This document shows positions 1-64,000 of a stretch of DNA of 64,000 bases, piece after piece; positions within the stretch are counted from its first letter, which is position 1; each line of letters opens with the position of its first letter. Source of the DNA: an uncultured Clostridia bacterium (GTDB lineage Bacteria > Bacillota > Clostridia > Oscillospirales > Acutalibacteraceae); assembly GCA_947630835.1 (NCBI GenBank), contig CANRIZ010000003.1:38799-102798 (forward strand). The letters run 5' to 3'. Made by a program: the position numbers and the translations under genes. The notes beneath the pieces were generated by a model that was not told the DNA's origin, did not search any database, and saw only the letters and a program-made list of their open reading frames with translations.

Positions 1-2
1 TG

Positions 3-86
3 CAGTGCTACAGCGACGTAGAGCTTGAAACCGTCGGCGGCGAGAGCGAAGAGGAAATTCCGGAAACCATTAACTTGAATTTTTAA
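3..86 (+). CDS. C-terminal end of an upstream gene, probably rpoC (partial)
   Basis: The only open frame entering from the left edge encodes 27 residues with an acidic stretch (GESEEEIPE) and stops at a TAA. Position directly before rpsL is where rpoC, or more rarely rpoB or an L7Ae-like gene, sits in Firmicutes. The tail itself is not diagnostic, so the rpoC assignment rests on gene order only. Confidence 0.5.
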   Translation, partial: QCYSDVELETVGGESEEEIPETINLNF

Positions 87-94
87 AATAATGC

Positions 95-124
95 TTGACA
101 ACCAAAGGTTTTTAATGCTAAAAT
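95..124 (+). promoter_or_regulatory. Predicted promoter of the rpsL-rpsG-fusA operon
   Basis: A perfect -35 (TTGACA) and a -10 TAAAAT are separated by 18 nt, just after the upstream stop codon. The expected start of transcription is near 131. The whole element from within the -35 onward is covered by a 15-bp dyad (see separate entry). Confidence 0.75.
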
Positions 125-134
125 CTTTGGTTGT
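98..134. repeat. 15-bp inverted repeat enclosing the rpsL promoter
   Basis: The arms 98-112 and 120-134 (ACAACCAAAGGTTTT and AAAATCTTTGGTTGT) pair with one mismatch around a 7-nt centre. The dyad covers part of the -35, the spacer, the -10 and the probable start point. No T-run follows, so it is not an ordinary terminator; an operator-like DNA site is one reading. Confidence 0.6.
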
Positions 135-137
135 GTG

Positions 138-174
138 AGCAAAGCAAACAGTTTTTTCGGCTGTTTGTTTTGCT
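138..174 (+). promoter_or_regulatory. Leader hairpin in the rpsL 5' UTR
   Basis: Arms 138-151 and 161-174 (AGCAAAGCAAACAG and CTGTTTGTTTTGCT) pair at 13 of 14 positions, the other being A/C-type mismatch, around a 9-nt loop. It lies inside the expected leader, about 40 nt before the start codon. It could be an autoregulatory or attenuating structure; the sequence alone does not say which. Confidence 0.55.
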
Positions 175-214
175 GACACTCGTTTGTCATAAATTTTTAA
201 TGGAGGTGAAAGAT

Positions 215-637
215 TTGCCAACGTTTAATCAGCTTGTTCGCAGCGGAAGAAAGTCTATCGAGAAGAAGTCAAAAGCTCCTGCTCTCGGAAAGGGACTCAA
301 CTCAAAGAAAAACGTTATGACCGATAACGCTTCTCCTCAGAAGAGGGGAGTATGTACTGTTGTTAAAACAGACACACCCAAAAAGCCCAATTCGGCATTG
401 CGTAAGCTTGCCAGAGTCCGTCTTACAAACGGAATAGAAGTATCCGCTTATATTCCCGGCGTAGGTCACAATCTTCAGGAACACTCTGTTGTTCTTATCA
501 GAGGCGGCCGTGTTAAGGATCTTCCCGGTGTGCGTTACCACATCATCCGCGGCACACTCGATACTCAGGGTGTAAACGGCAGAATGCAGGGTCGTTCCAA
601 GTATGGCGCAAAGAGGCCCAAAACAGCTAAAAAATAA
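215..637 (+). CDS. rpsL: 30S ribosomal protein S12
   Basis: S12 is part of the decoding centre of the small ribosomal subunit. The 140 residues contain the family core [11 protein letters not shown] (54-64) and GHNLQEHSV (84-92). The lysines matching E. coli K42 and K87 (here 56 and 101) are unchanged, so nothing points to streptomycin resistance. A TTG at 215 is chosen as start because the protein then begins MPTFNQLVR, as is usual, and a GGAGGTG Shine-Dalgarno lies 6 nt upstream. An in-frame ATG at 200 overlaps that Shine-Dalgarno and is less likely. First gene of the str operon, with its own promoter and a structured leader. Confidence 0.97.
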
Positions 638-723
638 GGCAGTCAGACCTTAAATCAACAGACAGAATCTACCAAGACAGTCAAATGCTTTGGTGTATAT
701 TATATATATGCCTCTGATTTTGA

Positions 724-1254
<531 letters not shown>

Positions 1255-1273
1255 TTTTACCGTATATTTTTTC

Positions 1274-1290
1274 TGCCGACGGGGTCGGCA
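1274..1290 (+). promoter_or_regulatory. Hairpin just before the fusA ribosome binding site
   Basis: A perfect 7-bp stem (TGCCGAC, loop GGG, GTCGGCA) ends 2 nt before the fusA Shine-Dalgarno GGAGG. It is GC-rich and would abut an initiating ribosome. It may set fusA translation relative to rpsG or mark an mRNA end; this is inference. Confidence 0.5.
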
Positions 1291-1302
1291 ATGGAGGATT
1301 TT

Positions 1303-3381
1303 ATGCCAAGAAAAGTATCTCTTGAGAAAACGAGAAATATTGGTATAATGGCTCACATAGACGCCGGTAAAACTACCACAACCGAAAGAATTTTGTTTTA
1401 CACTGGTGTTAACCACAAGATAGGTGAAACACACGACGGCGCCGCTACCATGGACTGGATGGCTCAGGAGCAGGAGAGAGGTATCACAATCACTTCTGCC
1501 GCAACCACCTGTTTCTGGAAAGAGCATCGTATCAATATTATCGACACTCCCGGACACGTTGACTTCACCGTTGAAGTTCAGCGTTCACTGCGTGTTCTTG
1601 ACGGTTCGGTAACCGTTTTGTGCGCCAAGGGCGGTGTTGAGCCTCAGTCTGAAACCGTTTGGCGTCAGGCTGACGAGTACAAGGTTCCCCGTATGATATA
1701 CGTCAATAAGATGGATATTATGGGCGCTGATTTTTACCGCGTACTCAAAATGATTGACGAACGTTTTAAATGCAATCCCGTGCCTATTCAGCTTCCTATA
1801 GGAGTTGAAGACACCTTCAAGGGCATAGTTGACCTTGTTGAGATGGACGCCGAAATCTACTATGACGATCTCGGTAAGGACGTTCGCCGCGAGCCTATAC
1901 CCGAGGATATGAAGGAGCTTGCCGAGGAGTACCGCACAAAGCTTTTGGAGTGCGTTGCCGAGCAGGACGACGAGCTTATGATGAGGTATCTTGAGGGTGA
2001 GGAAATCACCGTTGACGAAATCAAAAAAACCATTCGTAAGGCCACAATAGCAAACGAAATGGTACCGATAACCTGCGGCACGTCTTACCGCAATAAGGGC
2101 GTTCAGCCGTTACTCGACGCTATTGTCGATTATATGCCGGCGCCCACGGACGTTGAGGCTATTAAGGGAATTAATCCCGATACCGATGAGGAAGAGGTAA
2201 GACATTCTTCCGATACCGAGCCTTTCTCCGCACTTGCGTTTAAGATTGCCACAGACCCGTTCGTAGGTAAGCTCTGCTTCTTCCGCGTATATTCGGGAAC
2301 GGTTAACGCAGGCGCTACCGTATATAACTCTGTTAAGGACAGCAGAGAGAGAATGGGACGTATCCTTCAGATGCATGCAAACCACAGGGAGGACATTGAA
2401 GTTGTCTATTCCGGCGATATTGCTGCCGCTGTAGGTCTTAAAAACACAACAACGGGCGACACTCTGTGCGACGAAAAGCACCCCGTTATTCTTGAATCAA
2501 TGAATTTCCCGGATCCCGTTATCCGTGTAGCCATTGAGCCTAAAACCAAGGCAGGTCAGGAAAAGATGGGCATAGCTCTTCAGAAGCTTGCCGAGGAGGA
2601 TCCGACCTTCAAATGCTATACAGACGAGGAAACCGGTCAGACGATTATTGCCGGTATGGGCGAGCTTCACCTTGAAATTATCGTTGACAGAATGCTTCGT
2701 GAGTTTAAAGTTGAGGCAAACGTAGGCAAACCTCAGGTTGCTTACAAGGAAACTATCCGTGCAAATTCTTCGTCCGATACAAAATATGCCCGTCAGTCGG
2801 GCGGTAAAGGTCAGTACGGTCACGTTAAGATTAATATTGAACCTAACCCCAACGGCGGCTATGAGTTTGTAAACAATATCGTCGGCGGCGCTATCCCGAA
2901 GGAATACATTGAGCCTGCAAACTTGGGTATTCAGGGCGCAATGCAGTCGGGCGTGCTTGCGGGCTATCCCGTAGTTGACGTAAAGGTAACTCTTTACGAC
3001 GGTTCATATCACGAGGTTGACTCTTCCGAAATGGCGTTCAAAATCGCAGGTTCCATGGCGTTTAAGGACGCCGCAAGGAAAGCAAATCCCGTACTTCTTG
3101 AACCCATAATGAAGGTTACCGTTATCGTTCCCGAGGAGTATATGGGCGACGTTATAGGCGACCTTAACTCACGTCGAGGCGAAATTCAGGGCTTTGAGGA
3201 CAGAACCGGCGTTAAGCAGATTAACGCGCATGTTCCGCTTTCGGAAATGTTCGGTTACGCTACCGACTTGCGTTCCAAGACGCAGGGCAGAGGTCAGTAT
3301 GTAATGGAACCCGACGGATATAAAGAGGTTCCGAAGTCAATTTCCGAAAAAATTATCAGCGAAAGAACAAAGAAAGACTGA
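1303..3381 (+). CDS. fusA: Elongation factor G
   Basis: EF-G is the GTPase that moves tRNA and mRNA through the ribosome. The 692 residues start [18 protein letters not shown] and show the G1 motif [12 protein letters not shown], the switch element [10 protein letters not shown], the G3 motif DTPGHVDF and the G4 motif NKMD, followed by the usual domains II to V. ATG at 1303 has GGAGG 5 nt upstream; the in-frame ATG at 1291 overlaps this Shine-Dalgarno. Third gene of the str operon, 48 nt after rpsG. Confidence 0.97.
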
Positions 3382-3396
3382 TATTTTTAAAAAAGA

Positions 3397-3432
3397 CTTG
3401 ATATTTTACCGATTTATTGGTAAAATATCAAG
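3397..3432. repeat. Perfect 14-bp inverted repeat containing a candidate tuf promoter
   Basis: Arms CTTGATATTTTACC and GGTAAAATATCAAG pair perfectly around 8 nt, between fusA and tuf. The dyad holds TTGATA (3398-3403), a 17-nt spacer and TAAAAT (3421-3426), a good sigma-A promoter for tuf. Because the arms are symmetric, the same promoter reads on the minus strand as well. In fusA-tuf readthrough RNA it would fold as a long AU-rich stem without a following U-run. Confidence 0.65.
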
Positions 3433-3483
3433 CGCAGAGTATTTTAATAACTTTTATCCACTCATAAAAGGAGGAACATTCCA

Positions 3484-4677
3484 ATGGCAAAGGCAAAATT
3501 TGAAAGAACAAAACCCCATGTTAATATTGGTACTATCGGTCACGTTGACCATGGTAAAACAACATTAACGGCAGCTATTACAAAAACACTCGCTTCTAAA
3601 GGTCAGGCTGACTTCGTTGATTATGCAAACATCGACAAGGCTCCCGAAGAGAGAGAGCGTGGTATTACAATCAACACAGCTCATGTTGAGTATGAAACAG
3701 ACGCTCGTCACTATGCTCACGTTGACTGCCCCGGCCACGCCGACTACATTAAGAACATGATTACGGGCGCTGCTCAGATGGACGGCGCTATCCTCGTAAT
3801 CGCCGCTACTGACGGCCCTATGGCTCAGACAAAAGAGCACCTTCTTCTTGCGCGTCAGGTTGGCGTTCCGGCAATTATCGTATTTATGAACAAGGTTGAC
3901 CAGGTTGACGATCCCGAGCTTCTTGAGCTCGTTGAAATGGAAATCCGTGAAACACTTGCAGAGTATGAGTTCGATGAGGATTGCCCGATCATCAAGGGTT
4001 CGGCTCTTAAAGCTCTTGAGGCTACAGATCCCAATTCGGACGACGTTAAGTGCATTTGGGAGCTTATGGAAGCTGTTGACAGCTACATTCCCACTCCCGA
4101 CCGTAAGGCTGATCAGCCCTTCCTTATGCCTGTTGAGGACGTTATGACTATAACAGGCCGCGGTACTGTTGCTACAGGCAGAGTTGAGCGTGGACAGCTT
4201 AAGACAGGCGAGGAAGTTGAAATCGTTGGTCTTAAGGACGAAAAGTCAAAGACGGTTGTTACCGGTATCGAAATGTTCAGAAAGACTCTTGACTATGCTG
4301 AAGCGGGCGACAATATCGGCGCTCTTCTTCGTGGCGTAGACAGAAAGGGTATCGAGCGCGGACAGGTTCTTTCCAAGCCCGGCACAATCCATCCTCATAC
4401 AAAGTTTAAAGGTCAGGTTTATGTCCTTACCAAGGACGAGGGCGGCCGTCATACTCCTTTCTTCAACAACTATCGTCCCCAGTTCTATTTCAGAACCACA
4501 GACGTTACAGGCATCATCACTCTTCCCGAGGGAACAGAGATGTGCATGCCCGGCGATAACGTTGAGATGAGCGTTGAGCTTATCACTCCCATCGCTATTG
4601 AAGAGGGACTTCGTTTTGCTATCCGTGAGGGCGGCAGAACGGTTGGTTCGGGCGTTGTTGTTGCTATCAGCGAATAA
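3484..4677 (+). CDS. tuf: Elongation factor Tu
   Basis: EF-Tu delivers aminoacyl-tRNA to the ribosome. The 397 residues carry the G1 motif [30 protein letters not shown] and NKVD, and end with the conserved beta-barrel domains. AAAGGAGGAA lies before the ATG. A candidate promoter inside a perfect dyad lies 50-85 nt upstream, so tuf can probably be expressed apart from the rest of the str operon. A terminator follows, making it the last gene of the operon. Confidence 0.98.
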
Positions 4678-4707
4678 TAACGGTATTGACCTCTGAATAA
4701 AATTTTA

Positions 4708-4738
4708 ACTCCTCTGTCCTTTGGGCAGGGGAGTTTTT
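4708..4738 (+). terminator. Rho-independent terminator after tuf
   Basis: A 12-bp stem (ACTCCTCTGTCC with GGGCAGGGGAGT, two G-U pairs) with a short TTT loop is followed by TTTTTCTT. Confidence 0.85.
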
Positions 4739-4739
4739 C

Positions 4740-4767
4740 TTGACTTTATTTTAATAAATGATATTAT
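4740..4767 (+). promoter_or_regulatory. Predicted promoter of the DUF2804 gene
   Basis: TTGACT, a 16-nt spacer and TATTAT lie about 45 nt before the start codon, directly after the tuf terminator. Confidence 0.55.
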
Positions 4768-4812
4768 TAAATTATGCGAGGGTCTATTTTATTTAAAGAG
4801 GGGTTATAAATT

Positions 4813-5937
4813 ATGGAAAAGGATGTTAAGAGAACCTACAAAAGCTGGTTAAACGGCGAGGTCAGAAGCGAGCAAAGGGAGTATAAAGTACCGGTTAAGC
4901 TTCTTGACGACGACGGCAAGCTGCTGTCGCCCGGTTGGGCTCGCCATATGGTTTTTGATTATGACCGAACAAAATCCCGACCGCTCAACAGAAGAAAAGA
5001 GTGGGATTTTTATCAGCTTTCAAACGGCAGATATATGGTTCAGATAAGCTTTGCCAATATATCTATAGGCGGATATGTCGGGGCTTCGCTGGTTGATTTG
5101 AAAAATCCCGACCCGTCCAAAAAGCTGGTTGCAGGCACTCTGTCGGCGCCGATGTCCGTTTTTCTCGGCGGCAAGGATAAGTATGTGCTGCCGCCCAAGG
5201 GCGACGTTCCCAATAACGTAAAGTACAGAATAGGAAAAGCCGAGTTTGAGTTCGATACAAAGAAAAACTCCCGCACCCTTTACTTTAAATCGGAGGAAAA
5301 GGGCAAGGAAGTAGAATGTAAATTCCAAATGGATATACCCGACGGGCTTGAAAATATTACAACCGTTTTTCCGTTTGAGGGAAAGCCCACACGCTATTTT
5401 ATGACCACAAAGCAGTTTTGTATGCCCTGCGAGGGTACTTTCAGATACGGAAGCGACGTTTATGAATTTTCCAAGGAGGACACCTTTGCCTGCCTTGACT
5501 GGGGCAGGGTAAACACGCCTTACAATCTTATCTGGTATTGGGGCAACGGCGCTTCATATATAGAGGACGGCGACGGAAATAAGCACACCTTCGGCTTTGA
5601 GATTACCTGGGGCATAGGCGACGAAAAAAACGCCACGGAAACCTGTATCCTTTACGACGGAAAAATACATAAATTCGGAGCGGTTGACGTTGAAACCTTC
5701 CCCAAGCCCGACAAATATATGAAGCCTTGGCACTTTGTTTCGCAGGACGGCAGGTTCGATTTTACCATGACTCCTTTTTACGACCATCACAGCGATATGA
5801 ACGCCGTCAATATTATGCGTATGCACTCCCATCAGGTCTACGGGCTTTGGAACGGCCGCGCCGTGCTGGACGACGGAACAAGTTTGGACATTAAAGATAT
5901 GTTCGCCTTTTGCGAGTATGTTGAAAATAAATGGTAA
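4813..5937 (+). CDS. DUF2804 domain protein
   Basis: The 374-residue protein matches the pattern I associate with DUF2804: an early GWAR segment, an arginine-rich RNRRKEWDFY-like stretch (here PLNRRKEWDFYQ), a central region of beta strands, then the DWGRVNTPYN and HHSDMN segments. Function is unknown; the family has been linked by similarity to lipocalin/hydroxyneurosporene-synthase-like beta barrels, which I cannot confirm here. No signal peptide or membrane segment is visible, so it is probably cytosolic. It is a single-gene unit between the tuf terminator and a terminator shared with the convergent antiporter gene. Start supported by AAAGAGGGG upstream. Confidence 0.8.
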   Translation: MEKDVKRTYKSWLNGEVRSEQREYKVPVKLLDDDGKLLSPGWARHMVFDYDRTKSRPLNRRKEWDFYQLSNGRYMVQISFANISIGGYVGASLVDLKNPDPSKKLVAGTLSAPMSVFLGGKDKYVLPPKGDVPNNVKYRIGKAEFEFDTKKNSRTLYFKSEEKGKEVECKFQMDIPDGLENITTVFPFEGKPTRYFMTTKQFCMPCEGTFRYGSDVYEFSKEDTFACLDWGRVNTPYNLIWYWGNGASYIEDGDGNKHTFGFEITWGIGDEKNATETCILYDGKIHKFGAVDVETFPKPDKYMKPWHFVSQDGRFDFTMTPFYDHHSDMNAVNIMRMHSHQVYGLWNGRAVLDDGTSLDIKDMFAFCEYVENKW

Positions 5938-5983
5938 TCGGGGGCGGCAAAAGCTTTTAATATAACGGTTTATTGATAAATTA

Positions 5984-6028
5984 ACGGCGCAGCGCTTTAA
6001 ACAAAAAGCGGTACGCCGTCAAATTTTT
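5984..6028. terminator. Terminator between the DUF2804 and antiporter genes
   Basis: Nested stems ACGGCG/CGCCGT and CGCTTT/AAAGCG enclose a small loop and are followed by CAAATTTTTT on the plus strand. It lies between two convergent genes and may serve both directions, although the T-run is better for the plus strand. Confidence 0.7.
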
Positions 6029-6051
6029 TAAATTAGCGATATGAAGTAATT

Positions 6052-7251
6052 TTACATACCGACGTTTTCCCTTGCAAGCTGTTTTTCCTCACCCGAATAA
6101 AGCAGCTTTAAGATTATGGGCGTTATTATCGAGGAGGTCAGGATAAGAAGAATTACCGGCGTAAAATAGTCCGATGAAATTATCCCGCAAGACAGACCTT
6201 TCTGCGCCACTATAAGCGCAACCTCGCCCCTCGTCATCATTCCCACGCCGATTTTAACGGAATCGGTAAAATTGAATTTGCAAAGCCTTGAAACCGTCGA
6301 ACAGCCTATTACCTTGCATATGAGCGCAACGAATACGAAGCCCGCGCAGAAAAGCAAAAGCTCGGAGGATATTTTGTCTATCGAGGTTTTAAGCCCGATA
6401 CTCGCAAAGAAAACAGGGCCGAAAAGCATATACGAGCTTATATCCATTTTTTCGGCAATGTAATTTGAATCGTGAATACTGCAAAGGATTATGCCCGCAA
6501 CATACGCTCCGGTTATGTCCGCAATGCCGAAATATTTTTCCGCAATATACGCAAGGCCGAGACACAGCGCAAGGCTCATAATTGGTATTCTCCTTGTCCT
6601 CGGCCACATTTTATCTGAAAATCGGAATATCTTGTAAATAATATAGCCTAAAACGAAAGCGAATACGAAGAACAGAACCGTCTTTACAATTACCTCCAAG
6701 GGCTTGGTTTCACCGCCGTTCATACCTATAACAAAGGTAAGCACTATAATGCCTATAACGTCGTCTATAATTGCGGCGCTCAAAACGGTCGTGCCGACCT
6801 CCGTTGAGAGCTTGCCCAGCTCCTTTAAGGTCTGCACCGTTATGCTGACCGAGGTTGCCGTCATTATAACGCCTATAAAAACAGCCTTGTAAAATTCGGG
6901 CGAACCGAAGGGCGATACCCCGTAAAAAGCAAAGTACAAAAGCGTGCCGCCTATGAGGGGAACGATTACGCCGGCGCAGGCAATGGCAAAGGCTTTGCCG
7001 CCCGTTCTCACAAGGTCTTTAAGGTTGGTTTGAAGTCCCGCCGAGAACATCAGCAAAACCACGCCGATTTCCGCCATCTGCATCAGAAAATCGTTTTGCC
7101 CGACAAGACCGAGAGCGCTCGGGCCTATTAAAACTCCGGCAATTATCTCGCCCACAACCTGCGGGGCTTTCAGCTTCCTTGCGATTATACCGAAAAGCTT
7201 TGCGGCGATTATTATTATACAAAGACTTTTAAAAATCAAATATGCTTCCAT
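6052..7251 (-). CDS. Cation/proton antiporter, CPA2 family
   Basis: The 399-residue protein is a polytopic membrane exchanger of the Na_H_Exchanger family (KefB/NapA-like). About 12 hydrophobic segments are visible. The double aspartate in IIDDVIGII is the signature of electrogenic CPA2 exchangers that carry Na+ or K+ against protons. There is no C-terminal TrkA-N regulatory domain, so it is a short, transporter-only version. The start MEAYLIFKSL is chosen because GGAGATAGCGCA precedes that ATG; longer in-frame starts would add a basic leader. It has its own promoter and runs convergent with the DUF2804 gene. The ion carried is not determined. Confidence 0.85.
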   Translation of the reverse strand: MEAYLIFKSLCIIIIAAKLFGIIARKLKAPQVVGEIIAGVLIGPSALGLVGQNDFLMQMAEIGVVLLMFSAGLQTNLKDLVRTGGKAFAIACAGVIVPLIGGTLLYFAFYGVSPFGSPEFYKAVFIGVIMTATSVSITVQTLKELGKLSTEVGTTVLSAAIIDDVIGIIVLTFVIGMNGGETKPLEVIVKTVLFFVFAFVLGYIIYKIFRFSDKMWPRTRRIPIMSLALCLGLAYIAEKYFGIADITGAYVAGIILCSIHDSNYIAEKMDISSYMLFGPVFFASIGLKTSIDKISSELLLFCAGFVFVALICKVIGCSTVSRLCKFNFTDSVKIGVGMMTRGEVALIVAQKGLSCGIISSDYFTPVILLILTSSIITPIILKLLYSGEEKQLARENVGM

Positions 7252-7275
7252 TGCGCTATCTCCTTTATCTAAAAT

Positions 7276-7304
7276 ATTATACATTCGACGGCGGATTATT
7301 GCAA
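7276..7304 (-). promoter_or_regulatory. Predicted promoter of the antiporter gene
   Basis: On the minus strand TTGCAA, 17 nt and TATAAT end about 25 nt before the antiporter start codon. Confidence 0.65.
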
Positions 7305-7335
7305 ATATTTTTAGAATAAATAATGTCAATTTTTA

Positions 7336-7364
7336 TTGAAATTACTTCAAAAAATGTATATAAT
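7336..7364 (+). promoter_or_regulatory. Predicted promoter of hflX
   Basis: TTGAAA, 17 nt and a perfect TATAAT lie about 75 nt before the hflX start, divergent from the antiporter promoter. Confidence 0.75.
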
Positions 7365-7440
7365 ACTAACAACGAAGAACGGCTAAAGGGCTTTAAAGCC
7401 GAAAAAAATTCGAGTTTGTAATTTTAAGGAGAAAACGGCA

Positions 7441-8682
7441 TTGTTTGAAAACAGTCGGGCGTCGGAAAGGGTTTTGCTCATATCCGTAGATACGGGCGAA
7501 TTTGACGCCGAGGAATCCATAGAAGAACTGTCGCTGCTTGTTGAAACCGCGGGCGGCGAAGCTGTGCTTAAAATGATTCAAAAAATGCCCTGCATAAATC
7601 CGGCAACATATGTAGGCAGCGGCAGAATACTTGATTTAAAAGAGGCTTGCAAAAATAATTGGATAGATTTAATTGTCGCCGACGACGAGCTAAGTCCCGC
7701 TCAGCTTAAAAATATCGAGGATATAACGGACGTCAGGGTTATTGACAGAACTATGCTCATACTTGATATTTTCGCTCTGCGCGCAAGGAGCAGGGAGGGC
7801 AAATTGCAGGTTGAGCTTGCGCAGCTTAAATATTCCCTGCCGTTTCTTACGGGCAGAGGAAAGGAGCTTTCAAGGCTCGGCGGCGGCATAGGAACAAGAG
7901 GACCGGGCGAGAGCAAGCTCGAGAGCGATAAGCGCCATATCAGGCGGAAAATCCACGCGCTGGAGGAGGAGCTTTCGCAGATTGAAAAGCGGCGCAACAA
8001 TATGCGCTCAAGAAGAAAAAAGGACGGCGTTATATCCGTCGCCATAGTCGGTTATACAAACGCGGGCAAGTCAACGCTTATGAACTGCCTTACAAACGCC
8101 GGAGTGCTTGCCGAGGATAAGCTTTTTGCAACCCTCGATCCCACCGCAAGAAGGCTCACTCTGCCAAGCGGACGGTCGGTAATGCTTATCGACACGGTAG
8201 GGCTTGTCAGAAGACTTCCCCATAAGCTTGTTGAAGCGTTTAAATCCACGCTTGAGGAGGCTAAAAACGCCGATTTGATTTTAAACGTCTGCGACGCTTC
8301 AAGCGAGGAATGCAGCAAGCATTTAACCGTCACCGCAAACCTTCTCCATGAGCTTGAATGTGATTCAACCCCCGTTATTTCCGTCCTTAACAAATGCGAT
8401 TTGGTACCCGATATATACGATCTTCCCGTAATAGGGAAATCCGTTATGATAAGCGCCTTAAACGGCGAGGGAACGGAGAGGCTTTTAAACGTAATCGAGG
8501 AAACTTTGCCCAAAAGCCATGTGAGAAAAAAATTGCTTATTCCTTTTGACAAGGGCAACATTATCGCAAACATAAGAAACGACGGCGCGGTTTACAGCGA
8601 AGAATATACCGAAAACGGCACGCTTATAGACGCAAGCGTAAATATAAATTACCTTGACGAGATAAAGCAATATTTGCTCTAA
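7441..8682 (+). CDS. hflX: GTPase HflX
   Basis: HflX binds the 50S subunit and splits stalled or hibernating ribosomes under stress. The 413 residues comprise the N-terminal HflX domain with the glycine-rich GGGIGTRGPGESKLE segment, a coiled-coil helix, and a GTPase domain with GYTNAGKST (G1), DTVGLVR (G3) and NKCD (G4). TTG at 7441 is the start, with AAGGAG 7 nt upstream. Single-gene unit with its own promoter and a strong bidirectional terminator. Confidence 0.95.
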   Translation: MFENSRASERVLLISVDTGEFDAEESIEELSLLVETAGGEAVLKMIQKMPCINPATYVGSGRILDLKEACKNNWIDLIVADDELSPAQLKNIEDITDVRVIDRTMLILDIFALRARSREGKLQVELAQLKYSLPFLTGRGKELSRLGGGIGTRGPGESKLESDKRHIRRKIHALEEELSQIEKRRNNMRSRRKKDGVISVAIVGYTNAGKSTLMNCLTNAGVLAEDKLFATLDPTARRLTLPSGRSVMLIDTVGLVRRLPHKLVEAFKSTLEEAKNADLILNVCDASSEECSKHLTVTANLLHELECDSTPVISVLNKCDLVPDIYDLPVIGKSVMISALNGEGTERLLNVIEETLPKSHVRKKLLIPFDKGNIIANIRNDGAVYSEEYTENGTLIDASVNINYLDEIKQYLL

Positions 8683-8691
8683 ACGGCTTAT

Positions 8692-8722
8692 AAAAAAACT
8701 CCCTGCGAAAGGGAGTTTTTTA
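8692..8722. terminator. Bidirectional terminator between hflX and a convergent gene
   Basis: AAAAAACTCCC and GGGAGTTTTTT pair around TGCGAAA, with a T-run on both strands. It ends hflX and the minus-strand ireB unit. Confidence 0.85.
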
Positions 8723-8723
8723 A

Positions 8724-9023
8724 TCATTCTTGATTTTTTGGATTTAAAGCCCTTGTGAGCCAAATGTCCGCAATATCCATCGCCGCATAAAGCCCTTTTT
8801 TCTCGCTGGATTTTACAATCTTTTCCTTAATGCTTACGTCCGGGTCGGTGTTTATGAGCTGAACCGTTACCTTTGAAGCAAGGTCAAGCTCCCCGAACTG
8901 CTTTGAAGACGTAATCTGCATCATAATAACAAAGGGGTCGGACATATTTCCGTAGTAAATGGTGTTGCCGTTTCTTACGAGCGGCTTTCCCTTATAAGTT
9001 AAAAAATTCTTTTTATCAGCCAT
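8724..9023 (-). CDS. Conserved small protein of unknown function downstream of ireB
   Basis: I do not recognise a named family. The 99 residues are soluble and mixed, with YKGKPLVRNGNTIYYGN near the N terminus and a C-terminal helix LYAAMDIADIWLTRAL. It follows ireB by 11 nt on the same strand and ends at the shared terminator, so the two are surely co-transcribed. The good Shine-Dalgarno position (AAAAGGTGCAGAA before the ATG) supports a real gene. Confidence 0.75.
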   Translation of the reverse strand: MADKKNFLTYKGKPLVRNGNTIYYGNMSDPFVIMMQITSSKQFGELDLASKVTVQLINTDPDVSIKEKIVKSSEKKGLYAAMDIADIWLTRALNPKNQE

Positions 9024-9034
9024 TTCTGCACCTT

Positions 9035-9298
9035 TTATCCTTCCGGTTTTTCTTTAAGATATTCTTTTACAAGTGTTTGCAAAAGCTCATCTCTGTCAAG
9101 GCGACGAATAAGACTGCGAGCATTATTGTGAGTAGTGATGTAGGTTGGGTCTTCCGAAAGAATATAACCGACTATCTGGCTTATCGGATTGTAACCCTTT
9201 TCCTGAAGCGCATTGTAAACGGCAAGCAGGGTTCTGTGCATTTCCTCATCATACTCATCTTTTATGGAGAATTTAATCGTTTTGTTCGGGTCTAACAT
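9035..9298 (-). CDS. ireB: IreB family regulatory phosphoprotein (UPF0297)
   Basis: IreB in Enterococcus is a small substrate of the PASTA kinase IreK and affects cephalosporin tolerance. The 87 residues show the family features: an N-terminal TIKFSI segment, the helix [18 protein letters not shown], the loop [12 protein letters not shown], the segment [14 protein letters not shown], and the end LVKEYLK. GGAGGTGG precedes the ATG. In many clostridia ireB is next to ruvX, but here ruvX lies about 37 kb away. It forms a two-gene unit with the small protein after it. Confidence 0.93.
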
Positions 9299-9330
9299 TG
9301 TGCCACCTCCGAAATATCAATGTAAAGTAT

Positions 9331-9359
9331 ATTATATACTAATAAAACATAAAAAACAA
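9331..9359 (-). promoter_or_regulatory. Predicted promoter of the ireB unit
   Basis: On the minus strand TTGTTT, 17 nt and TATAAT lie about 33 nt upstream of the ireB start. Confidence 0.6.
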
Positions 9360-9388
9360 TAGAATTGAAAAATAAATTTTGCTAAGCC

Positions 9389-10081
9389 TTATTCCACGTT
9401 TTTGTTGATATAGTCGTCTATAACCTGACCGTCCTGTATCCTTATAACCCTTTTGGCTCTGTCGGCTATGCCGTTGTCATGGGTGATAAGTATTACCGTT
9501 TTGCCCTCTTTGTAAAGCGTGGTAAGTATTTGCATAACGTCCTCGCCCGAACGGCTGTCAAGGTTGCCGGTAGGTTCGTCCGCAAGGATTATCGGCGGCC
9601 TTGCGGCGACCGCCCTCGCAATGGCGACTCTCTGCTGCTGACCGCCCGACATCTGTTTGGGCAGGTGATTTAACCTGTGCGAAAGCCCGACCTTTTCAAG
9701 CGCTTCAAGCGAAAGCTTGTGCCTCTGTTCCGCCCGCATACCTCTGTAAATCAGCGGAAGCTCGACATTTTCCTGCGCCGTAAGGCTTGAAATAAGATTA
9801 AAGCCCTGAAAAATAAAGCCTATCTGCTTGTTGCGTATCTCGCTGAGCTGATCGTCGCTCATATGAGAAACGTCCTCTCCGTCGAGGCAATATTCGCCGC
9901 TCGAGGGCACGTCCAAAAGCCCGAGCATATTCATAAGCGTTGATTTTCCCGAACCCGACTGACCGACTATAGCTACAAATTCGCCCTTGTCGATGTTAAG
10001 ACTTACGCCGTCAAGAGCGCGCACCTCGTTTTCGCCGGGATTATAAATTTTGTAAATATCTTTAATTTCAATCAGACTCAA
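9389..10081 (-). CDS. ABC transporter ATP-binding protein (MacB/LolD/YknY type)
   Basis: A single nucleotide-binding domain of about 230 residues with Walker A (GQSGSGKST), Q-loop (FIFQGFNL), signature ([14 protein letters not shown]), Walker B ([12 protein letters not shown]) and H-loop (ILITHD). The LDVPSSGEY and NLDSRSGED features are those of ATPases pairing with MacB/FtsX-like permeases that act on peptides or lipids. No permease gene is adjacent, so it is an orphan ATPase. TTG at 10081, giving [10 protein letters not shown], is preferred because GGTGGTGA precedes it; GTG codons at 10093 and 10090 are alternatives. Its promoter is divergent from spoVAC. Confidence 0.9.
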
Positions 10082-10107
10082 AACAATCACCACCCGATAA
10101 AATAGAT

Positions 10108-10137
10108 TTTATAGTAAAAATGACTTTAAATCAACAA
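10108..10137 (-). promoter_or_regulatory. Possible promoter of the ABC ATPase gene
   Basis: On the minus strand TTGTTG, 18 nt and TATAAA lie 27 nt before the preferred start codon. Confidence 0.4.
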
Positions 10138-10144
10138 CATTTTG

Positions 10145-10173
10145 TGAATTTTTTAAATTAAGGCTGCAAATAA
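10145..10173 (+). promoter_or_regulatory. Possible forespore (sigma-G-like) promoter of spoVAC
   Basis: TGAATT, 16 nt and CAAATAA resemble the sigma-F/G pattern TGAATA and CATACTA, but only partly. No good sigma-A promoter is visible in the 100 nt before spoVAC. spoVA genes are sigma-G dependent in Bacillus, which is why the site was looked for. Confidence 0.3.
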
Positions 10174-10196
10174 TATCAAACGAAGGGGTTGATATT

Positions 10197-10640
10197 ATGG
10201 CAACATCGGGTAAAGAATATTCCGAAATGGCGAAAAAGGCTTCGCCGCCGTCGCCGAAATTCAAGGATTGCGTAAAAGCCTTTGTAATAGGAGGCATTAT
10301 CTGCACAATAGGGCAGTGCCTTATGTACCTGTACGATATGGCGGGTTTAAACGAGGAGGAGGTAAAAACCCTTACCTCGGTAACTCTGATAGTTTTGACC
10401 GCAATACTTACGGGTATAGGCGTTTTTGACAAAATCGCAAAGCATGCCGGCGCCGGAACGCTTGTGCCCATAACCGGCTTTGCAAATTCCGTAGTGTCCC
10501 CGGCTTTGGAGTTTAAGGCGGAGGGCAGGATACTCGGAACGGGCGCAAAGATTTTCTCCATAGCCGGGCCCGTTATAGCTTACGGCTGTTCGGCGGCGTT
10601 TATTTACGGAATAATCTGCTATATTTTTAAGCTTTATTGA
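10197..10640 (+). CDS. spoVAC: Stage V sporulation protein AC
   Basis: SpoVAC is an inner-membrane protein needed to move dipicolinic acid into and out of the spore; in Bacillus it acts as a mechanosensitive channel. The 147-residue length is normal. Features are a soluble start with KKASPPSPKFKDC, a GGIICTIGQCLMYLYD membrane segment, a second around TLIVLTAILTGIG, the conserved KIAKHAGAGTLVPITGFANS stretch, and a final membrane segment. GAAGGGG lies before the ATG. spoVAD and spoVAE, its usual partners, are not next to it; the following gene is iolJ, after a terminator. Confidence 0.92.
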   Translation: MATSGKEYSEMAKKASPPSPKFKDCVKAFVIGGIICTIGQCLMYLYDMAGLNEEEVKTLTSVTLIVLTAILTGIGVFDKIAKHAGAGTLVPITGFANSVVSPALEFKAEGRILGTGAKIFSIAGPVIAYGCSAAFIYGIICYIFKLY

Positions 10641-10666
10641 TAAAATCTGATTTTGCTTTTTTATCC

Positions 10667-10699
10667 GTGCCGGGCAAAAACCCGGCGCATTTGTTTTAT
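10667..10699 (+). terminator. Terminator after spoVAC
   Basis: An 8-bp GC-rich stem (GTGCCGGG with CCCGGCGC) with a CAAAAA loop is followed by ATTTGTTTT. The T-run is interrupted. Confidence 0.65.
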
Positions 10700-10779
10700 A
10701 TTGTGAAAGACATATATATTTGTTGTAATTTTATACATATATTTAATCAAAATTTTTACAAAAAATACGTTTAAACGGA

Positions 10780-10808
10780 TTGAAAAATATCCTATCAAGT
10801 GATAAAAT
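10780..10808 (+). promoter_or_regulatory. Predicted promoter of the inositol operon
   Basis: TTGAAA, a 17-nt spacer and TAAAAT stand about 50 nt before iolJ. It is the only good promoter seen before the operon and is followed by a strong leader hairpin. Confidence 0.65.
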
Positions 10809-10821
10809 ATTTTAAATATGT

Positions 10822-10844
10822 GCGGCGGTATGTTATGCCGCCGC
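10822..10844 (+). promoter_or_regulatory. GC-rich dyad at the 5' end of the iol transcript
   Basis: GCGGCGG and CCGCCGC form a perfect 7-bp stem around TATGTTATG, from about +7 of the expected transcript and ending 3 nt before the Shine-Dalgarno. It stands out against the AT-rich surroundings. It might be an operator overlapping the start of transcription or a 5' stabilising stem; no IolR-like gene is in the window to help decide. Confidence 0.55.
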
Positions 10845-10858
10845 AAAAGGAAAGGTAA

Positions 10859-11707
10859 GTGTTGACATTGGCTCTTGTTCCTATGAGGGATTTGCTTGAC
10901 AGAGCATGCGAGAAGGGCATAGCTGTAGGAGCTTTCTCGGTCGGAAATATGGAAATGGTTATGGGTGCGGTAAAAGCGGCTCAGGAGCTTGATACCCCCA
11001 TTATTTTACAGATAGCCGAGGTCAGGCTCAAAAATTCTCCTCTGGAGCTTATGGGTCCTATGATGATTGCCGCGGCGGAAAATGCGGACATTGACATAGC
11101 GGTTCACCTTGACCACGGGCTTAAACCGGAAACGGTTGCACAGGCATTGGATATAGGCTTTTCTTCCGTAATGTTCGACGGCTCTCTGTTAAGCCTTGAA
11201 AAGAATATCGAAACCGTTAAGAATATTGTAAACCTCGCTTCCGATTACGACGCCACCGTTGAAGCGGAGCTTGGCGTAGTCGGCGGCAACGAGGGCGAGG
11301 GAAAACAGCATAAAATCCTTTGCACCGACCCCGAGGACGCAAAGCGCTTCTGCGACGAAACGGGGGTTGACGCGCTTGCCGTGGCAATAGGCAACGCTCA
11401 CGGAAATTATCCTGTTTTGCCCGAGCTTCGGTTTGACGTGCTTGAGGAAATTCACAAAAGGGTTTCAACTCCTCTTGTGCTGCACGGCGGAACGGGTATA
11501 AGCGACGAGCAGTTCAGGAAGGCCGTTTCACTGGGAATAAGAAAAATCAACATCGCAACAGCTTCGTTTGACAATTTGGCGGCTTACGCAAAGGCTTACT
11601 GCGCAAACAAAGACAAGGCGAATTACTTTGAGCTTTCCGCCGCCGAGGTTGAAGGAGTTTACCAAAACGTAAAAAGGCATATAAAAGTTTTCAGCTTTAT
11701 AGATTGA
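10859..11707 (+). CDS. iolJ: Class II aldolase, probably 6-phospho-5-dehydro-2-deoxy-D-gluconate aldolase
   Basis: The enzyme should cleave 6-phospho-5-dehydro-2-deoxygluconate into dihydroxyacetone phosphate and malonate semialdehyde. The 282 residues have the class II fructose-bisphosphate aldolase fold with zinc-site motifs HLDHG (around residue 82), a second glutamate in VEAELG, GNAHG and LHGGTGI. By sequence alone KbaY, GatY and IolJ are hard to separate; the place at the head of an iol operon decides for IolJ. GTG at 10859 or TTG at 10862 can be the start, with AGGAAAGG just upstream. First gene of the operon. Confidence 0.88.
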   Translation: MLTLALVPMRDLLDRACEKGIAVGAFSVGNMEMVMGAVKAAQELDTPIILQIAEVRLKNSPLELMGPMMIAAAENADIDIAVHLDHGLKPETVAQALDIGFSSVMFDGSLLSLEKNIETVKNIVNLASDYDATVEAELGVVGGNEGEGKQHKILCTDPEDAKRFCDETGVDALAVAIGNAHGNYPVLPELRFDVLEEIHKRVSTPLVLHGGTGISDEQFRKAVSLGIRKINIATASFDNLAAYAKAYCANKDKANYFELSAAEVEGVYQNVKRHIKVFSFID

Positions 11708-11729
11708 TTAATTTTAAAGGAGCAGAACT

Positions 11730-12746
11730 ATGAAATACATAGAGTTTGACAATTCAAAGGAATTTGATTTAATCCTTTTGGGCAGGGTTGCGGTAGACCT
11801 TAATCCCGTGGATTATTATTGCCCGCTTAACGAAAGCACCACCTTTAAAAGATATCTCGGGGGTTCGCCGGCAAATATAGCCGTCGGGCTTGCAAGGCTC
11901 GGCAAAAAGGTAGGATTTTTCGCCCGTGTTTCCGACGACCAGCTGGGCAAATTCGTAACCGATTATTTTGAAAACGAGGGCATTGACACCTCGCACATCA
12001 AAAAATGCGAAAACGGCGAAAAAATCGGACTTACTTTTACGGAAATTAAATCCGAAACCGAAAGCTCGATTGTAATGTACCGCAACGAAGCGGCGGATTT
12101 AAAGCTTGACGTTTCGGACATTGACGAGGATTACATAAAGAGAGGCAAGGCTTTGCTTATTTCGGGCACGGCGCTTTGCGAAAGCCCGTCAAGGGAAGCG
12201 GCTTTAAAGGCTGTTATGCTTGCCAAAAGGAATAATGTCCCCGTTATTTTCGATATAGATTACCGCGCTTACAACTGGAAAAGCGACGATGAAATATCCG
12301 TTTACTATTCCTCCGTTGCCCGTGAAGCGGATATTATTCTCGGCTCAAGGGAGGAATACGACCTTACCCAAAAGCTTATCAAGCCCGGTATGAGCGACAG
12401 GGAAACCGCCGCATATTGGCACAGGCATAATGCAAAAATAGTGGTAATCAAGCACGGCAAGGAGGGCTCTACGGCATATACAAACGACGGCGAAAGCTAT
12501 AATATCAAGCCCTTCCCGATTAAATTGCTCAAATCCTTCGGCGGCGGGGACGGCTACGCTTCGTCGTTCCTTTACGGCTTGCTTGAAGGCTTTGAGATAA
12601 TCGACGCCCTTGAGTTCGGCTCGGCTTCGGCGTCGCTGCTTGTCGCCTCCCACGCTTGCTCGCAGGATATGCCTACGGTACAGGCGGTAAAGGACTTTAT
12701 TAAAAAGGAAAAAGAAGAATACGGCGAGATGATAGCAAGGGGCTGA
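11730..12746 (+). CDS. iolC: 5-dehydro-2-deoxygluconokinase
   Basis: A PfkB-family sugar kinase that phosphorylates 5-dehydro-2-deoxygluconate, the step before IolJ. The 338 residues start with ILLGRVAVDLNPVDYY, the substrate-site segment typical of IolC, followed by YLGGSPANIAVGLARLGKKV. Near the C terminus FGGGDGYASSFLYG is the PfkB GAGD-type motif with its catalytic aspartate, the second position being G rather than A. AAAGGAG lies before the ATG, 22 nt after iolJ. Confidence 0.93.
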   Translation: MKYIEFDNSKEFDLILLGRVAVDLNPVDYYCPLNESTTFKRYLGGSPANIAVGLARLGKKVGFFARVSDDQLGKFVTDYFENEGIDTSHIKKCENGEKIGLTFTEIKSETESSIVMYRNEAADLKLDVSDIDEDYIKRGKALLISGTALCESPSREAALKAVMLAKRNNVPVIFDIDYRAYNWKSDDEISVYYSSVAREADIILGSREEYDLTQKLIKPGMSDRETAAYWHRHNAKIVVIKHGKEGSTAYTNDGESYNIKPFPIKLLKSFGGGDGYASSFLYGLLEGFEIIDALEFGSASASLLVASHACSQDMPTVQAVKDFIKKEKEEYGEMIARG

Positions 12747-12761
12747 CAAACGGAGGGCGTT

Positions 12762-13454
12762 ATGTCAAAAAGCTTTTTGAAAAATAAAAGGTTTAGAATT
12801 TTCATTTGCGCCTTTTTGTGCCTTTGTTTGATTTTTGCGGGCGTTTTAACGGCCGTAAACGCTTACGTCATTTCCTATGTTAAGGATTATATAATAAATA
12901 CGGACGATCTTTCGCAATTTGATTTCGACTGCATAACCGTACTCGGCGCAGGGCTTTGGGACGGCGAACCGTCGCCTATGCTTAAAGAAAGGCTTGAGTT
13001 CGGCTTGGAAGCGTACAATACCGGCTGCAGCGAAAAATTCCTTATGTCGGGCGACCACGGAAAAGCCGATCACGACGAGGTGAACGTTATGAAAGATTAC
13101 GTCATAAACGAGGGCGTGGACAAGGATAACGTCTTTCTCGACCACGCAGGCTTTTCGACCTATGAATCGATGTACAGGGCGAAGGAAATTTTTAAAATCG
13201 AAAAAACGCTTATAGTCACTACAAAATACCACCTTTACCGCGCCGTTTACGACGCAAGGAAGCTCGGTATCGACGCTTACGGCTTTGACAGGGAAGAGCT
13301 CAAATACTCTTTTGTCAATGATTTACGGGAAACGGCGGCAAGGTTCAAGGACTTTTTCTGCTGTATTTTCAAGCCCGCGCCCACTTATCTCGGCGAGGCT
13401 ATTCCCATACAGACTTCAAGCGGTTCGTTAACTGACGATAAGGTCAGAGTATAA
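12762..13454 (+). CDS. DUF218 (SanA/YdcF-like) membrane-anchored protein within the iol operon
   Basis: The 230 residues have one N-terminal membrane segment (residues 12-32) and an external DUF218 domain: ITVLGAGLWDGEPSPML, SGDHGKADHDEV, STYESMYRAKEIF and TTKYHLYRAVYDAR. This matches SanA, which affects envelope permeability in E. coli. It has no known role in inositol use, yet it is separated by only 15 nt from iolC and 23 nt from iolB, all reading in one direction, so it belongs to the transcript. Whether it acts on a surface polymer or inositol-containing lipid is unknown. Confidence 0.85.
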   Translation: MSKSFLKNKRFRIFICAFLCLCLIFAGVLTAVNAYVISYVKDYIINTDDLSQFDFDCITVLGAGLWDGEPSPMLKERLEFGLEAYNTGCSEKFLMSGDHGKADHDEVNVMKDYVINEGVDKDNVFLDHAGFSTYESMYRAKEIFKIEKTLIVTTKYHLYRAVYDARKLGIDAYGFDREELKYSFVNDLRETAARFKDFFCCIFKPAPTYLGEAIPIQTSSGSLTDDKVRV

Positions 13455-13477
13455 TAATATAAAAACGAGGTAGAGCT

Positions 13478-14248
13478 ATGTACGAAAATCCCGAGTATAA
13501 CGAAAACAACGAAAAAATACTGTGCCAAAGAAACGGCAAAAACGCCGATATGCTTATGGACATAAAGGTAAAGCTTCTTAAAAAGGGCGAGAGTATGACC
13601 GTTTGCGAAAAGGAGGACGAAACTGCCATACTTTTGATGGCCGGCGATGTTGATTTTGTCTTTGACGGCAAAAGCGAAAACGCCTCTCGCAGAAGTCCTT
13701 TCCTCGATACCGCAACCGCAATACACTTTGCAAGGGGAAACAGCGTTACCGTAAAGGCGAACGCCGATTCAAGGCTTGTAATCGAGCAGACCGACAACGC
13801 AAACGAGTTCGGTATTCATTTTTATAAGGGCGGCGATATGACCGTTCAGCACTTCGGCGCAGACCAGTGGGGCGGAGCGGCCGACAGAAAGGTTCTCACC
13901 GTTTTCGATTACGAGAACGCCCCGTATTCCAACCTTGTATTGGGCGAGGTGTTCCACAAGCCCGGCTGCTGGACCAGTTATCCTCCGCATTATCATCCGC
14001 AGCCCGAGGTATATTATTATGAATTTGATAAGCCGCAGGGCTTCGGCGTGGGCTTTAACGGGGACGACTGCTATAAGGTAGGCGATCAGGGCTGTCTGTG
14101 CATTACTCCTATGAGAACGCACCAGCAGGCGTCTGCTCCCGGATATAATATGTGCTATGTTTGGATGATTCGCCACCTTGACGGCGACCCTTGGGTAAAA
14201 ACAAGGATTGACGCTCCCGAACACAAATGGCTTTTGGACGCAGAGTAA
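13478..14248 (+). CDS. iolB: 5-deoxy-glucuronate isomerase
   Basis: IolB converts 5-deoxyglucuronate to 5-dehydro-2-deoxygluconate. The 256-residue bicupin has the metal-site segment SYPPHYHPQPEVYYYE (around 167-183) and a C-terminal PMRTHQQASAPGYNMCYVW run, both characteristic of the family. Length is slightly under the usual 265-270. AACGAGGTAGAG precedes the ATG. Pathway position is between IolD and IolC, both encoded next to it. Confidence 0.94.
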   Translation: MYENPEYNENNEKILCQRNGKNADMLMDIKVKLLKKGESMTVCEKEDETAILLMAGDVDFVFDGKSENASRRSPFLDTATAIHFARGNSVTVKANADSRLVIEQTDNANEFGIHFYKGGDMTVQHFGADQWGGAADRKVLTVFDYENAPYSNLVLGEVFHKPGCWTSYPPHYHPQPEVYYYEFDKPQGFGVGFNGDDCYKVGDQGCLCITPMRTHQQASAPGYNMCYVWMIRHLDGDPWVKTRIDAPEHKWLLDAE

Positions 14249-14351
14249 ACCTGTCCATATTAAAACAGAAAATTTTATCACGCCTTGTCGGCTACAACAG
14301 GGGTTACCGTGATTTTATATTATTTGTAGTCGGAAAGGCTATGTGATTATT

Positions 14352-16268
14352 ATGGCATACATGACAACGGCTCAGGCGCTTGTTAAATTCCTCGATAATC
14401 AGTATGTTTCATTTGACGGCAGGGAGACGAAGTTCGTTGACGGTATCTTTACGATTTTCGGCCACGGCATAGTTTGCGGACTCGGCGAGGCTCTGGACTC
14501 CGACCGGGGCGGCCTTACCGTTTATCAGGGAAAAAACGAGCAGGGTATGGCGCATACGGCGGCGTCTTTTGCCAAGCAGAACAACCGCAGGAAAATTATC
14601 GCCTGTTCTTCATCAATAGGACCCGGCGCCGCAAATATGATTACTGCGGCGGCAACGGCAACCGTAAATCATGTTCCGCTTCTTTTAATTCCGGCGGACG
14701 CATTTTCCACCCGTCAGCCCGACCCGGTGCTTCAGCAGTTTGAACAGGTAAATTCACTTTCAATAACAACAAACGACGCTTACAAGGCGGTTACAAGGTA
14801 TTGGGACAGAATTGCCCGTCCCGAGCAGCTTATGACCGCTATGATAAACGCTATGAGAGTGCTTACCGATACTGCGGAGACCGGCGCGGTATGTATCGCA
14901 ATGCCTCAGGACGTCGAGGGCGAAAGCTATGATTTCCCCGATGAATTTTTGCAAAAAAGAGTACATAAAATAACAAGAATAGCTCCGGCTTCCGACGAGG
15001 TAGAGGAGATTGCCGGCATACTTCTCGGCGCAAAGAAACCGCTTGTTATCTGCGGCGGCGGCGTTCGGTATTCCGAAGCGGGCGAGGCTCTTGAGAGCTT
15101 TTGCCGTGAGTTTAACATTCCCTTTGCCGAAACGCAGTCGGGTAAAACCGCCTGTAAGTCAAGCAACGAATACAATCTCGGCGGCTTGGGCGTAACGGGA
15201 AATTCCGCAGGCAACGAAATAGCGAAGCAGGCGGACGTAATACTCGGCGTGGGCACAAGGTTTTCTGATTTCACAACGGGTTCAAAATCGCTTTTCAGAA
15301 GCGACGCCAAGGTGCTTACGATTAATACATCACGCTTTGACGCATATAAGCTCGGCGCAAAGAAGCTTGTCTGCGACGCAAAGCTCGGAATACTCGCAGT
15401 AGGCGATTATTTGCGCGCAAACTCGTATAAATCCTCTTACACAACCGAAATTGCCGACGCAAAAAAAGGCTGGGCGGAGGAAATGGCAAGGCTTGCCGCT
15501 TATAAGTATGACGAAAACTTTGAACCGCTTATCAAGGCAAGAGACGAGAGAACCATTCCCGAATTTGCCAAAAAAATGGGTATAATCACTCAGACTGCGG
15601 CGGTTGCCAAGGTTCGCGAGCTTATCGCGGACGACGCTATATGCGTAGGCGCGGCAGGTTCGCTCCCCGGCGACCTTCAAAGAATGTGGACCTCCGACAG
15701 CCTTTACTCATACAATATGGAATACGGCTATTCCTGCATGGGTTATGAAATTGCCGGCGCTTTGGGTTCAAAGCTTGCAAGACCCGATAAGGAGGTTTAC
15801 GCAATGTGCGGCGACGGAAGCTATTTAATGCTTCACTCCGAGCTTGTAACCTCCGTTCAGGAAAAGAAAAAAATCAACGTTCTTCTTTTTGACAACAGCG
15901 GATTCGGCTGTATAAACAATCTTGAAATGTCAAACGGAATAGGGAACCTCGCAACGGAATTCCGTTTCCGCGACGGCAACAACGAACTTTTGGGCGACCT
16001 TGTTCCCATAGACTTTGCAAAATGTGCGAGCGGTTACGGCGTTAAAACCTATACCGCAAGGACTATGGAGGAGCTGGAATTTGCTTTGAACGACTCTAAA
16101 AAGCAAAGCGTTTCAACTCTTATCGACATCAAGGTTTTGCCAAAGTCCATGACCGACGGCTACGGCGCATGGTGGAACGTCGGCGTGGCAAGCACTTCGC
16201 AGAACGAAGCCGTTAAAAGGGCTTATCTGAATAAAAAAGAAAATGAAGAGAAAGCGAGAAAGTATTGA
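14352..16268 (+). CDS. iolD: 3D-(3,5/4)-trihydroxycyclohexane-1,2-dione hydrolase
   Basis: A thiamine-diphosphate enzyme that opens the inositol ring product to 5-deoxyglucuronate. About 638 residues in the three-domain ThDP fold: [20 protein letters not shown] at the start, a central domain with [14 protein letters not shown], and the ThDP motif [13 protein letters not shown] to [11 protein letters not shown] near residue 490. GGAAAGG lies 13 nt before ATG 14352 and 4 nt before GTG 14343, so the start could be three residues earlier. The 103-nt gap after iolB holds a loose hairpin around ATCACG/CGTGAT but no clear terminator. Confidence 0.94.
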
Positions 16269-16269
16269 T

Positions 16270-17166
16270 ATGCTTGACAAAAACAAAGTGAAACTGGGAA
16301 TTGCTCCTATTGCTTGGACAAACGACGATATGCCGGATTTAGGCGCGGAAAACACTTTTGAGCAGTGCATTTCCGAGATGGCTCTCGCGGGCTTTACGGG
16401 CTGCGAGGTAGGCAACAAATATCCCAGAAATGACATTCCGGCTCTCAAAAAGGCTCTTGAGCTTCGCAATATGCAGATTTGCAACGCGTGGTTCTCCTCT
16501 TTCCTCACAACCAAACCCTATGAGGAGGTTGAAAAGGATTTTATTGAGCATATTACGTTTTTAAAGGAAATGGGCGCTAAGGTAGTCGGCATTTCCGAGC
16601 AGGGACATTCCATTCAGGGTACGGATAAGTCGATTTTTGACGATAAATACATAATGAACGACGAGGAATGGGATTTGCTTTGCACGGGCGTCAATAAGCT
16701 TGGCAGGGTTGCTAAGGATATGGGCATTAAGCTGTGCTTCCATCATCACATGGGAACGGTTGTCCAGACCGAAGCGGAAATTGACAGACTTATGGAGAAC
16801 ACAGACCCCGAGCTTTTCGGGCTTCTGTTCGATTCGGGCCACCTTGCGTACTGCGGCGAGGATTATATGTCGGTACTCAACAAGTATGCTAACCGTATTT
16901 TCCATGTTCATCTTAAAGATATACGTCCCGAAATGGTTAAAAAGGTTAAAGATGAGCATTTGAGCTTCTTACAGGGCGTAAGGCTCGGCGCGTTTACCGT
17001 TCCCGGCGACGGCGCTATCGACTTTAAGCCGATTTTCGACGTGCTTGAAAAAACAGGCTACGAGGGCTATGTGCTTGTTGAAGCCGAGCAGGACCCCGCA
17101 ATAGCCAATCCCTTTGAGTACGCCCTTAAAGCAAGGAAGTATATAAGGGAAGTTTCGGGGCTTTAA
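16270..17166 (+). CDS. iolE: Myo-inosose-2 dehydratase
   Basis: IolE removes water from 2-keto-myo-inositol to give the IolD substrate. The 298 residues form an AP-endonuclease-2-like TIM barrel with the starting [14 protein letters not shown] motif, [12 protein letters not shown], the metal-site segments [21 protein letters not shown] and FHVHLKDIR, and VEAEQDP near the end. ATG at 16270 directly follows the iolD stop and gives the canonical N terminus; an in-frame ATG at 16243 overlapping iolD is the alternative. Confidence 0.94.
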
Positions 17167-17234
17167 TCAAAATAGAACGGGCTGTTAAAATCACCCGTTT
17201 ATATAGTAAATTAATGCTGTAAAGGAGTAGAAAT

Positions 17235-18743
17235 ATGGCAGTTGAAAAATTAAAGTATTTTGTCAACGGTGAATTCCGTGACTCAAAAACAGATACCTGG
17301 TACGACCTTCACAATCCGTCAACGGGCGAGGTAACTGGACAGGCTCCCTGTTGCACAAACGAGGAAGTGCTCGAGGCTATCGAAGCGGCAAAAAAGGCTT
17401 ATCCCGGGTGGAGAGCCGTACCCGCTATCAAGCGCGCGCAAATTCTCTATAAAATCCGTGACCTTATCATAGAAAATATGGAAGAGCTCACTATGTCCGT
17501 TGCAAAGGAAAACGGTAAAGTTTGGGGCGAAGCCGAAGGCGACGTGCTTAAAGCCAAGGAGGGTACCGAGCTTGCAACCCAAGTGCCCTCGCTTATGATG
17601 GGCGAGAGCATTATGGACGCTTCAAGAGGCTACGATACCGTTAAATACCGCGAGCCTCTCGGCGTTTTTGCGGGTATCGTTCCCGTAAATTTCCCCGCAA
17701 TGATACCTTTCGGCTGGATGGCCCCCACCTGCATTGCCTGCGGCAATACCATGGTATTGAAGGCGGCTTCTCTTACGCCCAAAACGGCTATGCTCTTTGC
17801 CAAAATTTATAAAGAGGCGGGCGTACCCGACGGCGTTATAAATATCGTTACCTGCTCAAGGAACGAGATAAATACCATACTCGACCACCCCGACGTTAAG
17901 GGCATAACCTTTGTCGGTTCAACTCCCGTCGGACTTAAAATATATCAAAGAGCTGCCGCTGCCGGCAAACGCTGTCAGGCTCTTTGTCAGGCAAAGAACC
18001 ATGCGCTTGTTATGGCGGACTGCGCCCTTGAAAGAACGGTTGCAGGCGTTATAAATTCGGCTTACGGCTGCGCAGGTCAGCGCTGTATGGCTCTTTCCTG
18101 CTGCGTTGTCGAGGAAGCTATAGCCGATAAATTTGTTGCTGAGCTTAAAAAACAGGCTGAGCAGATTAAGGTCGGCGCGTCTTGGGATAAGACCTCTAAG
18201 CTCGGCCCGATAACTTACGAAAAGCATTATAAGGAAGTTATTGCGGATATAGACAAGGGCGTGGCAGAGGGCGCAGAGCTTGTACTTGACGGCAGAAATT
18301 GCGTTGTTGAGGGCTATGAAAACGGCTATTTCGTAGGGCCTACAATTTTCGACCATGTTACCGAGGATATGACCATAGGCAGGGACGAGGTTTTCGGTCC
18401 GGTTCTTTGCATTAAACGCTGCAAAAACTTTGAAGAAGGACTTAAAATAATGAACTCCAACCCCTATGCAAACGGCTCGGTAATTTATACCCAGAGCGGC
18501 TATTTTGCACGTCAGTTTGCCCGTTATACCGACGGCGGTCAGGTGGGCGTTAACGTCGGCATCCCCGTACCCGTAGGCTTCTTCCCGTTCTCGGGTCACA
18601 AGCAGTCGTTCTTCGGCGATTTGCATTGCCTCGGCAAGGACGCATACCGCTTCTTCACGGAATCCAAGGCTGTTACCACCCATTGGTTTGACGAGGAGGA
18701 AGCTGCAAGCACGAACGTTTCAACCTGGGACGGCACTATCTGA
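17235..18743 (+). CDS. iolA: Methylmalonate-semialdehyde dehydrogenase (acylating)
   Basis: This CoA-acylating aldehyde dehydrogenase (MmsA/IolA) turns malonate semialdehyde from IolJ into acetyl-CoA. The 502 residues start KLKYFVNGEFRDSKTDTWYD and contain PLGVFAGIVPVNFPAMIPFG, FVGSTPVGLKIYQRAAAAGK, GCAGQRCMALS with the catalytic cysteine, and EVFGPVLC. The usual length is 485-500. AAAGGAG precedes the ATG. In the 68-nt gap after iolE, AACGGG/CCCGTT (17176-17199) could form a weak internal attenuator. Confidence 0.94.
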   Translation: MAVEKLKYFVNGEFRDSKTDTWYDLHNPSTGEVTGQAPCCTNEEVLEAIEAAKKAYPGWRAVPAIKRAQILYKIRDLIIENMEELTMSVAKENGKVWGEAEGDVLKAKEGTELATQVPSLMMGESIMDASRGYDTVKYREPLGVFAGIVPVNFPAMIPFGWMAPTCIACGNTMVLKAASLTPKTAMLFAKIYKEAGVPDGVINIVTCSRNEINTILDHPDVKGITFVGSTPVGLKIYQRAAAAGKRCQALCQAKNHALVMADCALERTVAGVINSAYGCAGQRCMALSCCVVEEAIADKFVAELKKQAEQIKVGASWDKTSKLGPITYEKHYKEVIADIDKGVAEGAELVLDGRNCVVEGYENGYFVGPTIFDHVTEDMTIGRDEVFGPVLCIKRCKNFEEGLKIMNSNPYANGSVIYTQSGYFARQFARYTDGGQVGVNVGIPVPVGFFPFSGHKQSFFGDLHCLGKDAYRFFTESKAVTTHWFDEEEAASTNVSTWDGTI

Positions 18744-18793
18744 TTCAGCGGTAAATTTCCGTATTAAAATAAAACATAACACAGGAGAATATT

Positions 18794-19801
18794 ATGCTTA
18801 AAGTAGGTATAATCGGCGCCGGTCGTATAGGCAAGGTGCATCTTGAATCAATCTCTTACCACGTTAAAAACGCCGTTGTAACGGCTATGGCGGACCCCTT
18901 TATGAACGATGAAACCAGGGCCTTTATCGAAGGCTTCGGCGTAGAAAAAATCTATCAGGATTACAAGCAGATAATAAACGACCCCGAAATAGACGCGGTT
19001 CTTGTCTGCTCGTCAACCGATACGCACGCACCCATTTCGATTGAGGCGATTAATGCGGGCAAGCACGTTTTTTGCGAAAAACCGCTTGCAAATACCGTTG
19101 ATAAAATTCAGGAAATTGCCGACGCTCTCAAAGCTCATCCGGAGGTTAAATTCCAGGTAGGCTTCAACCGCCGCTTTGACCATAACTTTGCGGCTGTCCG
19201 CAAGGCTTACGACGAGGGCAAGATAGGCGACGCTCAAATTCTTAAAATCACGTCGAGAGACCCGCAGGCTCCTCCCGTAGGTTATTGCGCCGCAAGCATT
19301 TTCCTTGATATGACCATTCACGATTTCGATATGGCGTGCTTCCTTACAAACAGCGACGTTGAGGAGCTTTATGTTTACGCCGACGCCCTTATAAACCCGT
19401 CGATACGCGAATACGGCGATTTTGACACCGCCATTATTTCGCTCAAAATGGCAAACGGCGCTTTGGCGGTTATCGACAATTCCCGTCAGGCTATGTACGG
19501 CTATGACCAGAGGGCGGAGCTTTTCGGCTCAAAGGGTATGGTTGCAACCTCGAACGACACCCTATCATCTGCCGTTATTTCAACGGCAGACGGCGTAACT
19601 GGCGAGAAACCGCTGTTCTTCTTCCTTGAAAGATATATGGAAAGCTTTTCCGAGGAGGTAAGGCAGTTTGTTGCGGCGGTCGAGAACAATACCGAAACGC
19701 CCGTCGGAATACATGCCGGTATGCAGAGCGTAAAAATAGCGCTTGCGGCTGAAAAATCCGCAAACGAACACAGAGCGGTTAAGCTTTCGGAAATTGACTG
19801 A
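18794..19801 (+). CDS. iolG: Inositol 2-dehydrogenase
   Basis: IolG oxidises myo-inositol to 2-keto-myo-inositol with NAD, the first step of the pathway. The 335 residues begin with a Rossmann motif VGIIGAGRIGKVHLE and contain the MocA/Gfo-Idh elements CSSTDTHAP, CEKPLANTV, QVGFNRRFD and IFLDMTIHDFDMACFL with the catalytic lysine, aspartate and histidine. Last gene of the operon, followed by a strong terminator. Together with the genes before it every enzymatic step from inositol to acetyl-CoA is encoded. Confidence 0.94.
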   Translation: MLKVGIIGAGRIGKVHLESISYHVKNAVVTAMADPFMNDETRAFIEGFGVEKIYQDYKQIINDPEIDAVLVCSSTDTHAPISIEAINAGKHVFCEKPLANTVDKIQEIADALKAHPEVKFQVGFNRRFDHNFAAVRKAYDEGKIGDAQILKITSRDPQAPPVGYCAASIFLDMTIHDFDMACFLTNSDVEELYVYADALINPSIREYGDFDTAIISLKMANGALAVIDNSRQAMYGYDQRAELFGSKGMVATSNDTLSSAVISTADGVTGEKPLFFFLERYMESFSEEVRQFVAAVENNTETPVGIHAGMQSVKIALAAEKSANEHRAVKLSEID

Positions 19802-19820
19802 TTAAAAAACGGCAAAAATT

Positions 19821-19869
19821 TACTCCTCTGTACAGTAAAAATACAGGGGAGTATTTCTTTTGTTATTTT
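19821..19869 (+). terminator. Terminator of the inositol operon
   Basis: TACTCCTCTGTA and TACAGGGGAGTA form a 12-bp stem with one G-U pair, followed by TTTCTTTTGTTATTTTT. Confidence 0.85.
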
Positions 19870-19874
19870 TAGCT

Positions 19875-20369
19875 TTACGGCAAATCCATTTTAAGGCCCG
19901 AGAATTTCTGACCCCATTTATTCGCCCAACCCTCGCAGTAAAGCTTGTAATAGGAAACGCCGTTCTTTTTCCTGTAGCCTTCAAAAAAATTGCACCATAT
20001 TGCCGAGGGCAGGGCAATTACAATCCAGTAAAATACGCCCAGGAAAAGGCATTGCCAGGTGTGGCCGTATTCGTGTATTCTTGTGTTGTACGTCCATTTT
20101 TTACTGCTGTGCCGGTCCTTCATAAAAATGAAAAGCCCCAGCGTAAGACCGCCGCTTTTCCAGGGCAGGTAAACTATTCGCGCATAGCCGAACCTCTGCC
20201 AGCGCCTGTGCAAAAATTTAGTGCATATGAGGTAAACTATTGCGCCCACTAAGTTTACGGGAAGCCCCCAGGTCCATTGAACAAAGTAAAAAACAAATCT
20301 TCTGAATTTCGTGGTAGTCCTTACGGTTTTGTTTATACTGTAGTCGAATCGCTGCTTTTTGTCCGACAT
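19875..20369 (-). CDS. Membrane protein with an HExxH zinc-metalloprotease-like motif
   Basis: I do not recognise a named family with certainty. The 164 residues have hydrophobic segments at about 25-52, 73-83 and 105-125. Between the last two lies RIHEYGHTWQ, where H99-E100-Y101-G102-H103 fits HExxH; a glutamate in CEGWANKWG (146) could be a third metal ligand. This arrangement, together with VIALPSAIW after it, suggests a membrane-embedded metallopeptidase or a derived non-peptidase. GGGGTGG precedes the ATG. It stands alone, convergent with the iol operon. Confidence 0.75.
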   Translation of the reverse strand: MSDKKQRFDYSINKTVRTTTKFRRFVFYFVQWTWGLPVNLVGAIVYLICTKFLHRRWQRFGYARIVYLPWKSGGLTLGLFIFMKDRHSSKKWTYNTRIHEYGHTWQCLFLGVFYWIVIALPSAIWCNFFEGYRKKNGVSYYKLYCEGWANKWGQKFSGLKMDLP

Positions 20370-20472
20370 TTTACCACCCCTTTATATAAGAATTTTATCA
20401 CTTAATATATTACAAGTCAATCAAAAACCTTATTTGAGTTCGGCGTTTCGGCAATCTTGATATTATTTCTTC

Positions 20473-20501
20473 TTGAAGAATTTAAAATCTTATTGTATTA
20501 T
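20473..20501 (+). promoter_or_regulatory. Predicted promoter of malQ
   Basis: TTGAAG, 17 nt and TATTAT end about 30 nt before the malQ start. Confidence 0.6.
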
Positions 20502-20531
20502 ATTTATGATGAATTTTTAGGAGACAGGATT

Positions 20532-22031
20532 ATGTTGAATACAAGAGCTTCCGGGGTGTTAATGCACTTGTCGTCTATGCCCTCCCGATACGGCATAGGC
20601 GTAATGGGCGAGGAAACCAAAAGATTTATAGATAAAATCAAGGATATGGGGTTTTCGTACTGGCAGGTACTGCCGCTGAACCCGCCCGATTTTTACGGTT
20701 CGCCCTATACTTCAAATTCGGTTTTTGCAATTTCCCATATGTTTATTTCGCCCGACGGCCTCGTTGAGGAGGGGCTTGTTTCGCCCGAGGATATCGAGCG
20801 CTCGGTGTATTACGGCTCGCCATATACCGCAGATTACGAATTTGCGTTTAAAGCCCGCCTTGAATTACTCAAAAAGGCATATGACAATGCGGACGCGGCA
20901 ACGAGGAAAAAAGCGGAGGAATTTGAGCAAAAAAACGAATGGTGCCGCGCTTATTCGCTTTTTCAGGCGGCAAAGGAAAGGTTTGACAACAAGCCCTGGT
21001 ATGAATGGGACGGCGAATTTGCCTATTACGAAAACTGCCTGAAAAACGCCGATAAGCTGAAGCAAAGCGCGGATTTTTACTCCTTTGTGCAGTACATAGC
21101 CTTTACGCAGTGGCGCCGGATTAAGCTTTACGCCAACGACAGGGGAGTTAAAATTTTGGGCGATATGCCTATCTACGTTTCCATGGACAGCGTTGACGTC
21201 TGGAGCAACAGAAAGCTTTTTGAAATCGACGAAAACGATTTTTCCAAAAAAAAGGTTGCGGGAGTTCCGCCCGATTATTTTTCCGAAAACGGTCAGCTTT
21301 GGGGAAATCCGCTTTATGACTGGGACGCTATGGAAAAGGACGGCTACCGCTGGTGGATAGAGAGGATAAAGGCATCGTTTAAACTCTTTGATACCGTCAG
21401 AATAGACCACTTCAGAGCCTTTGCCTCCTATTGGGCGGTTGACGCAAATGCGGACACCGCAAAGCAGGGCGAGTGGCTTAAAGGCCCGGGTATGAAGCTA
21501 TTTAACGCCGTAAAGGAAGAAATGGGCGAAGCGCCGATTATAGCCGAGGACTTGGGCACATTCGGCGAGGACGTTATAAAGCTGCTTGAGGACACCCGTT
21601 TTCCGGGTATGCGAGTAATACAGTTCGGTTTTGAGCCGAATTGCGACAGCACGCATCTTCCGCATAATTACCCCAAAAATTCCGTCGCATATGTCGGCAC
21701 GCATGATAACACAACCTTGCTTGCGTGGCTTTGGGAGGCGGAACCCGACAGAAGAAAATTTGCGCTCGATTATTGCGGATTTAAGGGTGACAACTGGGGC
21801 GAGGGCGGATACAAAAGCTCGTCGTGCAGAGCGATAATTGAAGCGGTTTGGCGCAGTCCGTCGCTGATAGCTATGATATCCTTTCAGGACTTATGCGGCT
21901 TCGGTTCGGACGCAAGAATGAACGTGCCGGGCAGGGCAAACGGCAACTGGCTGTTCAGGACCACTCGGGATACCGTTGATATGGTTGACGCCGATTATTT
22001 TAGGCATATAAATAATTTATTTAAGAGATAA
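20532..22031 (+). CDS. malQ: 4-alpha-glucanotransferase
   Basis: MalQ (GH77 amylomaltase) moves alpha-1,4-glucan segments between maltodextrins in the cytosol. The 499 residues have the start RASGVLMHLSSMPSRYGIG, the segment WQVLPLNPPDFYGSPY, the nucleophile aspartate in VRIDHFRAF, the acid/base glutamate in PIIAEDLG, and THDNTT. ATG at 20532 has AGGAGAC upstream; a longer in-frame start would read through the promoter. A lone gene here without maltose transporter or phosphorylase genes. Confidence 0.95.
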   Translation: MLNTRASGVLMHLSSMPSRYGIGVMGEETKRFIDKIKDMGFSYWQVLPLNPPDFYGSPYTSNSVFAISHMFISPDGLVEEGLVSPEDIERSVYYGSPYTADYEFAFKARLELLKKAYDNADAATRKKAEEFEQKNEWCRAYSLFQAAKERFDNKPWYEWDGEFAYYENCLKNADKLKQSADFYSFVQYIAFTQWRRIKLYANDRGVKILGDMPIYVSMDSVDVWSNRKLFEIDENDFSKKKVAGVPPDYFSENGQLWGNPLYDWDAMEKDGYRWWIERIKASFKLFDTVRIDHFRAFASYWAVDANADTAKQGEWLKGPGMKLFNAVKEEMGEAPIIAEDLGTFGEDVIKLLEDTRFPGMRVIQFGFEPNCDSTHLPHNYPKNSVAYVGTHDNTTLLAWLWEAEPDRRKFALDYCGFKGDNWGEGGYKSSSCRAIIEAVWRSPSLIAMISFQDLCGFGSDARMNVPGRANGNWLFRTTRDTVDMVDADYFRHINNLFKR

Positions 22032-22044
22032 TTGTCTTTTTCTG

Positions 22045-22073
22045 TTGACAATAATATAGCAATATCTTATAAT
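22045..22073 (+). promoter_or_regulatory. Consensus sigma-A promoter of the XRE regulator gene
   Basis: TTGACA, 17 nt and TATAAT match the consensus exactly, about 58 nt before the start codon. Confidence 0.8.
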
Positions 22074-22130
22074 ATTACTAAATGTTACAGAAAAAATTAA
22101 TTACAGAAAGTTTTAAAACGGTGGATTACT

Positions 22131-22514
22131 ATGATAAACGAACAACTTAAATTAGTAAGGAAAGTAAACAATTTCACTCAACAGCAGGTTGCGGACGCGC
22201 TCGGCATTGACCGTTCTACTTATGCCTCTTATGAAACGGGCAGAAACAGACCCGACATTAAGTTTGTTTCTGCTTTTGCAAAGACCTTCGGCATTACTAT
22301 CGATTTTATACTTAATCTTGACCCGAACTGCGACGTGTCCGTGTACGACACCGCGCTCAGCCTTAAAAAGGGTAAGAAAGAAAAGCTATTAAGCCTGTTG
22401 AGGAACGACGAAAAAGAGTTGATTGCAATGTACCGCATCAGCTCAAGCGAAGCTAAGGAACAGGCTTGGGAGATTTTAAAGCAGTCAAAGGAAGAGGTAA
22501 TCAACAGCCTTTAA
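22131..22514 (+). CDS. XRE-family helix-turn-helix regulator
   Basis: The 127-residue protein has an N-terminal HTH_3 domain (residues 4-60): LVRKVNNFTQQQVADALGID then RSTYASYETGRNRPD, the recognition helix region. The C-terminal half (75-127) is charged and helical and may dimerise or sense a ligand. Target genes are unknown; the perfect promoter before it suggests steady expression, possibly self-controlled. There is no toxin partner or phage gene beside it. Confidence 0.88.
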   Translation: MINEQLKLVRKVNNFTQQQVADALGIDRSTYASYETGRNRPDIKFVSAFAKTFGITIDFILNLDPNCDVSVYDTALSLKKGKKEKLLSLLRNDEKELIAMYRISSSEAKEQAWEILKQSKEEVINSL

Positions 22515-22570
22515 AATCCAATTCCCTTTTCAGCCTTTTTCCGAGTAACTGTTAAAACAGCAAAACTTTA

Positions 22571-22604
22571 AACGGCACAGCGCCTTGAAGCGCCGTGCCG
22601 TTTT
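22571..22604. terminator. Terminator between the XRE gene and alr
   Basis: AACGGCACAGCGC and GCGCCGTGCCGTT pair at 12 of 13 positions around CTTGAA. The flanks are short T-runs on both strands, so it can serve both convergent genes. Confidence 0.65.
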
Positions 22605-22650
22605 GCCGTTTAACGGAACATTCCGAGAAAAACGCCTTATTAAATTTGCC

Positions 22651-23817
22651 TTACAGCCTTTCAAGGTAATTTTGCACTTCAAAAATTTTGCCGTTTTTGA
22701 TGTAAACCCTCGGCACTCTCATTGCGACCGAACAGCAAAATTCATAATTGAAGCTGCCGGAAGCGTCGGCAACCTCCTCAACGCTTATAAAGTTTTCTCC
22801 GTCCCTGCCTACGAGCGTAACCCTGTCGCCCTGCTTTGCGCCTATGCCGGTTACGTCAACCATAAGCTGATCCATACATATTCTGCCTATTATTTTTGCA
22901 AATTTTCCGTTTATAAGAACCCTGCCCTTATTCGACAGGCTTCTGGGGTACCCGTCCGCATATCCTACGGATACCGTCGCTATTTCCATATCGTCGGCAG
23001 CGGTAAAGGTACTGCCGTAGCTTACCGTAAATCCCTTTTTCACGCTTTTAACAAAGCTTACGCTGCCGAAAAGCTCCATAGCGGGCTTGAGAACGAATCC
23101 CCGCTTATCCATTTCCTCTGAGGGATAAAGCCCGTATATCATAATTCCCGCCCTGACTATATCGAGAAAACCGCCGTCATAATCTATGATTCCCGCGCTG
23201 TTATACATGTGCTTAATCGGTATGTTGATATTTTCATTTTCGAGCTTTTTGATAAAGTCGAGGAAAATTTCTTTCTGCCTGTCGGAAGAACTTGTCGTTT
23301 TTGCGTCGGCGCAGGCAAAATGTGTGAATATTCCCTCAACCGAAATATTCGGCAGGGCGCATATTTTTTTGATTTTCTCTACGCTTTCGCCCGTCGGCTG
23401 AAAGCCTATTCTGCCCATACCGGTGTCAATTTTGATATGTATTTTTGCCGTTTTGTTAATTGAAACCGCCGCTTCGGAGACAGACAGCGCATTTTCGTAT
23501 TTGAATACCGTTAAGGCGATGTTTTGGGCTATCGCTTCTTCGTATTCGCCGTCGAAAACGTGCGCTAAAATCAAAACAGGCTTGTCGATTCCGTTTCTTC
23601 TCAAACGCACAGCCTCGTCAACCGAAGCGACGCCGAAAGCGTCAACCCCGATTTCGTCAAGGGCCTTTGAAACGGGAACCGCGCCGTGACCGTAAGCGTC
23701 TGCTTTGACTATCGCCATGGTTTTAACGTCTTTTCCCGTCTTTTTCATAACGGCTTTTACATTATCGCATATTGCGTCCAAATCAATCAGAGCGTACGCT
23801 CTTTTGGGTAACTGCAT
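22651..23817 (-). CDS. alr: Alanine racemase
   Basis: Alr makes D-alanine for peptidoglycan, using PLP. The 388 residues start MQLPKRAYALIDLDAI and contain the PLP lysine in AIVKADAYGHGA, HIKIDTGMGRIGF, the catalytic tyrosine in VSYGSTFTA, and GRICMDQLMVDVT. ATG at 23817 has AGAGGAGAAA upstream; a frame extending 67 residues further is open but lacks family similarity and crosses the promoter. Confidence 0.96.
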   Translation of the reverse strand: MQLPKRAYALIDLDAICDNVKAVMKKTGKDVKTMAIVKADAYGHGAVPVSKALDEIGVDAFGVASVDEAVRLRRNGIDKPVLILAHVFDGEYEEAIAQNIALTVFKYENALSVSEAAVSINKTAKIHIKIDTGMGRIGFQPTGESVEKIKKICALPNISVEGIFTHFACADAKTTSSSDRQKEIFLDFIKKLENENINIPIKHMYNSAGIIDYDGGFLDIVRAGIMIYGLYPSEEMDKRGFVLKPAMELFGSVSFVKSVKKGFTVSYGSTFTAADDMEIATVSVGYADGYPRSLSNKGRVLINGKFAKIIGRICMDQLMVDVTGIGAKQGDRVTLVGRDGENFISVEEVADASGSFNYEFCCSVAMRVPRVYIKNGKIFEVQNYLERL

Positions 23818-23853
23818 ATATTTCTCCTCTGTCGTCTGTAAAAAGCTATATAA

Positions 23854-23882
23854 ATTATAGTCTAAACTTTTTGCGATGTAAA
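23854..23882 (-). promoter_or_regulatory. Predicted promoter of alr
   Basis: On the minus strand TTTACA, 17 nt and TATAAT lie about 37 nt before the alr start. Confidence 0.7.
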
Positions 23883-23899
23883 GCAATAAAAAAGCAAAG

Positions 23900-23928
23900 T
23901 TGATATTTTTTGCTTTTTGTTTTATTAT
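23900..23928 (+). promoter_or_regulatory. Predicted promoter of the RlmA-like gene
   Basis: TTGATA, 17 nt and TATTAT end only 15 nt before the start codon, so the expected leader is fewer than about 10 nt long. Confidence 0.65.
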
Positions 23929-23943
23929 TAAGTCGGTGATTGT

Positions 23944-24747
23944 ATGATTTTTGTTTGTCCCAAATGCGGGGAAAAGCTCGAAAGGCAGGGCAATTCCTAC
24001 AAATGCCCCAACGGGCACAGCTTTGATATTTCAAAACAGGGCTATGTGAATCTGCTTTTGGGTTCAAAGGGCGGAAACCACGGTGACAATAAGCTTATGG
24101 CGCAGGCAAGGCGCAATTTTTTGGACAAGGGCTATTACAAAAAATTTGCCGACGCCCTGGTAAATACCGCAGCGGAATTTTCAAAACCCGGCGACGTTTT
24201 AATCGACTGCGGCTGCGGGGAGGGGTACTATACCTCGCAAATTTCGGACAGCGTCAATAATATAAGCGTTGCGGGCTTTGATATTTCCAAAAACGCCGCG
24301 GCTATAGCCGCAAAAAGGAACAAAAACGTTTCCTTTGCGGTTGCAAGCTCGTTTTCGATACCCTTGGAGGATTCGAGCGCGGATATTGCGCTTGAAATTT
24401 TTTCTCCCCATTGCGAGCGGGAGTTTAAAAGAATACTTAAAACGGGCGGTCTCCTGATAATGGCGATACCGCTTGAAAATCATCTTTATTCGCTTAAAAA
24501 AGCCGTTTACGACAATGCGTACAAAAACAGCGTGAACGGCTTTGAGATTGACGGCTTCGAGCTTATAAAAAATACCGAAATAAAGTACTCCGAGCTTATA
24601 AAATCAAACGAGGATATAAAAAATCTTTTTATGATGACGCCGTATTATTACAAAACGGGCGAAAAGGAGCAGGCAAGGCTTAATACTTTACAGGAGCTTT
24701 GCGTCGAATTGGAATTTTCAATTACCGTTTACAAAAAGCTCGGTTGA
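23944..24747 (+). CDS. RlmA-like 23S rRNA (guanine-N1)-methyltransferase
   Basis: The 267 residues join an N-terminal zinc ribbon (FVCPKCGEKLE, then CPNGHSFD, giving Cys5, Cys8, Cys21 and His25) to a SAM-dependent methyltransferase domain with DCGCGEGYYTSQIS and GFDISKNAAAIAAKR. The segment QGYVNLLLGSKGGNHGDNK after the ribbon is typical for RlmA. RlmA(I) and RlmA(II) modify G745 or G748 of 23S rRNA; which of the two, I cannot tell. The leader is very short, and a GGTGAT Shine-Dalgarno would sit at the very 5' end. Confidence 0.88.
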   Translation: MIFVCPKCGEKLERQGNSYKCPNGHSFDISKQGYVNLLLGSKGGNHGDNKLMAQARRNFLDKGYYKKFADALVNTAAEFSKPGDVLIDCGCGEGYYTSQISDSVNNISVAGFDISKNAAAIAAKRNKNVSFAVASSFSIPLEDSSADIALEIFSPHCEREFKRILKTGGLLIMAIPLENHLYSLKKAVYDNAYKNSVNGFEIDGFELIKNTEIKYSELIKSNEDIKNLFMMTPYYYKTGEKEQARLNTLQELCVELEFSITVYKKLG

Positions 24748-24750
24748 TTG

Positions 24751-24779
24751 TTGCAGTTTTCGGAAGATTAGTGTATAAT
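24751..24779 (+). promoter_or_regulatory. Predicted promoter of the zapA operon
   Basis: TTGCAG, 17 nt and an extended -10 (TGTATAAT) lie about 35 nt before zapA. Confidence 0.7.
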
Positions 24780-24813
24780 TGATTTATCATAATATAAGGC
24801 AGAGGTGTAAATA

Positions 24814-25200
24814 ATGGAAAACGAAAACAAAAAGGAATTAAAAAATACCGTAACAGTAAGAATAGCGGGAGCGGAATACACAATAAAAACAGAGGAATCC
24901 GCAGAGTTTACACAAAATCTTGCCAAGGAGATAAACTCTAAAATCAACGAAATCAAGACGGTTAACCCTTACGTTTCAACAAGTCAGATTGCAATATTGC
25001 TTGCGCTCGAATATGCAAGCGACTGCAAAAAGGCTACAGAGCGCACCGAAGCTATCAGGTCCGAGATAAAGGTATATCTTGAGGACACGGCAAAGGCGCA
25101 GTCCGAAAGGGATTTTTACAAGCGTGAGATTGAGCGTATGAAAGCGGAGGCAAAATCAAAGGCAAACCAGATAAATCTTTTTTCGGACGATAAAAAATGA
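24814..25200 (+). CDS. zapA: Cell division protein ZapA
   Basis: ZapA binds FtsZ filaments and promotes Z-ring assembly. The 128 residues show the N-terminal NTVTVRIAGAEYTIKTEES strand pattern, the core helix ending in TSQIAILLALEYASD, and a long C-terminal coiled coil (about 70-115) ending with INLFSDDKK, as in Firmicutes homologues. Its stop overlaps the next start in ATGA, so it is translationally coupled to the U32 peptidase gene; this pair is common in clostridia. Confidence 0.92.
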   Translation: MENENKKELKNTVTVRIAGAEYTIKTEESAEFTQNLAKEINSKINEIKTVNPYVSTSQIAILLALEYASDCKKATERTEAIRSEIKVYLEDTAKAQSERDFYKREIERMKAEAKSKANQINLFSDDKK

Positions 25201-27224
25201 GAACTGAAATTTTAGCTCCGGCAGGCAATTTCGACTCGCTGACCGCCGCCGTAAGAAGCGGTGCGGACGCGGTCTATTTCGGTACGGGCAATTTTAACGC
25301 AAGGAAGAACGCCGCAAATTTTGAAGGCTTCGAGCTTGAACGCGCCGTGGACTTTTGCCGCCTTCACGGCGTTAAATGCCATATCGCGCTCAATACCCTT
25401 GTCGGCGACGATGAAATTCCCGAGTTTAAAAAGACGGTTAAGCGTATCTGCAATTTGCATGCGGATGCGCTTATTTTGCAGGATTTGGGAGCGGCAAAAA
25501 TCGTCCGTGAAATCTGCCCCGAAATTGAACTCCACGCTTCGACTCAGCTCTCCACGGGCACGCTTGAGGGCTTAAGGCTTTTAAAAAAGCTTGGTTTTAC
25601 CCGCGCGGTTCTGCCAAGGGAGCTTTCAAAAAAAGAAATCGAATATATCGCTGAAAACTCTCCCTTGGAGCTTGAGATGTTCGTCCACGGCGCGCTTTGT
25701 ATGAGCGTTTCCGGTCAGTGCCTTTTGAGCGCCGTGCTCGGCTCGCGAAGCGGGAACAGGGGACTGTGCGCCCAACCTTGCAGGCTTCCCTTTTCGGCGC
25801 AGGGCGGAACGGGAAACGATTTGAGCCTAAAAGACCTCTCCCTTATTGACCGTCTCGGCGAGCTTGCCCGTATGGGGATAAAATCATTTAAAATCGAGGG
25901 CAGAATGAAACGCCCCGAATATGTCTGCGCCGCAGTTACCGCCTGCCGTGAAAGCCTTGAGGGAACGTTAAGCGCAAAACGGCTTGAGGAGCTTGAAGCG
26001 CTGTTCTCACGCTCGGGATTTACCTCGGGGTATTACGACGCAAAAACGGGCAGGGATATGTTCGGCTTTCGTAAAAAGGAAAACGTAATTTCGGCAACGG
26101 ACGCTCTTTTAAAAAAATATTCTTCGCTTTACGAAAAGGAAAAGCCCGTATATACGGTGGATTTTAAGCTGACGGCTTCTCAGGGCAAAGCGCCCGAGCT
26201 TATAGCCGAAACGGAAAATCACAGCGTAAAGTCGGTAAGCGAATATATCTGCCGACCCGCGTTAAACGTGGCGCTTGACAGCCAAAGGGCGGCAAAACAG
26301 CTCTCAAAATGCGGCGGCACGGTGTTTCGTCCGGGAAAAATCGACTGCGAAATCGACAGCGGATTGAGCGTACCCGTTCAGGAGTTGAATTGCCTTCGCA
26401 GGAACGCCCTGAACGCCCTTGAAAATAAAATTTTGCAAAGGGAAGGCTATAAGACGGGGGATTTTGAATTTACCGAAAAAGGTCTCGGCTTTTCGCAAAA
26501 GAGAAAAACCTATCTTTTCTTTTACCGTGAGGACCGGATACCCGACGGCATAAAATACGACAGAATTTTTCTTCCGCTCGGAACGGACGAAAAAATTATC
26601 GAAAGGTACAACGCGGGGGTAATGCTCCCGAGAGGCGTATTCTTTAACGAAGGGGAGCTTTGCGAAAAATTAAAACTGAGCCCTGCACGCTATGTTTTGT
26701 GCAATACTCTCGACGCCGTCGCCATAGCTTTAAAATCGGGCAAGGAAATAATCGGAGGGCCGTTTCTAAACATATTCAACAGCGTTTCCCTTTCGGAGCT
26801 TTCGCAATTCGGTATTTCCGAAGCCCTGCTTTCTTATGAATTGAGCGTAAAGCAAATTTCAAAATTGAAGCCGAAAATAAAAACGGGCTGCGTGCTTTAC
26901 GGAAGAATACCGCTTATGCTTACAAAAAATTGCCCCGTGAATAACGGCAAAAGCTGCGCCGTATGCTCAAAAAACGGAAAAATTACCGACAGAAAGAATA
27001 TAGATTTTCCCGTGGTGTGTCAAAACGGCTTTTCCGAAATTCTCAATTCAAGACCGCTTTATATGCAGGACAAGGCGGATGAAATCAAAAACGTATACTT
27101 TGGGGCGTATTTCTTCACAACGGAGAAAAAAGACGAGGTAAGGGCAATTTTAAACGGTCGGGAAAAGGGCTTAAAGCCCGAAAATGAATTTACAAGAGGC
27201 TTATATTACAGAGGTGTTGAATAA
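25197..27224 (+). CDS. U32 family peptidase / RNA-hydroxylation-type protein with DUF3656
   Basis: The 675 residues have the U32 N-terminal barrel (TEILAPAGNFDSLTAAVRSG, DAVYFGTGNFNARKNA) and the U32 signature MFVHGALCMSVSGQC, plus further cysteines (GLCAQPCRLPF) likely to hold an iron-sulfur cluster. The C-terminal part fits DUF3656. The E. coli relatives RlhA and TrhP take part in hydroxylation of 23S rRNA or tRNA, so an RNA-modifying role is as likely as proteolysis. A late CPVNNGKSCAVC motif supplies more cysteines. Coupled to zapA and overlapping dut by one base. Confidence 0.9.
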   Translation: MRTEILAPAGNFDSLTAAVRSGADAVYFGTGNFNARKNAANFEGFELERAVDFCRLHGVKCHIALNTLVGDDEIPEFKKTVKRICNLHADALILQDLGAAKIVREICPEIELHASTQLSTGTLEGLRLLKKLGFTRAVLPRELSKKEIEYIAENSPLELEMFVHGALCMSVSGQCLLSAVLGSRSGNRGLCAQPCRLPFSAQGGTGNDLSLKDLSLIDRLGELARMGIKSFKIEGRMKRPEYVCAAVTACRESLEGTLSAKRLEELEALFSRSGFTSGYYDAKTGRDMFGFRKKENVISATDALLKKYSSLYEKEKPVYTVDFKLTASQGKAPELIAETENHSVKSVSEYICRPALNVALDSQRAAKQLSKCGGTVFRPGKIDCEIDSGLSVPVQELNCLRRNALNALENKILQREGYKTGDFEFTEKGLGFSQKRKTYLFFYREDRIPDGIKYDRIFLPLGTDEKIIERYNAGVMLPRGVFFNEGELCEKLKLSPARYVLCNTLDAVAIALKSGKEIIGGPFLNIFNSVSLSELSQFGISEALLSYELSVKQISKLKPKIKTGCVLYGRIPLMLTKNCPVNNGKSCAVCSKNGKITDRKNIDFPVVCQNGFSEILNSRPLYMQDKADEIKNVYFGAYFFTTEKKDEVRAILNGREKGLKPENEFTRGLYYRGVE

Positions 27225-27667
27225 TGGAAAAAATAAAAGTAAAAAAGCTAAACGAAAAAGCAAGGCTTCCGCAAAGGGCTACCCAAGGCTCTGCGGGCTT
27301 CGACCTTTACGCCTGCATAGACGAACCCATAGCTTTAAATAAGGGCGATACCGCCGTAATACCCACGGGCATAGCGGTGGAAATAGGCAGTCCCGATTAT
27401 GCGGCTTTTGTTTACGCAAGGAGCGGACTTGCGATAAAGCAGGGGATAGGACTTTTAAATTCCGTCGGCGTTATAGACAGCGATTATCGGGGCGAAATAA
27501 GAGTTGGGATAATAAAGCAAACGCAGGGCGCATACGAAATAAAACCGTTTGAAAGAATAGCCCAAATGGTAATTCAGCCCGTAGCTCTCCCCGAAACGGA
27601 GCTTTGCGAGCAATTAGACGAAACTCAAAGGGGCGAGGGGGGCTTCGGCTCTACGGGAAAAAATTAA
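27224..27667 (+). CDS. dut: Deoxyuridine 5'-triphosphate nucleotidohydrolase
   Basis: dUTPase converts dUTP to dUMP and keeps uracil out of DNA. The 147 residues contain all five motifs: GSAGFDLYA, PTGIAVE, RSGLAIKQGIGLLNSVGVID with DYRGE, RIAQMVI, and RGEGGFGSTG. The start overlaps the U32 gene stop in TAATG. Third gene of the zapA unit. Confidence 0.95.
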   Translation: MEKIKVKKLNEKARLPQRATQGSAGFDLYACIDEPIALNKGDTAVIPTGIAVEIGSPDYAAFVYARSGLAIKQGIGLLNSVGVIDSDYRGEIRVGIIKQTQGAYEIKPFERIAQMVIQPVALPETELCEQLDETQRGEGGFGSTGKN

Positions 27668-27732
27668 AAACATTTTGGAAATAGAAAAATTTACAAAAAT
27701 ATTTAATATATATTAAAAATTAAAAAAAACAG

Positions 27733-27761
27733 TTGCAACAAACGAAAAAGTGTTTTATAAT
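27733..27761 (+). promoter_or_regulatory. Predicted promoter of the dockerin island
   Basis: TTGCAA, 17 nt and TATAAT, inside an AT-rich 158-nt gap after dut. It lies about 65 nt before the first dockerin gene; no terminator was seen until after the large FIVAR gene at 31.8 kb, so the four genes may share one transcript. Confidence 0.7.
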
Positions 27762-27825
27762 ATAAGAGATTATAATGATGAAATTATACTTAATTTATCC
27801 TATAAATCAGTTTGGAGCATAATTT

Positions 27826-28398
27826 ATGAAAAAAAGCTATTCGCTTTTTGCGGCATCTTTCCTTGTTGTTATTGCTGCGGCGGCGTTTTCATTGGGCTGC
27901 TATGCAAACCTGGCAAAGGGCGACGTTAACGGCGACGGCAAGTTTTCCGTTGTTGACGCAAAAGCGGTTTTACAAAGCGTCGCTTCTCTCAAAACCCCGG
28001 ATTCCGAGCAGCTTGAACGCGCCGACGTTAATTCGGACGGCAAGTTAAGCGTGACGGACGCCAAATGGATTTTGCAGATAGTCGCGCAGCTTCGTCAGCC
28101 CCCTTCGCAGACAAGCGGTGATTCGTCTGCGGCGGGCAGTACTCCGGCGCAAAGCGAAACCTCAACCGTCGGGCAGACCGAGGTTCCTTCGGTGACCGAG
28201 CCTTCAAGCGAAGCTTCTACCGAGCCTTCTGCTTCCGTTGAAAGCTCAACCGAAGCTCCTGCCGAGCCTTCTACCTCCGGCGAAAGCTCAACCGAGGCTC
28301 CTACATCTTCTTCCGTACCCGAGAAAACGAGTATGGTAGTCGGCGGCGAGACCGGCAATGACGACGACGAACACAATGCGATTATCGACTGGAGATAA
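27826..28398 (+). CDS. Secreted mini-dockerin protein with Ser/Thr/Glu-rich linker and IDWR tail
   Basis: The 190 residues consist of a signal peptide (1 to about 26, the SLGC end being a poor lipobox), a type I dockerin pair (GDVNGDGKFSVVDAK at 32-46 and ADVNSDGKLSVTDAK at 66-80, each with calcium-loop aspartates), a low-complexity linker with repeated STEAPxEPS-type units (92-170), and a C-terminal tail DDDEHNAIIDWR. No catalytic module is present. Dockerins bind cohesins to build cellulosome-like complexes, so this may be a linker, plug or signalling piece. The same tail ends two other proteins in this island. Confidence 0.88.
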   Translation: MKKSYSLFAASFLVVIAAAAFSLGCYANLAKGDVNGDGKFSVVDAKAVLQSVASLKTPDSEQLERADVNSDGKLSVTDAKWILQIVAQLRQPPSQTSGDSSAAGSTPAQSETSTVGQTEVPSVTEPSSEASTEPSASVESSTEAPAEPSTSGESSTEAPTSSSVPEKTSMVVGGETGNDDDEHNAIIDWR

Positions 28399-29126
28399 AC
28401 GCTGTAAAAACAAAGGAGTTTTTATTTGAAAAGAATTTCGGCTTATATTATGTCGGCTTTAATCATATTTTCGCTTGCCTTGTCAACGGGCGTTTGTTCG
28501 TTTGCAAGCGAAACGGAAAAGGTCGGCGACTTAAACGCAGACGGCAAAATAACCGTTGTTGACGCAAAGCTTGTGTTAAAGCATGTGGCGGGCACGCAGG
28601 AGCTTGATTCTTCACAGCTTCGTATGTCGGACGTTAATTCCGACGGCAGAACAACCGTTGCCGACGCCAAGGTTATTTTAAGGGTTGTTGCGGGTATTCA
28701 AAAAATGCCCTCGCTCGCAGTCGGTTCGGAGGAATTTGACGACGACGAACACAATGCGATTATCGATTGGAGATAAACGCTGTAAAAACAAAGGAGTTTT
28801 TAGTATGAAAAGAATTTCGTCTTTTATTATGTCGGCTTTAATCATATTTTCGCTTGCCTTGTCAACGGGCTTTTGTTCGTTTGCAAGCGAAACGGAAAAG
28901 GTCGGCGACTTAAACGCAGACGGCAAAATAACCGTTGTTGACGCAAAGCTTGTGTTAAAGCATGTGGCGGGCACGCAGGAGCTTGATTCTTCACAGCTTC
29001 GTATGTCGGACGTTAATTCCGACGGCAGAACAACCGTTGCCGACGCCAAGGTTATTTTAAGGGTTGTTGCGGGTATTCAAAAAATGCCCTCGCTCGTAGT
29101 CGGTTCTCAGGGATTTGACGACGACG
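28360..29126 (+). repeat. Recent tandem duplication (two copies of a 378/379-bp unit)
   Basis: Unit 1 (28360-28737) and unit 2 (28738-29116) are almost identical, with only a handful of substitutions and a one-base indel near the start codons. Each unit runs from the codons for the DDDEHNAIIDWR tail through the intergenic AAAGGAG into the next dockerin gene, and a third partial match to the junction ends at 29126. This layout indicates unequal exchange between adjacent paralogues. Confidence 0.9.
28426..28776 (+). CDS. Secreted dockerin-only protein with IDWR tail, copy 1
   Basis: The 116 residues are a signal peptide (1-28, SFASE cleavage region), a dockerin pair (GDLNADGKITVVDAK at 34-48 and SDVNSDGRTTVADAK at 68-82) and the tail FDDDEHNAIIDWR. 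Nothing else is encoded: it is essentially a free dockerin. It starts with TTG, whereas the twin copy after it starts with ATG; both have AAAGGAG upstream. It lies within a tandem duplication. Confidence 0.87.
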   Translation: MKRISAYIMSALIIFSLALSTGVCSFASETEKVGDLNADGKITVVDAKLVLKHVAGTQELDSSQLRMSDVNSDGRTTVADAKVILRVVAGIQKMPSLAVGSEEFDDDEHNAIIDWR

Positions 29127-29143
29127 GCTATGTCGAGATTTAA
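28805..29143 (+). CDS. Secreted dockerin-only protein, copy 2 with altered tail
   Basis: The 112 residues are nearly identical to the preceding protein over the signal peptide and both dockerin repeats. The tail diverges after FDDD, reading GYVEI, so the EHNAIIDWR ending is lost. ATG at 28805 follows AAAGGAG; the frame is open further upstream through copy 1 but that part is not expected to be translated. Useful as a natural comparison for what the tail does. Confidence 0.87.
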   Translation: MKRISSFIMSALIIFSLALSTGFCSFASETEKVGDLNADGKITVVDAKLVLKHVAGTQELDSSQLRMSDVNSDGRTTVADAKVILRVVAGIQKMPSLVVGSQGFDDDGYVEI

Positions 29144-29197
29144 TTTTGAAATCATTTTATGATTTATATAAAGTTATGTCAGGAGGAAAACTAAGAC

Positions 29198-31804
29198 ATG
29201 AAAAAACAATTGGCGCTTCTTTTGTCGGTTATCATGGCTTTTTCCTGCTTTTCAACGGCGGCTTTTGCCGCTGACGAGCCTACGGAAATAGCTCCGACAC
29301 CGCAGGAAGCAACCGCTTCCGATGCCACGGCAGCAGAAGCAATCAAACTTGGCGACGTCAATATGGATAAGAAAGTTTCCGTTATTGACGCAAAATGGGT
29401 TCTTCAGAACGTAGCAAAAATGAAAGAACTTAACGATTCTCAGAGCCTTGCCGCCGACGTTACGCTTGACGGCAGAATTTCGGTAGCCGACGCAAAGTGG
29501 ATTTTACAGTGCGTAGCCGGTTTAAGAGAATTGGGCGAAATCAATCCCAACGGCGATGTTGTAGAACCCGACGGCGATGAAATGAAAGCTCTCAAAGACG
29601 CCATAGCCCAAGCAAAGGCGGTTGATGCCGCAGGCTATACGGCGCAAAGCGTTGAAGCTCTTGACAAAGCTATTGCCGACGCAGAAGCTTTGGCAGGTAA
29701 AAACAACGTTACCGCACAGCAGATTGACGAAGCCGTTAAGGCTTTGGAGGACGCGCAGAAAGGTCTTGAAACCGATACCGCACCGCTTGAAAAAGCAATC
29801 AGCGACAGCTATTTGAAGGATACTTCAAACTATTTACCCGGCAGCGTAGACAATTTCTATGCGGCGGTAGCCGAGGCGGAGAAGGTTCTTAACGGTAAGG
29901 ATATTACTCCCAAGCAGGTATCCGACGCTGTAGCCGCTATAAAAGCAGCGGAAGCAAACCTTGTGCCGAAACCCGATAAGACGGAGCTTGAAGCCGCTAT
30001 TAACGAGGCTGAGGCTGTTGAAACAGACGGAATGACTCCCGAAAGCATTGAGTCTTTTAACAATGCAATTAAGGCGGCAAAGGCGGTTTACAACAACGAC
30101 AACTCAACGGCTGAGGAAGTTGAAGCCGCAACCAAAGCGCTTAAGGACGCTCAGAACGCTCTGGACAGAGATTACAAAGCGTTGCTTACGGCAAAGAAAG
30201 ACGAAGTCGAAGCTCTTGACTTAACAGGATATACACAGGAAACGAAAGACGCGGTTAATACTGCTATGGAGCAGGCAAACGCCATACTCGAGAATCCCGA
30301 TTCAACTCAGGAAGAGGCTCAAAAGGCTTATGAAGCCCTTGAAGACGCCGTTAACGCTCTTGAAATAGACACTACGGAATTTGACGCGGCTTACAAGGCG
30401 GCAACCGAGGTTGACCCCACGGGCTACACCTCTAATTCCGTATCGGCTCTTAAAGCGGCTATTGAAAACGCGGATGAAGTTAAGGCAAACGCCGAAGCTG
30501 CCGTTGAGGATTACGCTCAGGCAACCGAACAGCTCAACAACGCTATTGAAGGTCTTGCCGCTGATTTGAGCAAACTTAAAAATCTTATGCGTAATTGTTC
30601 GGATTACCTCGGCGACAGGTTTTCTAAAAATTATACAAAGGCAAGTATTGCAGCGCTTCAGGAAGCATATGACAATGCTTCCGAAATAACGGAAAAGAAT
30701 ACTCCCGCCGAAGTTCAGGAAGCATATGACGCTCTTGAAGAAGCAAAAAATAATCTTGTAAGGTTAGCCGATGATTTTGACGTACAGCTCTTCAACGCTT
30801 TACTCAGCGTTTCGCAGAAGACTAAATTTGAAGACTATACCGAAGAAACGGCAAACGCTTTGAGAGACGCTATCGCTCAGGCGGAAATTGTTGCCGCAAA
30901 GGAAGAAAAAACTCAGGCAGAGGTAAAGGAAGCAACGGACGCTCTTACAAAAGCCAGAGACGGTCTTGTTAAAAACAGAGCGGACACATCCGCCCTTGAA
31001 GCTAAGATTGCGGAAGTTACCGAAACTTATTCGGAAGACGACTATACAGACGAGTCATATCAGGCTCTTACAGAGGCTCTTAGCGCCGCTCAGGATGTTG
31101 TTGACAGCGATACTCCCACTGCCTCTCAGGTACAGCAGGCTATGGATGATATCGACAGCGCCGTAGAAGCTCTTGAATCTATTGACGATGCGCTTGCAGC
31201 AGCTTTGGCAGACGCCGAAGAAATCACAAAGGAAGATTACACTCAGCAGACAGCGGACGCTCTTGACGCAGCTGTTAAGGCAGCGCAGTCTCCCACAAAC
31301 AAAAAGCAGGCTCTTAAAGACCTTGAGGACGCTATAGCGGCTCTTAAACCCAACAAAACCGCTCTTGACGCCGCCATTTCAAAGGCAACCGCTATTGAAA
31401 GAACGGATTATACAGAGGACAGCCTCGAGACTTTGGATACGGCTCTTACAAATGCAAGAGCCAAGAGCTCCGACGATACCGCATCTGTTGACGATGTTAA
31501 GACGGCAACCTCCGAGCTTGAAGAAGCTATTAAGGGCTTGAAGGCCGACAAGACCAAGCTTGAGGAGAGAATAACCAAAGCAAGGGCAATCGATACCAAG
31601 GATTGCACCGAAAAGACGGTTCAGGCTCTTACCGAGGCTCTTGCACAGGGAGATAAGGTTATGCAGAACAACTCCGCTACTCCCGACGACGTTAAAGGCG
31701 CTATCGAAGCCATAACAAAGGCGGTTCGCGAGCTTGGCGATAAGTACTTTGACGACGAAGAAAATTCGAGCAGAGTTCCCGTAATCGATTGGAGAAATCC
31801 GTAA
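29198..31804 (+). CDS. Large secreted dockerin/FIVAR-repeat protein with IDWR tail
   Basis: The 868 residues start with a signal peptide (1-24, cut after AAFA), then a dockerin pair (GDVNMDKKVSVIDAK at 52-66 and ADVTLDGRISVADAK at 86-100), unusually at the N terminus. Residues 129 to about 850 hold 11 FIVAR-type helical repeats of 58-70 residues, each with a YT..S...L..A core and an ALE.A...L end. Such repeats form long rods in surface adhesins and glycan-binding proteins. The C terminus reads YFDDEENSSRVPVIDWRNP, close to the tails of the neighbouring mini-dockerins. No LPXTG, SLH or membrane anchor is seen, so attachment is probably through the dockerin. AGGAGG precedes the ATG. Confidence 0.88.
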   Translation: MKKQLALLLSVIMAFSCFSTAAFAADEPTEIAPTPQEATASDATAAEAIKLGDVNMDKKVSVIDAKWVLQNVAKMKELNDSQSLAADVTLDGRISVADAKWILQCVAGLRELGEINPNGDVVEPDGDEMKALKDAIAQAKAVDAAGYTAQSVEALDKAIADAEALAGKNNVTAQQIDEAVKALEDAQKGLETDTAPLEKAISDSYLKDTSNYLPGSVDNFYAAVAEAEKVLNGKDITPKQVSDAVAAIKAAEANLVPKPDKTELEAAINEAEAVETDGMTPESIESFNNAIKAAKAVYNNDNSTAEEVEAATKALKDAQNALDRDYKALLTAKKDEVEALDLTGYTQETKDAVNTAMEQANAILENPDSTQEEAQKAYEALEDAVNALEIDTTEFDAAYKAATEVDPTGYTSNSVSALKAAIENADEVKANAEAAVEDYAQATEQLNNAIEGLAADLSKLKNLMRNCSDYLGDRFSKNYTKASIAALQEAYDNASEITEKNTPAEVQEAYDALEEAKNNLVRLADDFDVQLFNALLSVSQKTKFEDYTEETANALRDAIAQAEIVAAKEEKTQAEVKEATDALTKARDGLVKNRADTSALEAKIAEVTETYSEDDYTDESYQALTEALSAAQDVVDSDTPTASQVQQAMDDIDSAVEALESIDDALAAALADAEEITKEDYTQQTADALDAAVKAAQSPTNKKQALKDLEDAIAALKPNKTALDAAISKATAIERTDYTEDSLETLDTALTNARAKSSDDTASVDDVKTATSELEEAIKGLKADKTKLEERITKARAIDTKDCTEKTVQALTEALAQGDKVMQNNSATPDDVKGAIEAITKAVRELGDKYFDDEENSSRVPVIDWRNP

Positions 31805-31840
31805 TTAAAGCTAAACTGAGCTTTAATCTGTAAACTTATA

Positions 31841-31875
31841 AGAACGGCAGTCTTGAAGATTGCCGTTCTTTTTTG
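31841..31875 (+). terminator. Terminator of the dockerin island
   Basis: AGAACGGCAGTC and GATTGCCGTTCT pair (one G-U) around TTGAA and are followed by TTTTTTG. A smaller stem, ATTAAAGCT/AGCTTTAAT (31804-31827), stands just before it. Confidence 0.85.
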
Positions 31876-31893
31876 ATTATTGTCGTCTTTCGC

Positions 31894-31923
31894 TTGACAA
31901 AAGCGCATAGACTTTGTTATGAT
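31894..31923 (+). promoter_or_regulatory. Predicted promoter of the PASTA pseudokinase gene
   Basis: TTGACA, 18 nt and TATGAT lie about 30 nt before the start, directly after the preceding terminator. Confidence 0.65.
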
Positions 31924-31953
31924 AAAGTGATGAAAAATATTTTCTGAAATGAG

Positions 31954-33648
31954 ATGAGTTTAGTGACGGCGGAAAATTTATGTATGAGCTGTATGAAAGA
32001 GATAGGCTCTCAAAAGCAATGCCCGTATTGCGGATTTCGTTCGGATACGCCTCAGATAAAGCCTTGTCTGCCTTTAAGAACTATGATAGGCGGCAGGTAT
32101 GTGATAGGAAAAATGACTGCCTCCGGCGGCGACGGTATCACCTATATGGGGTGGGACGTCGAGAGTAAAACCGCCGTAACGGTCAGGGAATATTTGCCCG
32201 AGGATTTTGCCGGGCGCCCTGCGGGATTAGAGGTCAAAATAAACGTCGGCTGCGAGTCCGATTATTTTAACGGTATGGAGTCTTTTTTAAAGCTTTGGCG
32301 CAAGCTTGCAAGGGTAAGAAACCTTACCGCGCTTATTCCGGTGCTTGATATAATTGAGGAAAACAACACCGCTTATGCCATTTCGGAATATATTGAAACC
32401 ATTACGCTCAGGGATTTTCTTTTAAAAAGCAGAACCGGGTACCTCTCTTGGGAAAAAATTAAGGTTATGCTTATGCCTGTGCTGACGGCCGTTTCGGCGT
32501 TACATTCAATGAACGTCTGCCACAGGGGAATTTCACCCGATACCCTTGTGCTCGGCAGGGACGGCAAGCTAAGGCTTACGGGCTTTATGATAGCCGAGGC
32601 AAGATGCCTTAAAACCGACATCACGGCGGAGATTTTCCCGGGCTATGCCGCAATAGAGCAGTATAACGACGTTGACGATACAGGCGTTTGGACGGATATT
32701 TACGCCCTGGGTGCGGTTGTGTACCGTTCGCTTGTAGGCAGTATACCCGTTGAGGCAACGCAGAGAATAACAAACGATAAGCTTATGATTCCTCCGAAAT
32801 TTGCAGAGACTTTTCCCGCTTATCTCACCTCCGCCCTTGAGCATGCGCTTATGATTTCCCCAAGCGACCGTACCGCAAATATCGACGAGCTTCGAGAGGA
32901 GCTTTCCGGCGCTCCGAGCAAGGTTGTAACAAATATGCTCCACGAATCCGAGCAGTCGGGAACCACTCAGGAGGAGCTTGAAAAAAGGCGTATTCTTGAA
33001 CGGGAAGCCATAAGAGAGCAGCGAAAGAGCGATCAATTAAAAATGATGCTCATAACCTTTGCCATAGTATTGGGCATAGGAGCTTTGGCTGTCGGCGGTT
33101 ACTTCGGCGTAACTTATTTGAAGGAGCATCCGAGGGAAACAACCACAGCTCCCGCGGCGGCCGAGATGATTGAAGTACCCGATTACAGAGGTCAGAGCTT
33201 TTCAAGGATAAGCTCCGACGCCGTTCAGAAAACAAGGTTTAATTTTATCGCAAGCTATGAGTTTTCGAGCGAGGCGGAGGCAGGCGTTATCATTTCCCAG
33301 GACCTTGAACCGGGCAGCACTATTCAAAGAGGTTCCGATATTAACGTAGTTGTAAGCAAGGGTAAGGAGATGATAGTTGTTCCGGACGTAGTCGGCTCAA
33401 ATTATGCGTCGGCGGAGCAGGTTTTGACCGAGGCGGGCTTTACCTGCAAAAAGATTGAAAGGAATAACGACGGTTCACATACCGCAGACGAGGTTGTTTC
33501 CTTAACTCCCGAAGCGGGCGGTTCCTATGAGAGGGGCAAGGAAATTTACGTTCAGGTTTGGGGCCCCGTTCCCACAACCACAACTACCACTACAACAACA
33601 AGAAAGACAATTATAGGCGCTATAGGCGAAAGCGTCGGTATTTTCTGA
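31954..33648 (+). CDS. Zinc-ribbon PASTA protein with a degenerate (pseudo)kinase domain
   Basis: The 564 residues hold an N-terminal four-cysteine ribbon (Cys10, 13, 23, 26), a Ser/Thr-kinase-like domain (48-320), a charged helix, one membrane segment (363-387), two PASTA domains (405-470, 473-537), a run of nine threonines (541-549) and a short end. The fold is kept (SGGDGITYMGWD glycine loop, WTDIYALGAVVYRSLVG), but catalytic residues are lost: the beta-3 lysine is R78 in VREYLP, the HRD motif reads HRG (Gly192), the magnesium-binding asparagine is Thr197, and the DFG aspartate is Gly210 (TGFM). Active relatives of this zinc-ribbon kinase group have HRDISPDN and DFG. It should sense muropeptide-like ligands outside and act as a scaffold inside. 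ATG 31954 lacks a strong Shine-Dalgarno; GTG 31963 is possible. Confidence 0.88.
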   Translation: MSLVTAENLCMSCMKEIGSQKQCPYCGFRSDTPQIKPCLPLRTMIGGRYVIGKMTASGGDGITYMGWDVESKTAVTVREYLPEDFAGRPAGLEVKINVGCESDYFNGMESFLKLWRKLARVRNLTALIPVLDIIEENNTAYAISEYIETITLRDFLLKSRTGYLSWEKIKVMLMPVLTAVSALHSMNVCHRGISPDTLVLGRDGKLRLTGFMIAEARCLKTDITAEIFPGYAAIEQYNDVDDTGVWTDIYALGAVVYRSLVGSIPVEATQRITNDKLMIPPKFAETFPAYLTSALEHALMISPSDRTANIDELREELSGAPSKVVTNMLHESEQSGTTQEELEKRRILEREAIREQRKSDQLKMMLITFAIVLGIGALAVGGYFGVTYLKEHPRETTTAPAAAEMIEVPDYRGQSFSRISSDAVQKTRFNFIASYEFSSEAEAGVIISQDLEPGSTIQRGSDINVVVSKGKEMIVVPDVVGSNYASAEQVLTEAGFTCKKIERNNDGSHTADEVVSLTPEAGGSYERGKEIYVQVWGPVPTTTTTTTTTRKTIIGAIGESVGIF

Positions 33649-33660
33649 ATTTAAATTAAA

Positions 33661-33706
33661 AAAACAGAGACTCTCTTTATTTACGGAGAGTCTCTGTTTT
33701 TTTATG
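33661..33706. terminator. Bidirectional terminator between the pseudokinase gene and nagB
   Basis: CAGAGACTCTC and GAGAGTCTCTG form an 11-bp stem around 9-10 nt, flanked by A-rich and T-rich tracts on both sides. Confidence 0.85.
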
Positions 33707-33715
33707 TAAAACCGA

Positions 33716-34435
33716 TTACAACAGGCTTGCGGCGGCCTCGTCGAGATAAACCTCAACGTCGTGGTGGAATTGCAGTATCGAAGCCGGGCAAACGGGGGTA
33801 ACGTCGCCGTTTACCATAGCCGTAACTGCGTCCGCCTTTTCGATACCGGTTGCTATAAGAACAATTTTCTTAGCCTTCATAATCGAGCCTACGCCCATGG
33901 TCAGGGCTTGGGTCGGCATGGGGTTTTCGTTAAAATACTTGGAATTTGCGTTAATGGTGCTTTGCGTAAGATTTACCTTAAACGCGCCCTTTGAAAAGCA
34001 TATCGACGGTTCGTTAAAGCCTATGTGACCGTTTCTGCCTACGCCCAAAAGCTGAATGTCAACCTGAGCTTTTTCAAGCATCTCGTCATATCTTTTACAT
34101 TCCCTTGCGCTGTCGCGGGCGTTGCCGTTAAGGAAATGCACGTTTTTCTCTTTAATATCCGTATGATCAAAAAGCTCCGTGTGCATAAAGCTGTAATAGC
34201 TGTTTTTGTCCTGCTTGGGGAGGTTTACGTATTCGTCAAGATTATAAGTTTTAACGTCCTTTAAAGAAACCTTGCCCTTTTGACATTCACGGTAAATGTA
34301 TTTGTATGTAGGTATGGGCGAAGCTCCCGTAGCAAGCCCCAGTGTGATGTCGGGCTTTGCGTTTATTGCGTCAACAAAAAGCTTTCCGACCGCCTTGCCT
34401 ATTTCGTTGGCGTTTTTCATAATTATGATTTTCAT
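33716..34435 (-). CDS. nagB: Glucosamine-6-phosphate deaminase
   Basis: NagB converts glucosamine 6-phosphate to fructose 6-phosphate and ammonia, linking amino sugars to glycolysis. The 239 residues contain GLATGASPIPTY, the catalytic segment TYNLDEYV, LLGVGRNGHIGFNEP and a late MVNGDVTPVCPAS. ATG at 34435 (MKIIIMKNA) is chosen, with AAGGATGAG upstream; an ATG three codons earlier overlaps that site. It follows the FkbM gene by 13 nt on the same strand, so the two are likely co-transcribed. Confidence 0.95.
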   Translation of the reverse strand: MKIIIMKNANEIGKAVGKLFVDAINAKPDITLGLATGASPIPTYKYIYRECQKGKVSLKDVKTYNLDEYVNLPKQDKNSYYSFMHTELFDHTDIKEKNVHFLNGNARDSARECKRYDEMLEKAQVDIQLLGVGRNGHIGFNEPSICFSKGAFKVNLTQSTINANSKYFNENPMPTQALTMGVGSIMKAKKIVLIATGIEKADAVTAMVNGDVTPVCPASILQFHHDVEVYLDEAAASLL

Positions 34436-34448
34436 TTTTCTCATCCTT

Positions 34449-35507
34449 TTATATGCAGTATAAATTTAAATCCCAGCACGGAATATATCTGTGATGGCGC
34501 AGGAAGATTTTGTACTCGGGGTTAATCTCCTTTATCTTAAAGACAAGCCTTGTAATATCCTCCGTTTTGTGATAAGCGGCAATATTGAGCTTGGGCTTGA
34601 TTTTTGAAAGCGTTTTTTCGGCCCCGCATAACATTCGGTACTCGCTTCCCTCAACGTCGGCCTTTAAATAGGTTATCTCAAAGCTTTCCGAAATTTCGTC
34701 AACCGTAGTTACTTCAAGCGCCGTTCCGCCCGAATTAACGCTGTTGCCCCTGCCGCCCTCGTTTTTAAAGCGCGCCGTCCCTATATTATCCCAAATTCCC
34801 TTGTTGATTGCAAGGGCTTTTTCATAATTTTTGAGGTATTGCGACAGTTTTTTAAAGCTTTTCACGTCCGGTTCAAGGGCTAAGACGCTTTTGTATTTTC
34901 CGTCGACGTATTTTAAAAATTCCTCAACCGTATCGCCCCTGTAAGCGCCTACGTCAAGATAAGCTTCGTTATGCCCGAGCTTTAAAATGCTTTCAAACGC
35001 TTCACGCTTGTCCGTTTCGCTTTCAAAAAGAAATTTAAGTTCACCGGTAAGCTGGAATTTGAGAAAATTCTCAAAAACCGACCTCGATTTTTCGTCGCAG
35101 AGTATCCCGTACGCTTTTTCAAGCTCCGCGGCGTTTTTTTTAATATAATCTCCGTTGAAAATTTCATCGCCGTAAACGGGAACGCAGGGGACGAGCAGCC
35201 TGTGCCTTTTTGACAAATTTACCACGCCCTCTATAACGCTGTCAAGCCGAGAGCCGAAGCACAGCGCAACCGCAAATTCGCCGAAAATTTCTTCCGCCCG
35301 AGAAACGCTTTTCACTTCAAAGCCTCGGAAGGTTCTGTTTCTGACAAATCCGTCCGAAGCTGCAATACCCGAAATTTTTATATTGAGCCGCTCAAATTCG
35401 TCTATTACCCTGTCGGCGCCGTTGCCCGTTCCGTAAAGCACAATCGGCAGTCGGGTATTTTTAAAAAAATCCCAGGAGGATTCAAGCTTCAAAATATCTT
35501 CAATCAT
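34449..35507 (-). CDS. FkbM family methyltransferase
   Basis: The 352 residues begin with a Rossmann-like half (RLPIVLYGTGNGADRVIDEF) and end with an FkbM-type SAM-dependent methyltransferase domain: YLDVGAYRGDTVEEFL for SAM binding, LALEPDVKSFKKL, YLKADVEGSEYRML and IAAYHKTEDI. Such enzymes O-methylate sugars of polysaccharides or secondary metabolites. ATG at 35507 has GGAAAG upstream; an earlier in-frame ATG would add ten residues. It lies between sigK and nagB, all on the minus strand, so a role in a spore surface glycan is possible but unproven. Confidence 0.85.
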   Translation of the reverse strand: MIEDILKLESSWDFFKNTRLPIVLYGTGNGADRVIDEFERLNIKISGIAASDGFVRNRTFRGFEVKSVSRAEEIFGEFAVALCFGSRLDSVIEGVVNLSKRHRLLVPCVPVYGDEIFNGDYIKKNAAELEKAYGILCDEKSRSVFENFLKFQLTGELKFLFESETDKREAFESILKLGHNEAYLDVGAYRGDTVEEFLKYVDGKYKSVLALEPDVKSFKKLSQYLKNYEKALAINKGIWDNIGTARFKNEGGRGNSVNSGGTALEVTTVDEISESFEITYLKADVEGSEYRMLCGAEKTLSKIKPKLNIAAYHKTEDITRLVFKIKEINPEYKIFLRHHRYIPCWDLNLYCI

Positions 35508-35579
35508 ATTTTTTCTTTCCGCAAAATGTTTTTGCAAACGCCGCTTTACGCTGTTTGCAATATTCTATCACATATGCGC

Positions 35580-36266
35580 TCAATCGTCAAAATTTTTTCT
35601 CAAATCCTCAATAACCTTTTTTTCGATTCTCGAAACGTAAGAGCGCGATATACCCAACCTTGCGGCAATTTCCCTTTGCGACATCGGGAATTTTCCGTCC
35701 AGACCGTAACGCTTGATAATTATGGTTTTTTCTCTGCCTTCGGGCAAGGCTCTGATTAAATTCCTGAGTTTTTCGATTTTCATTTTCCTGTCAACGTCCT
35801 CGTTTACGGTATCGTCCGTGAAAATGACGTCGGAGAGCGTTAGCGGATTTCCCTGCGTGTCCGTGTCTATCGGCTCGTTCATTGAAATATCCTGCGAGCT
35901 TTTTTTCTGACTGCGGAAATACATAAGTATTTCGTTTTCCACGCATCTTGCCGCATAAGTGGCGAAGCGTGTGCCCTTTTCGCTGTCAAAGCTGTTTACC
36001 GCTTTAATAAGCCCTATTGTGCCGTTTGAAATTAAATCCTCCTGCTCGGAATAATTTGAATAGTATTTTTTGATTATATGTACCACAAGCCTTAAATTGT
36101 GTTCAACAAGCAAATTTGCCGCCGAGCCGTCGCCCTGCTTCAACCGTTCAAGAGCCTCCTTTTCTTCCTTTGCCGACAGCGGCTTGGGAAAAGAACCCTG
36201 ATTTTCAAGGTGCAGCATCAGGTAAAACATATTTGAAAATATCGAGGAAAACAATGTAAACAACAA
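35580..36266 (-). CDS. sigK: RNA polymerase sporulation sigma factor SigK
   Basis: SigK directs late mother-cell gene expression (coat, cortex, mother-cell lysis). The 228 residues begin with a hydrophobic stretch (MLFTLFSSIFSNMFYLMLHL), like the pro-sequence of Bacillus pro-SigK, then SFPKPLSAKEEKEALERLKQGDG, region 2 ([48 protein letters not shown]) and region 4 (LDGKFPMSQREIAARLGISRS). TTG at 36266 gives this length and has AAAGGGTG upstream; the next ATG at 36230 has no Shine-Dalgarno. No interrupting skin-type element is present; the gene is intact. The start site overlaps the terminator of the MATE gene. Confidence 0.93.
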   Translation of the reverse strand: MLFTLFSSIFSNMFYLMLHLENQGSFPKPLSAKEEKEALERLKQGDGSAANLLVEHNLRLVVHIIKKYYSNYSEQEDLISNGTIGLIKAVNSFDSEKGTRFATYAARCVENEILMYFRSQKKSSQDISMNEPIDTDTQGNPLTLSDVIFTDDTVNEDVDRKMKIEKLRNLIRALPEGREKTIIIKRYGLDGKFPMSQREIAARLGISRSYVSRIEKKVIEDLRKNFDD

Positions 36267-36314
36267 AAAATCACACCCTTTCTCAATAATATATGAGCGT
36301 AGGGTGTGATTTTT
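36262..36314 (-). terminator. Terminator of the MATE gene, overlapping the sigK start
   Basis: Arms 36266-36279 and 36301-36314 form a perfect 14-bp stem (AAAAATCACACCCT in plus-strand letters) with a 21-nt loop, followed on the minus strand by TTTTTTG. The promoter-distal arm contains the sigK Shine-Dalgarno and runs into its TTG start. Confidence 0.8.
36288..36295 (-). promoter_or_regulatory. Possible sigma-E-type -10 for sigK in the terminator loop
   Basis: On the minus strand CATATATT matches the sigma-E -10 pattern CATACAnT at 7 of 8 positions. A -35 candidate 14 nt upstream (GCAAAAA) is poor. sigK is sigma-E dependent in Bacillus, and a start 6-8 nt downstream would keep the Shine-Dalgarno but drop the first arm of the hairpin. 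Confidence 0.4.
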
Positions 36315-36328
36315 GCAAGTCCCGAAAA

Positions 36329-37687
36329 TTATGCCGCAAACAGGGCTTCGTATTTCTTTTCGGCGCGCTTGTATGCTTTTGAAAAGGCGAAAATAAGGAA
36401 AAACGCGCCCAAAAACCAGCTTACGGGTTCCGCAACGCATGCGCCGATATAACCGTATGCGGGAATGAGGGCGAAAGCGGAAATTATCTTTGAGCCGAGT
36501 TCAATCGCGCTTGAAATAAGCGGCGGAATTTTTGAATTTATCGACTGAACGGAAAATCTCAAAATAAACAATAATCCGAGGGCAAAGTAAAACGGAGTGT
36601 TGATTTTAAGGTACGTCAATGCGTTTTGTATAACCGAGACGTCGTCGGTGCCGGTCATCGCCTTTATAAAAAATCCGCCGAAAGCGTATGCGGTGGCAAT
36701 AGAAAAAGCGGACCAGATAAAGGAATAGATAACTCCGTATTTTATTGTTTCGGATATTCTTTTTACTTTCCCCGAACCGTAATTTTGGCTTACCATCGTT
36801 GAGCAGGACGAACCGATTGTAACAAGCGGCTGCATATAAACGTCGCTTATTTTCCTCGCTGCGAGCTGCGCGGCGATTATCTGCGGACCGAGCCTGTTAA
36901 CGGCGGATTGCAATATGATGGAGCCTATGGAAAAAATCGAGTTCATCATTCCCATCGCAAGCCCCGAAGTCAACAGCGAAGCGGTTAGAGCCGAGTCCCT
37001 TTTGAACGCCGCCCTTTCCGGCCTTATGATTTTGTAGTTTTTAATAATCACAACGGCGCACAGCACGCAGGAAACGCCCTGCGAAATAACCGTTGCCGCC
37101 GCCGCGCCGAAAACGCCCGTTTTGAAAAAAGATATAAACAGAAGGTCAAGCCCGACGTTTAAAAAAGAGCAGATTATAACAAAATAAAGCGGAGTTTTAC
37201 TGTCGCCCAGTGAGCGCAGAACCGTAGCTTCAAGATTATAAAGCATAGTTACAATTACACATACAAGCAAAACGAGTATGTATGACCTTGCGCTTTCAAA
37301 TATCTCGGCGGGGGTGTTCATAAACCTGAGTACGCCGTTTATAAGAAAAGGGGATAAAACGCCGATAATCACAGAAAACGATACAACAAAAACAAGCGAC
37401 TGCGCAAAAGCCCTTTTGAGCTTTTTGTAATTTTTTTCGCCAAAGCTTTGCGCTATTACAATGCCGAAACCTCCGTTAAAGCCGAAGGCTATCATAAGAA
37501 TAAGGTTGTTTACGGGCGCGGTTGCGCCTATGGCGGAGAGCGCGTCGTCCCCGAGCAAATGCCCGGCTATGGCGGTGTCCGCAATATTGTAAAACTGTTG
37601 AAAAATATTTCCGAGCAGTATGGGAAGCGAAAAAAGAATAAGCTGCTTTTTTATGCTTCCGCTTGTAAAATCGTTTATGTTTTTCAT
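36329..37687 (-). CDS. MATE family efflux transporter
   Basis: A 452-residue, 12-segment exporter of the multidrug and toxic compound extrusion family. Seen are the start SGSIKKQLILFSLPILLGNIFQQFYNIADTAIAGH (shown in parts: LPILLGNIFQQFYN and ADTAIAGHLLG), GFNGGFGIVIAQSFG in the first half and the corresponding TMVSQNYGSGK in the second. Substrate is unknown; drugs, flavins or metabolites exported with Na+ or H+ are usual. It follows the DUF4364 gene by 33 nt on the same strand and ends at a terminator shared in space with the sigK start. Confidence 0.93.
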   Translation of the reverse strand: MKNINDFTSGSIKKQLILFSLPILLGNIFQQFYNIADTAIAGHLLGDDALSAIGATAPVNNLILMIAFGFNGGFGIVIAQSFGEKNYKKLKRAFAQSLVFVVSFSVIIGVLSPFLINGVLRFMNTPAEIFESARSYILVLLVCVIVTMLYNLEATVLRSLGDSKTPLYFVIICSFLNVGLDLLFISFFKTGVFGAAAATVISQGVSCVLCAVVIIKNYKIIRPERAAFKRDSALTASLLTSGLAMGMMNSIFSIGSIILQSAVNRLGPQIIAAQLAARKISDVYMQPLVTIGSSCSTMVSQNYGSGKVKRISETIKYGVIYSFIWSAFSIATAYAFGGFFIKAMTGTDDVSVIQNALTYLKINTPFYFALGLLFILRFSVQSINSKIPPLISSAIELGSKIISAFALIPAYGYIGACVAEPVSWFLGAFFLIFAFSKAYKRAEKKYEALFAA

Positions 37688-37720
37688 TTGCTTTTAAAAA
37701 TAAGACAGGCGAAAAAAAGC

Positions 37721-38272
37721 TTAAACCGTAAGCGCGGTTATTATGCTTGAATATACTTTTATCGGGTCTTCCAAATAGTTTTTCCTGACGCTTTCAACCT
37801 GCATGCTGTCGCCCACCAAAAGGGTAAGCTTCATCAGCTCCGCGTTTCCGCTTTTAAGGTGAAAGGTTACGTTATAGCCGTCCTCCGCCTTTTCAATCTT
37901 GATTTCGTTCTCACGCTCAACCTCTTTTAAGGTCATAAGCTTAATGGCGGAGTTTACCGCCCTTTCCCTGACCGTTTTGGGCAGAGAGGTTTCAAGGTTT
38001 TCCGCAATTTCCTTGCCGTCCTGCAAAATGCGGTAACATTCCTCGTCGTTATAAATTACCATATCGATGCTGCCGTTTGCAAGAAGCTCCGAAACAGCTT
38101 GATTTATTTCAAAATAGTTTGCAAGTCCGTTTTCAAGAAGAGCCTTGTTAAGCTGCTCCTTTTCAATCGGTTTGTCAATGGTTTTAAGCAGATAACAAAC
38201 CAAAAGGCGTATATCTTCACGCTTGCGAAGGCCGCCCAATTCTATGCCTGCGTCAAAAGCATCAAACTCCAT
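37721..38272 (-). CDS. DUF4364 family protein
   Basis: The 183 residues match DUF4364: an N-terminal winged-helix-like region (DIRLLVCYLLKTIDKPIEKEQ, then EINQAVSELLANGSIDM) and a C-terminal alpha/beta region with VTFHLKSGNAELMKLTLLVG. The family is common in clostridia and presumed to be a DNA-binding regulator, but its target is not known. It lies upstream of the MATE gene in the same direction and may control it. Confidence 0.85.
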   Translation of the reverse strand: MEFDAFDAGIELGGLRKREDIRLLVCYLLKTIDKPIEKEQLNKALLENGLANYFEINQAVSELLANGSIDMVIYNDEECYRILQDGKEIAENLETSLPKTVRERAVNSAIKLMTLKEVERENEIKIEKAEDGYNVTFHLKSGNAELMKLTLLVGDSMQVESVRKNYLEDPIKVYSSIITALTV

Positions 38273-38339
38273 GATAAACGCTCCGTAAAATTTATTTTTC
38301 TTATTTTACTCTAAGCAGATAATTTTGTCAAATTGCTAT

Positions 38340-38368
38340 TTGATTTATGCCTTATGTTATGGTACAAT
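38340..38368 (+). promoter_or_regulatory. Predicted promoter of the FAD-protein genes
   Basis: TTGATT, 17 nt and TACAAT end 35 nt before the start codon. Confidence 0.65.
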
Positions 38369-38402
38369 AAACTGAAAAAATATGTGCAAGAGAGCGAACG
38401 TT

Positions 38403-39629
38403 ATGAAGGTAGCGGTTATAGGCGGCGGAGCTTCGGGCATTGCCTGCGCCGTTTCACTTAAAAAGCAAAACAAAAGCGTAGACGTTGCCGTTTACGAAAA
38501 AATGCCGAGGATTTTGAAAAAAATCCTCGCAACCGGCAACGGAAGATGCAATATAACAAACGTCTGTTCTTCCGAAGAATATTTCAGGGGCAGCGTCGGC
38601 CTTTTAAAAACGGCTTTGAGTAAATATCCGCCAAAAGAGAACATCAGGTTCTTTGAGTCAATGGGGCTTTTACTGCGCGAGGAGGCTCAGGGCAGGGTAT
38701 ATCCCGTTTCCGGTCAAGCGTCGTCGGTAGTAAATGTTTTACTTTCACAGTGCAAAAGCCTAAATATAGAGCTTATTACCGATACCGAGATAAAAAGTAT
38801 CGAAAAAAACGAAAACGCCTTTTTGCTAAACGGTAAAATCAGAGCCGACGCCGTTGTTATTTCCTCGGGCGGAAGCGCGGCAAAAAGCTTCGGTACCGAC
38901 GGCGGCTCGTTCAGACTTCTCAAAGGACTGAACATAAAAATCGTGCCTCCCGTTCCCGCCCTTACGGGGGTTATTGCGGAAAAGTTTCCAAAATCCTTAA
39001 AGGGCGTCAGAAATATCTGCGCGGTGAGCCTGGAGGAAAACGGCAAAACGCTTTATACCGAAAAGGGCGAGGTTCAGTTTAACGATTACGGCGTTTCCGG
39101 TATTCCGGTTATGCAGCTTTCGGGCATTGCCGCAAGAAGCGACTTTAAAAATCTGTTTGTGCGGCTCGACTTGTTGCCTGATATGGACGAAGCTTCGATT
39201 TTCTCGTTTTTTGCCGATATAAAAGGCTCGTATCCGGAAAAAAGCGCGGAAGAGCTTTTGCAGGGAACGCTTCCCAAGGCTCTGGGCAATCATCTGCTTT
39301 TATTGTGTAAAATAAAAAAAGACTCGCAGCTTAAAAATATTCCGAGCGACGCGCTAAAAGGGCTTACGGCTTTAATAAAGGGTTGGAAAATCAAAATTAC
39401 CGCCGTGCGGGGCTTTGAGTTTGCCCAAACCACTTCGGGCGGAATTGACTCCGACGAGCTTTATGCCCAAACGCTTATGAGCAAAAAATACAGAAATTTA
39501 TACGTTATCGGCGAGGCCGTGAATATCGACGGACTATGCGGCGGGCATAATCTTCAATGGGCGTGGAGCTCGGGTAGGCTTTGCGCGGATTCGATTTTGA
39601 AGGAGAACAATCTTGTTAAGGATAAATGA
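38403..39629 (+). CDS. HI0933/YhiN-like FAD-dependent oxidoreductase
   Basis: The 408 residues start with an FAD-binding motif KVAVIGGGASGIACAV, continue with KKILATGNGRCNITN (the HI0933 signature), AVVISSGGSAAKSFGTDG, and end with YVIGEAVNIDGLCGGHNLQWAWSSG. Members are annotated as aminoacetone oxidase family or BaiN-like; the substrate is unknown. ATG at 38403 follows AAGAGAG; an upstream in-frame ATG at 38382 is less likely. It overlaps the next gene by 17 nt. Confidence 0.9.
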   Translation: MKVAVIGGGASGIACAVSLKKQNKSVDVAVYEKMPRILKKILATGNGRCNITNVCSSEEYFRGSVGLLKTALSKYPPKENIRFFESMGLLLREEAQGRVYPVSGQASSVVNVLLSQCKSLNIELITDTEIKSIEKNENAFLLNGKIRADAVVISSGGSAAKSFGTDGGSFRLLKGLNIKIVPPVPALTGVIAEKFPKSLKGVRNICAVSLEENGKTLYTEKGEVQFNDYGVSGIPVMQLSGIAARSDFKNLFVRLDLLPDMDEASIFSFFADIKGSYPEKSAEELLQGTLPKALGNHLLLLCKIKKDSQLKNIPSDALKGLTALIKGWKIKITAVRGFEFAQTTSGGIDSDELYAQTLMSKKYRNLYVIGEAVNIDGLCGGHNLQWAWSSGRLCADSILKENNLVKDK

Positions 39630-41217
39630 AATAAAACTGCCGCTCGATTACGAGGATGAACAGAACGATTTAAAAACCAGAGCGGCAAAAATTCTTAAAA
39701 TTAAAAAAGACGGCATAAAAACACTTGAAATATACAAAAAGAGCGTTGACTGCCGAAAAAAGGACGATATTAAATTTATATTTTCCGTGGATGTCACAGG
39801 CGATTTTGACGAAAAAAGCCTTGTTGAAAGGCTTAATAATCCAAAGGTTTTTATTGCGGAAAAATATCTTTACCAAATGCCCGAAAACAGGAGGAATTCT
39901 GCCCTCAGACCCGTAGTAATAGGCTTTGGACCGGCGGGTATGTTCGCCTCTTTGATAATGGCGAGGGCGGGGCTTAAGCCTTTAATAATCGAACGCGGGC
40001 AAACGGTTGACGAGAGAAGCGAAAGCGTTAAAACCTTTTGGAGCGAGAGAAAGCTAAACGTAAATTCAAATATACAGTTCGGCGAAGGCGGAGCCGGCGC
40101 TTTCTCCGACGGCAAGCTCACCACCGGAATTAAGGACAGCCGCGTCAGAAAGGTTTTTCAAGAGCTTTGTCGGGGCGGCGCTCCCGAAGAAATTATGTAT
40201 TCCGCCCTGCCGCATATAGGCACGGACAAGCTGAAAATCGTAGTAAAAAATATGCGTCGGGAGATTATTTCCTTGGGCGGCGAGTTCAGGTTTGAAACAA
40301 CGCTTACCGATTTAATCATATATAACGACTGCATACAGGGCGTTACTTTAACCGATAAAAACGGCGGTACGCAGGATTTTGAAACCGATACGGTTATACT
40401 TGCTATAGGACATTCGGCAAGGGATACCGTGGAAATGCTTTTTAACAAGGGCGTTCCCATGATGCAAAAGCCCTTTTCCGTTGGCGCGAGGATAGAGCAT
40501 AAGCAGGAAATGATTAACGCTTCGCAGTACGGAAAATTTGCAAACCATCCAAGGCTCAAAGCCGCAAGCTATAAGCTTGCATGCCATCCCCGGGGCGGCA
40601 GGGGAGCGTACACATTTTGTATGTGTCCGGGCGGCACGGTAGTTTGCGCTTCAAGCGAGGAAAATACCGTAGTAACAAACGGTATGAGCGAGTACGCAAG
40701 GGACGGGGAAAACGCAAACAGCGCAATTTTGGTAGGCGTTAACCCGGAGGATTTCAACGGCAGCCACCCGCTTGCCGGTATGTATATGCAGCGAGAGATT
40801 GAAAAAAGTGCGTTTGCGATGGGCGGCGGGGATTATTCTGCGCCTGCCCAGCTTGTAAAGGATTTTTTGCTCGACACCCCGTCCGTTTCCTGCAAGGATG
40901 TAAAGCCGTCGTGTCCGACAGGCGTAAAATATACTAATTTGCGGGAGCTTTTACCCGAAAAGGTAAGCTCCGTTATGTGCGACGCTCTTGTAAAAATGGA
41001 CAATATGCTTTCCGGCTTTGCCTGCGACGGCGCGTTGCTTACAGGGCCCGAAACGAGGAGCTCCGCACCCGTCAGAATAATCAGAGACGAGTTTATGCAA
41101 ACAAAATTCAGAGGGCTGTACCCTTGCGGCGAGGGCGCAGGCTATGCGGGCGGAATAGTATCCGCCGCGGTAGACGGCATAAAGGCTGCTGAAGCCGTAT
41201 TAGGCGATGAAAGGTAA
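39613..41217 (+). CDS. FAD-dependent dehydrogenase of the COG2509 type
   Basis: The 534 residues have an N-terminal 80-residue domain (LRINEIKLPLDYEDEQNDL), then PVVIGFGPAGMFASLIMARAG for FAD, the segment FGEGGAGAFSDGKLTTGIKD, SVGARIEHKQEMIN, HPRGGRGAYTFCMCPGG with a CxC pair, and YPCGEGAGYAGGIVSAAVDG. Function is unknown; the family is common in anaerobes. TTG at 39613 is the start, with AAGGAGA upstream. The overlap with the preceding FAD gene means the two are coupled and may share a substrate or partner. Confidence 0.9.
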   Translation: MLRINEIKLPLDYEDEQNDLKTRAAKILKIKKDGIKTLEIYKKSVDCRKKDDIKFIFSVDVTGDFDEKSLVERLNNPKVFIAEKYLYQMPENRRNSALRPVVIGFGPAGMFASLIMARAGLKPLIIERGQTVDERSESVKTFWSERKLNVNSNIQFGEGGAGAFSDGKLTTGIKDSRVRKVFQELCRGGAPEEIMYSALPHIGTDKLKIVVKNMRREIISLGGEFRFETTLTDLIIYNDCIQGVTLTDKNGGTQDFETDTVILAIGHSARDTVEMLFNKGVPMMQKPFSVGARIEHKQEMINASQYGKFANHPRLKAASYKLACHPRGGRGAYTFCMCPGGTVVCASSEENTVVTNGMSEYARDGENANSAILVGVNPEDFNGSHPLAGMYMQREIEKSAFAMGGGDYSAPAQLVKDFLLDTPSVSCKDVKPSCPTGVKYTNLRELLPEKVSSVMCDALVKMDNMLSGFACDGALLTGPETRSSAPVRIIRDEFMQTKFRGLYPCGEGAGYAGGIVSAAVDGIKAAEAVLGDER

Positions 41218-43927
41218 AAACGGTAAACAAAAGATGAAAAATATAATGCCCGAGTGGGGACCTTATTCAAAAAAATATTTCGGCGTTTCAAAAATTACGG
41301 ACCACAAGTACGAAAAAGGGGTCAGGTTCGATTTGGTTGTGCTTCCCTGCGTTTCAAATTCGGACGCAAAAGCGCCAAACGTGACTGTACCCGTCGGCGT
41401 GCATCCCTGGGAATGTAAAAGCGATTATTCCTATTACTCATACCGTCAGGATTTAGAGTGGAAGGACGTTATATATTCCGACGTTTCTTTTACAAGGCTT
41501 GACGGCGACAGCGTTCTCGTCAGGACCGAAATATTCAATAATTCCGATATGATACAAAACTGCCTTGTGAATTTCTTTTCGTCAATTCAGTTCCCGACCG
41601 AAAACAGGGCGGAGCTGTCCCTGCCCGAAAAGTGCGAGCTTATAAAAGCGCTTGATTACAAGCAATTCAGCTACAATACGCCGCGTCCGTGGGATATGGA
41701 AACTATGGACGCTATGCAAAAGGGCGAGTTCTTTGACGACAGATTTTTTGAGCACAGGGGCTTGGGCGACAGGGACAACAACAGATACATACTGCCCAAA
41801 TATCCCAAATTGGGCGAGGAAAAAGGCGACAGAATTTTATATGAGGTCGATATAAAAGAGAGCTATTCGGACGCCGTTCTCGTTGTAAGATACAACTCTC
41901 CCACCGCAAAGGACGGCAGTTTTACCGTTAACGGCAAGGACTTAAATTTAAAGGCTTGCGACGGATTGGGGCTTGCATTTTTGCCCTTGGGGAGGCTTGA
42001 TAAGGGTACGGCTTCGTTTGAATTTGTCTCAATGGGCGGCGGAGCGGTTGAATTTGACTTTTTTGCAATTTGCGAAAAGGAGAGCGCCGAAAAAGTCAAA
42101 GTAAAGAGCGTAAAAAACAACTTTATGCCCGAAATATCCGCAGAGGATTTTGAAAACGGAAAGCTCGTTAAATTGAAATATGAGGGCGTGGAGGACGCTT
42201 TCTGCTTGCGTACCTTTAACAAAAGAACAAGGCTCAGGGATATACCCACAGGCTGCCTTGAGGACGTGCCCGCGCCGAGGATTTCACAGCCCGACCCGAG
42301 CTTTGACAATATGCTCGAAACCTTTTCGGGCGAGTTTAGCTATAAACATTCCGACGAGGGCTATTATCAGAATACCCTTGTCCATACGCTTTATATAGAG
42401 CCGGGAACGTCCTGCGTGGAATATGCGGTTATCTCAAGCGGCGAGGTTCAATATAAATCCGCGTCCGAGTATGAAAAAATTTATCTCGACAAAAAAGAAT
42501 CGGCTCAAAAAATACGGCTTAACGAGGCGGGGAAAAAATACGAGTTTTCCAATAATCTGCTTCTTGCCGCCGTTTTTCAGAATACCGTATATCCGCTTTA
42601 CCGCCACGGCGAATACGTTGTGCATCACACTCCCGGCAAGCGTTGGGATTCCTTCTATACCTGGGATTCCGGCTTCATAGGTCTTGATATGAACATTTTT
42701 AATCCGAAGATTGCCGAGTATATTTTGGATTTGTATTTGAGCGACAATGATAACAGGGATTACGCCTTTCTGCTTCACGGCTCTCCCGTTCCCGTGCATA
42801 TTTATCAATATTTCGATATGCTCTGCCGCGTCAACGACAAGTCCGAGCTTTATAAATATTACGACAGGGTAAAAATGTTTTACGATTTCCTCGCGGGCAA
42901 AATTAACGGTTCAACCACCGCAAAATTCGCAAGCGGAATGACAACCACCTTTGAATATTTCTATAACTGCTCCGGTATGGACGATTTGCCGCCGCAGGCG
43001 GAAACATATAAAAGAGGACTTCAGCTTCGCACAGCTCCGTGCATATCCTCCTCTCAGGTTATCAGGACTGCGAAAATGCTTTCTGTTGTCGCTCGGCACA
43101 TCGGAAGGCAGGACGACGTCGCGGAGTACGAAAAAGATATAGAGCGTATCTCAAACGGGCTTCAAAAATACTCCTGGGATGAAGAAGCGGGCTATTTCTC
43201 CTATGTAATTCACGATGAAAACGGCATGCCCGTACAGCGGCTTGTAAATGAAAACGGCGAAAACTTAAATAAGACGATAGACGGAATTTACCCCCTGATT
43301 GCCGGTATTACAAACGAGAGCCAAACTCAAAAAATTCTCGCTCACCTTAAAAGCGAAAAGGAAATGATGAGCAAGGTGGGCGTCTCCGCCGTAAATATGC
43401 AGGCAAGCTATTTTTCCGTAAACGGTTACTGGAACGGCAACGTATGGTTTGCCCATCAGTGGTTTATATGGAAAACGATGCTTGATTTGGGCGAAAGCGA
43501 TTTTGCATATAAAATTGCAAAAACCGCCCTTGAAGCGTGGAAAAAAGAGGTGGAATATTCCTACTATACCTTTGAGATGCTGTCGATTGTAACGGGCAGG
43601 GGAGGCTGGTTCCACAATTTCGGCGGGCTGTCCGCTCCCATAAACCTTTGGGCGAGCGCCTATTATAAGGCGGGTTCTTTCACCTGCGGCTTCGACACCT
43701 ACTGCGAATACAGCCGGTTTAATGACGACAATACTTATTTAAAAGCCGAATGTACCCGTTACGGCGGCAAAAAATCAACCGTATTGGCGGTAATGAACGA
43801 TAAGGGCGAATATTCGGTTAAATTAAACGGCAGGGACGCCGAGTTTATCCAAAGGGAAAAAGGCACTCTCGAAATAAGCGTGCCCGAGAAAACGGAAAGC
43901 TTTGAAATCGAAATTCAGCTTGTATAG
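41207..43927 (+). CDS. Putative glycoside hydrolase with MGH1/GH63-like (alpha/alpha)6 domain
   Basis: The 906 residues have a beta-rich N-terminal half and an (alpha/alpha)6-barrel-like C-terminal half (about 470-850). Sugar-hydrolase features include HHTPGKRWDSFYTWDSGF, the segment NCSGMDDLPPQAE where an aspartate is in the general-acid position of related families, GYWNGNVWFAHQWF, and GWFHNFGGLSAPINLWASAYYK. These point to the GH63/GH37/MGH1-like group acting on alpha-linked sugars, but the specific family is uncertain. No signal peptide is seen, so it acts in the cytosol. Its start overlaps the COG2509 gene by 11 nt; an in-frame ATG at 41234 is an alternative. Confidence 0.8.
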   Translation: MKGKNGKQKMKNIMPEWGPYSKKYFGVSKITDHKYEKGVRFDLVVLPCVSNSDAKAPNVTVPVGVHPWECKSDYSYYSYRQDLEWKDVIYSDVSFTRLDGDSVLVRTEIFNNSDMIQNCLVNFFSSIQFPTENRAELSLPEKCELIKALDYKQFSYNTPRPWDMETMDAMQKGEFFDDRFFEHRGLGDRDNNRYILPKYPKLGEEKGDRILYEVDIKESYSDAVLVVRYNSPTAKDGSFTVNGKDLNLKACDGLGLAFLPLGRLDKGTASFEFVSMGGGAVEFDFFAICEKESAEKVKVKSVKNNFMPEISAEDFENGKLVKLKYEGVEDAFCLRTFNKRTRLRDIPTGCLEDVPAPRISQPDPSFDNMLETFSGEFSYKHSDEGYYQNTLVHTLYIEPGTSCVEYAVISSGEVQYKSASEYEKIYLDKKESAQKIRLNEAGKKYEFSNNLLLAAVFQNTVYPLYRHGEYVVHHTPGKRWDSFYTWDSGFIGLDMNIFNPKIAEYILDLYLSDNDNRDYAFLLHGSPVPVHIYQYFDMLCRVNDKSELYKYYDRVKMFYDFLAGKINGSTTAKFASGMTTTFEYFYNCSGMDDLPPQAETYKRGLQLRTAPCISSSQVIRTAKMLSVVARHIGRQDDVAEYEKDIERISNGLQKYSWDEEAGYFSYVIHDENGMPVQRLVNENGENLNKTIDGIYPLIAGITNESQTQKILAHLKSEKEMMSKVGVSAVNMQASYFSVNGYWNGNVWFAHQWFIWKTMLDLGESDFAYKIAKTALEAWKKEVEYSYYTFEMLSIVTGRGGWFHNFGGLSAPINLWASAYYKAGSFTCGFDTYCEYSRFNDDNTYLKAECTRYGGKKSTVLAVMNDKGEYSVKLNGRDAEFIQREKGTLEISVPEKTESFEIEIQLV

Positions 43928-44235
43928 GCTTCGATAATTTTGATTATTTCGGAATCCGTATAAGCTTCTATTCCGTCCTTCACCTTTTGCTGTTCCCCCT
44001 CGGGCAGCGAGCTTATATATACCTCGTAAATTTCAACGGGCATAGCGTAGCCCCGCTTGTAAAGCGCTATTTTTCCCTTGTATTCCGAAAGGGTGTATAA
44101 CGCGCTTTCAACCTCCGAGGTCTTTTCTTCGGCTATGTTCCCGCTTTTTGCGGTTACGGAGATAAAGGTTATAAGCACGGCAAGAATTAAAAATACCGCC
44201 GTCGCTATTATACATTTTGTCAAAAACTTAATCAT
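43915..44235 (-). CDS. Small membrane-anchored protein of unknown function
   Basis: The 106 residues have one N-terminal membrane segment (7-28) and an external domain with VESALYTLSEYKGKIALYKR and VYISSLPEGEQQKVKDGIEA. I recall similar one-segment proteins in clostridia but no named function. Its 3' end overlaps the convergent glycosidase gene by 13 nt, with no terminator between. The AT-rich region upstream is shared with the PBP promoter. Confidence 0.7.
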   Translation of the reverse strand: MIKFLTKCIIATAVFLILAVLITFISVTAKSGNIAEEKTSEVESALYTLSEYKGKIALYKRGYAMPVEIYEVYISSLPEGEQQKVKDGIEAYTDSEIIKIIEAYTS

Positions 44236-44350
44236 AAAAATCCATTAATAAAATTATTTAAATATATTTTTACCGTATATTTCGGCTTTAGTATGAATTG
44301 TAAATTTTTTTAATAATTTTTGCAAAAATAATGAATTATATTTAAATATG

Positions 44351-44359
44351 TGCTACAAT
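44351..44359 (+). promoter_or_regulatory. Extended -10 promoter of the PBP gene
   Basis: TGCTACAAT is an extended -10 about 40 nt before the start codon. The -35 region 17 nt upstream (ATGAAT) is poor, as is common with extended -10 promoters. The 160-nt region before the gene is otherwise AT-rich and featureless. Confidence 0.5.
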
Positions 44360-44399
44360 ATATCAGATGTATCATTTTTTTAACGGAGGACGTTTTAAA

Positions 44400-46757
44400 A
44401 TGAATGAAAGAACCCCGCAAAAAGGGCGCAGCGTCAAAAGGAAGAAAAAGCAGAGAAAGCCTTTAAGCCCCGGCGCAAGAAGGGCTCTTACGGTCGTGTT
44501 CGCTCTGGCGCTTACGGCTATGCTTACTCTTACTATAATAAGCTGTTATATTTTAGGCTTTTGCGCTTCGTATATAAACGGCGATCCGAAAATTAACATA
44601 AGCGAATACAAGGAAAATCAGGCGCAGACAACGATTATTTATGCTTACGACAAAAATAACGAGGTAGTTGAGCTCAAGCGCCTTCACGGCGAGCAGAACC
44701 GTGTTTGGATTGAGATTAAAGAAATACCCGACAACCTTAAAAAAGCCTATATCGCCCTTGAGGACAAACGCTTTAGAAAGCACAGCGGCGTTGACTGGCT
44801 GAGAACCGCAAAGGCGGTTATGACCTTCGGCGAATCGGGCGGCGGCTCTACGCTTACCCAGCAGCTCATAAAAAACCTTACCGGTGAAAACGGCAAAACC
44901 GTAAGCCGTAAGTTCTACGAAATACTCAACGCTTTAAATCTTGAAAAGAACGTCTCAAAGGATACCATACTCGAGGCTTATCTCAATACGGCATATATGT
45001 CCCACGGCTGCTACGGCGTAAAAACGGCCTCCGAAAAATATTTCGGCAAGCAGGTTTCACAGCTTAATGCGGCGGAATGCGCCTGCATTGCGGCCATAAC
45101 GCAGAATCCCTCCAAGTTCGACCCGCTTAACCATTATGAGGATAACAGAAAAAGACAACTTACCTGCCTGGAAAATATGCTTGAGGAAGGCTATCTTACC
45201 CAAGAGCAATATGACGAAGCGGTAGCTTACAAAATGGTCTTTACCAACAGTGAGGATTATGTTGAGGATAAGAGCAAGCAGGAGGATAAGGAAAATGAGA
45301 AGGAAAACGACGCTCAGGAAATAAACAGCTATTACGTCGATTATATAATCGAGGAGGTAATCGAGGATCTCGTAAACAAGCTCGGTTACACAAGGTCGCA
45401 GGCTTCCAAGGCAATATACAACGGCGGCTTCCGTATATATTCGGCGGTGGATCTCTCCGTCCAGGAGGAGCTTGAAAACGTCTACGAAAACAAGATTTCA
45501 ATGCCGAAATACAACAGGAATATACCCGACGCCCAGTCGGCTATGACTATTATGGACTATTCCGGCAGAATTGTCGGTATTGTCGGCGGCGTAGGCGAGA
45601 AAAAGGAAAACAGGGGCTATAACCGAGCCATTAAGCCAAGGCAGCCCGGTTCTGCCATTAAACCTCTGAGCGTTTATTCTCCCGGAATAAACGAGGGTTA
45701 TATCAATTACAGCTCAAAAATTCAAAACTACGGCTTTATGGTAAACGGCAAGCTCTGGCCGCACAACTACGGAGGCGATCCGGGTTCTCCGGGAAGCTAT
45801 CTTACCGTGCAAAGGGCCATAGCCGTTTCCTACAATACCGTACCCGCACAGCTTGTAAGAAAGATGGGCGTAAATCTTTGCTTCAACTATCTTCAGGACA
45901 AATTCCATTTGAAAAACCTTAAAGAGAGCGATAAGGCGTACGCTCCCCTTGCCGTCGGCGGTCTTACTTACGGCGCAACCACGCTTGAAATGGCGGCGGC
46001 GTTCGCCTGCTTCGGAAACGGCGGCAAATACTACGAGCCGTACAGCTATTATAAAATCACCAACGCAAGCGGTACAAAGATAATTTTGCAAAACGACAAT
46101 CAAAAGCCCGAGCAGGCAATAAGCGTTGAAACGGCGGATATTATGAATAAGCTTTTGCAGACCGTTGTTACCGACGCAGCACACCTTTCAACCGGACGCA
46201 ATTACGGTATAGAGGATTTCCAGACCTTTGCAAAAACCGGTACTACAACCGAGGATAAGGACCGTTGGTTCGTAGGCGGCACTCCGAATTACGTTGCGGC
46301 AGTTTGGTTCGGCTGCGACAAGCCCAAGCAGATTTCAAACTATGTTTCGGGCAATCCCGCCGGCGCAATTTTTGATACGGTTATGACAAGGATAAACAAG
46401 GGGCTTGACAAAAAGGAGTTCGAGCTTCATACCGATAACGTAGTCAGCGCAAGGTACTGCGCTTCTTCGGGCAGGATTGCAAATTCCACCTGCGGCAGTA
46501 CGGGCGTCGGCTGGTACGACAAAAACAATATGCCCGGACGCTGTAACGGCGAGGGCGTTATAAAAGAGCCTTTAACGGATGAAAACGGCAATCCCGTTAC
46601 AACCACCGCTCCCGCAACGTCGGATTCTTCGGGCGGCGAGAATACTAAGCCCGAAAATACCAAACCCGAAACCACCGCCGCCGCTGCTCCCGAACCGGCT
46701 CCCGCTCCTACGCCGGAGCCTACTCCCGAACCCACTCCCGAGCCTTCGGACGAATAA
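44400..46757 (+). CDS. Class A penicillin-binding protein (PBP1A-like)
   Basis: A bifunctional peptidoglycan synthase of 785 residues: basic cytosolic start, one membrane segment (about 35-58), a GT51 glycosyltransferase domain (ALEDKRFRKHSGVDW, then GGSTLTQQLIKNL), and a transpeptidase domain with SxxK (GSAIKP), SxN (AVSYNT) and KTG (AKTGTTTED). The last 55 residues are low-complexity Thr/Pro/Glu repeats ending in PEPTPEPTPEPSDE, probably cell-wall spanning. ATG at 44400 has GGAGGA upstream. Followed after 4 nt by ruvX, so the two are co-transcribed. Confidence 0.95.
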   Translation: MNERTPQKGRSVKRKKKQRKPLSPGARRALTVVFALALTAMLTLTIISCYILGFCASYINGDPKINISEYKENQAQTTIIYAYDKNNEVVELKRLHGEQNRVWIEIKEIPDNLKKAYIALEDKRFRKHSGVDWLRTAKAVMTFGESGGGSTLTQQLIKNLTGENGKTVSRKFYEILNALNLEKNVSKDTILEAYLNTAYMSHGCYGVKTASEKYFGKQVSQLNAAECACIAAITQNPSKFDPLNHYEDNRKRQLTCLENMLEEGYLTQEQYDEAVAYKMVFTNSEDYVEDKSKQEDKENEKENDAQEINSYYVDYIIEEVIEDLVNKLGYTRSQASKAIYNGGFRIYSAVDLSVQEELENVYENKISMPKYNRNIPDAQSAMTIMDYSGRIVGIVGGVGEKKENRGYNRAIKPRQPGSAIKPLSVYSPGINEGYINYSSKIQNYGFMVNGKLWPHNYGGDPGSPGSYLTVQRAIAVSYNTVPAQLVRKMGVNLCFNYLQDKFHLKNLKESDKAYAPLAVGGLTYGATTLEMAAAFACFGNGGKYYEPYSYYKITNASGTKIILQNDNQKPEQAISVETADIMNKLLQTVVTDAAHLSTGRNYGIEDFQTFAKTGTTTEDKDRWFVGGTPNYVAAVWFGCDKPKQISNYVSGNPAGAIFDTVMTRINKGLDKKEFELHTDNVVSARYCASSGRIANSTCGSTGVGWYDKNNMPGRCNGEGVIKEPLTDENGNPVTTTAPATSDSSGGENTKPENTKPETTAAAAPEPAPAPTPEPTPEPTPEPSDE

Positions 46758-46761
46758 GCGT

Positions 46762-47187
46762 ATGATTATTCTGTCGGTTGATTACGGCGACGTCAGAACG
46801 GGAATAGCCGTGTGCGATAAAATGCAGCTTCTCGCTTCTCCCGTTTGCGTCATAACCCAGAGAAACAGAGAAAAGCTCTGCGGTGAAATATGCGGGATTG
46901 CAAAAGACAAGGGCGCGCAGCGTATAGTTGTCGGGCTTCCCAAAAATATGGACTCAAGCGAGGGCTTCAGAGCGCAGGCGTGTAAGGATTTTGCACGGCT
47001 TTTGCGGGAAAAAAGCGGCCTTGACGTTTGCCTTCAGGATGAGAGGCTGACAACCGTTTCGGCGCATAACATTCTAAACGAAACAAACACAAGAGGGAAA
47101 AAGCGAAAGCAGACGGTTGACGCCGTTGCGGCGGTTTTGATACTTGAGGATTATCTTAATAAGTTAAAACGTCAAAACACAATATGA
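46762..47187 (+). CDS. ruvX: Holliday junction resolvase-like RuvX (YqgF)
   Basis: The 141 residues are the usual length and have the RNase-H-like motif SVDYGDVRTGIAVCD, VVGLPKNMDSSEG, and LQDERLTTVSA with DAVAAVLILEDYL at the end. RuvX/YqgF is linked to 16S rRNA 5'-end processing and possibly Holliday junctions. In many clostridia ruvX is next to ireB, but not here. ATG at 46762 gives the canonical start; a longer open frame across the PBP gene is a shadow. Confidence 0.92.
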   Translation: MIILSVDYGDVRTGIAVCDKMQLLASPVCVITQRNREKLCGEICGIAKDKGAQRIVVGLPKNMDSSEGFRAQACKDFARLLREKSGLDVCLQDERLTTVSAHNILNETNTRGKKRKQTVDAVAAVLILEDYLNKLKRQNTI

Positions 47188-47216
47188 CAAAAAATTAAAC
47201 CCTGAGCCTATATAAT
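47170..47216 (+). promoter_or_regulatory. Candidate Spo0A-controlled spoIIG promoter with long spacer
   Basis: A perfect TATAAT (47211-47216) follows ATGACA (47184-47189) with 21 nt between, too long for normal sigma-A use but close to the 22-nt spacer of the Bacillus spoIIG promoter. Two 0A-like boxes overlap the upstream part: CGTCAAA (47170-47176) and, on the minus strand, TTTTGTCAT (47192-47184). Each differs from the 0A consensus at about one core position. Confidence 0.5.
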
Positions 47217-47234
47217 GGCATCAGGGTTATTTTT
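47198..47234 (+). terminator. Terminator of ruvX with the spoIIGA -10 in its loop
   Basis: AACCCTGAGCC and GGCATCAGGGTT pair with one bulged A around TATATAAT, followed by ATTTTTCTG. The loop holds the predicted -10 of spoIIGA. Confidence 0.75.
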
Positions 47235-47238
47235 CTGC

Positions 47239-48144
47239 GTGGTGATTATTCTGACCGTTTATGTTGACGTTCTTATAGCGATAAATATATTTGTAAATTA
47301 CTTTCTCTTGCTGTCCGTCAGGGGAATACTAAAGCTCAATGTAAAAAGATACAGAATTTTTTTAGGCGCGCTTACAGGAGGTATTTATTCTCTTGTAATT
47401 TTTTTACCGCAGATTCCGAAAATATTGACTCTTTTAATGAATTTAACCGCTTCGCTTGCTATAGTGCTTATAAGCTTCGGGCAGAAAAGACCAAAGCCGC
47501 TTTTAAAGACCTTTCTCGTCTTTTTCTCCGTCAATTTCGCCTTTGCGGGATTAATGCTCGCCGTTTGGCTTCTGCTCAAGCCCGACGGAATGATTTACAA
47601 CAACAGCATAGTCTATTTCAATATAGACATAAAAGCCCTTATCATACTGACCGTTGTATGCTATTTTGTCTTAACCCTTATTTTCAGGCTTTCAAAAAGG
47701 AGCGCTCCCGACAACAAAATTTACAGCGTGACGCTCGTTAACGGCGGCAAAAGCGTAACCGTGAACGCCCTGCTCGATACCGGCAATACCCTGCGGGATT
47801 GTTTTACCGGCAAGCCCGTAATTATAGCGGAAAGCGGCGTAATATCAAAGCTTTTCGACAGTCAAATTCTTGATTTTTTTCAAAGCGGAACCGTTCCCGA
47901 TGGCGAGGGGAAAAACAGGATAAGGCTGATACCCGTAAACACCGTTTCCGAAAAGGGCGCTCTCAGGGCGTCGGTCATAGATTCGCTTACGGTAAACGAC
48001 ATTAACATAAGCGTAAAAAACGTGCTTCTTTCACAGAGTAAAACCGATTTTTCAAGCGGCGAATACTCTGTGCTTTTAAATAATGAAATAATTAACGAGA
48101 GGGGAAAAAGAGATGAAAAAGCTTTCTTTAAAATCAATAATTGA
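47239..48144 (+). CDS. spoIIGA: Sporulation sigma-E factor-processing peptidase SpoIIGA
   Basis: SpoIIGA is a membrane aspartic-type protease that removes the pro-sequence from pro-sigma-E in the mother cell. Around 300 residues: five membrane segments in the first half ([19 protein letters not shown] and following) and a soluble protease domain with [10 protein letters not shown], where the aspartate is catalytic. The ATG at 47215 lies within the ruvX terminator and upstream of the likely transcription start, so GTG at 47239 (or 47242) is preferred; the Shine-Dalgarno (AGGG) is weak. The gene overlaps sigE by 32 nt. Confidence 0.88.
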
Positions 48145-48820
48145 AAAGATAATACGTTTCTTCAACGAAAACGATATTGACTATGTGAGCGGACCCGATA
48201 ACCTGCCCGAACCGCTTACAAGGGAGGAGGAAAACAACCTGCTTGACAGGATTTCAAACGGCGACGCTTCCGCAAGAGAGCCGCTGATAGTGCATAATCT
48301 TCGCCTTGTAGTCTACATAGCTAAAAAATTCGACAACTCCGGAGTCGGAATTGACGACCTCGTTTCCATAGGCACAATAGGACTTATCAAAGCCGTAAAT
48401 ACCTTTAAGCCCGAAAAAAACATTAAGCTTGCAACCTATGCGTCAAGATGTATCGAGAACGAGATACTTATGTATCTGCGCAAAATAAGTCTGCATAAAA
48501 CAGATATTTCCATAGACGAGCCTCTCAATATCGATTGGGACGGCAACGAGCTTCTGCTGTCCGACGTGCTGGGCAGCGAACCCGACGAGATAAACAGAAA
48601 TCTCGAAGCGGAAAACGAAAAAAAGCTTTTGCTTATGAGCGTCAACACACTTTCGGAAAGGGAAAGAATGATTATGAATATGCGCTTCGGGCTTGACGGC
48701 GAAAAGGAGCATACGCAAAAGGAGGTCGCCGATTTGCTCGGTATTTCCCAAAGCTATATTTCGAGGCTTGAAAAAAGGATTATAAAAAGGCTTAAAAGGG
48801 AGATGGAGAAGGTCATTTGA
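48113..48820 (+). CDS. sigE: RNA polymerase sporulation sigma factor SigE
   Basis: SigE is the early mother-cell sigma factor. The 235 residues start with a pro-sequence-like stretch ([20 protein letters not shown]), then [20 protein letters not shown], region 2 ([50 protein letters not shown]) and region 4 ([33 protein letters not shown], seen in parts). Pairing with spoIIGA settles the identity. GAGAGGGG lies upstream. No sigG follows, unlike in Bacillus. Confidence 0.94.
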
Positions 48821-48886
48821 CCTGTTTAAAAACGAAAAAAATTTTTTAGTAAAACTCAAAAAAAATTAAAAAAAGTATGTTACTTT

Positions 48887-48906
48887 TTTGTCAAATGTGT
48901 TATAAT
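48887..48906 (+). promoter_or_regulatory. Extended -10 with an overlapping 0A-type box before the GlpA-like gene
   Basis: TGTTATAAT (extended -10, TATAAT at 48901-48906) is preceded by TTTGTCAAA (48887-48895), an exact match to the Spo0A box pattern TTTGTCRAA. No good -35 is present. In this AT-rich 150-nt gap a chance match is possible. Confidence 0.45.
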
Positions 48907-48972
48907 AGCTTAGAATAATGTTATGTTTTGCGCTTTTGCAAAATATATGAATATTTTGAGGGGTGAAAAATT

Positions 48973-50403
48973 ATGAAGTACGATGTTGCAGTCATCGGCG
49001 GCGGCGTAGTCGGAGCTTTGATTTGCAAAGAGCTTTCAAAGTACGACGTTAAAATTGCGCTTGTTGAAAAATGCAATGATGTTGCAATGGGTACAACGAA
49101 GGCAAACAGCGCTATCGTACACGGCGGCTTCGACGCTATGCCCGGTACGCTGAAGGCAAAGCTGAATGTCGAGGGTACTCGCATTATGCCTTCGCTTTGC
49201 GGCGATTTGAACGTTCCTTACAGAAACAACGGCTCGCTTGTTTTGGCGTTTTCCGACGAGGAAGTAGAGCATATCAAGGTTCTTTACGACAGGGGAGTTA
49301 AGAACGGCGTTCCCGACCTTGAAATTATTTCCAAGGAAAAGGTTAAGGAGCTTGAGCCCAATGTGTCGGACGAGGTAAAGGCGGCGCTTCTTTCAAATTC
49401 GGCGGGAATTGTCTGCCCGTATGAGCTTACAATAGCGGCAGCCGAGGTTGCGGTGACGAACGGCGTCGAGTTTATCAGAAATTGCGAGGTAAAGGCAATC
49501 TCCGAGCAGGGCGGCGTTTACGAGCTTGAAACAAGCACGGGCAAGATAGAAGCGCGGTATGTTATAAACGCTGCGGGCAATCATTCCGACGAAATAGCCG
49601 CTATGATAGGCGACGACAGCATAGAGCTTGTTGCGAGAAAGGGCGAGTATTATTTGCTGGACAAGTCTTACGGCAGTCTTGCAAACCATACGATTTTCCA
49701 ATGCCCGAATAAAATGGGTAAGGGCGTGCTTGTAACTCCTACGGTTGACGGCAATATACTCATAGGTCCGTCGGCGTCCGACGAAAATGAAAAGGACAAT
49801 ACCGACACCACTCCCGAAGGGCTTGAATTTGTACTTTCAAAGGCGTTTAAATCCGTGCCTTCAATAAATATCAGGGGAGCCATTACCTCCTTTGCGGGTG
49901 TTCGGGCTCACCCCGTAACCGATGATTTCATTATAGGTTATTCCGATAAGAGCGACAGATTTATTAACTGCGCGGGTATCGAGTCTCCCGGGCTTTCCGC
50001 CGCTCCGGCAATAGCGAGGTATGTCGAGAGCCTTTTAATCGAAAAGCTTTCACCCGAGATTAAAAAGGACTATGCGGCAACGAGAAAAGCGCCCGTTCGC
50101 TTCAGGCATATGAACGAGCAGCAGCGCAGGGAGCTTATAAAGAAAAACCCCGCATACGGCAGGATAATTTGCCGCTGCGAAACAATAACCGAGGGCGAAA
50201 TACTCGACGCAATACACGCTCCCGCCGGCGCAAGGGACGTTGACGGCGTAAAGCGGAGAACAAGAGCCGGTATGGGCAGATGTCAAGGCGGCTTCTGCTC
50301 GAGCAAGGTAGTGGAAATTCTTGCAAAAGAGCTTGGAAAGGATATGAACGAGATTACGAAGTTCGGCGGCAATTCCAAGATTATTTTTGAAAGAACAAAG
50401 TGA
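48973..50403 (+). CDS. GlpA-like FAD-dependent oxidoreductase with BFD-type [2Fe-2S] domain
   Basis: The 476 residues have an N-terminal FAD motif (DVAVIGGGVVGALICKEL), a DAO-family body (KANSAIVHGGFDAMPGT, GIESPGLSAAPAIARYVE) and a C-terminal BFD-like domain with four cysteines (IICRCETIT and MGRCQGGFC) for an iron-sulfur cluster. This is the architecture of anaerobic glycerol-3-phosphate dehydrogenase subunit A. With the next two genes it forms the trio seen in clostridial glycerol-3-phosphate or related hydroxyacid oxidation. No glycerol kinase or facilitator gene is near, so the substrate remains uncertain. Confidence 0.9.
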   Translation: MKYDVAVIGGGVVGALICKELSKYDVKIALVEKCNDVAMGTTKANSAIVHGGFDAMPGTLKAKLNVEGTRIMPSLCGDLNVPYRNNGSLVLAFSDEEVEHIKVLYDRGVKNGVPDLEIISKEKVKELEPNVSDEVKAALLSNSAGIVCPYELTIAAAEVAVTNGVEFIRNCEVKAISEQGGVYELETSTGKIEARYVINAAGNHSDEIAAMIGDDSIELVARKGEYYLLDKSYGSLANHTIFQCPNKMGKGVLVTPTVDGNILIGPSASDENEKDNTDTTPEGLEFVLSKAFKSVPSINIRGAITSFAGVRAHPVTDDFIIGYSDKSDRFINCAGIESPGLSAAPAIARYVESLLIEKLSPEIKKDYAATRKAPVRFRHMNEQQRRELIKKNPAYGRIICRCETITEGEILDAIHAPAGARDVDGVKRRTRAGMGRCQGGFCSSKVVEILAKELGKDMNEITKFGGNSKIIFERTK

Positions 50404-50413
50404 GGTGGGTAAA

Positions 50414-51670
50414 GTGCTTAGTTATGATTTGGCGGTAATAGGCGGAGGCCCTGCGGGTATGGCGGCGGCGCTTAAAGCGCGCGAAGAGGGGATTGAAAAG
50501 ATTATCATTCTCGAACGTGCCGATACTCTCGGCGGCATACTTGAACAGTGTATTCACACGGGCTTCGGGCTTCATTATTTCGGCGAGGAGCTTTCCGGCC
50601 CAGAATACGCGGGCAGGTTTATAAAGCAGGTTTACGACACCGATATTGAAGTTAAAACCGATACCATGGTGCTTGATATTTCAAAGGATAACGTCGTTAC
50701 CGCATGCAATAATGTTGACGGCTTAATTACAATAAAGGCAACCGCAATAGTGCTTGCGATGGGATGCCGTGAAAGGCCGAGAGGCGCTCTTTCGATAGCG
50801 GGAAGCAGAGCTTCGGGCATTATGACCGCGGGAACGGCGCAGAAATATGTAAATATCAACGGATATATGCCGGGCAAAACCGTAGTTATACTCGGTTCGG
50901 GCGATATAGGGCTTATTATGGCAAGGCGAATGACTCTCGAAGGCGCAAAGGTAAAGGCGGTCTGCGAATTGATGCCTTATTCGGGCGGGCTTACGAGGAA
51001 TATCGTCCAGTGCCTTGAAGATTTCGGCATACCGCTAAGGCTTTCCTGCACGGTTGTCAAAACCCACGGCAAGGAAAGGCTTGAGGGCGTTACCGTGGCG
51101 AATGTCGACGAAAACCTTAAACCCATTCCGGGTACGGAGGAGTACATACCCTGCGACACGCTTATGCTTTCCGTAGGCCTTATTCCGGAAAACGAGCTGT
51201 CCAAAAATGCGGGCATTGAGCTTGACCGCATTACAAACGGCCCGAGCGTTGACGAATACCGTGAAACTCTGCACAAGGGCGTTTTTGCATGCGGAAATGT
51301 TTTGCAGGTTCACGACCTCGTAGACTATGTTACGCAGGAGAGCCAAATAGCCGGCGAGGGCGCGGCAAAGTATATAAAAGGCGAAAAGAAAACGGGCGAG
51401 TACGTTAAAACCCAAGGCGAAAACGGCGTTCGTTACATTGTTCCGCAGAGGATAAACAGAGAAACCGACAAGGACGTTAAGCTTTATTTCAGAGTGGGCA
51501 AGGTGTTCAAAAACGTCAGACTTTCGGTAAAATGCGGGGACGAGGTGATTATGTCAAGGAATAAGAAAAAAATGACTCCGGGCGAAATGGAGAATATTCT
51601 TATTAAGCTTGACACAATTAAATCCCTGCCGTCGGGAAGCACGATTACGGTTACTGTTGAGGAGGCGTAA
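50414..51670 (+). CDS. NAD(P)/FAD-dependent oxidoreductase of the GlpA-associated trio
   Basis: The 418 residues have a pyridine nucleotide-disulfide oxidoreductase layout: FAD motif DLAVIGGGPAGMAAALKA, LGGILEQCIHTGFG, AMGCRERPRGAL, and a second dinucleotide motif VVILGSGDIGLIMARRM. It probably passes electrons between the GlpA-like protein and a carrier. GTG at 50414 has GAGGTGGG upstream, overlapping the previous stop; an in-frame ATG at 50387 inside the previous gene is rejected. Confidence 0.9.
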   Translation: MLSYDLAVIGGGPAGMAAALKAREEGIEKIIILERADTLGGILEQCIHTGFGLHYFGEELSGPEYAGRFIKQVYDTDIEVKTDTMVLDISKDNVVTACNNVDGLITIKATAIVLAMGCRERPRGALSIAGSRASGIMTAGTAQKYVNINGYMPGKTVVILGSGDIGLIMARRMTLEGAKVKAVCELMPYSGGLTRNIVQCLEDFGIPLRLSCTVVKTHGKERLEGVTVANVDENLKPIPGTEEYIPCDTLMLSVGLIPENELSKNAGIELDRITNGPSVDEYRETLHKGVFACGNVLQVHDLVDYVTQESQIAGEGAAKYIKGEKKTGEYVKTQGENGVRYIVPQRINRETDKDVKLYFRVGKVFKNVRLSVKCGDEVIMSRNKKKMTPGEMENILIKLDTIKSLPSGSTITVTVEEA

Positions 51671-51673
51671 ATT

Positions 51674-52033
51674 ATGACAAAAAGAGAAATGGTTTGCGTA
51701 TCCTGTCCCATAGGATGCGCCGTTACGGTTGAGCTTGACGACAACAACGAGGTCGTTTCGGTTAAGGGCAACACCTGTCCCAGGGGCGATAAATACGCAA
51801 GGCAGGAGTGTACGCACCCCGAGAGAATGCTTACCTCTACCGTAAAGCTTGAGGGCGGTAAATTGCCTGTTATTTCGGTAAAATCGGCGTCGCCCATACC
51901 AAAGGAAATGCTTTTTGAAGCTATGAAAGAGATTAATAAGGTAACGCTTAAAGCGCCCGTTAAAATCGGAGATATCGTTATAAAAGATATACTCGGAACG
52001 GGCGTGGATATAATTGCGACCAATGAGTCGTAA
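51674..52033 (+). CDS. DUF1667 domain protein
   Basis: The 119 residues have cysteine motifs MVCVSCPIGCAVTVE and GNTCPRGDKYARQECTHP, which could bind an iron-sulfur cluster, and a C-terminal KAPVKIGDIVIKDILGTGVD region. DUF1667 proteins regularly follow GlpA-like and FAD-oxidoreductase genes and probably form the third subunit of that complex. Its start is 4 nt after the preceding stop, with GAGGAGG in between and before. A terminator follows. Confidence 0.9.
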   Translation: MTKREMVCVSCPIGCAVTVELDDNNEVVSVKGNTCPRGDKYARQECTHPERMLTSTVKLEGGKLPVISVKSASPIPKEMLFEAMKEINKVTLKAPVKIGDIVIKDILGTGVDIIATNES

Positions 52034-52054
52034 CAGGGCAAAGGCGTAAAATTA

Positions 52055-52092
52055 AAGAGATGCGGTCCCCAAAAAACTGCGTCTCTTTTTTG
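52055..52092 (+). terminator. Terminator after the DUF1667 gene
   Basis: AAGAGATGC and GCGTCTCTT pair (one G-U) around GGTCCCCAAAAAACT and are followed by TTTTTGC. Confidence 0.75.
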
Positions 52093-52115
52093 CTTTTAAT
52101 AAAAGGGGGTAAAAA

Positions 52116-53108
52116 ATGGGTATTAGTGATTTTTTCTACGGCAGAATGGAAAAGGGACTCGAGCTTTTGGTTAAATCAAAAAAGGTTTCGGTTCCCGACG
52201 GCTCGTCGCCCGTAGAGGCGGACGCAGGCGCAAGGCTCAATATGATACTTTGGGGAGATCCGCAGATTTCCTGCCTTTCTCCTTTAAGAAGCGGAAGGGT
52301 TTATTCGGCTTGTATGGACGTTTTAAATTCCAAATCAAAATTCGACGCGCTTGTAATGCTCGGCGATATTTCGGAATACGGCACAAAATGCGAGTATAAA
52401 TTCACCCAAAAGCTGCTCGAACCCATAGCCGAGAAATTCAAAAACATTTTTGCGGTTTCGGGGAACCACGACATAAGGCTAAGGAACTACAAAAAACAGG
52501 TCAGGAAATTTTCCTCGTTTTTGGAGGGTATTAAAAACGGACGCGCGGGAAGCGGCGAAAAATATTTTTTCTCAAAAACCGTTAACGGCTATAAATTTAT
52601 TATGCTCGGCGCGGACAGAGCCGCGTTTGAAGGCTCTTACATAGGCGACGGTCAGCTTGCATGGCTCGATAGGGAATTGAACGAGCAAAAGGACAGCGGC
52701 AAACCCGTGTTCGTATTTAACCACCAGCCTTTGAAAAGAACCAACGGCTTGCCCGTGACCTTTCTCGGAAAGGGCAAATGGAGGGGCAGCGTCGGCAACG
52801 AATCCGATAAACTGCTTAAAATTTTCAAAAAATACGACAATGTGATTTATATTACGGGTCATCTTCATTACTGCACAAGCAAATATACCTATGAGGACTG
52901 CGGAAGCTTTAAGGCTATCTCCGTGCCGACCGTGGGAGTTATAAACCATGGGAATTTTGCAAAGTTTACTCAGGGGTACGTTCTTTCGGTTTACGATGAT
53001 AAAATCGTTGCCCGTTCAAGGATTTTCGGCGAGGGCAAATACGTAGGCAAAGAGGTCAGCAACTCCGAGTTTGAAATAAGCTTAAAAAACATATGCCAAA
53101 CCGTTTGA
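52116..53108 (+). CDS. Calcineurin-like metallophosphoesterase
   Basis: The 330 residues have the metal-site series WGDPQIS (Gln in place of the usual His in the first DxH), LGDISEYG, VSGNHDIR, FNHQPL and TGHLHYC. These fit the calcineurin-like phosphoesterase fold with a dinuclear metal centre. Substrate is unknown. No signal peptide is visible. It stands 29 nt before a GPH-family transporter gene on the same strand, so the two may form an operon, for example for uptake and dephosphorylation of a compound. Confidence 0.87.
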   Translation: MGISDFFYGRMEKGLELLVKSKKVSVPDGSSPVEADAGARLNMILWGDPQISCLSPLRSGRVYSACMDVLNSKSKFDALVMLGDISEYGTKCEYKFTQKLLEPIAEKFKNIFAVSGNHDIRLRNYKKQVRKFSSFLEGIKNGRAGSGEKYFFSKTVNGYKFIMLGADRAAFEGSYIGDGQLAWLDRELNEQKDSGKPVFVFNHQPLKRTNGLPVTFLGKGKWRGSVGNESDKLLKIFKKYDNVIYITGHLHYCTSKYTYEDCGSFKAISVPTVGVINHGNFAKFTQGYVLSVYDDKIVARSRIFGEGKYVGKEVSNSEFEISLKNICQTV

Positions 53109-53137
53109 GATTTAAATTTATATAAAGAGGTGTTTTT

Positions 53138-54652
53138 ATGGGTAAATCTAAACCGTCGGCTTTGTCGGAAAAGAACTACGTCGGCAAAAAAGAACTTTGG
53201 ATGTTCTCTGTAGGCGGTATGGGGCAGGGAATGATATACGCTATGATGTCAAGCTATATCAGCGACTATTATGTAAACGTTCTGCATCTTCCGCTTATGT
53301 TCGTACTGCTGCTTATGCTCCTCGCAAGGGTATGGGACGCAATAAACGACCCGCTTATGGGTATTATCGTTGACCGCCATACAACAAAATGGGGCAAGAT
53401 GAAGCCGTACATAATCTTTGCGGCGGCGCCTATAGCGCTGTTGACCGTATTGATGTATTTAAGCCCCAACCTCGAGCAGAAATCGCTTATGATTTATTCT
53501 GCGGTTGTATATGTGCTTTGGGGTATGTGCTACACTATGGCGGACGTACCGTTTTGGAGCCTGCCTAATGTGCTTACTCCCAACGCGCAGGAAAGAAGCT
53601 CCATCGTTTCGTTCAGCAAGATTTTTAATTCCATAGGTTCGGCGCTTCCCGAAATATTCTTCTTTGCGGCAGGCTTTTTGCTTCCTCTTTTCATAAGCAC
53701 CGCAAACCCGGAGGAATACAACAAAAAGCAGTATCTTATTATTGCCTGTACGATAGTCGTAGTTGGAATAATAATGTACGTCAATTCCTTCTTTTATATT
53801 AAAGAGCGCGCAGTTCCGCCAATTAAGAAAAAACAGCCCGGCGAGCCTTCTCAGCTTGCAAGGATTTTTAAATGCAAGCCCTTGGTGCTTGTAATACTTA
53901 TGGGCGTTTTGTCCTCGGGCAGATATATGGTACAGGCGGCGGCAATACATGTTGCAAGGTATGCGTTTTACATAGGGCCGGACCTTACGGGTATGACGCT
54001 CGAGCAAAAGACAAAGGCTATAGCCGCTTCCGTTTCGAGCGTTAAAACCATATTTCAGGTCTGCGCGGTTGTCGGAATGTTCGGCGCAACGCTTCTTATG
54101 CCTATGCTTATGAAGAAGTTTGATTATAAAAAGCTGCTTATTACAACCTGCCTTGCGGGCTTTGCGGCAAGCATTTTTACAACCTTGCTCGGCTGGTTTA
54201 CGGCAAACCTCTACATTTGTATTCCTTTTATTCTTATCTCCTGCATACCCCTCGGAGTTATAAATACAATTTCAATAGCTATGATTTATGACTGCCTCGA
54301 TTATATGGAGCTTAAAACGGGACACAGGGACAACGCCTTGGGTTCGGCTTGTCAGGGCTTTATCAACAAGCTCGGCTCGGCTCTTTCAACCTGCGGTATA
54401 GTTATTATGTATATGGCGATAGGCTTTAAGCCCGACCAGATGTTAAATTCCACAACCGTTGTAGCCGCCACGGAGCTTACAAGGGCGCAGAATTTTGCAA
54501 TGTTCTCCCTGGTATCGGTAATTCCCGGCGTAAGCCTTTTGCTCTGCTCGATACCTATGTTCTTTTACAAAATTTCGGGCGATTACAAAAAGCAAATGCA
54601 GATTGAACTTGCTCAAAAGCGTGAGGCGGAGGGCTTTACCTTAGCGGAATGA
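53138..54652 (+). CDS. GPH-family sugar:cation symporter (MFS)
   Basis: The 504-residue, 12-segment carrier shows the glycoside-pentoside-hexuronide family features: GGMGQGMIYAMMSSYISDYY in helix 1 and ARVWDAINDPLMGIIVDRHTT (seen in two parts) with the aspartates that bind the cation, then KMKPYI-like WGKMKPYIIF. MelB is the best-known member. The substrate could be a glycoside or another polar metabolite. AAGAGGTG precedes the ATG. A terminator follows. Confidence 0.9.
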   Translation: MGKSKPSALSEKNYVGKKELWMFSVGGMGQGMIYAMMSSYISDYYVNVLHLPLMFVLLLMLLARVWDAINDPLMGIIVDRHTTKWGKMKPYIIFAAAPIALLTVLMYLSPNLEQKSLMIYSAVVYVLWGMCYTMADVPFWSLPNVLTPNAQERSSIVSFSKIFNSIGSALPEIFFFAAGFLLPLFISTANPEEYNKKQYLIIACTIVVVGIIMYVNSFFYIKERAVPPIKKKQPGEPSQLARIFKCKPLVLVILMGVLSSGRYMVQAAAIHVARYAFYIGPDLTGMTLEQKTKAIAASVSSVKTIFQVCAVVGMFGATLLMPMLMKKFDYKKLLITTCLAGFAASIFTTLLGWFTANLYICIPFILISCIPLGVINTISIAMIYDCLDYMELKTGHRDNALGSACQGFINKLGSALSTCGIVIMYMAIGFKPDQMLNSTTVVAATELTRAQNFAMFSLVSVIPGVSLLLCSIPMFFYKISGDYKKQMQIELAQKREAEGFTLAE

Positions 54653-54673
54653 TAACTTTAAAATATATACAAA

Positions 54674-54709
54674 AAACGGGCGGCAGCTTTAAACTGCCGT
54701 CCGTTTGCT
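54674..54709 (+). terminator. Terminator after the GPH symporter gene
   Basis: AACGGGCGGCAG and CTGCCGTCCGTT pair around CTTTAAA with one G-U, flanked by AAAAA and TTTGCTTT; may work in both directions. Confidence 0.75.
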
Positions 54710-54721
54710 TTAAAATTAAAC

Positions 54722-54940
54722 TTAAACGGAAAAATCCTCCTTAGAGAAGCTCTTTAGCTCGGGGGCTTTTTTAGGAACTCTTTTCATTATGTCGTATTTG
54801 AATTTTTTGCAGCTGAAATCCTTAGCCACAACGCCCTTTTTGGGGCAGAGTACGGATTTTCCGTCGGGAGCGGGCTTGCCCAAAAGGCAATAAGAACAGC
54901 TCGGCGAAACGCTTTGTGTATTGTAAACAGACTTTTTCAT
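54722..54940 (-). CDS. Small cysteine-motif protein of unknown function
   Basis: The 72 residues have four cysteines: CSYC (15, 18), LCPKKG (32) and FSCKKF (44), a likely zinc- or iron-binding knuckle, then a proline-rich C terminus (RVPKKAPELKSFSKEDFSV). Homologues of this pattern occur in clostridia, but I know no function. It lies 33 nt after ylbJ on the same strand and may be part of its transcript. Confidence 0.72.
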   Translation of the reverse strand: MKKSVYNTQSVSPSCSYCLLGKPAPDGKSVLCPKKGVVAKDFSCKKFKYDIMKRVPKKAPELKSFSKEDFSV

Positions 54941-54973
54941 TTTTTCACATCCGTAAATTATTCTGAAATTATA

Positions 54974-56029
54974 CTAACACATTTTTCTGCCCGTATCAAG
55001 CTCAAAAATAAGGGAACAGCACATAATTATCAGCGCGGCGGCGGACGGAAGCGAAACCGAGTACGCGCTCGGCGTAAGCGACTGCTGCGCGGCGAATACG
55101 CCGAATTCAAGCGGAAAAATGCGTAAAGCGAGAAAGCATATTGCGCCCGAAAGCAGAGCGCAAATAATTCTTGACAAGTAAAAAAGCCCGAAGTTGAGCC
55201 CGCTTTTTCGCACGAACGAAAAAATTTGGCAATGAACGGAAAGCCCGCCGAAGGAAAGGACGGCGGCAAGCACGGGTATCGGCAGAACGCCGCAGGACAT
55301 TCTGATTCCGTCGGTAACCTCCAGCAGGGCGCAGGCAAGCGTAATAAATACGTTGTTTCCGAAGGATAAAATACATTCGATTACGGCGTTGAAAACAATT
55401 ACCCAGGAGCATATGCCGAACATCGACTTTGAAGCGTCCGAAATTGAATTTGTAAAAGCGGTTACGGGATTTTTTACAATTTGGTATGCGCAGTCTCGGT
55501 ATTCCGTCCTTTTGCCGTTTGAGAGCGTTCGGCTCATAATTCCGACCAACAGAGATGAACTTACGCAGCAAACAAAAAGCAGTACGCCCAGCCTTCTGCT
55601 TTTTGCAAAAATTTCTCCCACTGTTCCTATAACGAACGCGGGGCCCGCGTTAATGCAAAATAAATTCAGCCTCTGCGCCTCGTTTTCGTTTATTTTACCG
55701 CTTTCAAGCAGGTCGCAGGTCATCTTTGCCCCTACCGGGAAACCGCCTATCATCGACATAATAATCACAAATGAGCATATGCCGGGCAGTTTAAAAAGCT
55801 TCTGCGTAATCTTGGTAAAAAACGAGCCGAAAAAATCACCCAGACCGGAATTTACTATAAACCTCGATACTATCATAAACGGGAAAAGCGTGGGGATTAT
55901 AGAGTTTACGCACAGCATAATTCCCTCTTTAACCCCGTTTACGCATTCGCTTGATTTTGCAAAAAGGCAAATAAATATTATAACCGTAAAAAGCCCGAGC
56001 GCCGAATTGTAAACAAGATTTCTTTTCAT
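54974..56029 (-). CDS. ylbJ: Sporulation integral membrane protein YlbJ
   Basis: YlbJ is a mother-cell membrane protein required for spore cortex formation in Bacillus. The 351 residues have about eight membrane segments and the nucleoside-recognition (Gate) domain features: SIIPTLFPFMIVSRF, MIGGFPVGAKMTCDLLESG, NEAQRLNLFCINAGPAFVIG. It reads divergent from yqfC, another mother-cell gene, with sigma-E-like sites between them. Confidence 0.92.
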   Translation of the reverse strand: MKRNLVYNSALGLFTVIIFICLFAKSSECVNGVKEGIMLCVNSIIPTLFPFMIVSRFIVNSGLGDFFGSFFTKITQKLFKLPGICSFVIIMSMIGGFPVGAKMTCDLLESGKINENEAQRLNLFCINAGPAFVIGTVGEIFAKSRRLGVLLFVCCVSSSLLVGIMSRTLSNGKRTEYRDCAYQIVKNPVTAFTNSISDASKSMFGICSWVIVFNAVIECILSFGNNVFITLACALLEVTDGIRMSCGVLPIPVLAAVLSFGGLSVHCQIFSFVRKSGLNFGLFYLSRIICALLSGAICFLALRIFPLEFGVFAAQQSLTPSAYSVSLPSAAALIIMCCSLIFELDTGRKMC

Positions 56030-56052
56030 ATCATCACTCTTTCGGTAATCAA

Positions 56053-56081
56053 TTTATATGCGGGTTCATATATTTATATGA
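56053..56081 (-). promoter_or_regulatory. Candidate sigma-E promoter of ylbJ
   Basis: On the minus strand TCATATA (6 of 7 matches to the -35 pattern KMATATT), 14 nt, and CATATAAA (6 of 8 to CATACAnT) lie 24 nt before ylbJ. Spacing and place fit sigma-E control, known for ylbJ in Bacillus. Confidence 0.55.
56067..56074 (+). promoter_or_regulatory. Candidate sigma-E -10 of yqfC
   Basis: CATATATT matches the sigma-E -10 at 7 of 8 positions, 20 nt before yqfC. The -35 candidate 14 nt upstream (TAATCAA) is weak. It lies inside the spacer of the opposing ylbJ promoter. Confidence 0.45.
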
Positions 56082-56094
56082 GTGAGGTGAGAGT

Positions 56095-56403
56095 ATGGCT
56101 TCCTCAAAACGCAGAAAGAGGGAAAATGCCGAAAGCGAAAGGAAAAATACGCTCAAGGAGAAGCTGGAAATACCGGAAATGCTTGATTCCTCGCTTCCTC
56201 ATATCGAGGCGAACGGAAACAGGGAAATAATAGTCGACGGCTGCAAGGGGATAGTAGAATATTCGCAGTCGAGAATAAAGCTGAACACAGGCGCGCTGCT
56301 TGTGAGCTTTGTGGGAGACGATATTGAAATTAAGAATTATTCCGATATTCAAACAGTGATTTCCGGCAATATTTTCACTATCGAGTTTGAAAGCGTGGGG
56401 TAG
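56095..56403 (+). CDS. yqfC: Sporulation protein YqfC
   Basis: The 102-residue protein belongs to the YabP/YqfC family: a basic start, LEIPEMLDSSLPHIEANGNR, EIIVDGCKGIVEYSQSRIKL and LVSFVGDDIEIKNYS. It is produced in the mother cell under sigma-E in Bacillus and is needed for proper spore development. GAGGTGAGAG lies before the ATG. Followed by yqfD with 3 nt between. Confidence 0.93.
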   Translation: MASSKRRKRENAESERKNTLKEKLEIPEMLDSSLPHIEANGNREIIVDGCKGIVEYSQSRIKLNTGALLVSFVGDDIEIKNYSDIQTVISGNIFTIEFESVG

Positions 56404-56406
56404 TTT

Positions 56407-57576
56407 ATGATAATTATCAGGTTTTTAAGATTTTTAAAGGGATATGTAAGCTTTACGGCAAGCGGAGGCTTTATAGAAAGGTTTGTAAACCTCTGCACAA
56501 AAAACAGGATACCGCTGTGGAATTTAAAGAGAAAAGAGGATTATCTCGAAGCGGATACAACCGTAAAGGGCTACAAAATCATAAGGGAATCCGCCAAGCG
56601 CTCCGGAGTTAGGGTGAGCATTGCAAAAAAGCACGGACTTCCTTTTTTTATGCGCTCTTACAGGAAAAGGGCGGGCATCTTGGCAGGGCTTGCGTTTGCA
56701 TGTCTGCTTGTGGCTTTTTTGTCCTCAATGGTTTGGAGCATAAGCGTTTCGGGAAACCTCGAGCTTACCGACGAGGAAATACTGGAGGCGTTTGGCGAAA
56801 ACGGCGTAAAGATAGGGGCGTTTAAATTTAAAATCGACTGCGAGGACGTCGCCTACAACGTAACAAGAAGGCTTCCGCAGCTTTCCTTTGCAAGCGTTAA
56901 TATAATAGGTTCAAGAGCTGAAATAGTAGTAAACGAAAGGAGCGAAAAGCCCGATTTTCCCGACGACTCCGAACCCTGCGATATAATTTCCTCCGAAAAC
57001 GGAACCGTAGCGAGGATAGAAGCGAATATCGGCGAGGCGCAAATAAAGGTCGGTGACGCCGTTGTAAAAGGAGACTTGCTCATTTCCGGCATTACCGAAA
57101 ACGCCGACGCAAGCGAAAACCTGCAAGCGGCGAGGGGCAAGGTTATTGCAAAGGTCAAAAAGAAAATCACCACCGAAAACACGGATTTTTCTTTTCACAC
57201 TCAAAAGGCGGAAAAGAACAGAAATCTTTTATATATTTTGGGGCTTGAAATACCCCTCGGCCCGTCAGTTGGCAAGGAAAACGCAAGCAGGCTTACCCAA
57301 AAGCTCACAAACGGCGAAATAGAACTGCCCGTCGGCATAATTAAGGAACATTCCTACAGCCTTTCCGACGAAACTCCGCTTCCGGACAAATACAAATCAT
57401 TGTTATGCGCCAAAAATTATTGCGAAATATACAGAAACATTTTTTTGCAAAGCGAAGAAATAATTTCACAGCTTGTTACAGAAAATAAAAAAGACGGCTT
57501 TGCATATTTTTCGGGCGAATGTCTTGTAAAAAAAGATATAGGCATAAGAAAAGCAATTTTAGTTGATATTTCATAA
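56407..57576 (+). CDS. yqfD: Sporulation protein YqfD
   Basis: The 389 residues start with a GYVSFTASGGFIERFVNLC segment, have one membrane segment near 95-115 (AGLAFACLLVAFLSSMVWS), and an external part with VSGNLELTDEEIL, like POTRA/FtsQ folds, and RSEKP-like regions. YqfD is a sigma-E-dependent protein of sporulation acting with YqfC. The usual length is about 390-400. Confidence 0.93.
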   Translation: MIIIRFLRFLKGYVSFTASGGFIERFVNLCTKNRIPLWNLKRKEDYLEADTTVKGYKIIRESAKRSGVRVSIAKKHGLPFFMRSYRKRAGILAGLAFACLLVAFLSSMVWSISVSGNLELTDEEILEAFGENGVKIGAFKFKIDCEDVAYNVTRRLPQLSFASVNIIGSRAEIVVNERSEKPDFPDDSEPCDIISSENGTVARIEANIGEAQIKVGDAVVKGDLLISGITENADASENLQAARGKVIAKVKKKITTENTDFSFHTQKAEKNRNLLYILGLEIPLGPSVGKENASRLTQKLTNGEIELPVGIIKEHSYSLSDETPLPDKYKSLLCAKNYCEIYRNIFLQSEEIISQLVTENKKDGFAYFSGECLVKKDIGIRKAILVDIS

Positions 57577-57591
57577 AATATATGATATTAT
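57563..57591 (+). promoter_or_regulatory. Predicted vegetative promoter of the phoH-mutS2 cluster
   Basis: TTGATA (overlapping the end of yqfD), 17 nt and TATTAT lie 39 nt before phoH. It would let the housekeeping genes be expressed apart from the sporulation genes before them. Confidence 0.65.
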
Positions 57592-57630
57592 ATAGTAAAT
57601 TTACACAGTTTTTGTTAGGGTGGTCAATCG

Positions 57631-58593
57631 GTGTTTGAACAGGTAATCAGCGTTGACAGAATGGAGCACGCAGTAAGTCTTTTCGGAAGCTTCGATGAAA
57701 ACGTCAAGCTGATTGAACAGGAATTTTCGGTAAACGTAATCAGTCGCGGCTCCGAGCTTAAAATAACCGGCGACGTTGAAAATGTAGACAAAGCGTCAAG
57801 GGCGATAAAGGGGCTTCTTACGCTTATAAATAAGGGCGAGGCTCTCTCGCAGCAGAACGTAAGGTACGTTATTTCGCTTGTTAAAGAGGACAGCGAGGAA
57901 AAGCTGAGCGAAATGACGGGGGACTGCGTTTGCATAACGGCTAAGGGCAAGCCCGTAAAGCCAAAAACGCTCGGTCAGAAAAAGTATATCGAGGCTATCA
58001 GAAACAATACCGTAGTTTTGGGCGCAGGCCCTGCCGGTACGGGCAAAACCTACCTTGCGGTCGCCATGGCGGTTACCGCTTTCAGGGCAAAAGAGGTAAA
58101 TAGGATAATACTTACCCGTCCTGCGGTCGAAGCGGGCGAAAAGCTTGGCTTTTTGCCGGGCGACTTACAGCAAAAGGTCGATCCGTATCTGCGGCCCTTG
58201 TACGACGCCCTTTTCGATATGCTCGGGGCGGAGGCTTTCCAAAGGTATCAGGAAAGGGGCAGTATAGAGGTAGCCCCGCTTGCCTATATGAGGGGCAGAA
58301 CTCTTGACGACAGCTTTATTATCCTTGACGAGGCTCAAAACACCACCAAAGAACAGATGAAAATGTTTTTGACAAGGCTCGGCTTTAATTCCAAAATGGT
58401 TGTAACGGGCGATATAACCCAGATAGATCTTCCCGACGGCAAAAAATCCGGACTTACTCAGGCTATGAAAATTCTTAAAAATATCGAGGGAATTTCCATC
58501 AACGAATTCAGCGAAAAGGACGTAGTAAGGCATAAGCTTGTTCAGGATATAATCAAAGCATATGAAAAAAGCGAGGAGAACAGAAGAAGATGA
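57631..58593 (+). CDS. phoH: PhoH family protein
   Basis: An ATPase of the PhoH/NTPase family with a KH-like N-terminal region and a core with Walker A (GPAGTGKTYLAVAMA), TRPAVEAGEKLGFLPGDL, and Walker B (SFIILDEAQNTTKEQM). The 320 residues are standard. PhoH-like proteins are linked to RNA metabolism and commonly stand before ybeY, as here; it overlaps ybeY by 4 nt. GTG at 57631 is the start, with AGGGTGG upstream. Confidence 0.93.
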   Translation: MFEQVISVDRMEHAVSLFGSFDENVKLIEQEFSVNVISRGSELKITGDVENVDKASRAIKGLLTLINKGEALSQQNVRYVISLVKEDSEEKLSEMTGDCVCITAKGKPVKPKTLGQKKYIEAIRNNTVVLGAGPAGTGKTYLAVAMAVTAFRAKEVNRIILTRPAVEAGEKLGFLPGDLQQKVDPYLRPLYDALFDMLGAEAFQRYQERGSIEVAPLAYMRGRTLDDSFIILDEAQNTTKEQMKMFLTRLGFNSKMVVTGDITQIDLPDGKKSGLTQAMKILKNIEGISINEFSEKDVVRHKLVQDIIKAYEKSEENRRR

Positions 58594-59096
58594 GCGATAA
58601 AATCAAAGTTATAATTTCAAATAATCAAAAGGACGTCAAAGTACCTACCGGGGTAAGAATGTTAATACGCAGATGCTGCAACGCGGTCCTTGTTCAGGAG
58701 GATTTTAAAGGTTCTGCCGAAATAAGCGTCAGCTTTGTAAATAACGAGCAGATACATAAGCTCAATAAGCAATACAGGAATATAGACAGGGAAACCGACG
58801 TTTTGTCGTTCCCCCTCGGCGCGGACGGAGAGTACGACGTAAACCCCGATACCGGCGCGAAGCTGCTTGGGGATATAGTAATTTCGCTTGAAAAAGCCGT
58901 TTCCCAGGCGGAGGAATACGGACACAGCCTTAACAGGGAGGTTGCGTTTTTAACGGTTCATTCGCTTTTGCATCTCCTCGGCTACGACCATGAGGGCGGC
59001 GGCCTTGAGGCGGTTCATATGAGGGAAAAGGAAGAAAGCGTTTTAACCCAGCTCGGGCTTAAAAGGAACGGAAGCTATTACTTGGACGGGGAATAA
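58590..59096 (+). CDS. ybeY: rRNA maturation endoribonuclease YbeY
   Basis: YbeY is a zinc RNase needed for 16S rRNA 3'-end maturation and ribosome quality control. The 168 residues contain NKQYRNIDRETDVLSFPLG and the metal motif VHSLLHLLGYDHE with three histidines (HxxxHxxxxxH). The start overlaps the end of phoH. A neighbour of dgkA and era, as usual in Firmicutes. Confidence 0.95.
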   Translation: MSDKIKVIISNNQKDVKVPTGVRMLIRRCCNAVLVQEDFKGSAEISVSFVNNEQIHKLNKQYRNIDRETDVLSFPLGADGEYDVNPDTGAKLLGDIVISLEKAVSQAEEYGHSLNREVAFLTVHSLLHLLGYDHEGGGLEAVHMREKEESVLTQLGLKRNGSYYLDGE

Positions 59097-59099
59097 AAT

Positions 59100-59609
59100 A
59101 TGAAGGGACTTGCAAACCTGTTTAAAAGCTTCGGCTACGCCTTTCGGGGTATATATCTGGCTGTTAAATACGAGAGAAATATGAGAATACATTTGGTATG
59201 CGTCGTTTATATGTATTCTTTTTTGCTCGTTTACGATTTCTTTAAAGTAAACCCAACGCAGTTTGCCGTCATCTTTTTGGCAAATGCGCTTGTAATGGCG
59301 TGCGAGCTTATAAATACGGCTATAGAGCGCACGGTTGACCTTGCAAGCGATAAGAAAACCCAAAACGGCAAAATAGCCAAGGATACCGCCGCCGGCGCGG
59401 TGCTTATAAGCGCAATTTTCGCCGTGCTTGTCGGCATAGCGGTTCTTTACCAGCCGCAGGCTTTTGTCGGGCTTTACAATTATTATGTTGAAAAGCCCGG
59501 TATGTTTTTGCTTTTTATAATTTCAATAGCGCTTTCAACTCTGTTTATTTTTAAGGGCTTCGGCAAAAATTCAACGCAGGATAACAGCTCGAAAAGGAAT
59601 ATCAAATAA
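59100..59609 (+). CDS. dgkA: Diacylglycerol/undecaprenol kinase (DgkA family) with extra C-terminal segment
   Basis: The enzyme phosphorylates undecaprenol (or diacylglycerol) in the membrane, recycling the cell-wall lipid carrier. The first 120 residues match the family: SFGYAFRGIYLAVKYERNMRIH and ELINTAIERTVDLAS, with three membrane segments. At 169 residues it is about 40 longer than usual, with a further hydrophobic segment (FLLFIISIALSTLFIFKGF) and a polar tail. It overlaps era by one base. Confidence 0.9.
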   Translation: MKGLANLFKSFGYAFRGIYLAVKYERNMRIHLVCVVYMYSFLLVYDFFKVNPTQFAVIFLANALVMACELINTAIERTVDLASDKKTQNGKIAKDTAAGAVLISAIFAVLVGIAVLYQPQAFVGLYNYYVEKPGMFLLFIISIALSTLFIFKGFGKNSTQDNSSKRNIK

Positions 59610-60511
59610 TGGAAAACACATCGAAAACAGCCTTTATAGCCATAGTCGGTAAGGCAAACGTGGGCAAATCTTCAATTTTAAACAGGCTTATAGGCAGTAA
59701 AATCGCAATCGTCTCCTCCAAGCCTCAAACTACCCGCACAAGAATAATGGGCGTTCTTACAACGCAAGATAATATCCAGCTTGTTTTTACCGATACCCCG
59801 GGCTTTCACAAACCCAAAAACAAGCTCGGCGAAAAAATGGTACAGGCCGTAAGCGACAGTATTTCGGGAGTGGACTCCTGCCTGTTCGTCATCAGCGCGG
59901 AGGATTCGGGGCTAAACGCCGCGGAGCTTGAGCTTATTAAAAAATTCAAGAAAGAAAAAATGACTGTAGTGCTTGCCGTTAATAAAATCGATCTGCTCAA
60001 GGACAAAACCGAGCTTATGAAAAAAATTGCCGACGTTTCAAAGCTCTATGATTTTAAGGCGGTTGTTCCCGTTTCTGCGGTAAATAACGAAAAAACGGAC
60101 GAACTGCTCGACGAGCTTAAGCTCCTCGCCGTCGAAAGCATACATTTTTTCCCCGACGACGCTCTCACAGACCAACCCGAGAGGGTTCTGGTTTCCGAAA
60201 TAATCAGGGAAAAAATGCTCAGGCTTTTGGAAAAGGAAATTCCGCACGGTACGGCGGTCGGAATCGAAAAAATGAAAGAGCGCGACTCCGGCGATATAAT
60301 GGATATCGAGGCGACCGTTTATTGCGAAAAGGAAAGTCACAAGGGAATTATAATCGGTAAGGGCGGCGCTATGCTCAAAAAAATTTCCACCCTTGCCCGT
60401 CGGGATATAGAAAGCTTTTTCGATATAAAAGTAAACTTAAAATGCTGGGTCAAGGTTAAAGAGGATTGGCGCAACCGAGAGGGGCTCATTCACAATTTTG
60501 GCTTGGATTGA
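59609..60511 (+). CDS. era: GTPase Era
   Basis: Era binds the 3' end of 16S rRNA and assists 30S assembly. The 300 residues have a GTPase domain (VGKANVGKSSILNRL, KPQTTRTRIMGV, DTPGFHKPKN, NKIDLL) and a KH domain with IIGKGGAMLKKIS. Start overlaps the dgkA stop in TAATGG. Confidence 0.96.
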   Translation: MENTSKTAFIAIVGKANVGKSSILNRLIGSKIAIVSSKPQTTRTRIMGVLTTQDNIQLVFTDTPGFHKPKNKLGEKMVQAVSDSISGVDSCLFVISAEDSGLNAAELELIKKFKKEKMTVVLAVNKIDLLKDKTELMKKIADVSKLYDFKAVVPVSAVNNEKTDELLDELKLLAVESIHFFPDDALTDQPERVLVSEIIREKMLRLLEKEIPHGTAVGIEKMKERDSGDIMDIEATVYCEKESHKGIIIGKGGAMLKKISTLARRDIESFFDIKVNLKCWVKVKEDWRNREGLIHNFGLD

Positions 60512-60602
60512 CATTAATATATGCCCGCTTTAAAGGTTAATTTAAAAATGTAACCATTAAAGGTTGATTTTAGAACTGTATTGACCGTTAGGCGGTGTTT
60601 TT

Positions 60603-60743
60603 ATGAGAAAGACAGAGGATTATTGGGTGACGTTTTCCAAAAGCGGGAAAATTGAGGATTACCTCGTTTTCTGCACGGCGAAAAACGGTAATGTCAATAA
60701 GGAAAAAGGCAATGAAGCTCAACACAAAAGGACTTATCCTTAA
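60603..60743 (+). CDS. yqzL: YqzL-like small protein
   Basis: A 46-residue protein begins MRKTEDYWVTFSKSGKIEDY and continues LVFCTAKNG. The spacing W...F..SG.IEDYL matches YqzL of Bacillus (W-x-VF-x-x-TG-x-V-x-x-YL), which also sits between era and recO. AGGCGGTG lies before the ATG. It overlaps the start of recO by 32 nt in another frame. Function is unknown. Easily missed because of its size. Confidence 0.7.
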   Translation: MRKTEDYWVTFSKSGKIEDYLVFCTAKNGNVNKEKGNEAQHKRTYP

Positions 60744-61455
60744 AGAACAGAATATCGGCGAACAGGATAAGCTCGTAACCGTGTTAACTGCCGATTTGGG
60801 CGTCGTTAAAGCGTTCGTAAGGGGCGCAAAAAGCGTTAAGTCCAAAAAGCAGTCGGCTACGGGCCTTTTGTGTTATTCAAATTTATCGCTTTACAACGGC
60901 AAGGACAGCTACATAATTGACGAGGCGGAGTGTATAGAGGTGTTTTTCGGACTTCGCAGCGATATCGAAAAGCTCGCCCTGGCGCAGTACTTTGCGGAGC
61001 TTGGCTGCGAGCTTGCGCCGGAACATTCCAACGCCGAGGAATATTTAAGGGTGGTGCTCAATTCCCTCTATATGGTTTCAAATTCCAAAAAGCCCGATTT
61101 GCAGGTTAAGGCCATAACCGAGCTTCGGCTGCTTTCGCTTTCGGGCTATATGCCAAACCTTGTAGCCTGCGAGCGCTGCGGCGAGTTTGAAACGGAAAAA
61201 ATGTATTTTGACATAGAACACGGGCTTCTTTACTGCGAAAACTGCGCGAACGAGGACGCCCCGCTCGAGCTTGAGCTCAACGTCGTCAGCGCAATGCGCC
61301 ACATAGTTTTTTCAAAGCTTGAAAGGCTTTACGCCTTCGGCTTAAACGACGAACAGCTTAGGGATCTTTCCTATGTCACGGAAACCTATTTAAAATCAAA
61401 AACGGAAAGAAAATACAAGACGTTGGATTTTTACAATTCATTGAGGAAAATATAA
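60712..61455 (+). CDS. recO: DNA repair protein RecO
   Basis: RecO works with RecR to load RecA in gap repair. The 247 residues start MKLNTKGLILKEQNIGEQDK with the OB fold, followed by VKAFVRGAKSVKSKKQ, and a C-terminal part with a four-cysteine zinc site (CERCGEF, then LLYCENCANED). ATG at 60712 overlaps the end of yqzL; a longer frame would start inside yqzL with no similarity. Confidence 0.94.
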   Translation: MKLNTKGLILKEQNIGEQDKLVTVLTADLGVVKAFVRGAKSVKSKKQSATGLLCYSNLSLYNGKDSYIIDEAECIEVFFGLRSDIEKLALAQYFAELGCELAPEHSNAEEYLRVVLNSLYMVSNSKKPDLQVKAITELRLLSLSGYMPNLVACERCGEFETEKMYFDIEHGLLYCENCANEDAPLELELNVVSAMRHIVFSKLERLYAFGLNDEQLRDLSYVTETYLKSKTERKYKTLDFYNSLRKI

Positions 61456-61456
61456 A

Positions 61457-63853
61457 ATGCAGGAAAATTTAAAAAGAGATTACGTTTCGCTTGAATTACC
61501 AAAAATACTTGCCGAGCTTTCCGAGCTTACGGCGTGTGAGGACGCCCGTGCGCGGGCGCTTGAAATTATGCCTTCAAGCGATATTTTTGAAGTAAACGAA
61601 GCGCTGTCAAAAACCGAGGCGGCGCATATTTTGATTGCAAAATTCGGCGCTCCGTCGTTCGGGGGTCTTATTAACACCGACAACGCGTTGAGACGGGCGG
61701 ACGCGGGCGGAACGCTGAATATGCGGGAGCTTCTCGATATAGCTCAAAATTTGCGGATTTTTCGCACCGTTATCTCCTGGCGCGACAAATCCGCCTCTTC
61801 GCAAACCGCATTGGACGATTATTTCAACTCTTTAAGCGCAAACAATTATCTTGAGGATAAAATTACGTCGTCAATAATTTCCGACGGCGAAATGGCGGAC
61901 GGCGCTTCGCATTTGCTCAAGGAAATAAGGCGGAAAATAAGAATACAGGAATCGAAAATCAGAGAACAGCTTGATAAAATGATTCACTCACAAAGCTATA
62001 AAAACAGCTTGCAGGAGGCAATAGTTACCCAAAGAAACGGCCGTTTTGTAGTTCCGGTAAAAAGCGAACACCGTCAGGAGGTTGCGGGTATGGTACACGA
62101 TACCTCGTCAAGCGGCGCAACCGTTTTTATCGAGCCTGCGGGGGTTGTTGAGGCAAACAATGAAATTAAGGTGCTTTTGAGCAAAGAACGGGACGAAACA
62201 GAAAGAATACTCTCGGAGCTTTCCGCCCAAACGGCGGAGTTTTCCGAGCAAATTATCGCAAGCTATAAAAGCGCGGTCGAGTTGAACCTTATTTTTTCAA
62301 AGGCCCGGCTTGCTTATAAGATGAAAGCTACAAAGCCCGTTATGAACGACCTCGGAATTACGGATTTAAAAAAGGCGAGGCATCCGCTGATAGACCCTTC
62401 AAGCGTAGTGCCTGTCGATATAAGGCTCGGCGATGAGTTCGATTCCCTTGTAATAACGGGGCCGAATACCGGCGGAAAAACGGTGTCGATAAAAACGCTG
62501 GGACTGCTTACGCTTATGGCGGAGTGCGGGCTGTACATACCCGCAAACGAAAATTCACGGCTTTCCGTGTTTGAAAACGTGATGTGCGATATTGGCGAGG
62601 AGCAGAGTATAGAGCAGTCTTTATCCACCTTTTCGGCGCATATGACGAAAATCGTTTCAATCACGCGGGCGGTGAATCCAAGCTCGCTTGTGCTTATCGA
62701 CGAGCTCGGAGCGGGTACGGATCCCGTGGAGGGCGCGGCGCTTGCAGTGGCGATACTCGAATATCTGCGCTCAAAGGGCGCAAAGATTGCCGCTACAACG
62801 CATTATTCGGAGCTTAAGGAATACGCCTTGAGAACCGAAAGGGTAGAGAACGCTTCGTGTGAATTTGACGTTGAAACCCTTGCGCCTACGTTTAAGCTGC
62901 TTATCGGTATTCCCGGCAGGTCAAACGCATTCGCCATTTCGTCAAGATTAAAGTTGGACGGAGAAATAATTGAAAACGCGCGGGAGCTTATTTCCGCAGA
63001 GAACAGCAGATTTGAGGACGTTGTCGATACGCTTGAAAAGACAAGACTTCAAATGGAGGAGGAGAAGAAAAAGACGCTTCTGCTCCAACAGCAAACAGAT
63101 GAAATAAGGAAATCCGCCGAAAAAAAGCTTGAGCATGCAACGCTTAAGGGCGAGAAGGAAATCGAAAGAGCAAGGACTCAGGCGGAAAGGATAGTTGAAA
63201 ACGCAAGGCGGGCGGCAAATTCGCTGATGCTTGAAATAGAAATGCTTAAAAAGGAGCAGAGCAAGGAGAAGAACGCCGCCGAAATGGCAAGGAAGGCGAG
63301 GCAGGCGTTAAAGCAGCGTCTTAACGATATTGACGATATTATATCCGAAAACGGTTTTGACGACGCCGACGGGGATTATCAGCTTCCCTCGGAGCTTAAA
63401 CCGGGCGACAGGGTGAAAATTGTTCCCCTCGGCGTGGAAGGCGTTGTTATATCCGTTAAAGATTCAAAGGGCAACGTGGAGGTTCAGGCGGGAATTATGA
63501 AAACAAAGGTTCCGCAATCCGATTTACGCTTTTTGGGTTCAGGAGCCAAAGCAAAGCAGGACGCGGGCAGAAGAAACGTTCATTGCGTTGAAAGCGGCTC
63601 TGAAAAATCCTCAAGGACAAGCGTTGACCTGAGAGGAATGGACAGGGAGGAAGCGATAATGGAGCTTGACAGGTTTATTGACAGTACGCTTCGTTCCGGA
63701 CTTAACGAATTTACCGTGATACACGGCAAGGGCACGGGAGTTTTGAGAAAAGCCGTACAAGCTCATCTCAAAAAGCATCCCAACATAAAATCCTGCCGAA
63801 CGGGCGTTTACGGCGAGGGCGAGGACGGCGTTACCATAGCCGAGTTCAAGTAA
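61457..63853 (+). CDS. mutS2: Endonuclease MutS2
   Basis: MutS2 is a MutS-like ATPase with an Smr nuclease domain; it suppresses recombination and, in Bacillus, splits collided ribosomes. The 798 residues have the core and clamp regions, Walker A ITGPNTGGKTVSIKTLG, ERVIL-like LVLIDELGAGTDPVEGAAL, a long charged coiled coil (about 510-640), a KOW-like segment (KPGDRVKIVPLGVEGVV) and the C-terminal Smr domain with VDLRGMDREEA and VIHGKGTGVLRKAV. It starts 1 nt after the recO stop. Confidence 0.96.
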   Translation: MQENLKRDYVSLELPKILAELSELTACEDARARALEIMPSSDIFEVNEALSKTEAAHILIAKFGAPSFGGLINTDNALRRADAGGTLNMRELLDIAQNLRIFRTVISWRDKSASSQTALDDYFNSLSANNYLEDKITSSIISDGEMADGASHLLKEIRRKIRIQESKIREQLDKMIHSQSYKNSLQEAIVTQRNGRFVVPVKSEHRQEVAGMVHDTSSSGATVFIEPAGVVEANNEIKVLLSKERDETERILSELSAQTAEFSEQIIASYKSAVELNLIFSKARLAYKMKATKPVMNDLGITDLKKARHPLIDPSSVVPVDIRLGDEFDSLVITGPNTGGKTVSIKTLGLLTLMAECGLYIPANENSRLSVFENVMCDIGEEQSIEQSLSTFSAHMTKIVSITRAVNPSSLVLIDELGAGTDPVEGAALAVAILEYLRSKGAKIAATTHYSELKEYALRTERVENASCEFDVETLAPTFKLLIGIPGRSNAFAISSRLKLDGEIIENARELISAENSRFEDVVDTLEKTRLQMEEEKKKTLLLQQQTDEIRKSAEKKLEHATLKGEKEIERARTQAERIVENARRAANSLMLEIEMLKKEQSKEKNAAEMARKARQALKQRLNDIDDIISENGFDDADGDYQLPSELKPGDRVKIVPLGVEGVVISVKDSKGNVEVQAGIMKTKVPQSDLRFLGSGAKAKQDAGRRNVHCVESGSEKSSRTSVDLRGMDREEAIMELDRFIDSTLRSGLNEFTVIHGKGTGVLRKAVQAHLKKHPNIKSCRTGVYGEGEDGVTIAEFK

Positions 63854-63868
63854 ATTTCGCGCTTTTTG

Positions 63869-63897
63869 TTGAAAACTGCGTTAAACAGTGATATTAT
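63869..63897 (+). promoter_or_regulatory. Predicted promoter of the last, cut gene
   Basis: TTGAAA, 17 nt and TATTAT lie 31 nt before the TTG start at 63929. Confidence 0.65.
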
Positions 63898-63928
63898 ATA
63901 CTAAAGATTTTGAGGAGGATTTTTAAGG

Positions 63929-64000
63929 TTGAAACATTGTGATTTAAGCACGATACCAAAAGAGGGCGCACTAAAACAGACCGTCATAGGACAGTCAAAA
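63929..64000 (+). CDS. Start of an unidentified gene (cut by the window edge)
   Basis: A TTG codon with GAGGAGG 10 nt upstream and a good promoter before it opens a frame of at least 24 codons, MKHCDLSTIPKEGALKQTVI and on. Too little is present to identify the product. Confidence 0.6.
   Translation, partial: MKHCDLSTIPKEGALKQTVIGQSK

Follow-up and report, generated by a model that had tools for sequence, protein, structure and literature searches.

PASTA kinases couple the state of the cell wall to phosphorylation in Gram-positive bacteria. How binding at the PASTA domains is transmitted to the kinase is treated as a matter of debate in the accessible text of a 2012 review (PMC3601408). For bacterial pseudokinases, the available sections of a 2025 review (PMC12599244) describe seven pseudokinase-rich families, which differ, as described, in motif or architecture from the protein considered here; none of the seven is described with PASTA domains in that text, where the term occurs once, among the references. 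Our literature searches on PASTA and pseudokinases returned no paper about a PASTA receptor of such a kind among the matches listed, and the family may exist, unnamed, in the primary atlas behind the 2025 review.

Gene and Domain Architecture

The receptor gene lies in a 64,000-nucleotide stretch of contig CANRIZ010000003.1 (hereafter, the window) from an uncultured Clostridia bacterium of the Acutalibacteraceae. It occupies positions 31954..33648 (564 aa in the translated frame) and, like all its features given below, is on the forward strand. Since the majority of aligned relatives open with M-x-A-E-N-L-C, the start is possibly GTG 31963 and not ATG 31954. The N-terminal CxxC...CxxC ribbon (Cys10, Cys13, Cys23, and Cys26; 31981..32031) presumably binds zinc; all four cysteines are kept in 43/43 genomes of the family to which the window belongs (f1) and in 40/41 genomes of a second Clostridia family (f26). 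It is followed by the pseudokinase domain (residues about 45–320; 32086..32913), recognized by Pfam and in the predicted model, and by a transmembrane segment (residues about 364–389; 33043..33120) that was located by eye as a hydrophobic run and falls within helix 339–391 of the model. Two PASTA domain matches complete the protein (33169..33360 and 33376..33558).

In the Pfam search, the protein scored 53.7 bits against Pkinase (cut-off 31.7), in addition to the two PASTA hits. PASTA repeats beyond a single transmembrane segment, the latter judged by eye, are a feature of the PrkC/PknB type, and PASTA was present in 91/91 pseudokinases scanned. The listed relatives mostly have no database name or are called "PASTA domain-containing protein", one being named "eukaryotic-like serine/threonine-protein kinase".

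Active-Site Residues

A preliminary description of this locus had claimed the loss of four catalytic residues, and all four are indeed replaced. By comparison with active relatives, the β3 lysine is Arg78 (VTVREYLP; 32185..32187); the HRD aspartate and the catalytic-loop asparagine are Gly192 and Thr197, respectively (HRGISPDTL; 32527..32544); and the DFG aspartate is Gly210 (LTGFM; 32581..32583). Alignment with active relatives adds a fifth loss, i.e., Leu114 (32293..32295) in place of the αC glutamate. The structural WTD-Y element is intact (WTDIY), as had been reported. The same description listed the glycine-rich loop as retained, which is just half right: the loop (32119..32133) is partly kept, reading A56-S-G-G-D60-G vs. 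GxGGFG in active relatives, so that Ala56 replaces the first glycine and Asp60 the aromatic tip residue. The activation loop extends to GYAAIEQY without a large insertion, and the PASTA domains follow.

Conservation of the Losses

The query and its database copy P0002 were compared with the 119 closest relatives; many of these 121 proteins (the best 121 of 2220 matches) are near-copies. Within this set, Arg78 and Thr197 are each found in 121/121 proteins; the position of the HRD aspartate holds Gly (117) or Ala (4), and that of the DFG aspartate Gly (116) or, in five proteins, Asp. As the same substitutions run throughout the set, the losses are beyond chance.

Across the order, a sample of 295 genomes (292 named) gave a gene match in 26/26 f1 and 25/25 f26 genomes named. 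Residues were read in 50/51 of these, since a contig end truncates the G157 pseudokinase; G265 is represented by the near-copy P0003, which is not identical to its own copy (L042), although the motifs of the latter are the same. A profile search at 1e-40 matched 136/394 genomes, and the matches listed include 43 f1 and 41 f26 genomes; these are not full censuses, although no f1 or f26 genome occurs among the 20 of 258 non-matching genomes listed. These 84 genomes, together with one genome of a third family (f23), make up the 85 genomes of the residue reading. Before counting, we dropped L152 (contig end), L153 (a repeat of L037), L042 (a near-copy of P0003), and L237 (PrkC type), and moved L154, L155, L202, and L236, which are active kinases, to the controls.

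The HRD aspartate is absent from all 83 readable copies of the 84 f1 and f26 genomes. In f1 (42/42 readable copies lost), it is replaced by Gly (32), Ala (9), or Glu (1); this count includes L209, gapped by the aligner and read by eye, whose own sequence has HRGISPDT. In f26 (41/41 lost), the substitutes are Gly (40) and Ala (1). The αC glutamate is missing in 85/85 genomes and the first glycine of the loop in 84/85, and the loop tip is Asp or Glu in 83/85. The remaining losses are uneven: the β3 lysine is retained in 1/43 f1 and 22/41 f26 genomes, as well as in the f23 genome; the DFG aspartate in 7/41 aligned f1 and 8/41 f26 copies; and the catalytic asparagine in 14/41 aligned f1 and 16/41 f26 copies. 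Among proteins near one f26 member (the best 120 of 2377 matches), 113/120 keep the lysine and 63/120 the DFG aspartate, while the HRD aspartate position holds Gly in 119 and a gap in one; since rows are repeated (e.g., L015 = L064), these 120 rows, like the alignments of 141, 142, and 174 rows used below, do not count independent species.

Thus, the loss of the HRD aspartate is common to the lineage and that of the lysine is not, and the family-wide signature consists of the lost HRD aspartate, αC glutamate, and first loop glycine plus the acidic loop tip. The window lineage has lost more active-site residues than this signature requires. The f23 genome (G022) carries a full-length match, L201, with HRL for HRD, and the pseudokinase family may extend to this third family.

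By comparison, 26 active zinc-ribbon kinases, picked as controls for matching the query and keeping HRD, have the HRD aspartate in 26/26 cases and the αC glutamate in 25, with Asp in one, and they keep the loop glycine and phenylalanine. The statement that HRDISPDN and DFG are the rule among zinc-ribbon kinases is borne out in these controls, which were selected for having HRD. A degenerate zinc-ribbon kinase outside the pseudokinase clade (OG_L125_6; L125, 10466–12358), with HGNIRPEN and LTGLN on a long branch, was left out of the controls; it seems to represent another loss event among the zinc-ribbon kinases at large. In G346, from the genus of the window, an active-type zinc-ribbon kinase (L202; HRDLTPEN, DFG) occurs alongside the pseudokinase L203.

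The unevenness bears on whether the domain still binds ATP or has an unconventional catalysis despite its losses. According to the available part of the 2025 review, Arg for Lys is compatible with ATP binding as modelled for the families ActPs2 and DYD (PMC12599244), and some f26 members may still bind ATP, since many retain the lysine (22/41) and some the DFG aspartate (8/41). On the other hand, the window copy has neither the lysine, the αC glutamate, the HRD aspartate, the asparagine, nor the DFG aspartate, and the near-universal acid at the loop tip, combined with loss of the first glycine, should repel phosphates. We regard retained ATP binding or catalysis as quite improbable.

Phylogeny and Selection

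The pseudokinases form a single clade (SH-aLRT 100) beside the active zinc-ribbon kinases, the deeper forks being unsettled. Between the window gene and its 86% relative L042, dN/dS is 0.093 overall and 0.085 in the kinase part, compared with 0.156 for the neighboring U32 peptidase and 0.075 for the dUTPase. The kinase-like domain is under strong purifying selection in relatives from two Clostridia families.

That all catalytic residues are gone from the window copy could also mean a decaying kinase gene without function. This explanation is contradicted by the dN/dS of 0.093 and by the presence of the gene in all sampled family genomes that could be seen. Moreover, no profile match listed has an internal stop; the stops that an earlier search had marked in G237 and G279 fall where its alignment was different. 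We consider decay scarcely credible. Rather, the shared loss in the lineage, the low dN/dS, the origin in one clade, and the conserved architecture support the other reading offered initially, a selected pseudokinase receptor.

Gene Neighborhood

The gene had been tentatively linked to the adjacent secreted dockerin/FIVAR surface machinery, and the adjacency does occur in the window, as it also does in the sister locus L042, where the gaps between the dUTPase gene and the pseudokinase gene (4286 and 3735 bases, respectively) hold dockerin genes. The five other close relatives listed have none there: in L044, L045, L046, and L051 the dUTPase gene lies 61–91 bases upstream with nothing in between, and the 497-base gap of L043 holds one small non-dockerin gene. 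In the window itself, a terminator-like stem of 14 pairs with a T run follows the FIVAR/dockerin gene (31840..31870, +), and a promoter-like site, TTGACA-18-TATGAT (11/12; 31894..31923, +), precedes the pseudokinase gene, behind which another terminator-like stem is located (33683..33697, +). These consensus matches suggest a separate transcription unit set off from the FIVAR gene, and they are suggestions only, as the scan found five terminator-like and five promoter-like sites vs. 2.8 and 2.9, respectively, expected in shuffles. Given further that the family is found far beyond such loci, a receptor tied to the dockerin machinery is very unlikely. The association is likely a recent insertion, being absent in the five relatives, and no neighbor is deeply conserved.

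An operon partner was sought by clustering of neighbors. In 83 loci, one of them a repeat (L129 is another cut of the L042 genome region), the commonest neighbor family occurs in just 22/83, and in a set of 120 loci, in which gene calling missed the L158 pseudokinase, the commonest family occurs in 10 of the 38 new ones. Neighbors are patchy: glycogen-synthesis genes in 20–22 of the 83 loci, ZapA and the U32 peptidase in 13, and YebC in 10/38 new loci, the glycogen-synthesis and YebC names being our own reading of the sequences.

Several observations concern the dockerin cluster itself. The motif [IV]IDWR lies at or close to the C-terminus of four dockerin-type proteins whose starts resemble signal sequences (window 27826–28398, 28426–28776, and 29198–31804; L042 6332–7564). 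The genome-wide pattern of IDWR plus stop was found in three places, two of them in the window cluster, vs. one for the reversed-pattern control; IDWR might possibly be a C-terminal tag, on this weak evidence. Positions 28426–29143 hold a near-identical tandem pair of dockerin genes that differ in their C-terminal tails, and 29198–31804 encodes an 868-aa protein with one dockerin and eight FIVAR stretches. Of the cohesin matches in the genome, one is over the cut-off and two are below.

Other Kinases of the Genome

The genome holds three Pkinase matches: the window pseudokinase, a PrkC, and an STK2. The true PrkC whose existence had been left to be checked is thus present, with VAVK, HRDIKPQN, DFG, and four PASTA hits; STK2 has AIKE, YRDMKPGN, and DFG. 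Each of the two adjoins a putative PP2C phosphatase gene, as judged by eye. The ireB gene noted earlier in the window is at 9053–9286 (−). PrkC is widespread in general, so its co-occurrence with the pseudokinase proves nothing.

Proposed Role

We propose that the receptor is a non-enzymatic signaling partner, a reading that in our estimate has about an even chance of being right. It builds on the residue losses, the architecture, their conservation, the one-clade origin, and the separate PrkC with intact motifs. The PASTA domains, which point to wall sensing, would bind cell-wall fragments outside the cell; inside, the pseudokinase would modulate an active kinase through binding and without phosphorylating it, possibly by dimerization, with PrkC as the likeliest partner. 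The pair Arg48 and Asp132, placed by alignment with PrkC, is R in 160/174 rows and D in 132/174. We take these residues to correspond to the dimer pair of PknB; they are also common in active relatives (20/26 and 13/26, respectively), and so would permit dimerization without proving it and are not specific. The position of Ser71, which we matched to PknB L33, is not conserved among relatives.

Alternatively, the protein could be a phosphorylated scaffold similar to MviN, in which phosphorylation of the linker or loop by PrkC would create a docking site for an FHA protein. MviN provides the precedent in the text available from the 2025 review (PMC12599244), the window linker contains threonines (SGTTQEE), and FHA matches turn up at two loci of the genome, including one match upstream of the STK2 gene. 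However, all three FHA matches are on contigs other than that of the window, and the linkers vary widely in length and sequence, with no common threonine motif seen by eye across 142 rows. Together with the lower dN of the kinase part relative to the linker plus transmembrane part in 5/5 pairs, the absence of a shared motif favors contact through the kinase fold over a phosphorylated tail, and the scaffold explanation seems rather unlikely. Against the signaling-partner reading, gene order reveals no partner, some f26 members may still bind ATP, and in the window–L042 pair the dN/dS of the linker plus transmembrane segment (0.082) is no higher than that of the kinase part.

More speculatively, wall-sensing dead-kinase PASTA receptors may be a core gene of two related Clostridia families and partner the active PASTA kinase of these families, with the loop acid and the β3 arginine plugging the ATP pocket; this extended proposal is possible, but we would not expect it to hold in full. 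An acid at position 60 and a basic residue at position 78 occur together in 139/141 rows, which does not amount to a test of covariation, since position 78 is basic in active kinases as well. If the proposal is true, these receptors would parallel, in bacteria, the pseudokinase co-receptors of eukaryotes. With a widely conserved non-catalytic PASTA receptor next to an intact PrkC, one could study how the signal is passed on independently of catalysis.

Comparison with Known Systems

The window protein shares with the PASTA kinases PrkC, PknB, and Stk1 (NF033483) the cytoplasmic kinase fold, one transmembrane segment, and PASTA repeats. It differs from them in its N-terminal zinc ribbon, in having two PASTA domains, and in the loss of the catalytic residues (Lys, HRD Asp, and DFG), and it scores 163.1 bits against the NF033483 equivalog, below the cut-off of 450. 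Its nearest active relatives in the tree are zinc-ribbon HRDISPDN kinases from the same taxonomic order (GGFGxTY, VAIKEYxP, LIDFGAAR), which share the CxxC-CxxC ribbon, the KEYxP-like strand, GYxxxEQY, and TDxY, but keep the catalytic residues. The open frames of the 22 such kinases used initially range from 306 (cut) to 1364 aa, six exceeding 1000 aa.

Comparison with the pseudokinase families follows their description in the accessible portion of the 2025 review (PMC12599244). MviN (ActPs3) of mycobacteria is also a pseudokinase of the membrane with ties to PknB and to the control of the wall, but has an activation-loop deletion that the window protein lacks. EssB/YukC of type VII secretion, found in Firmicutes, is likewise a pseudokinase anchored in the membrane and serves as a scaffold; unlike it, the window protein carries PASTA domains and a zinc ribbon, and YukC is not among its Pfam hits up to E 1. 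ActPs2 and DYD also have Arg for the β3 lysine, and DYD is also without the αC glutamate. In ActPs2, however, the HRD aspartate is replaced by Asn and a large activation-loop insertion is usual, whereas the window protein has HRG and no such insertion; the DYD family, with DYD in place of DFG, is set apart by description from the GFM found here.

As in bacterial pseudokinases generally, a kinase fold is combined with a loss of catalytic motifs that is conserved in the clade, and we infer that the window protein lacks phosphotransfer activity.
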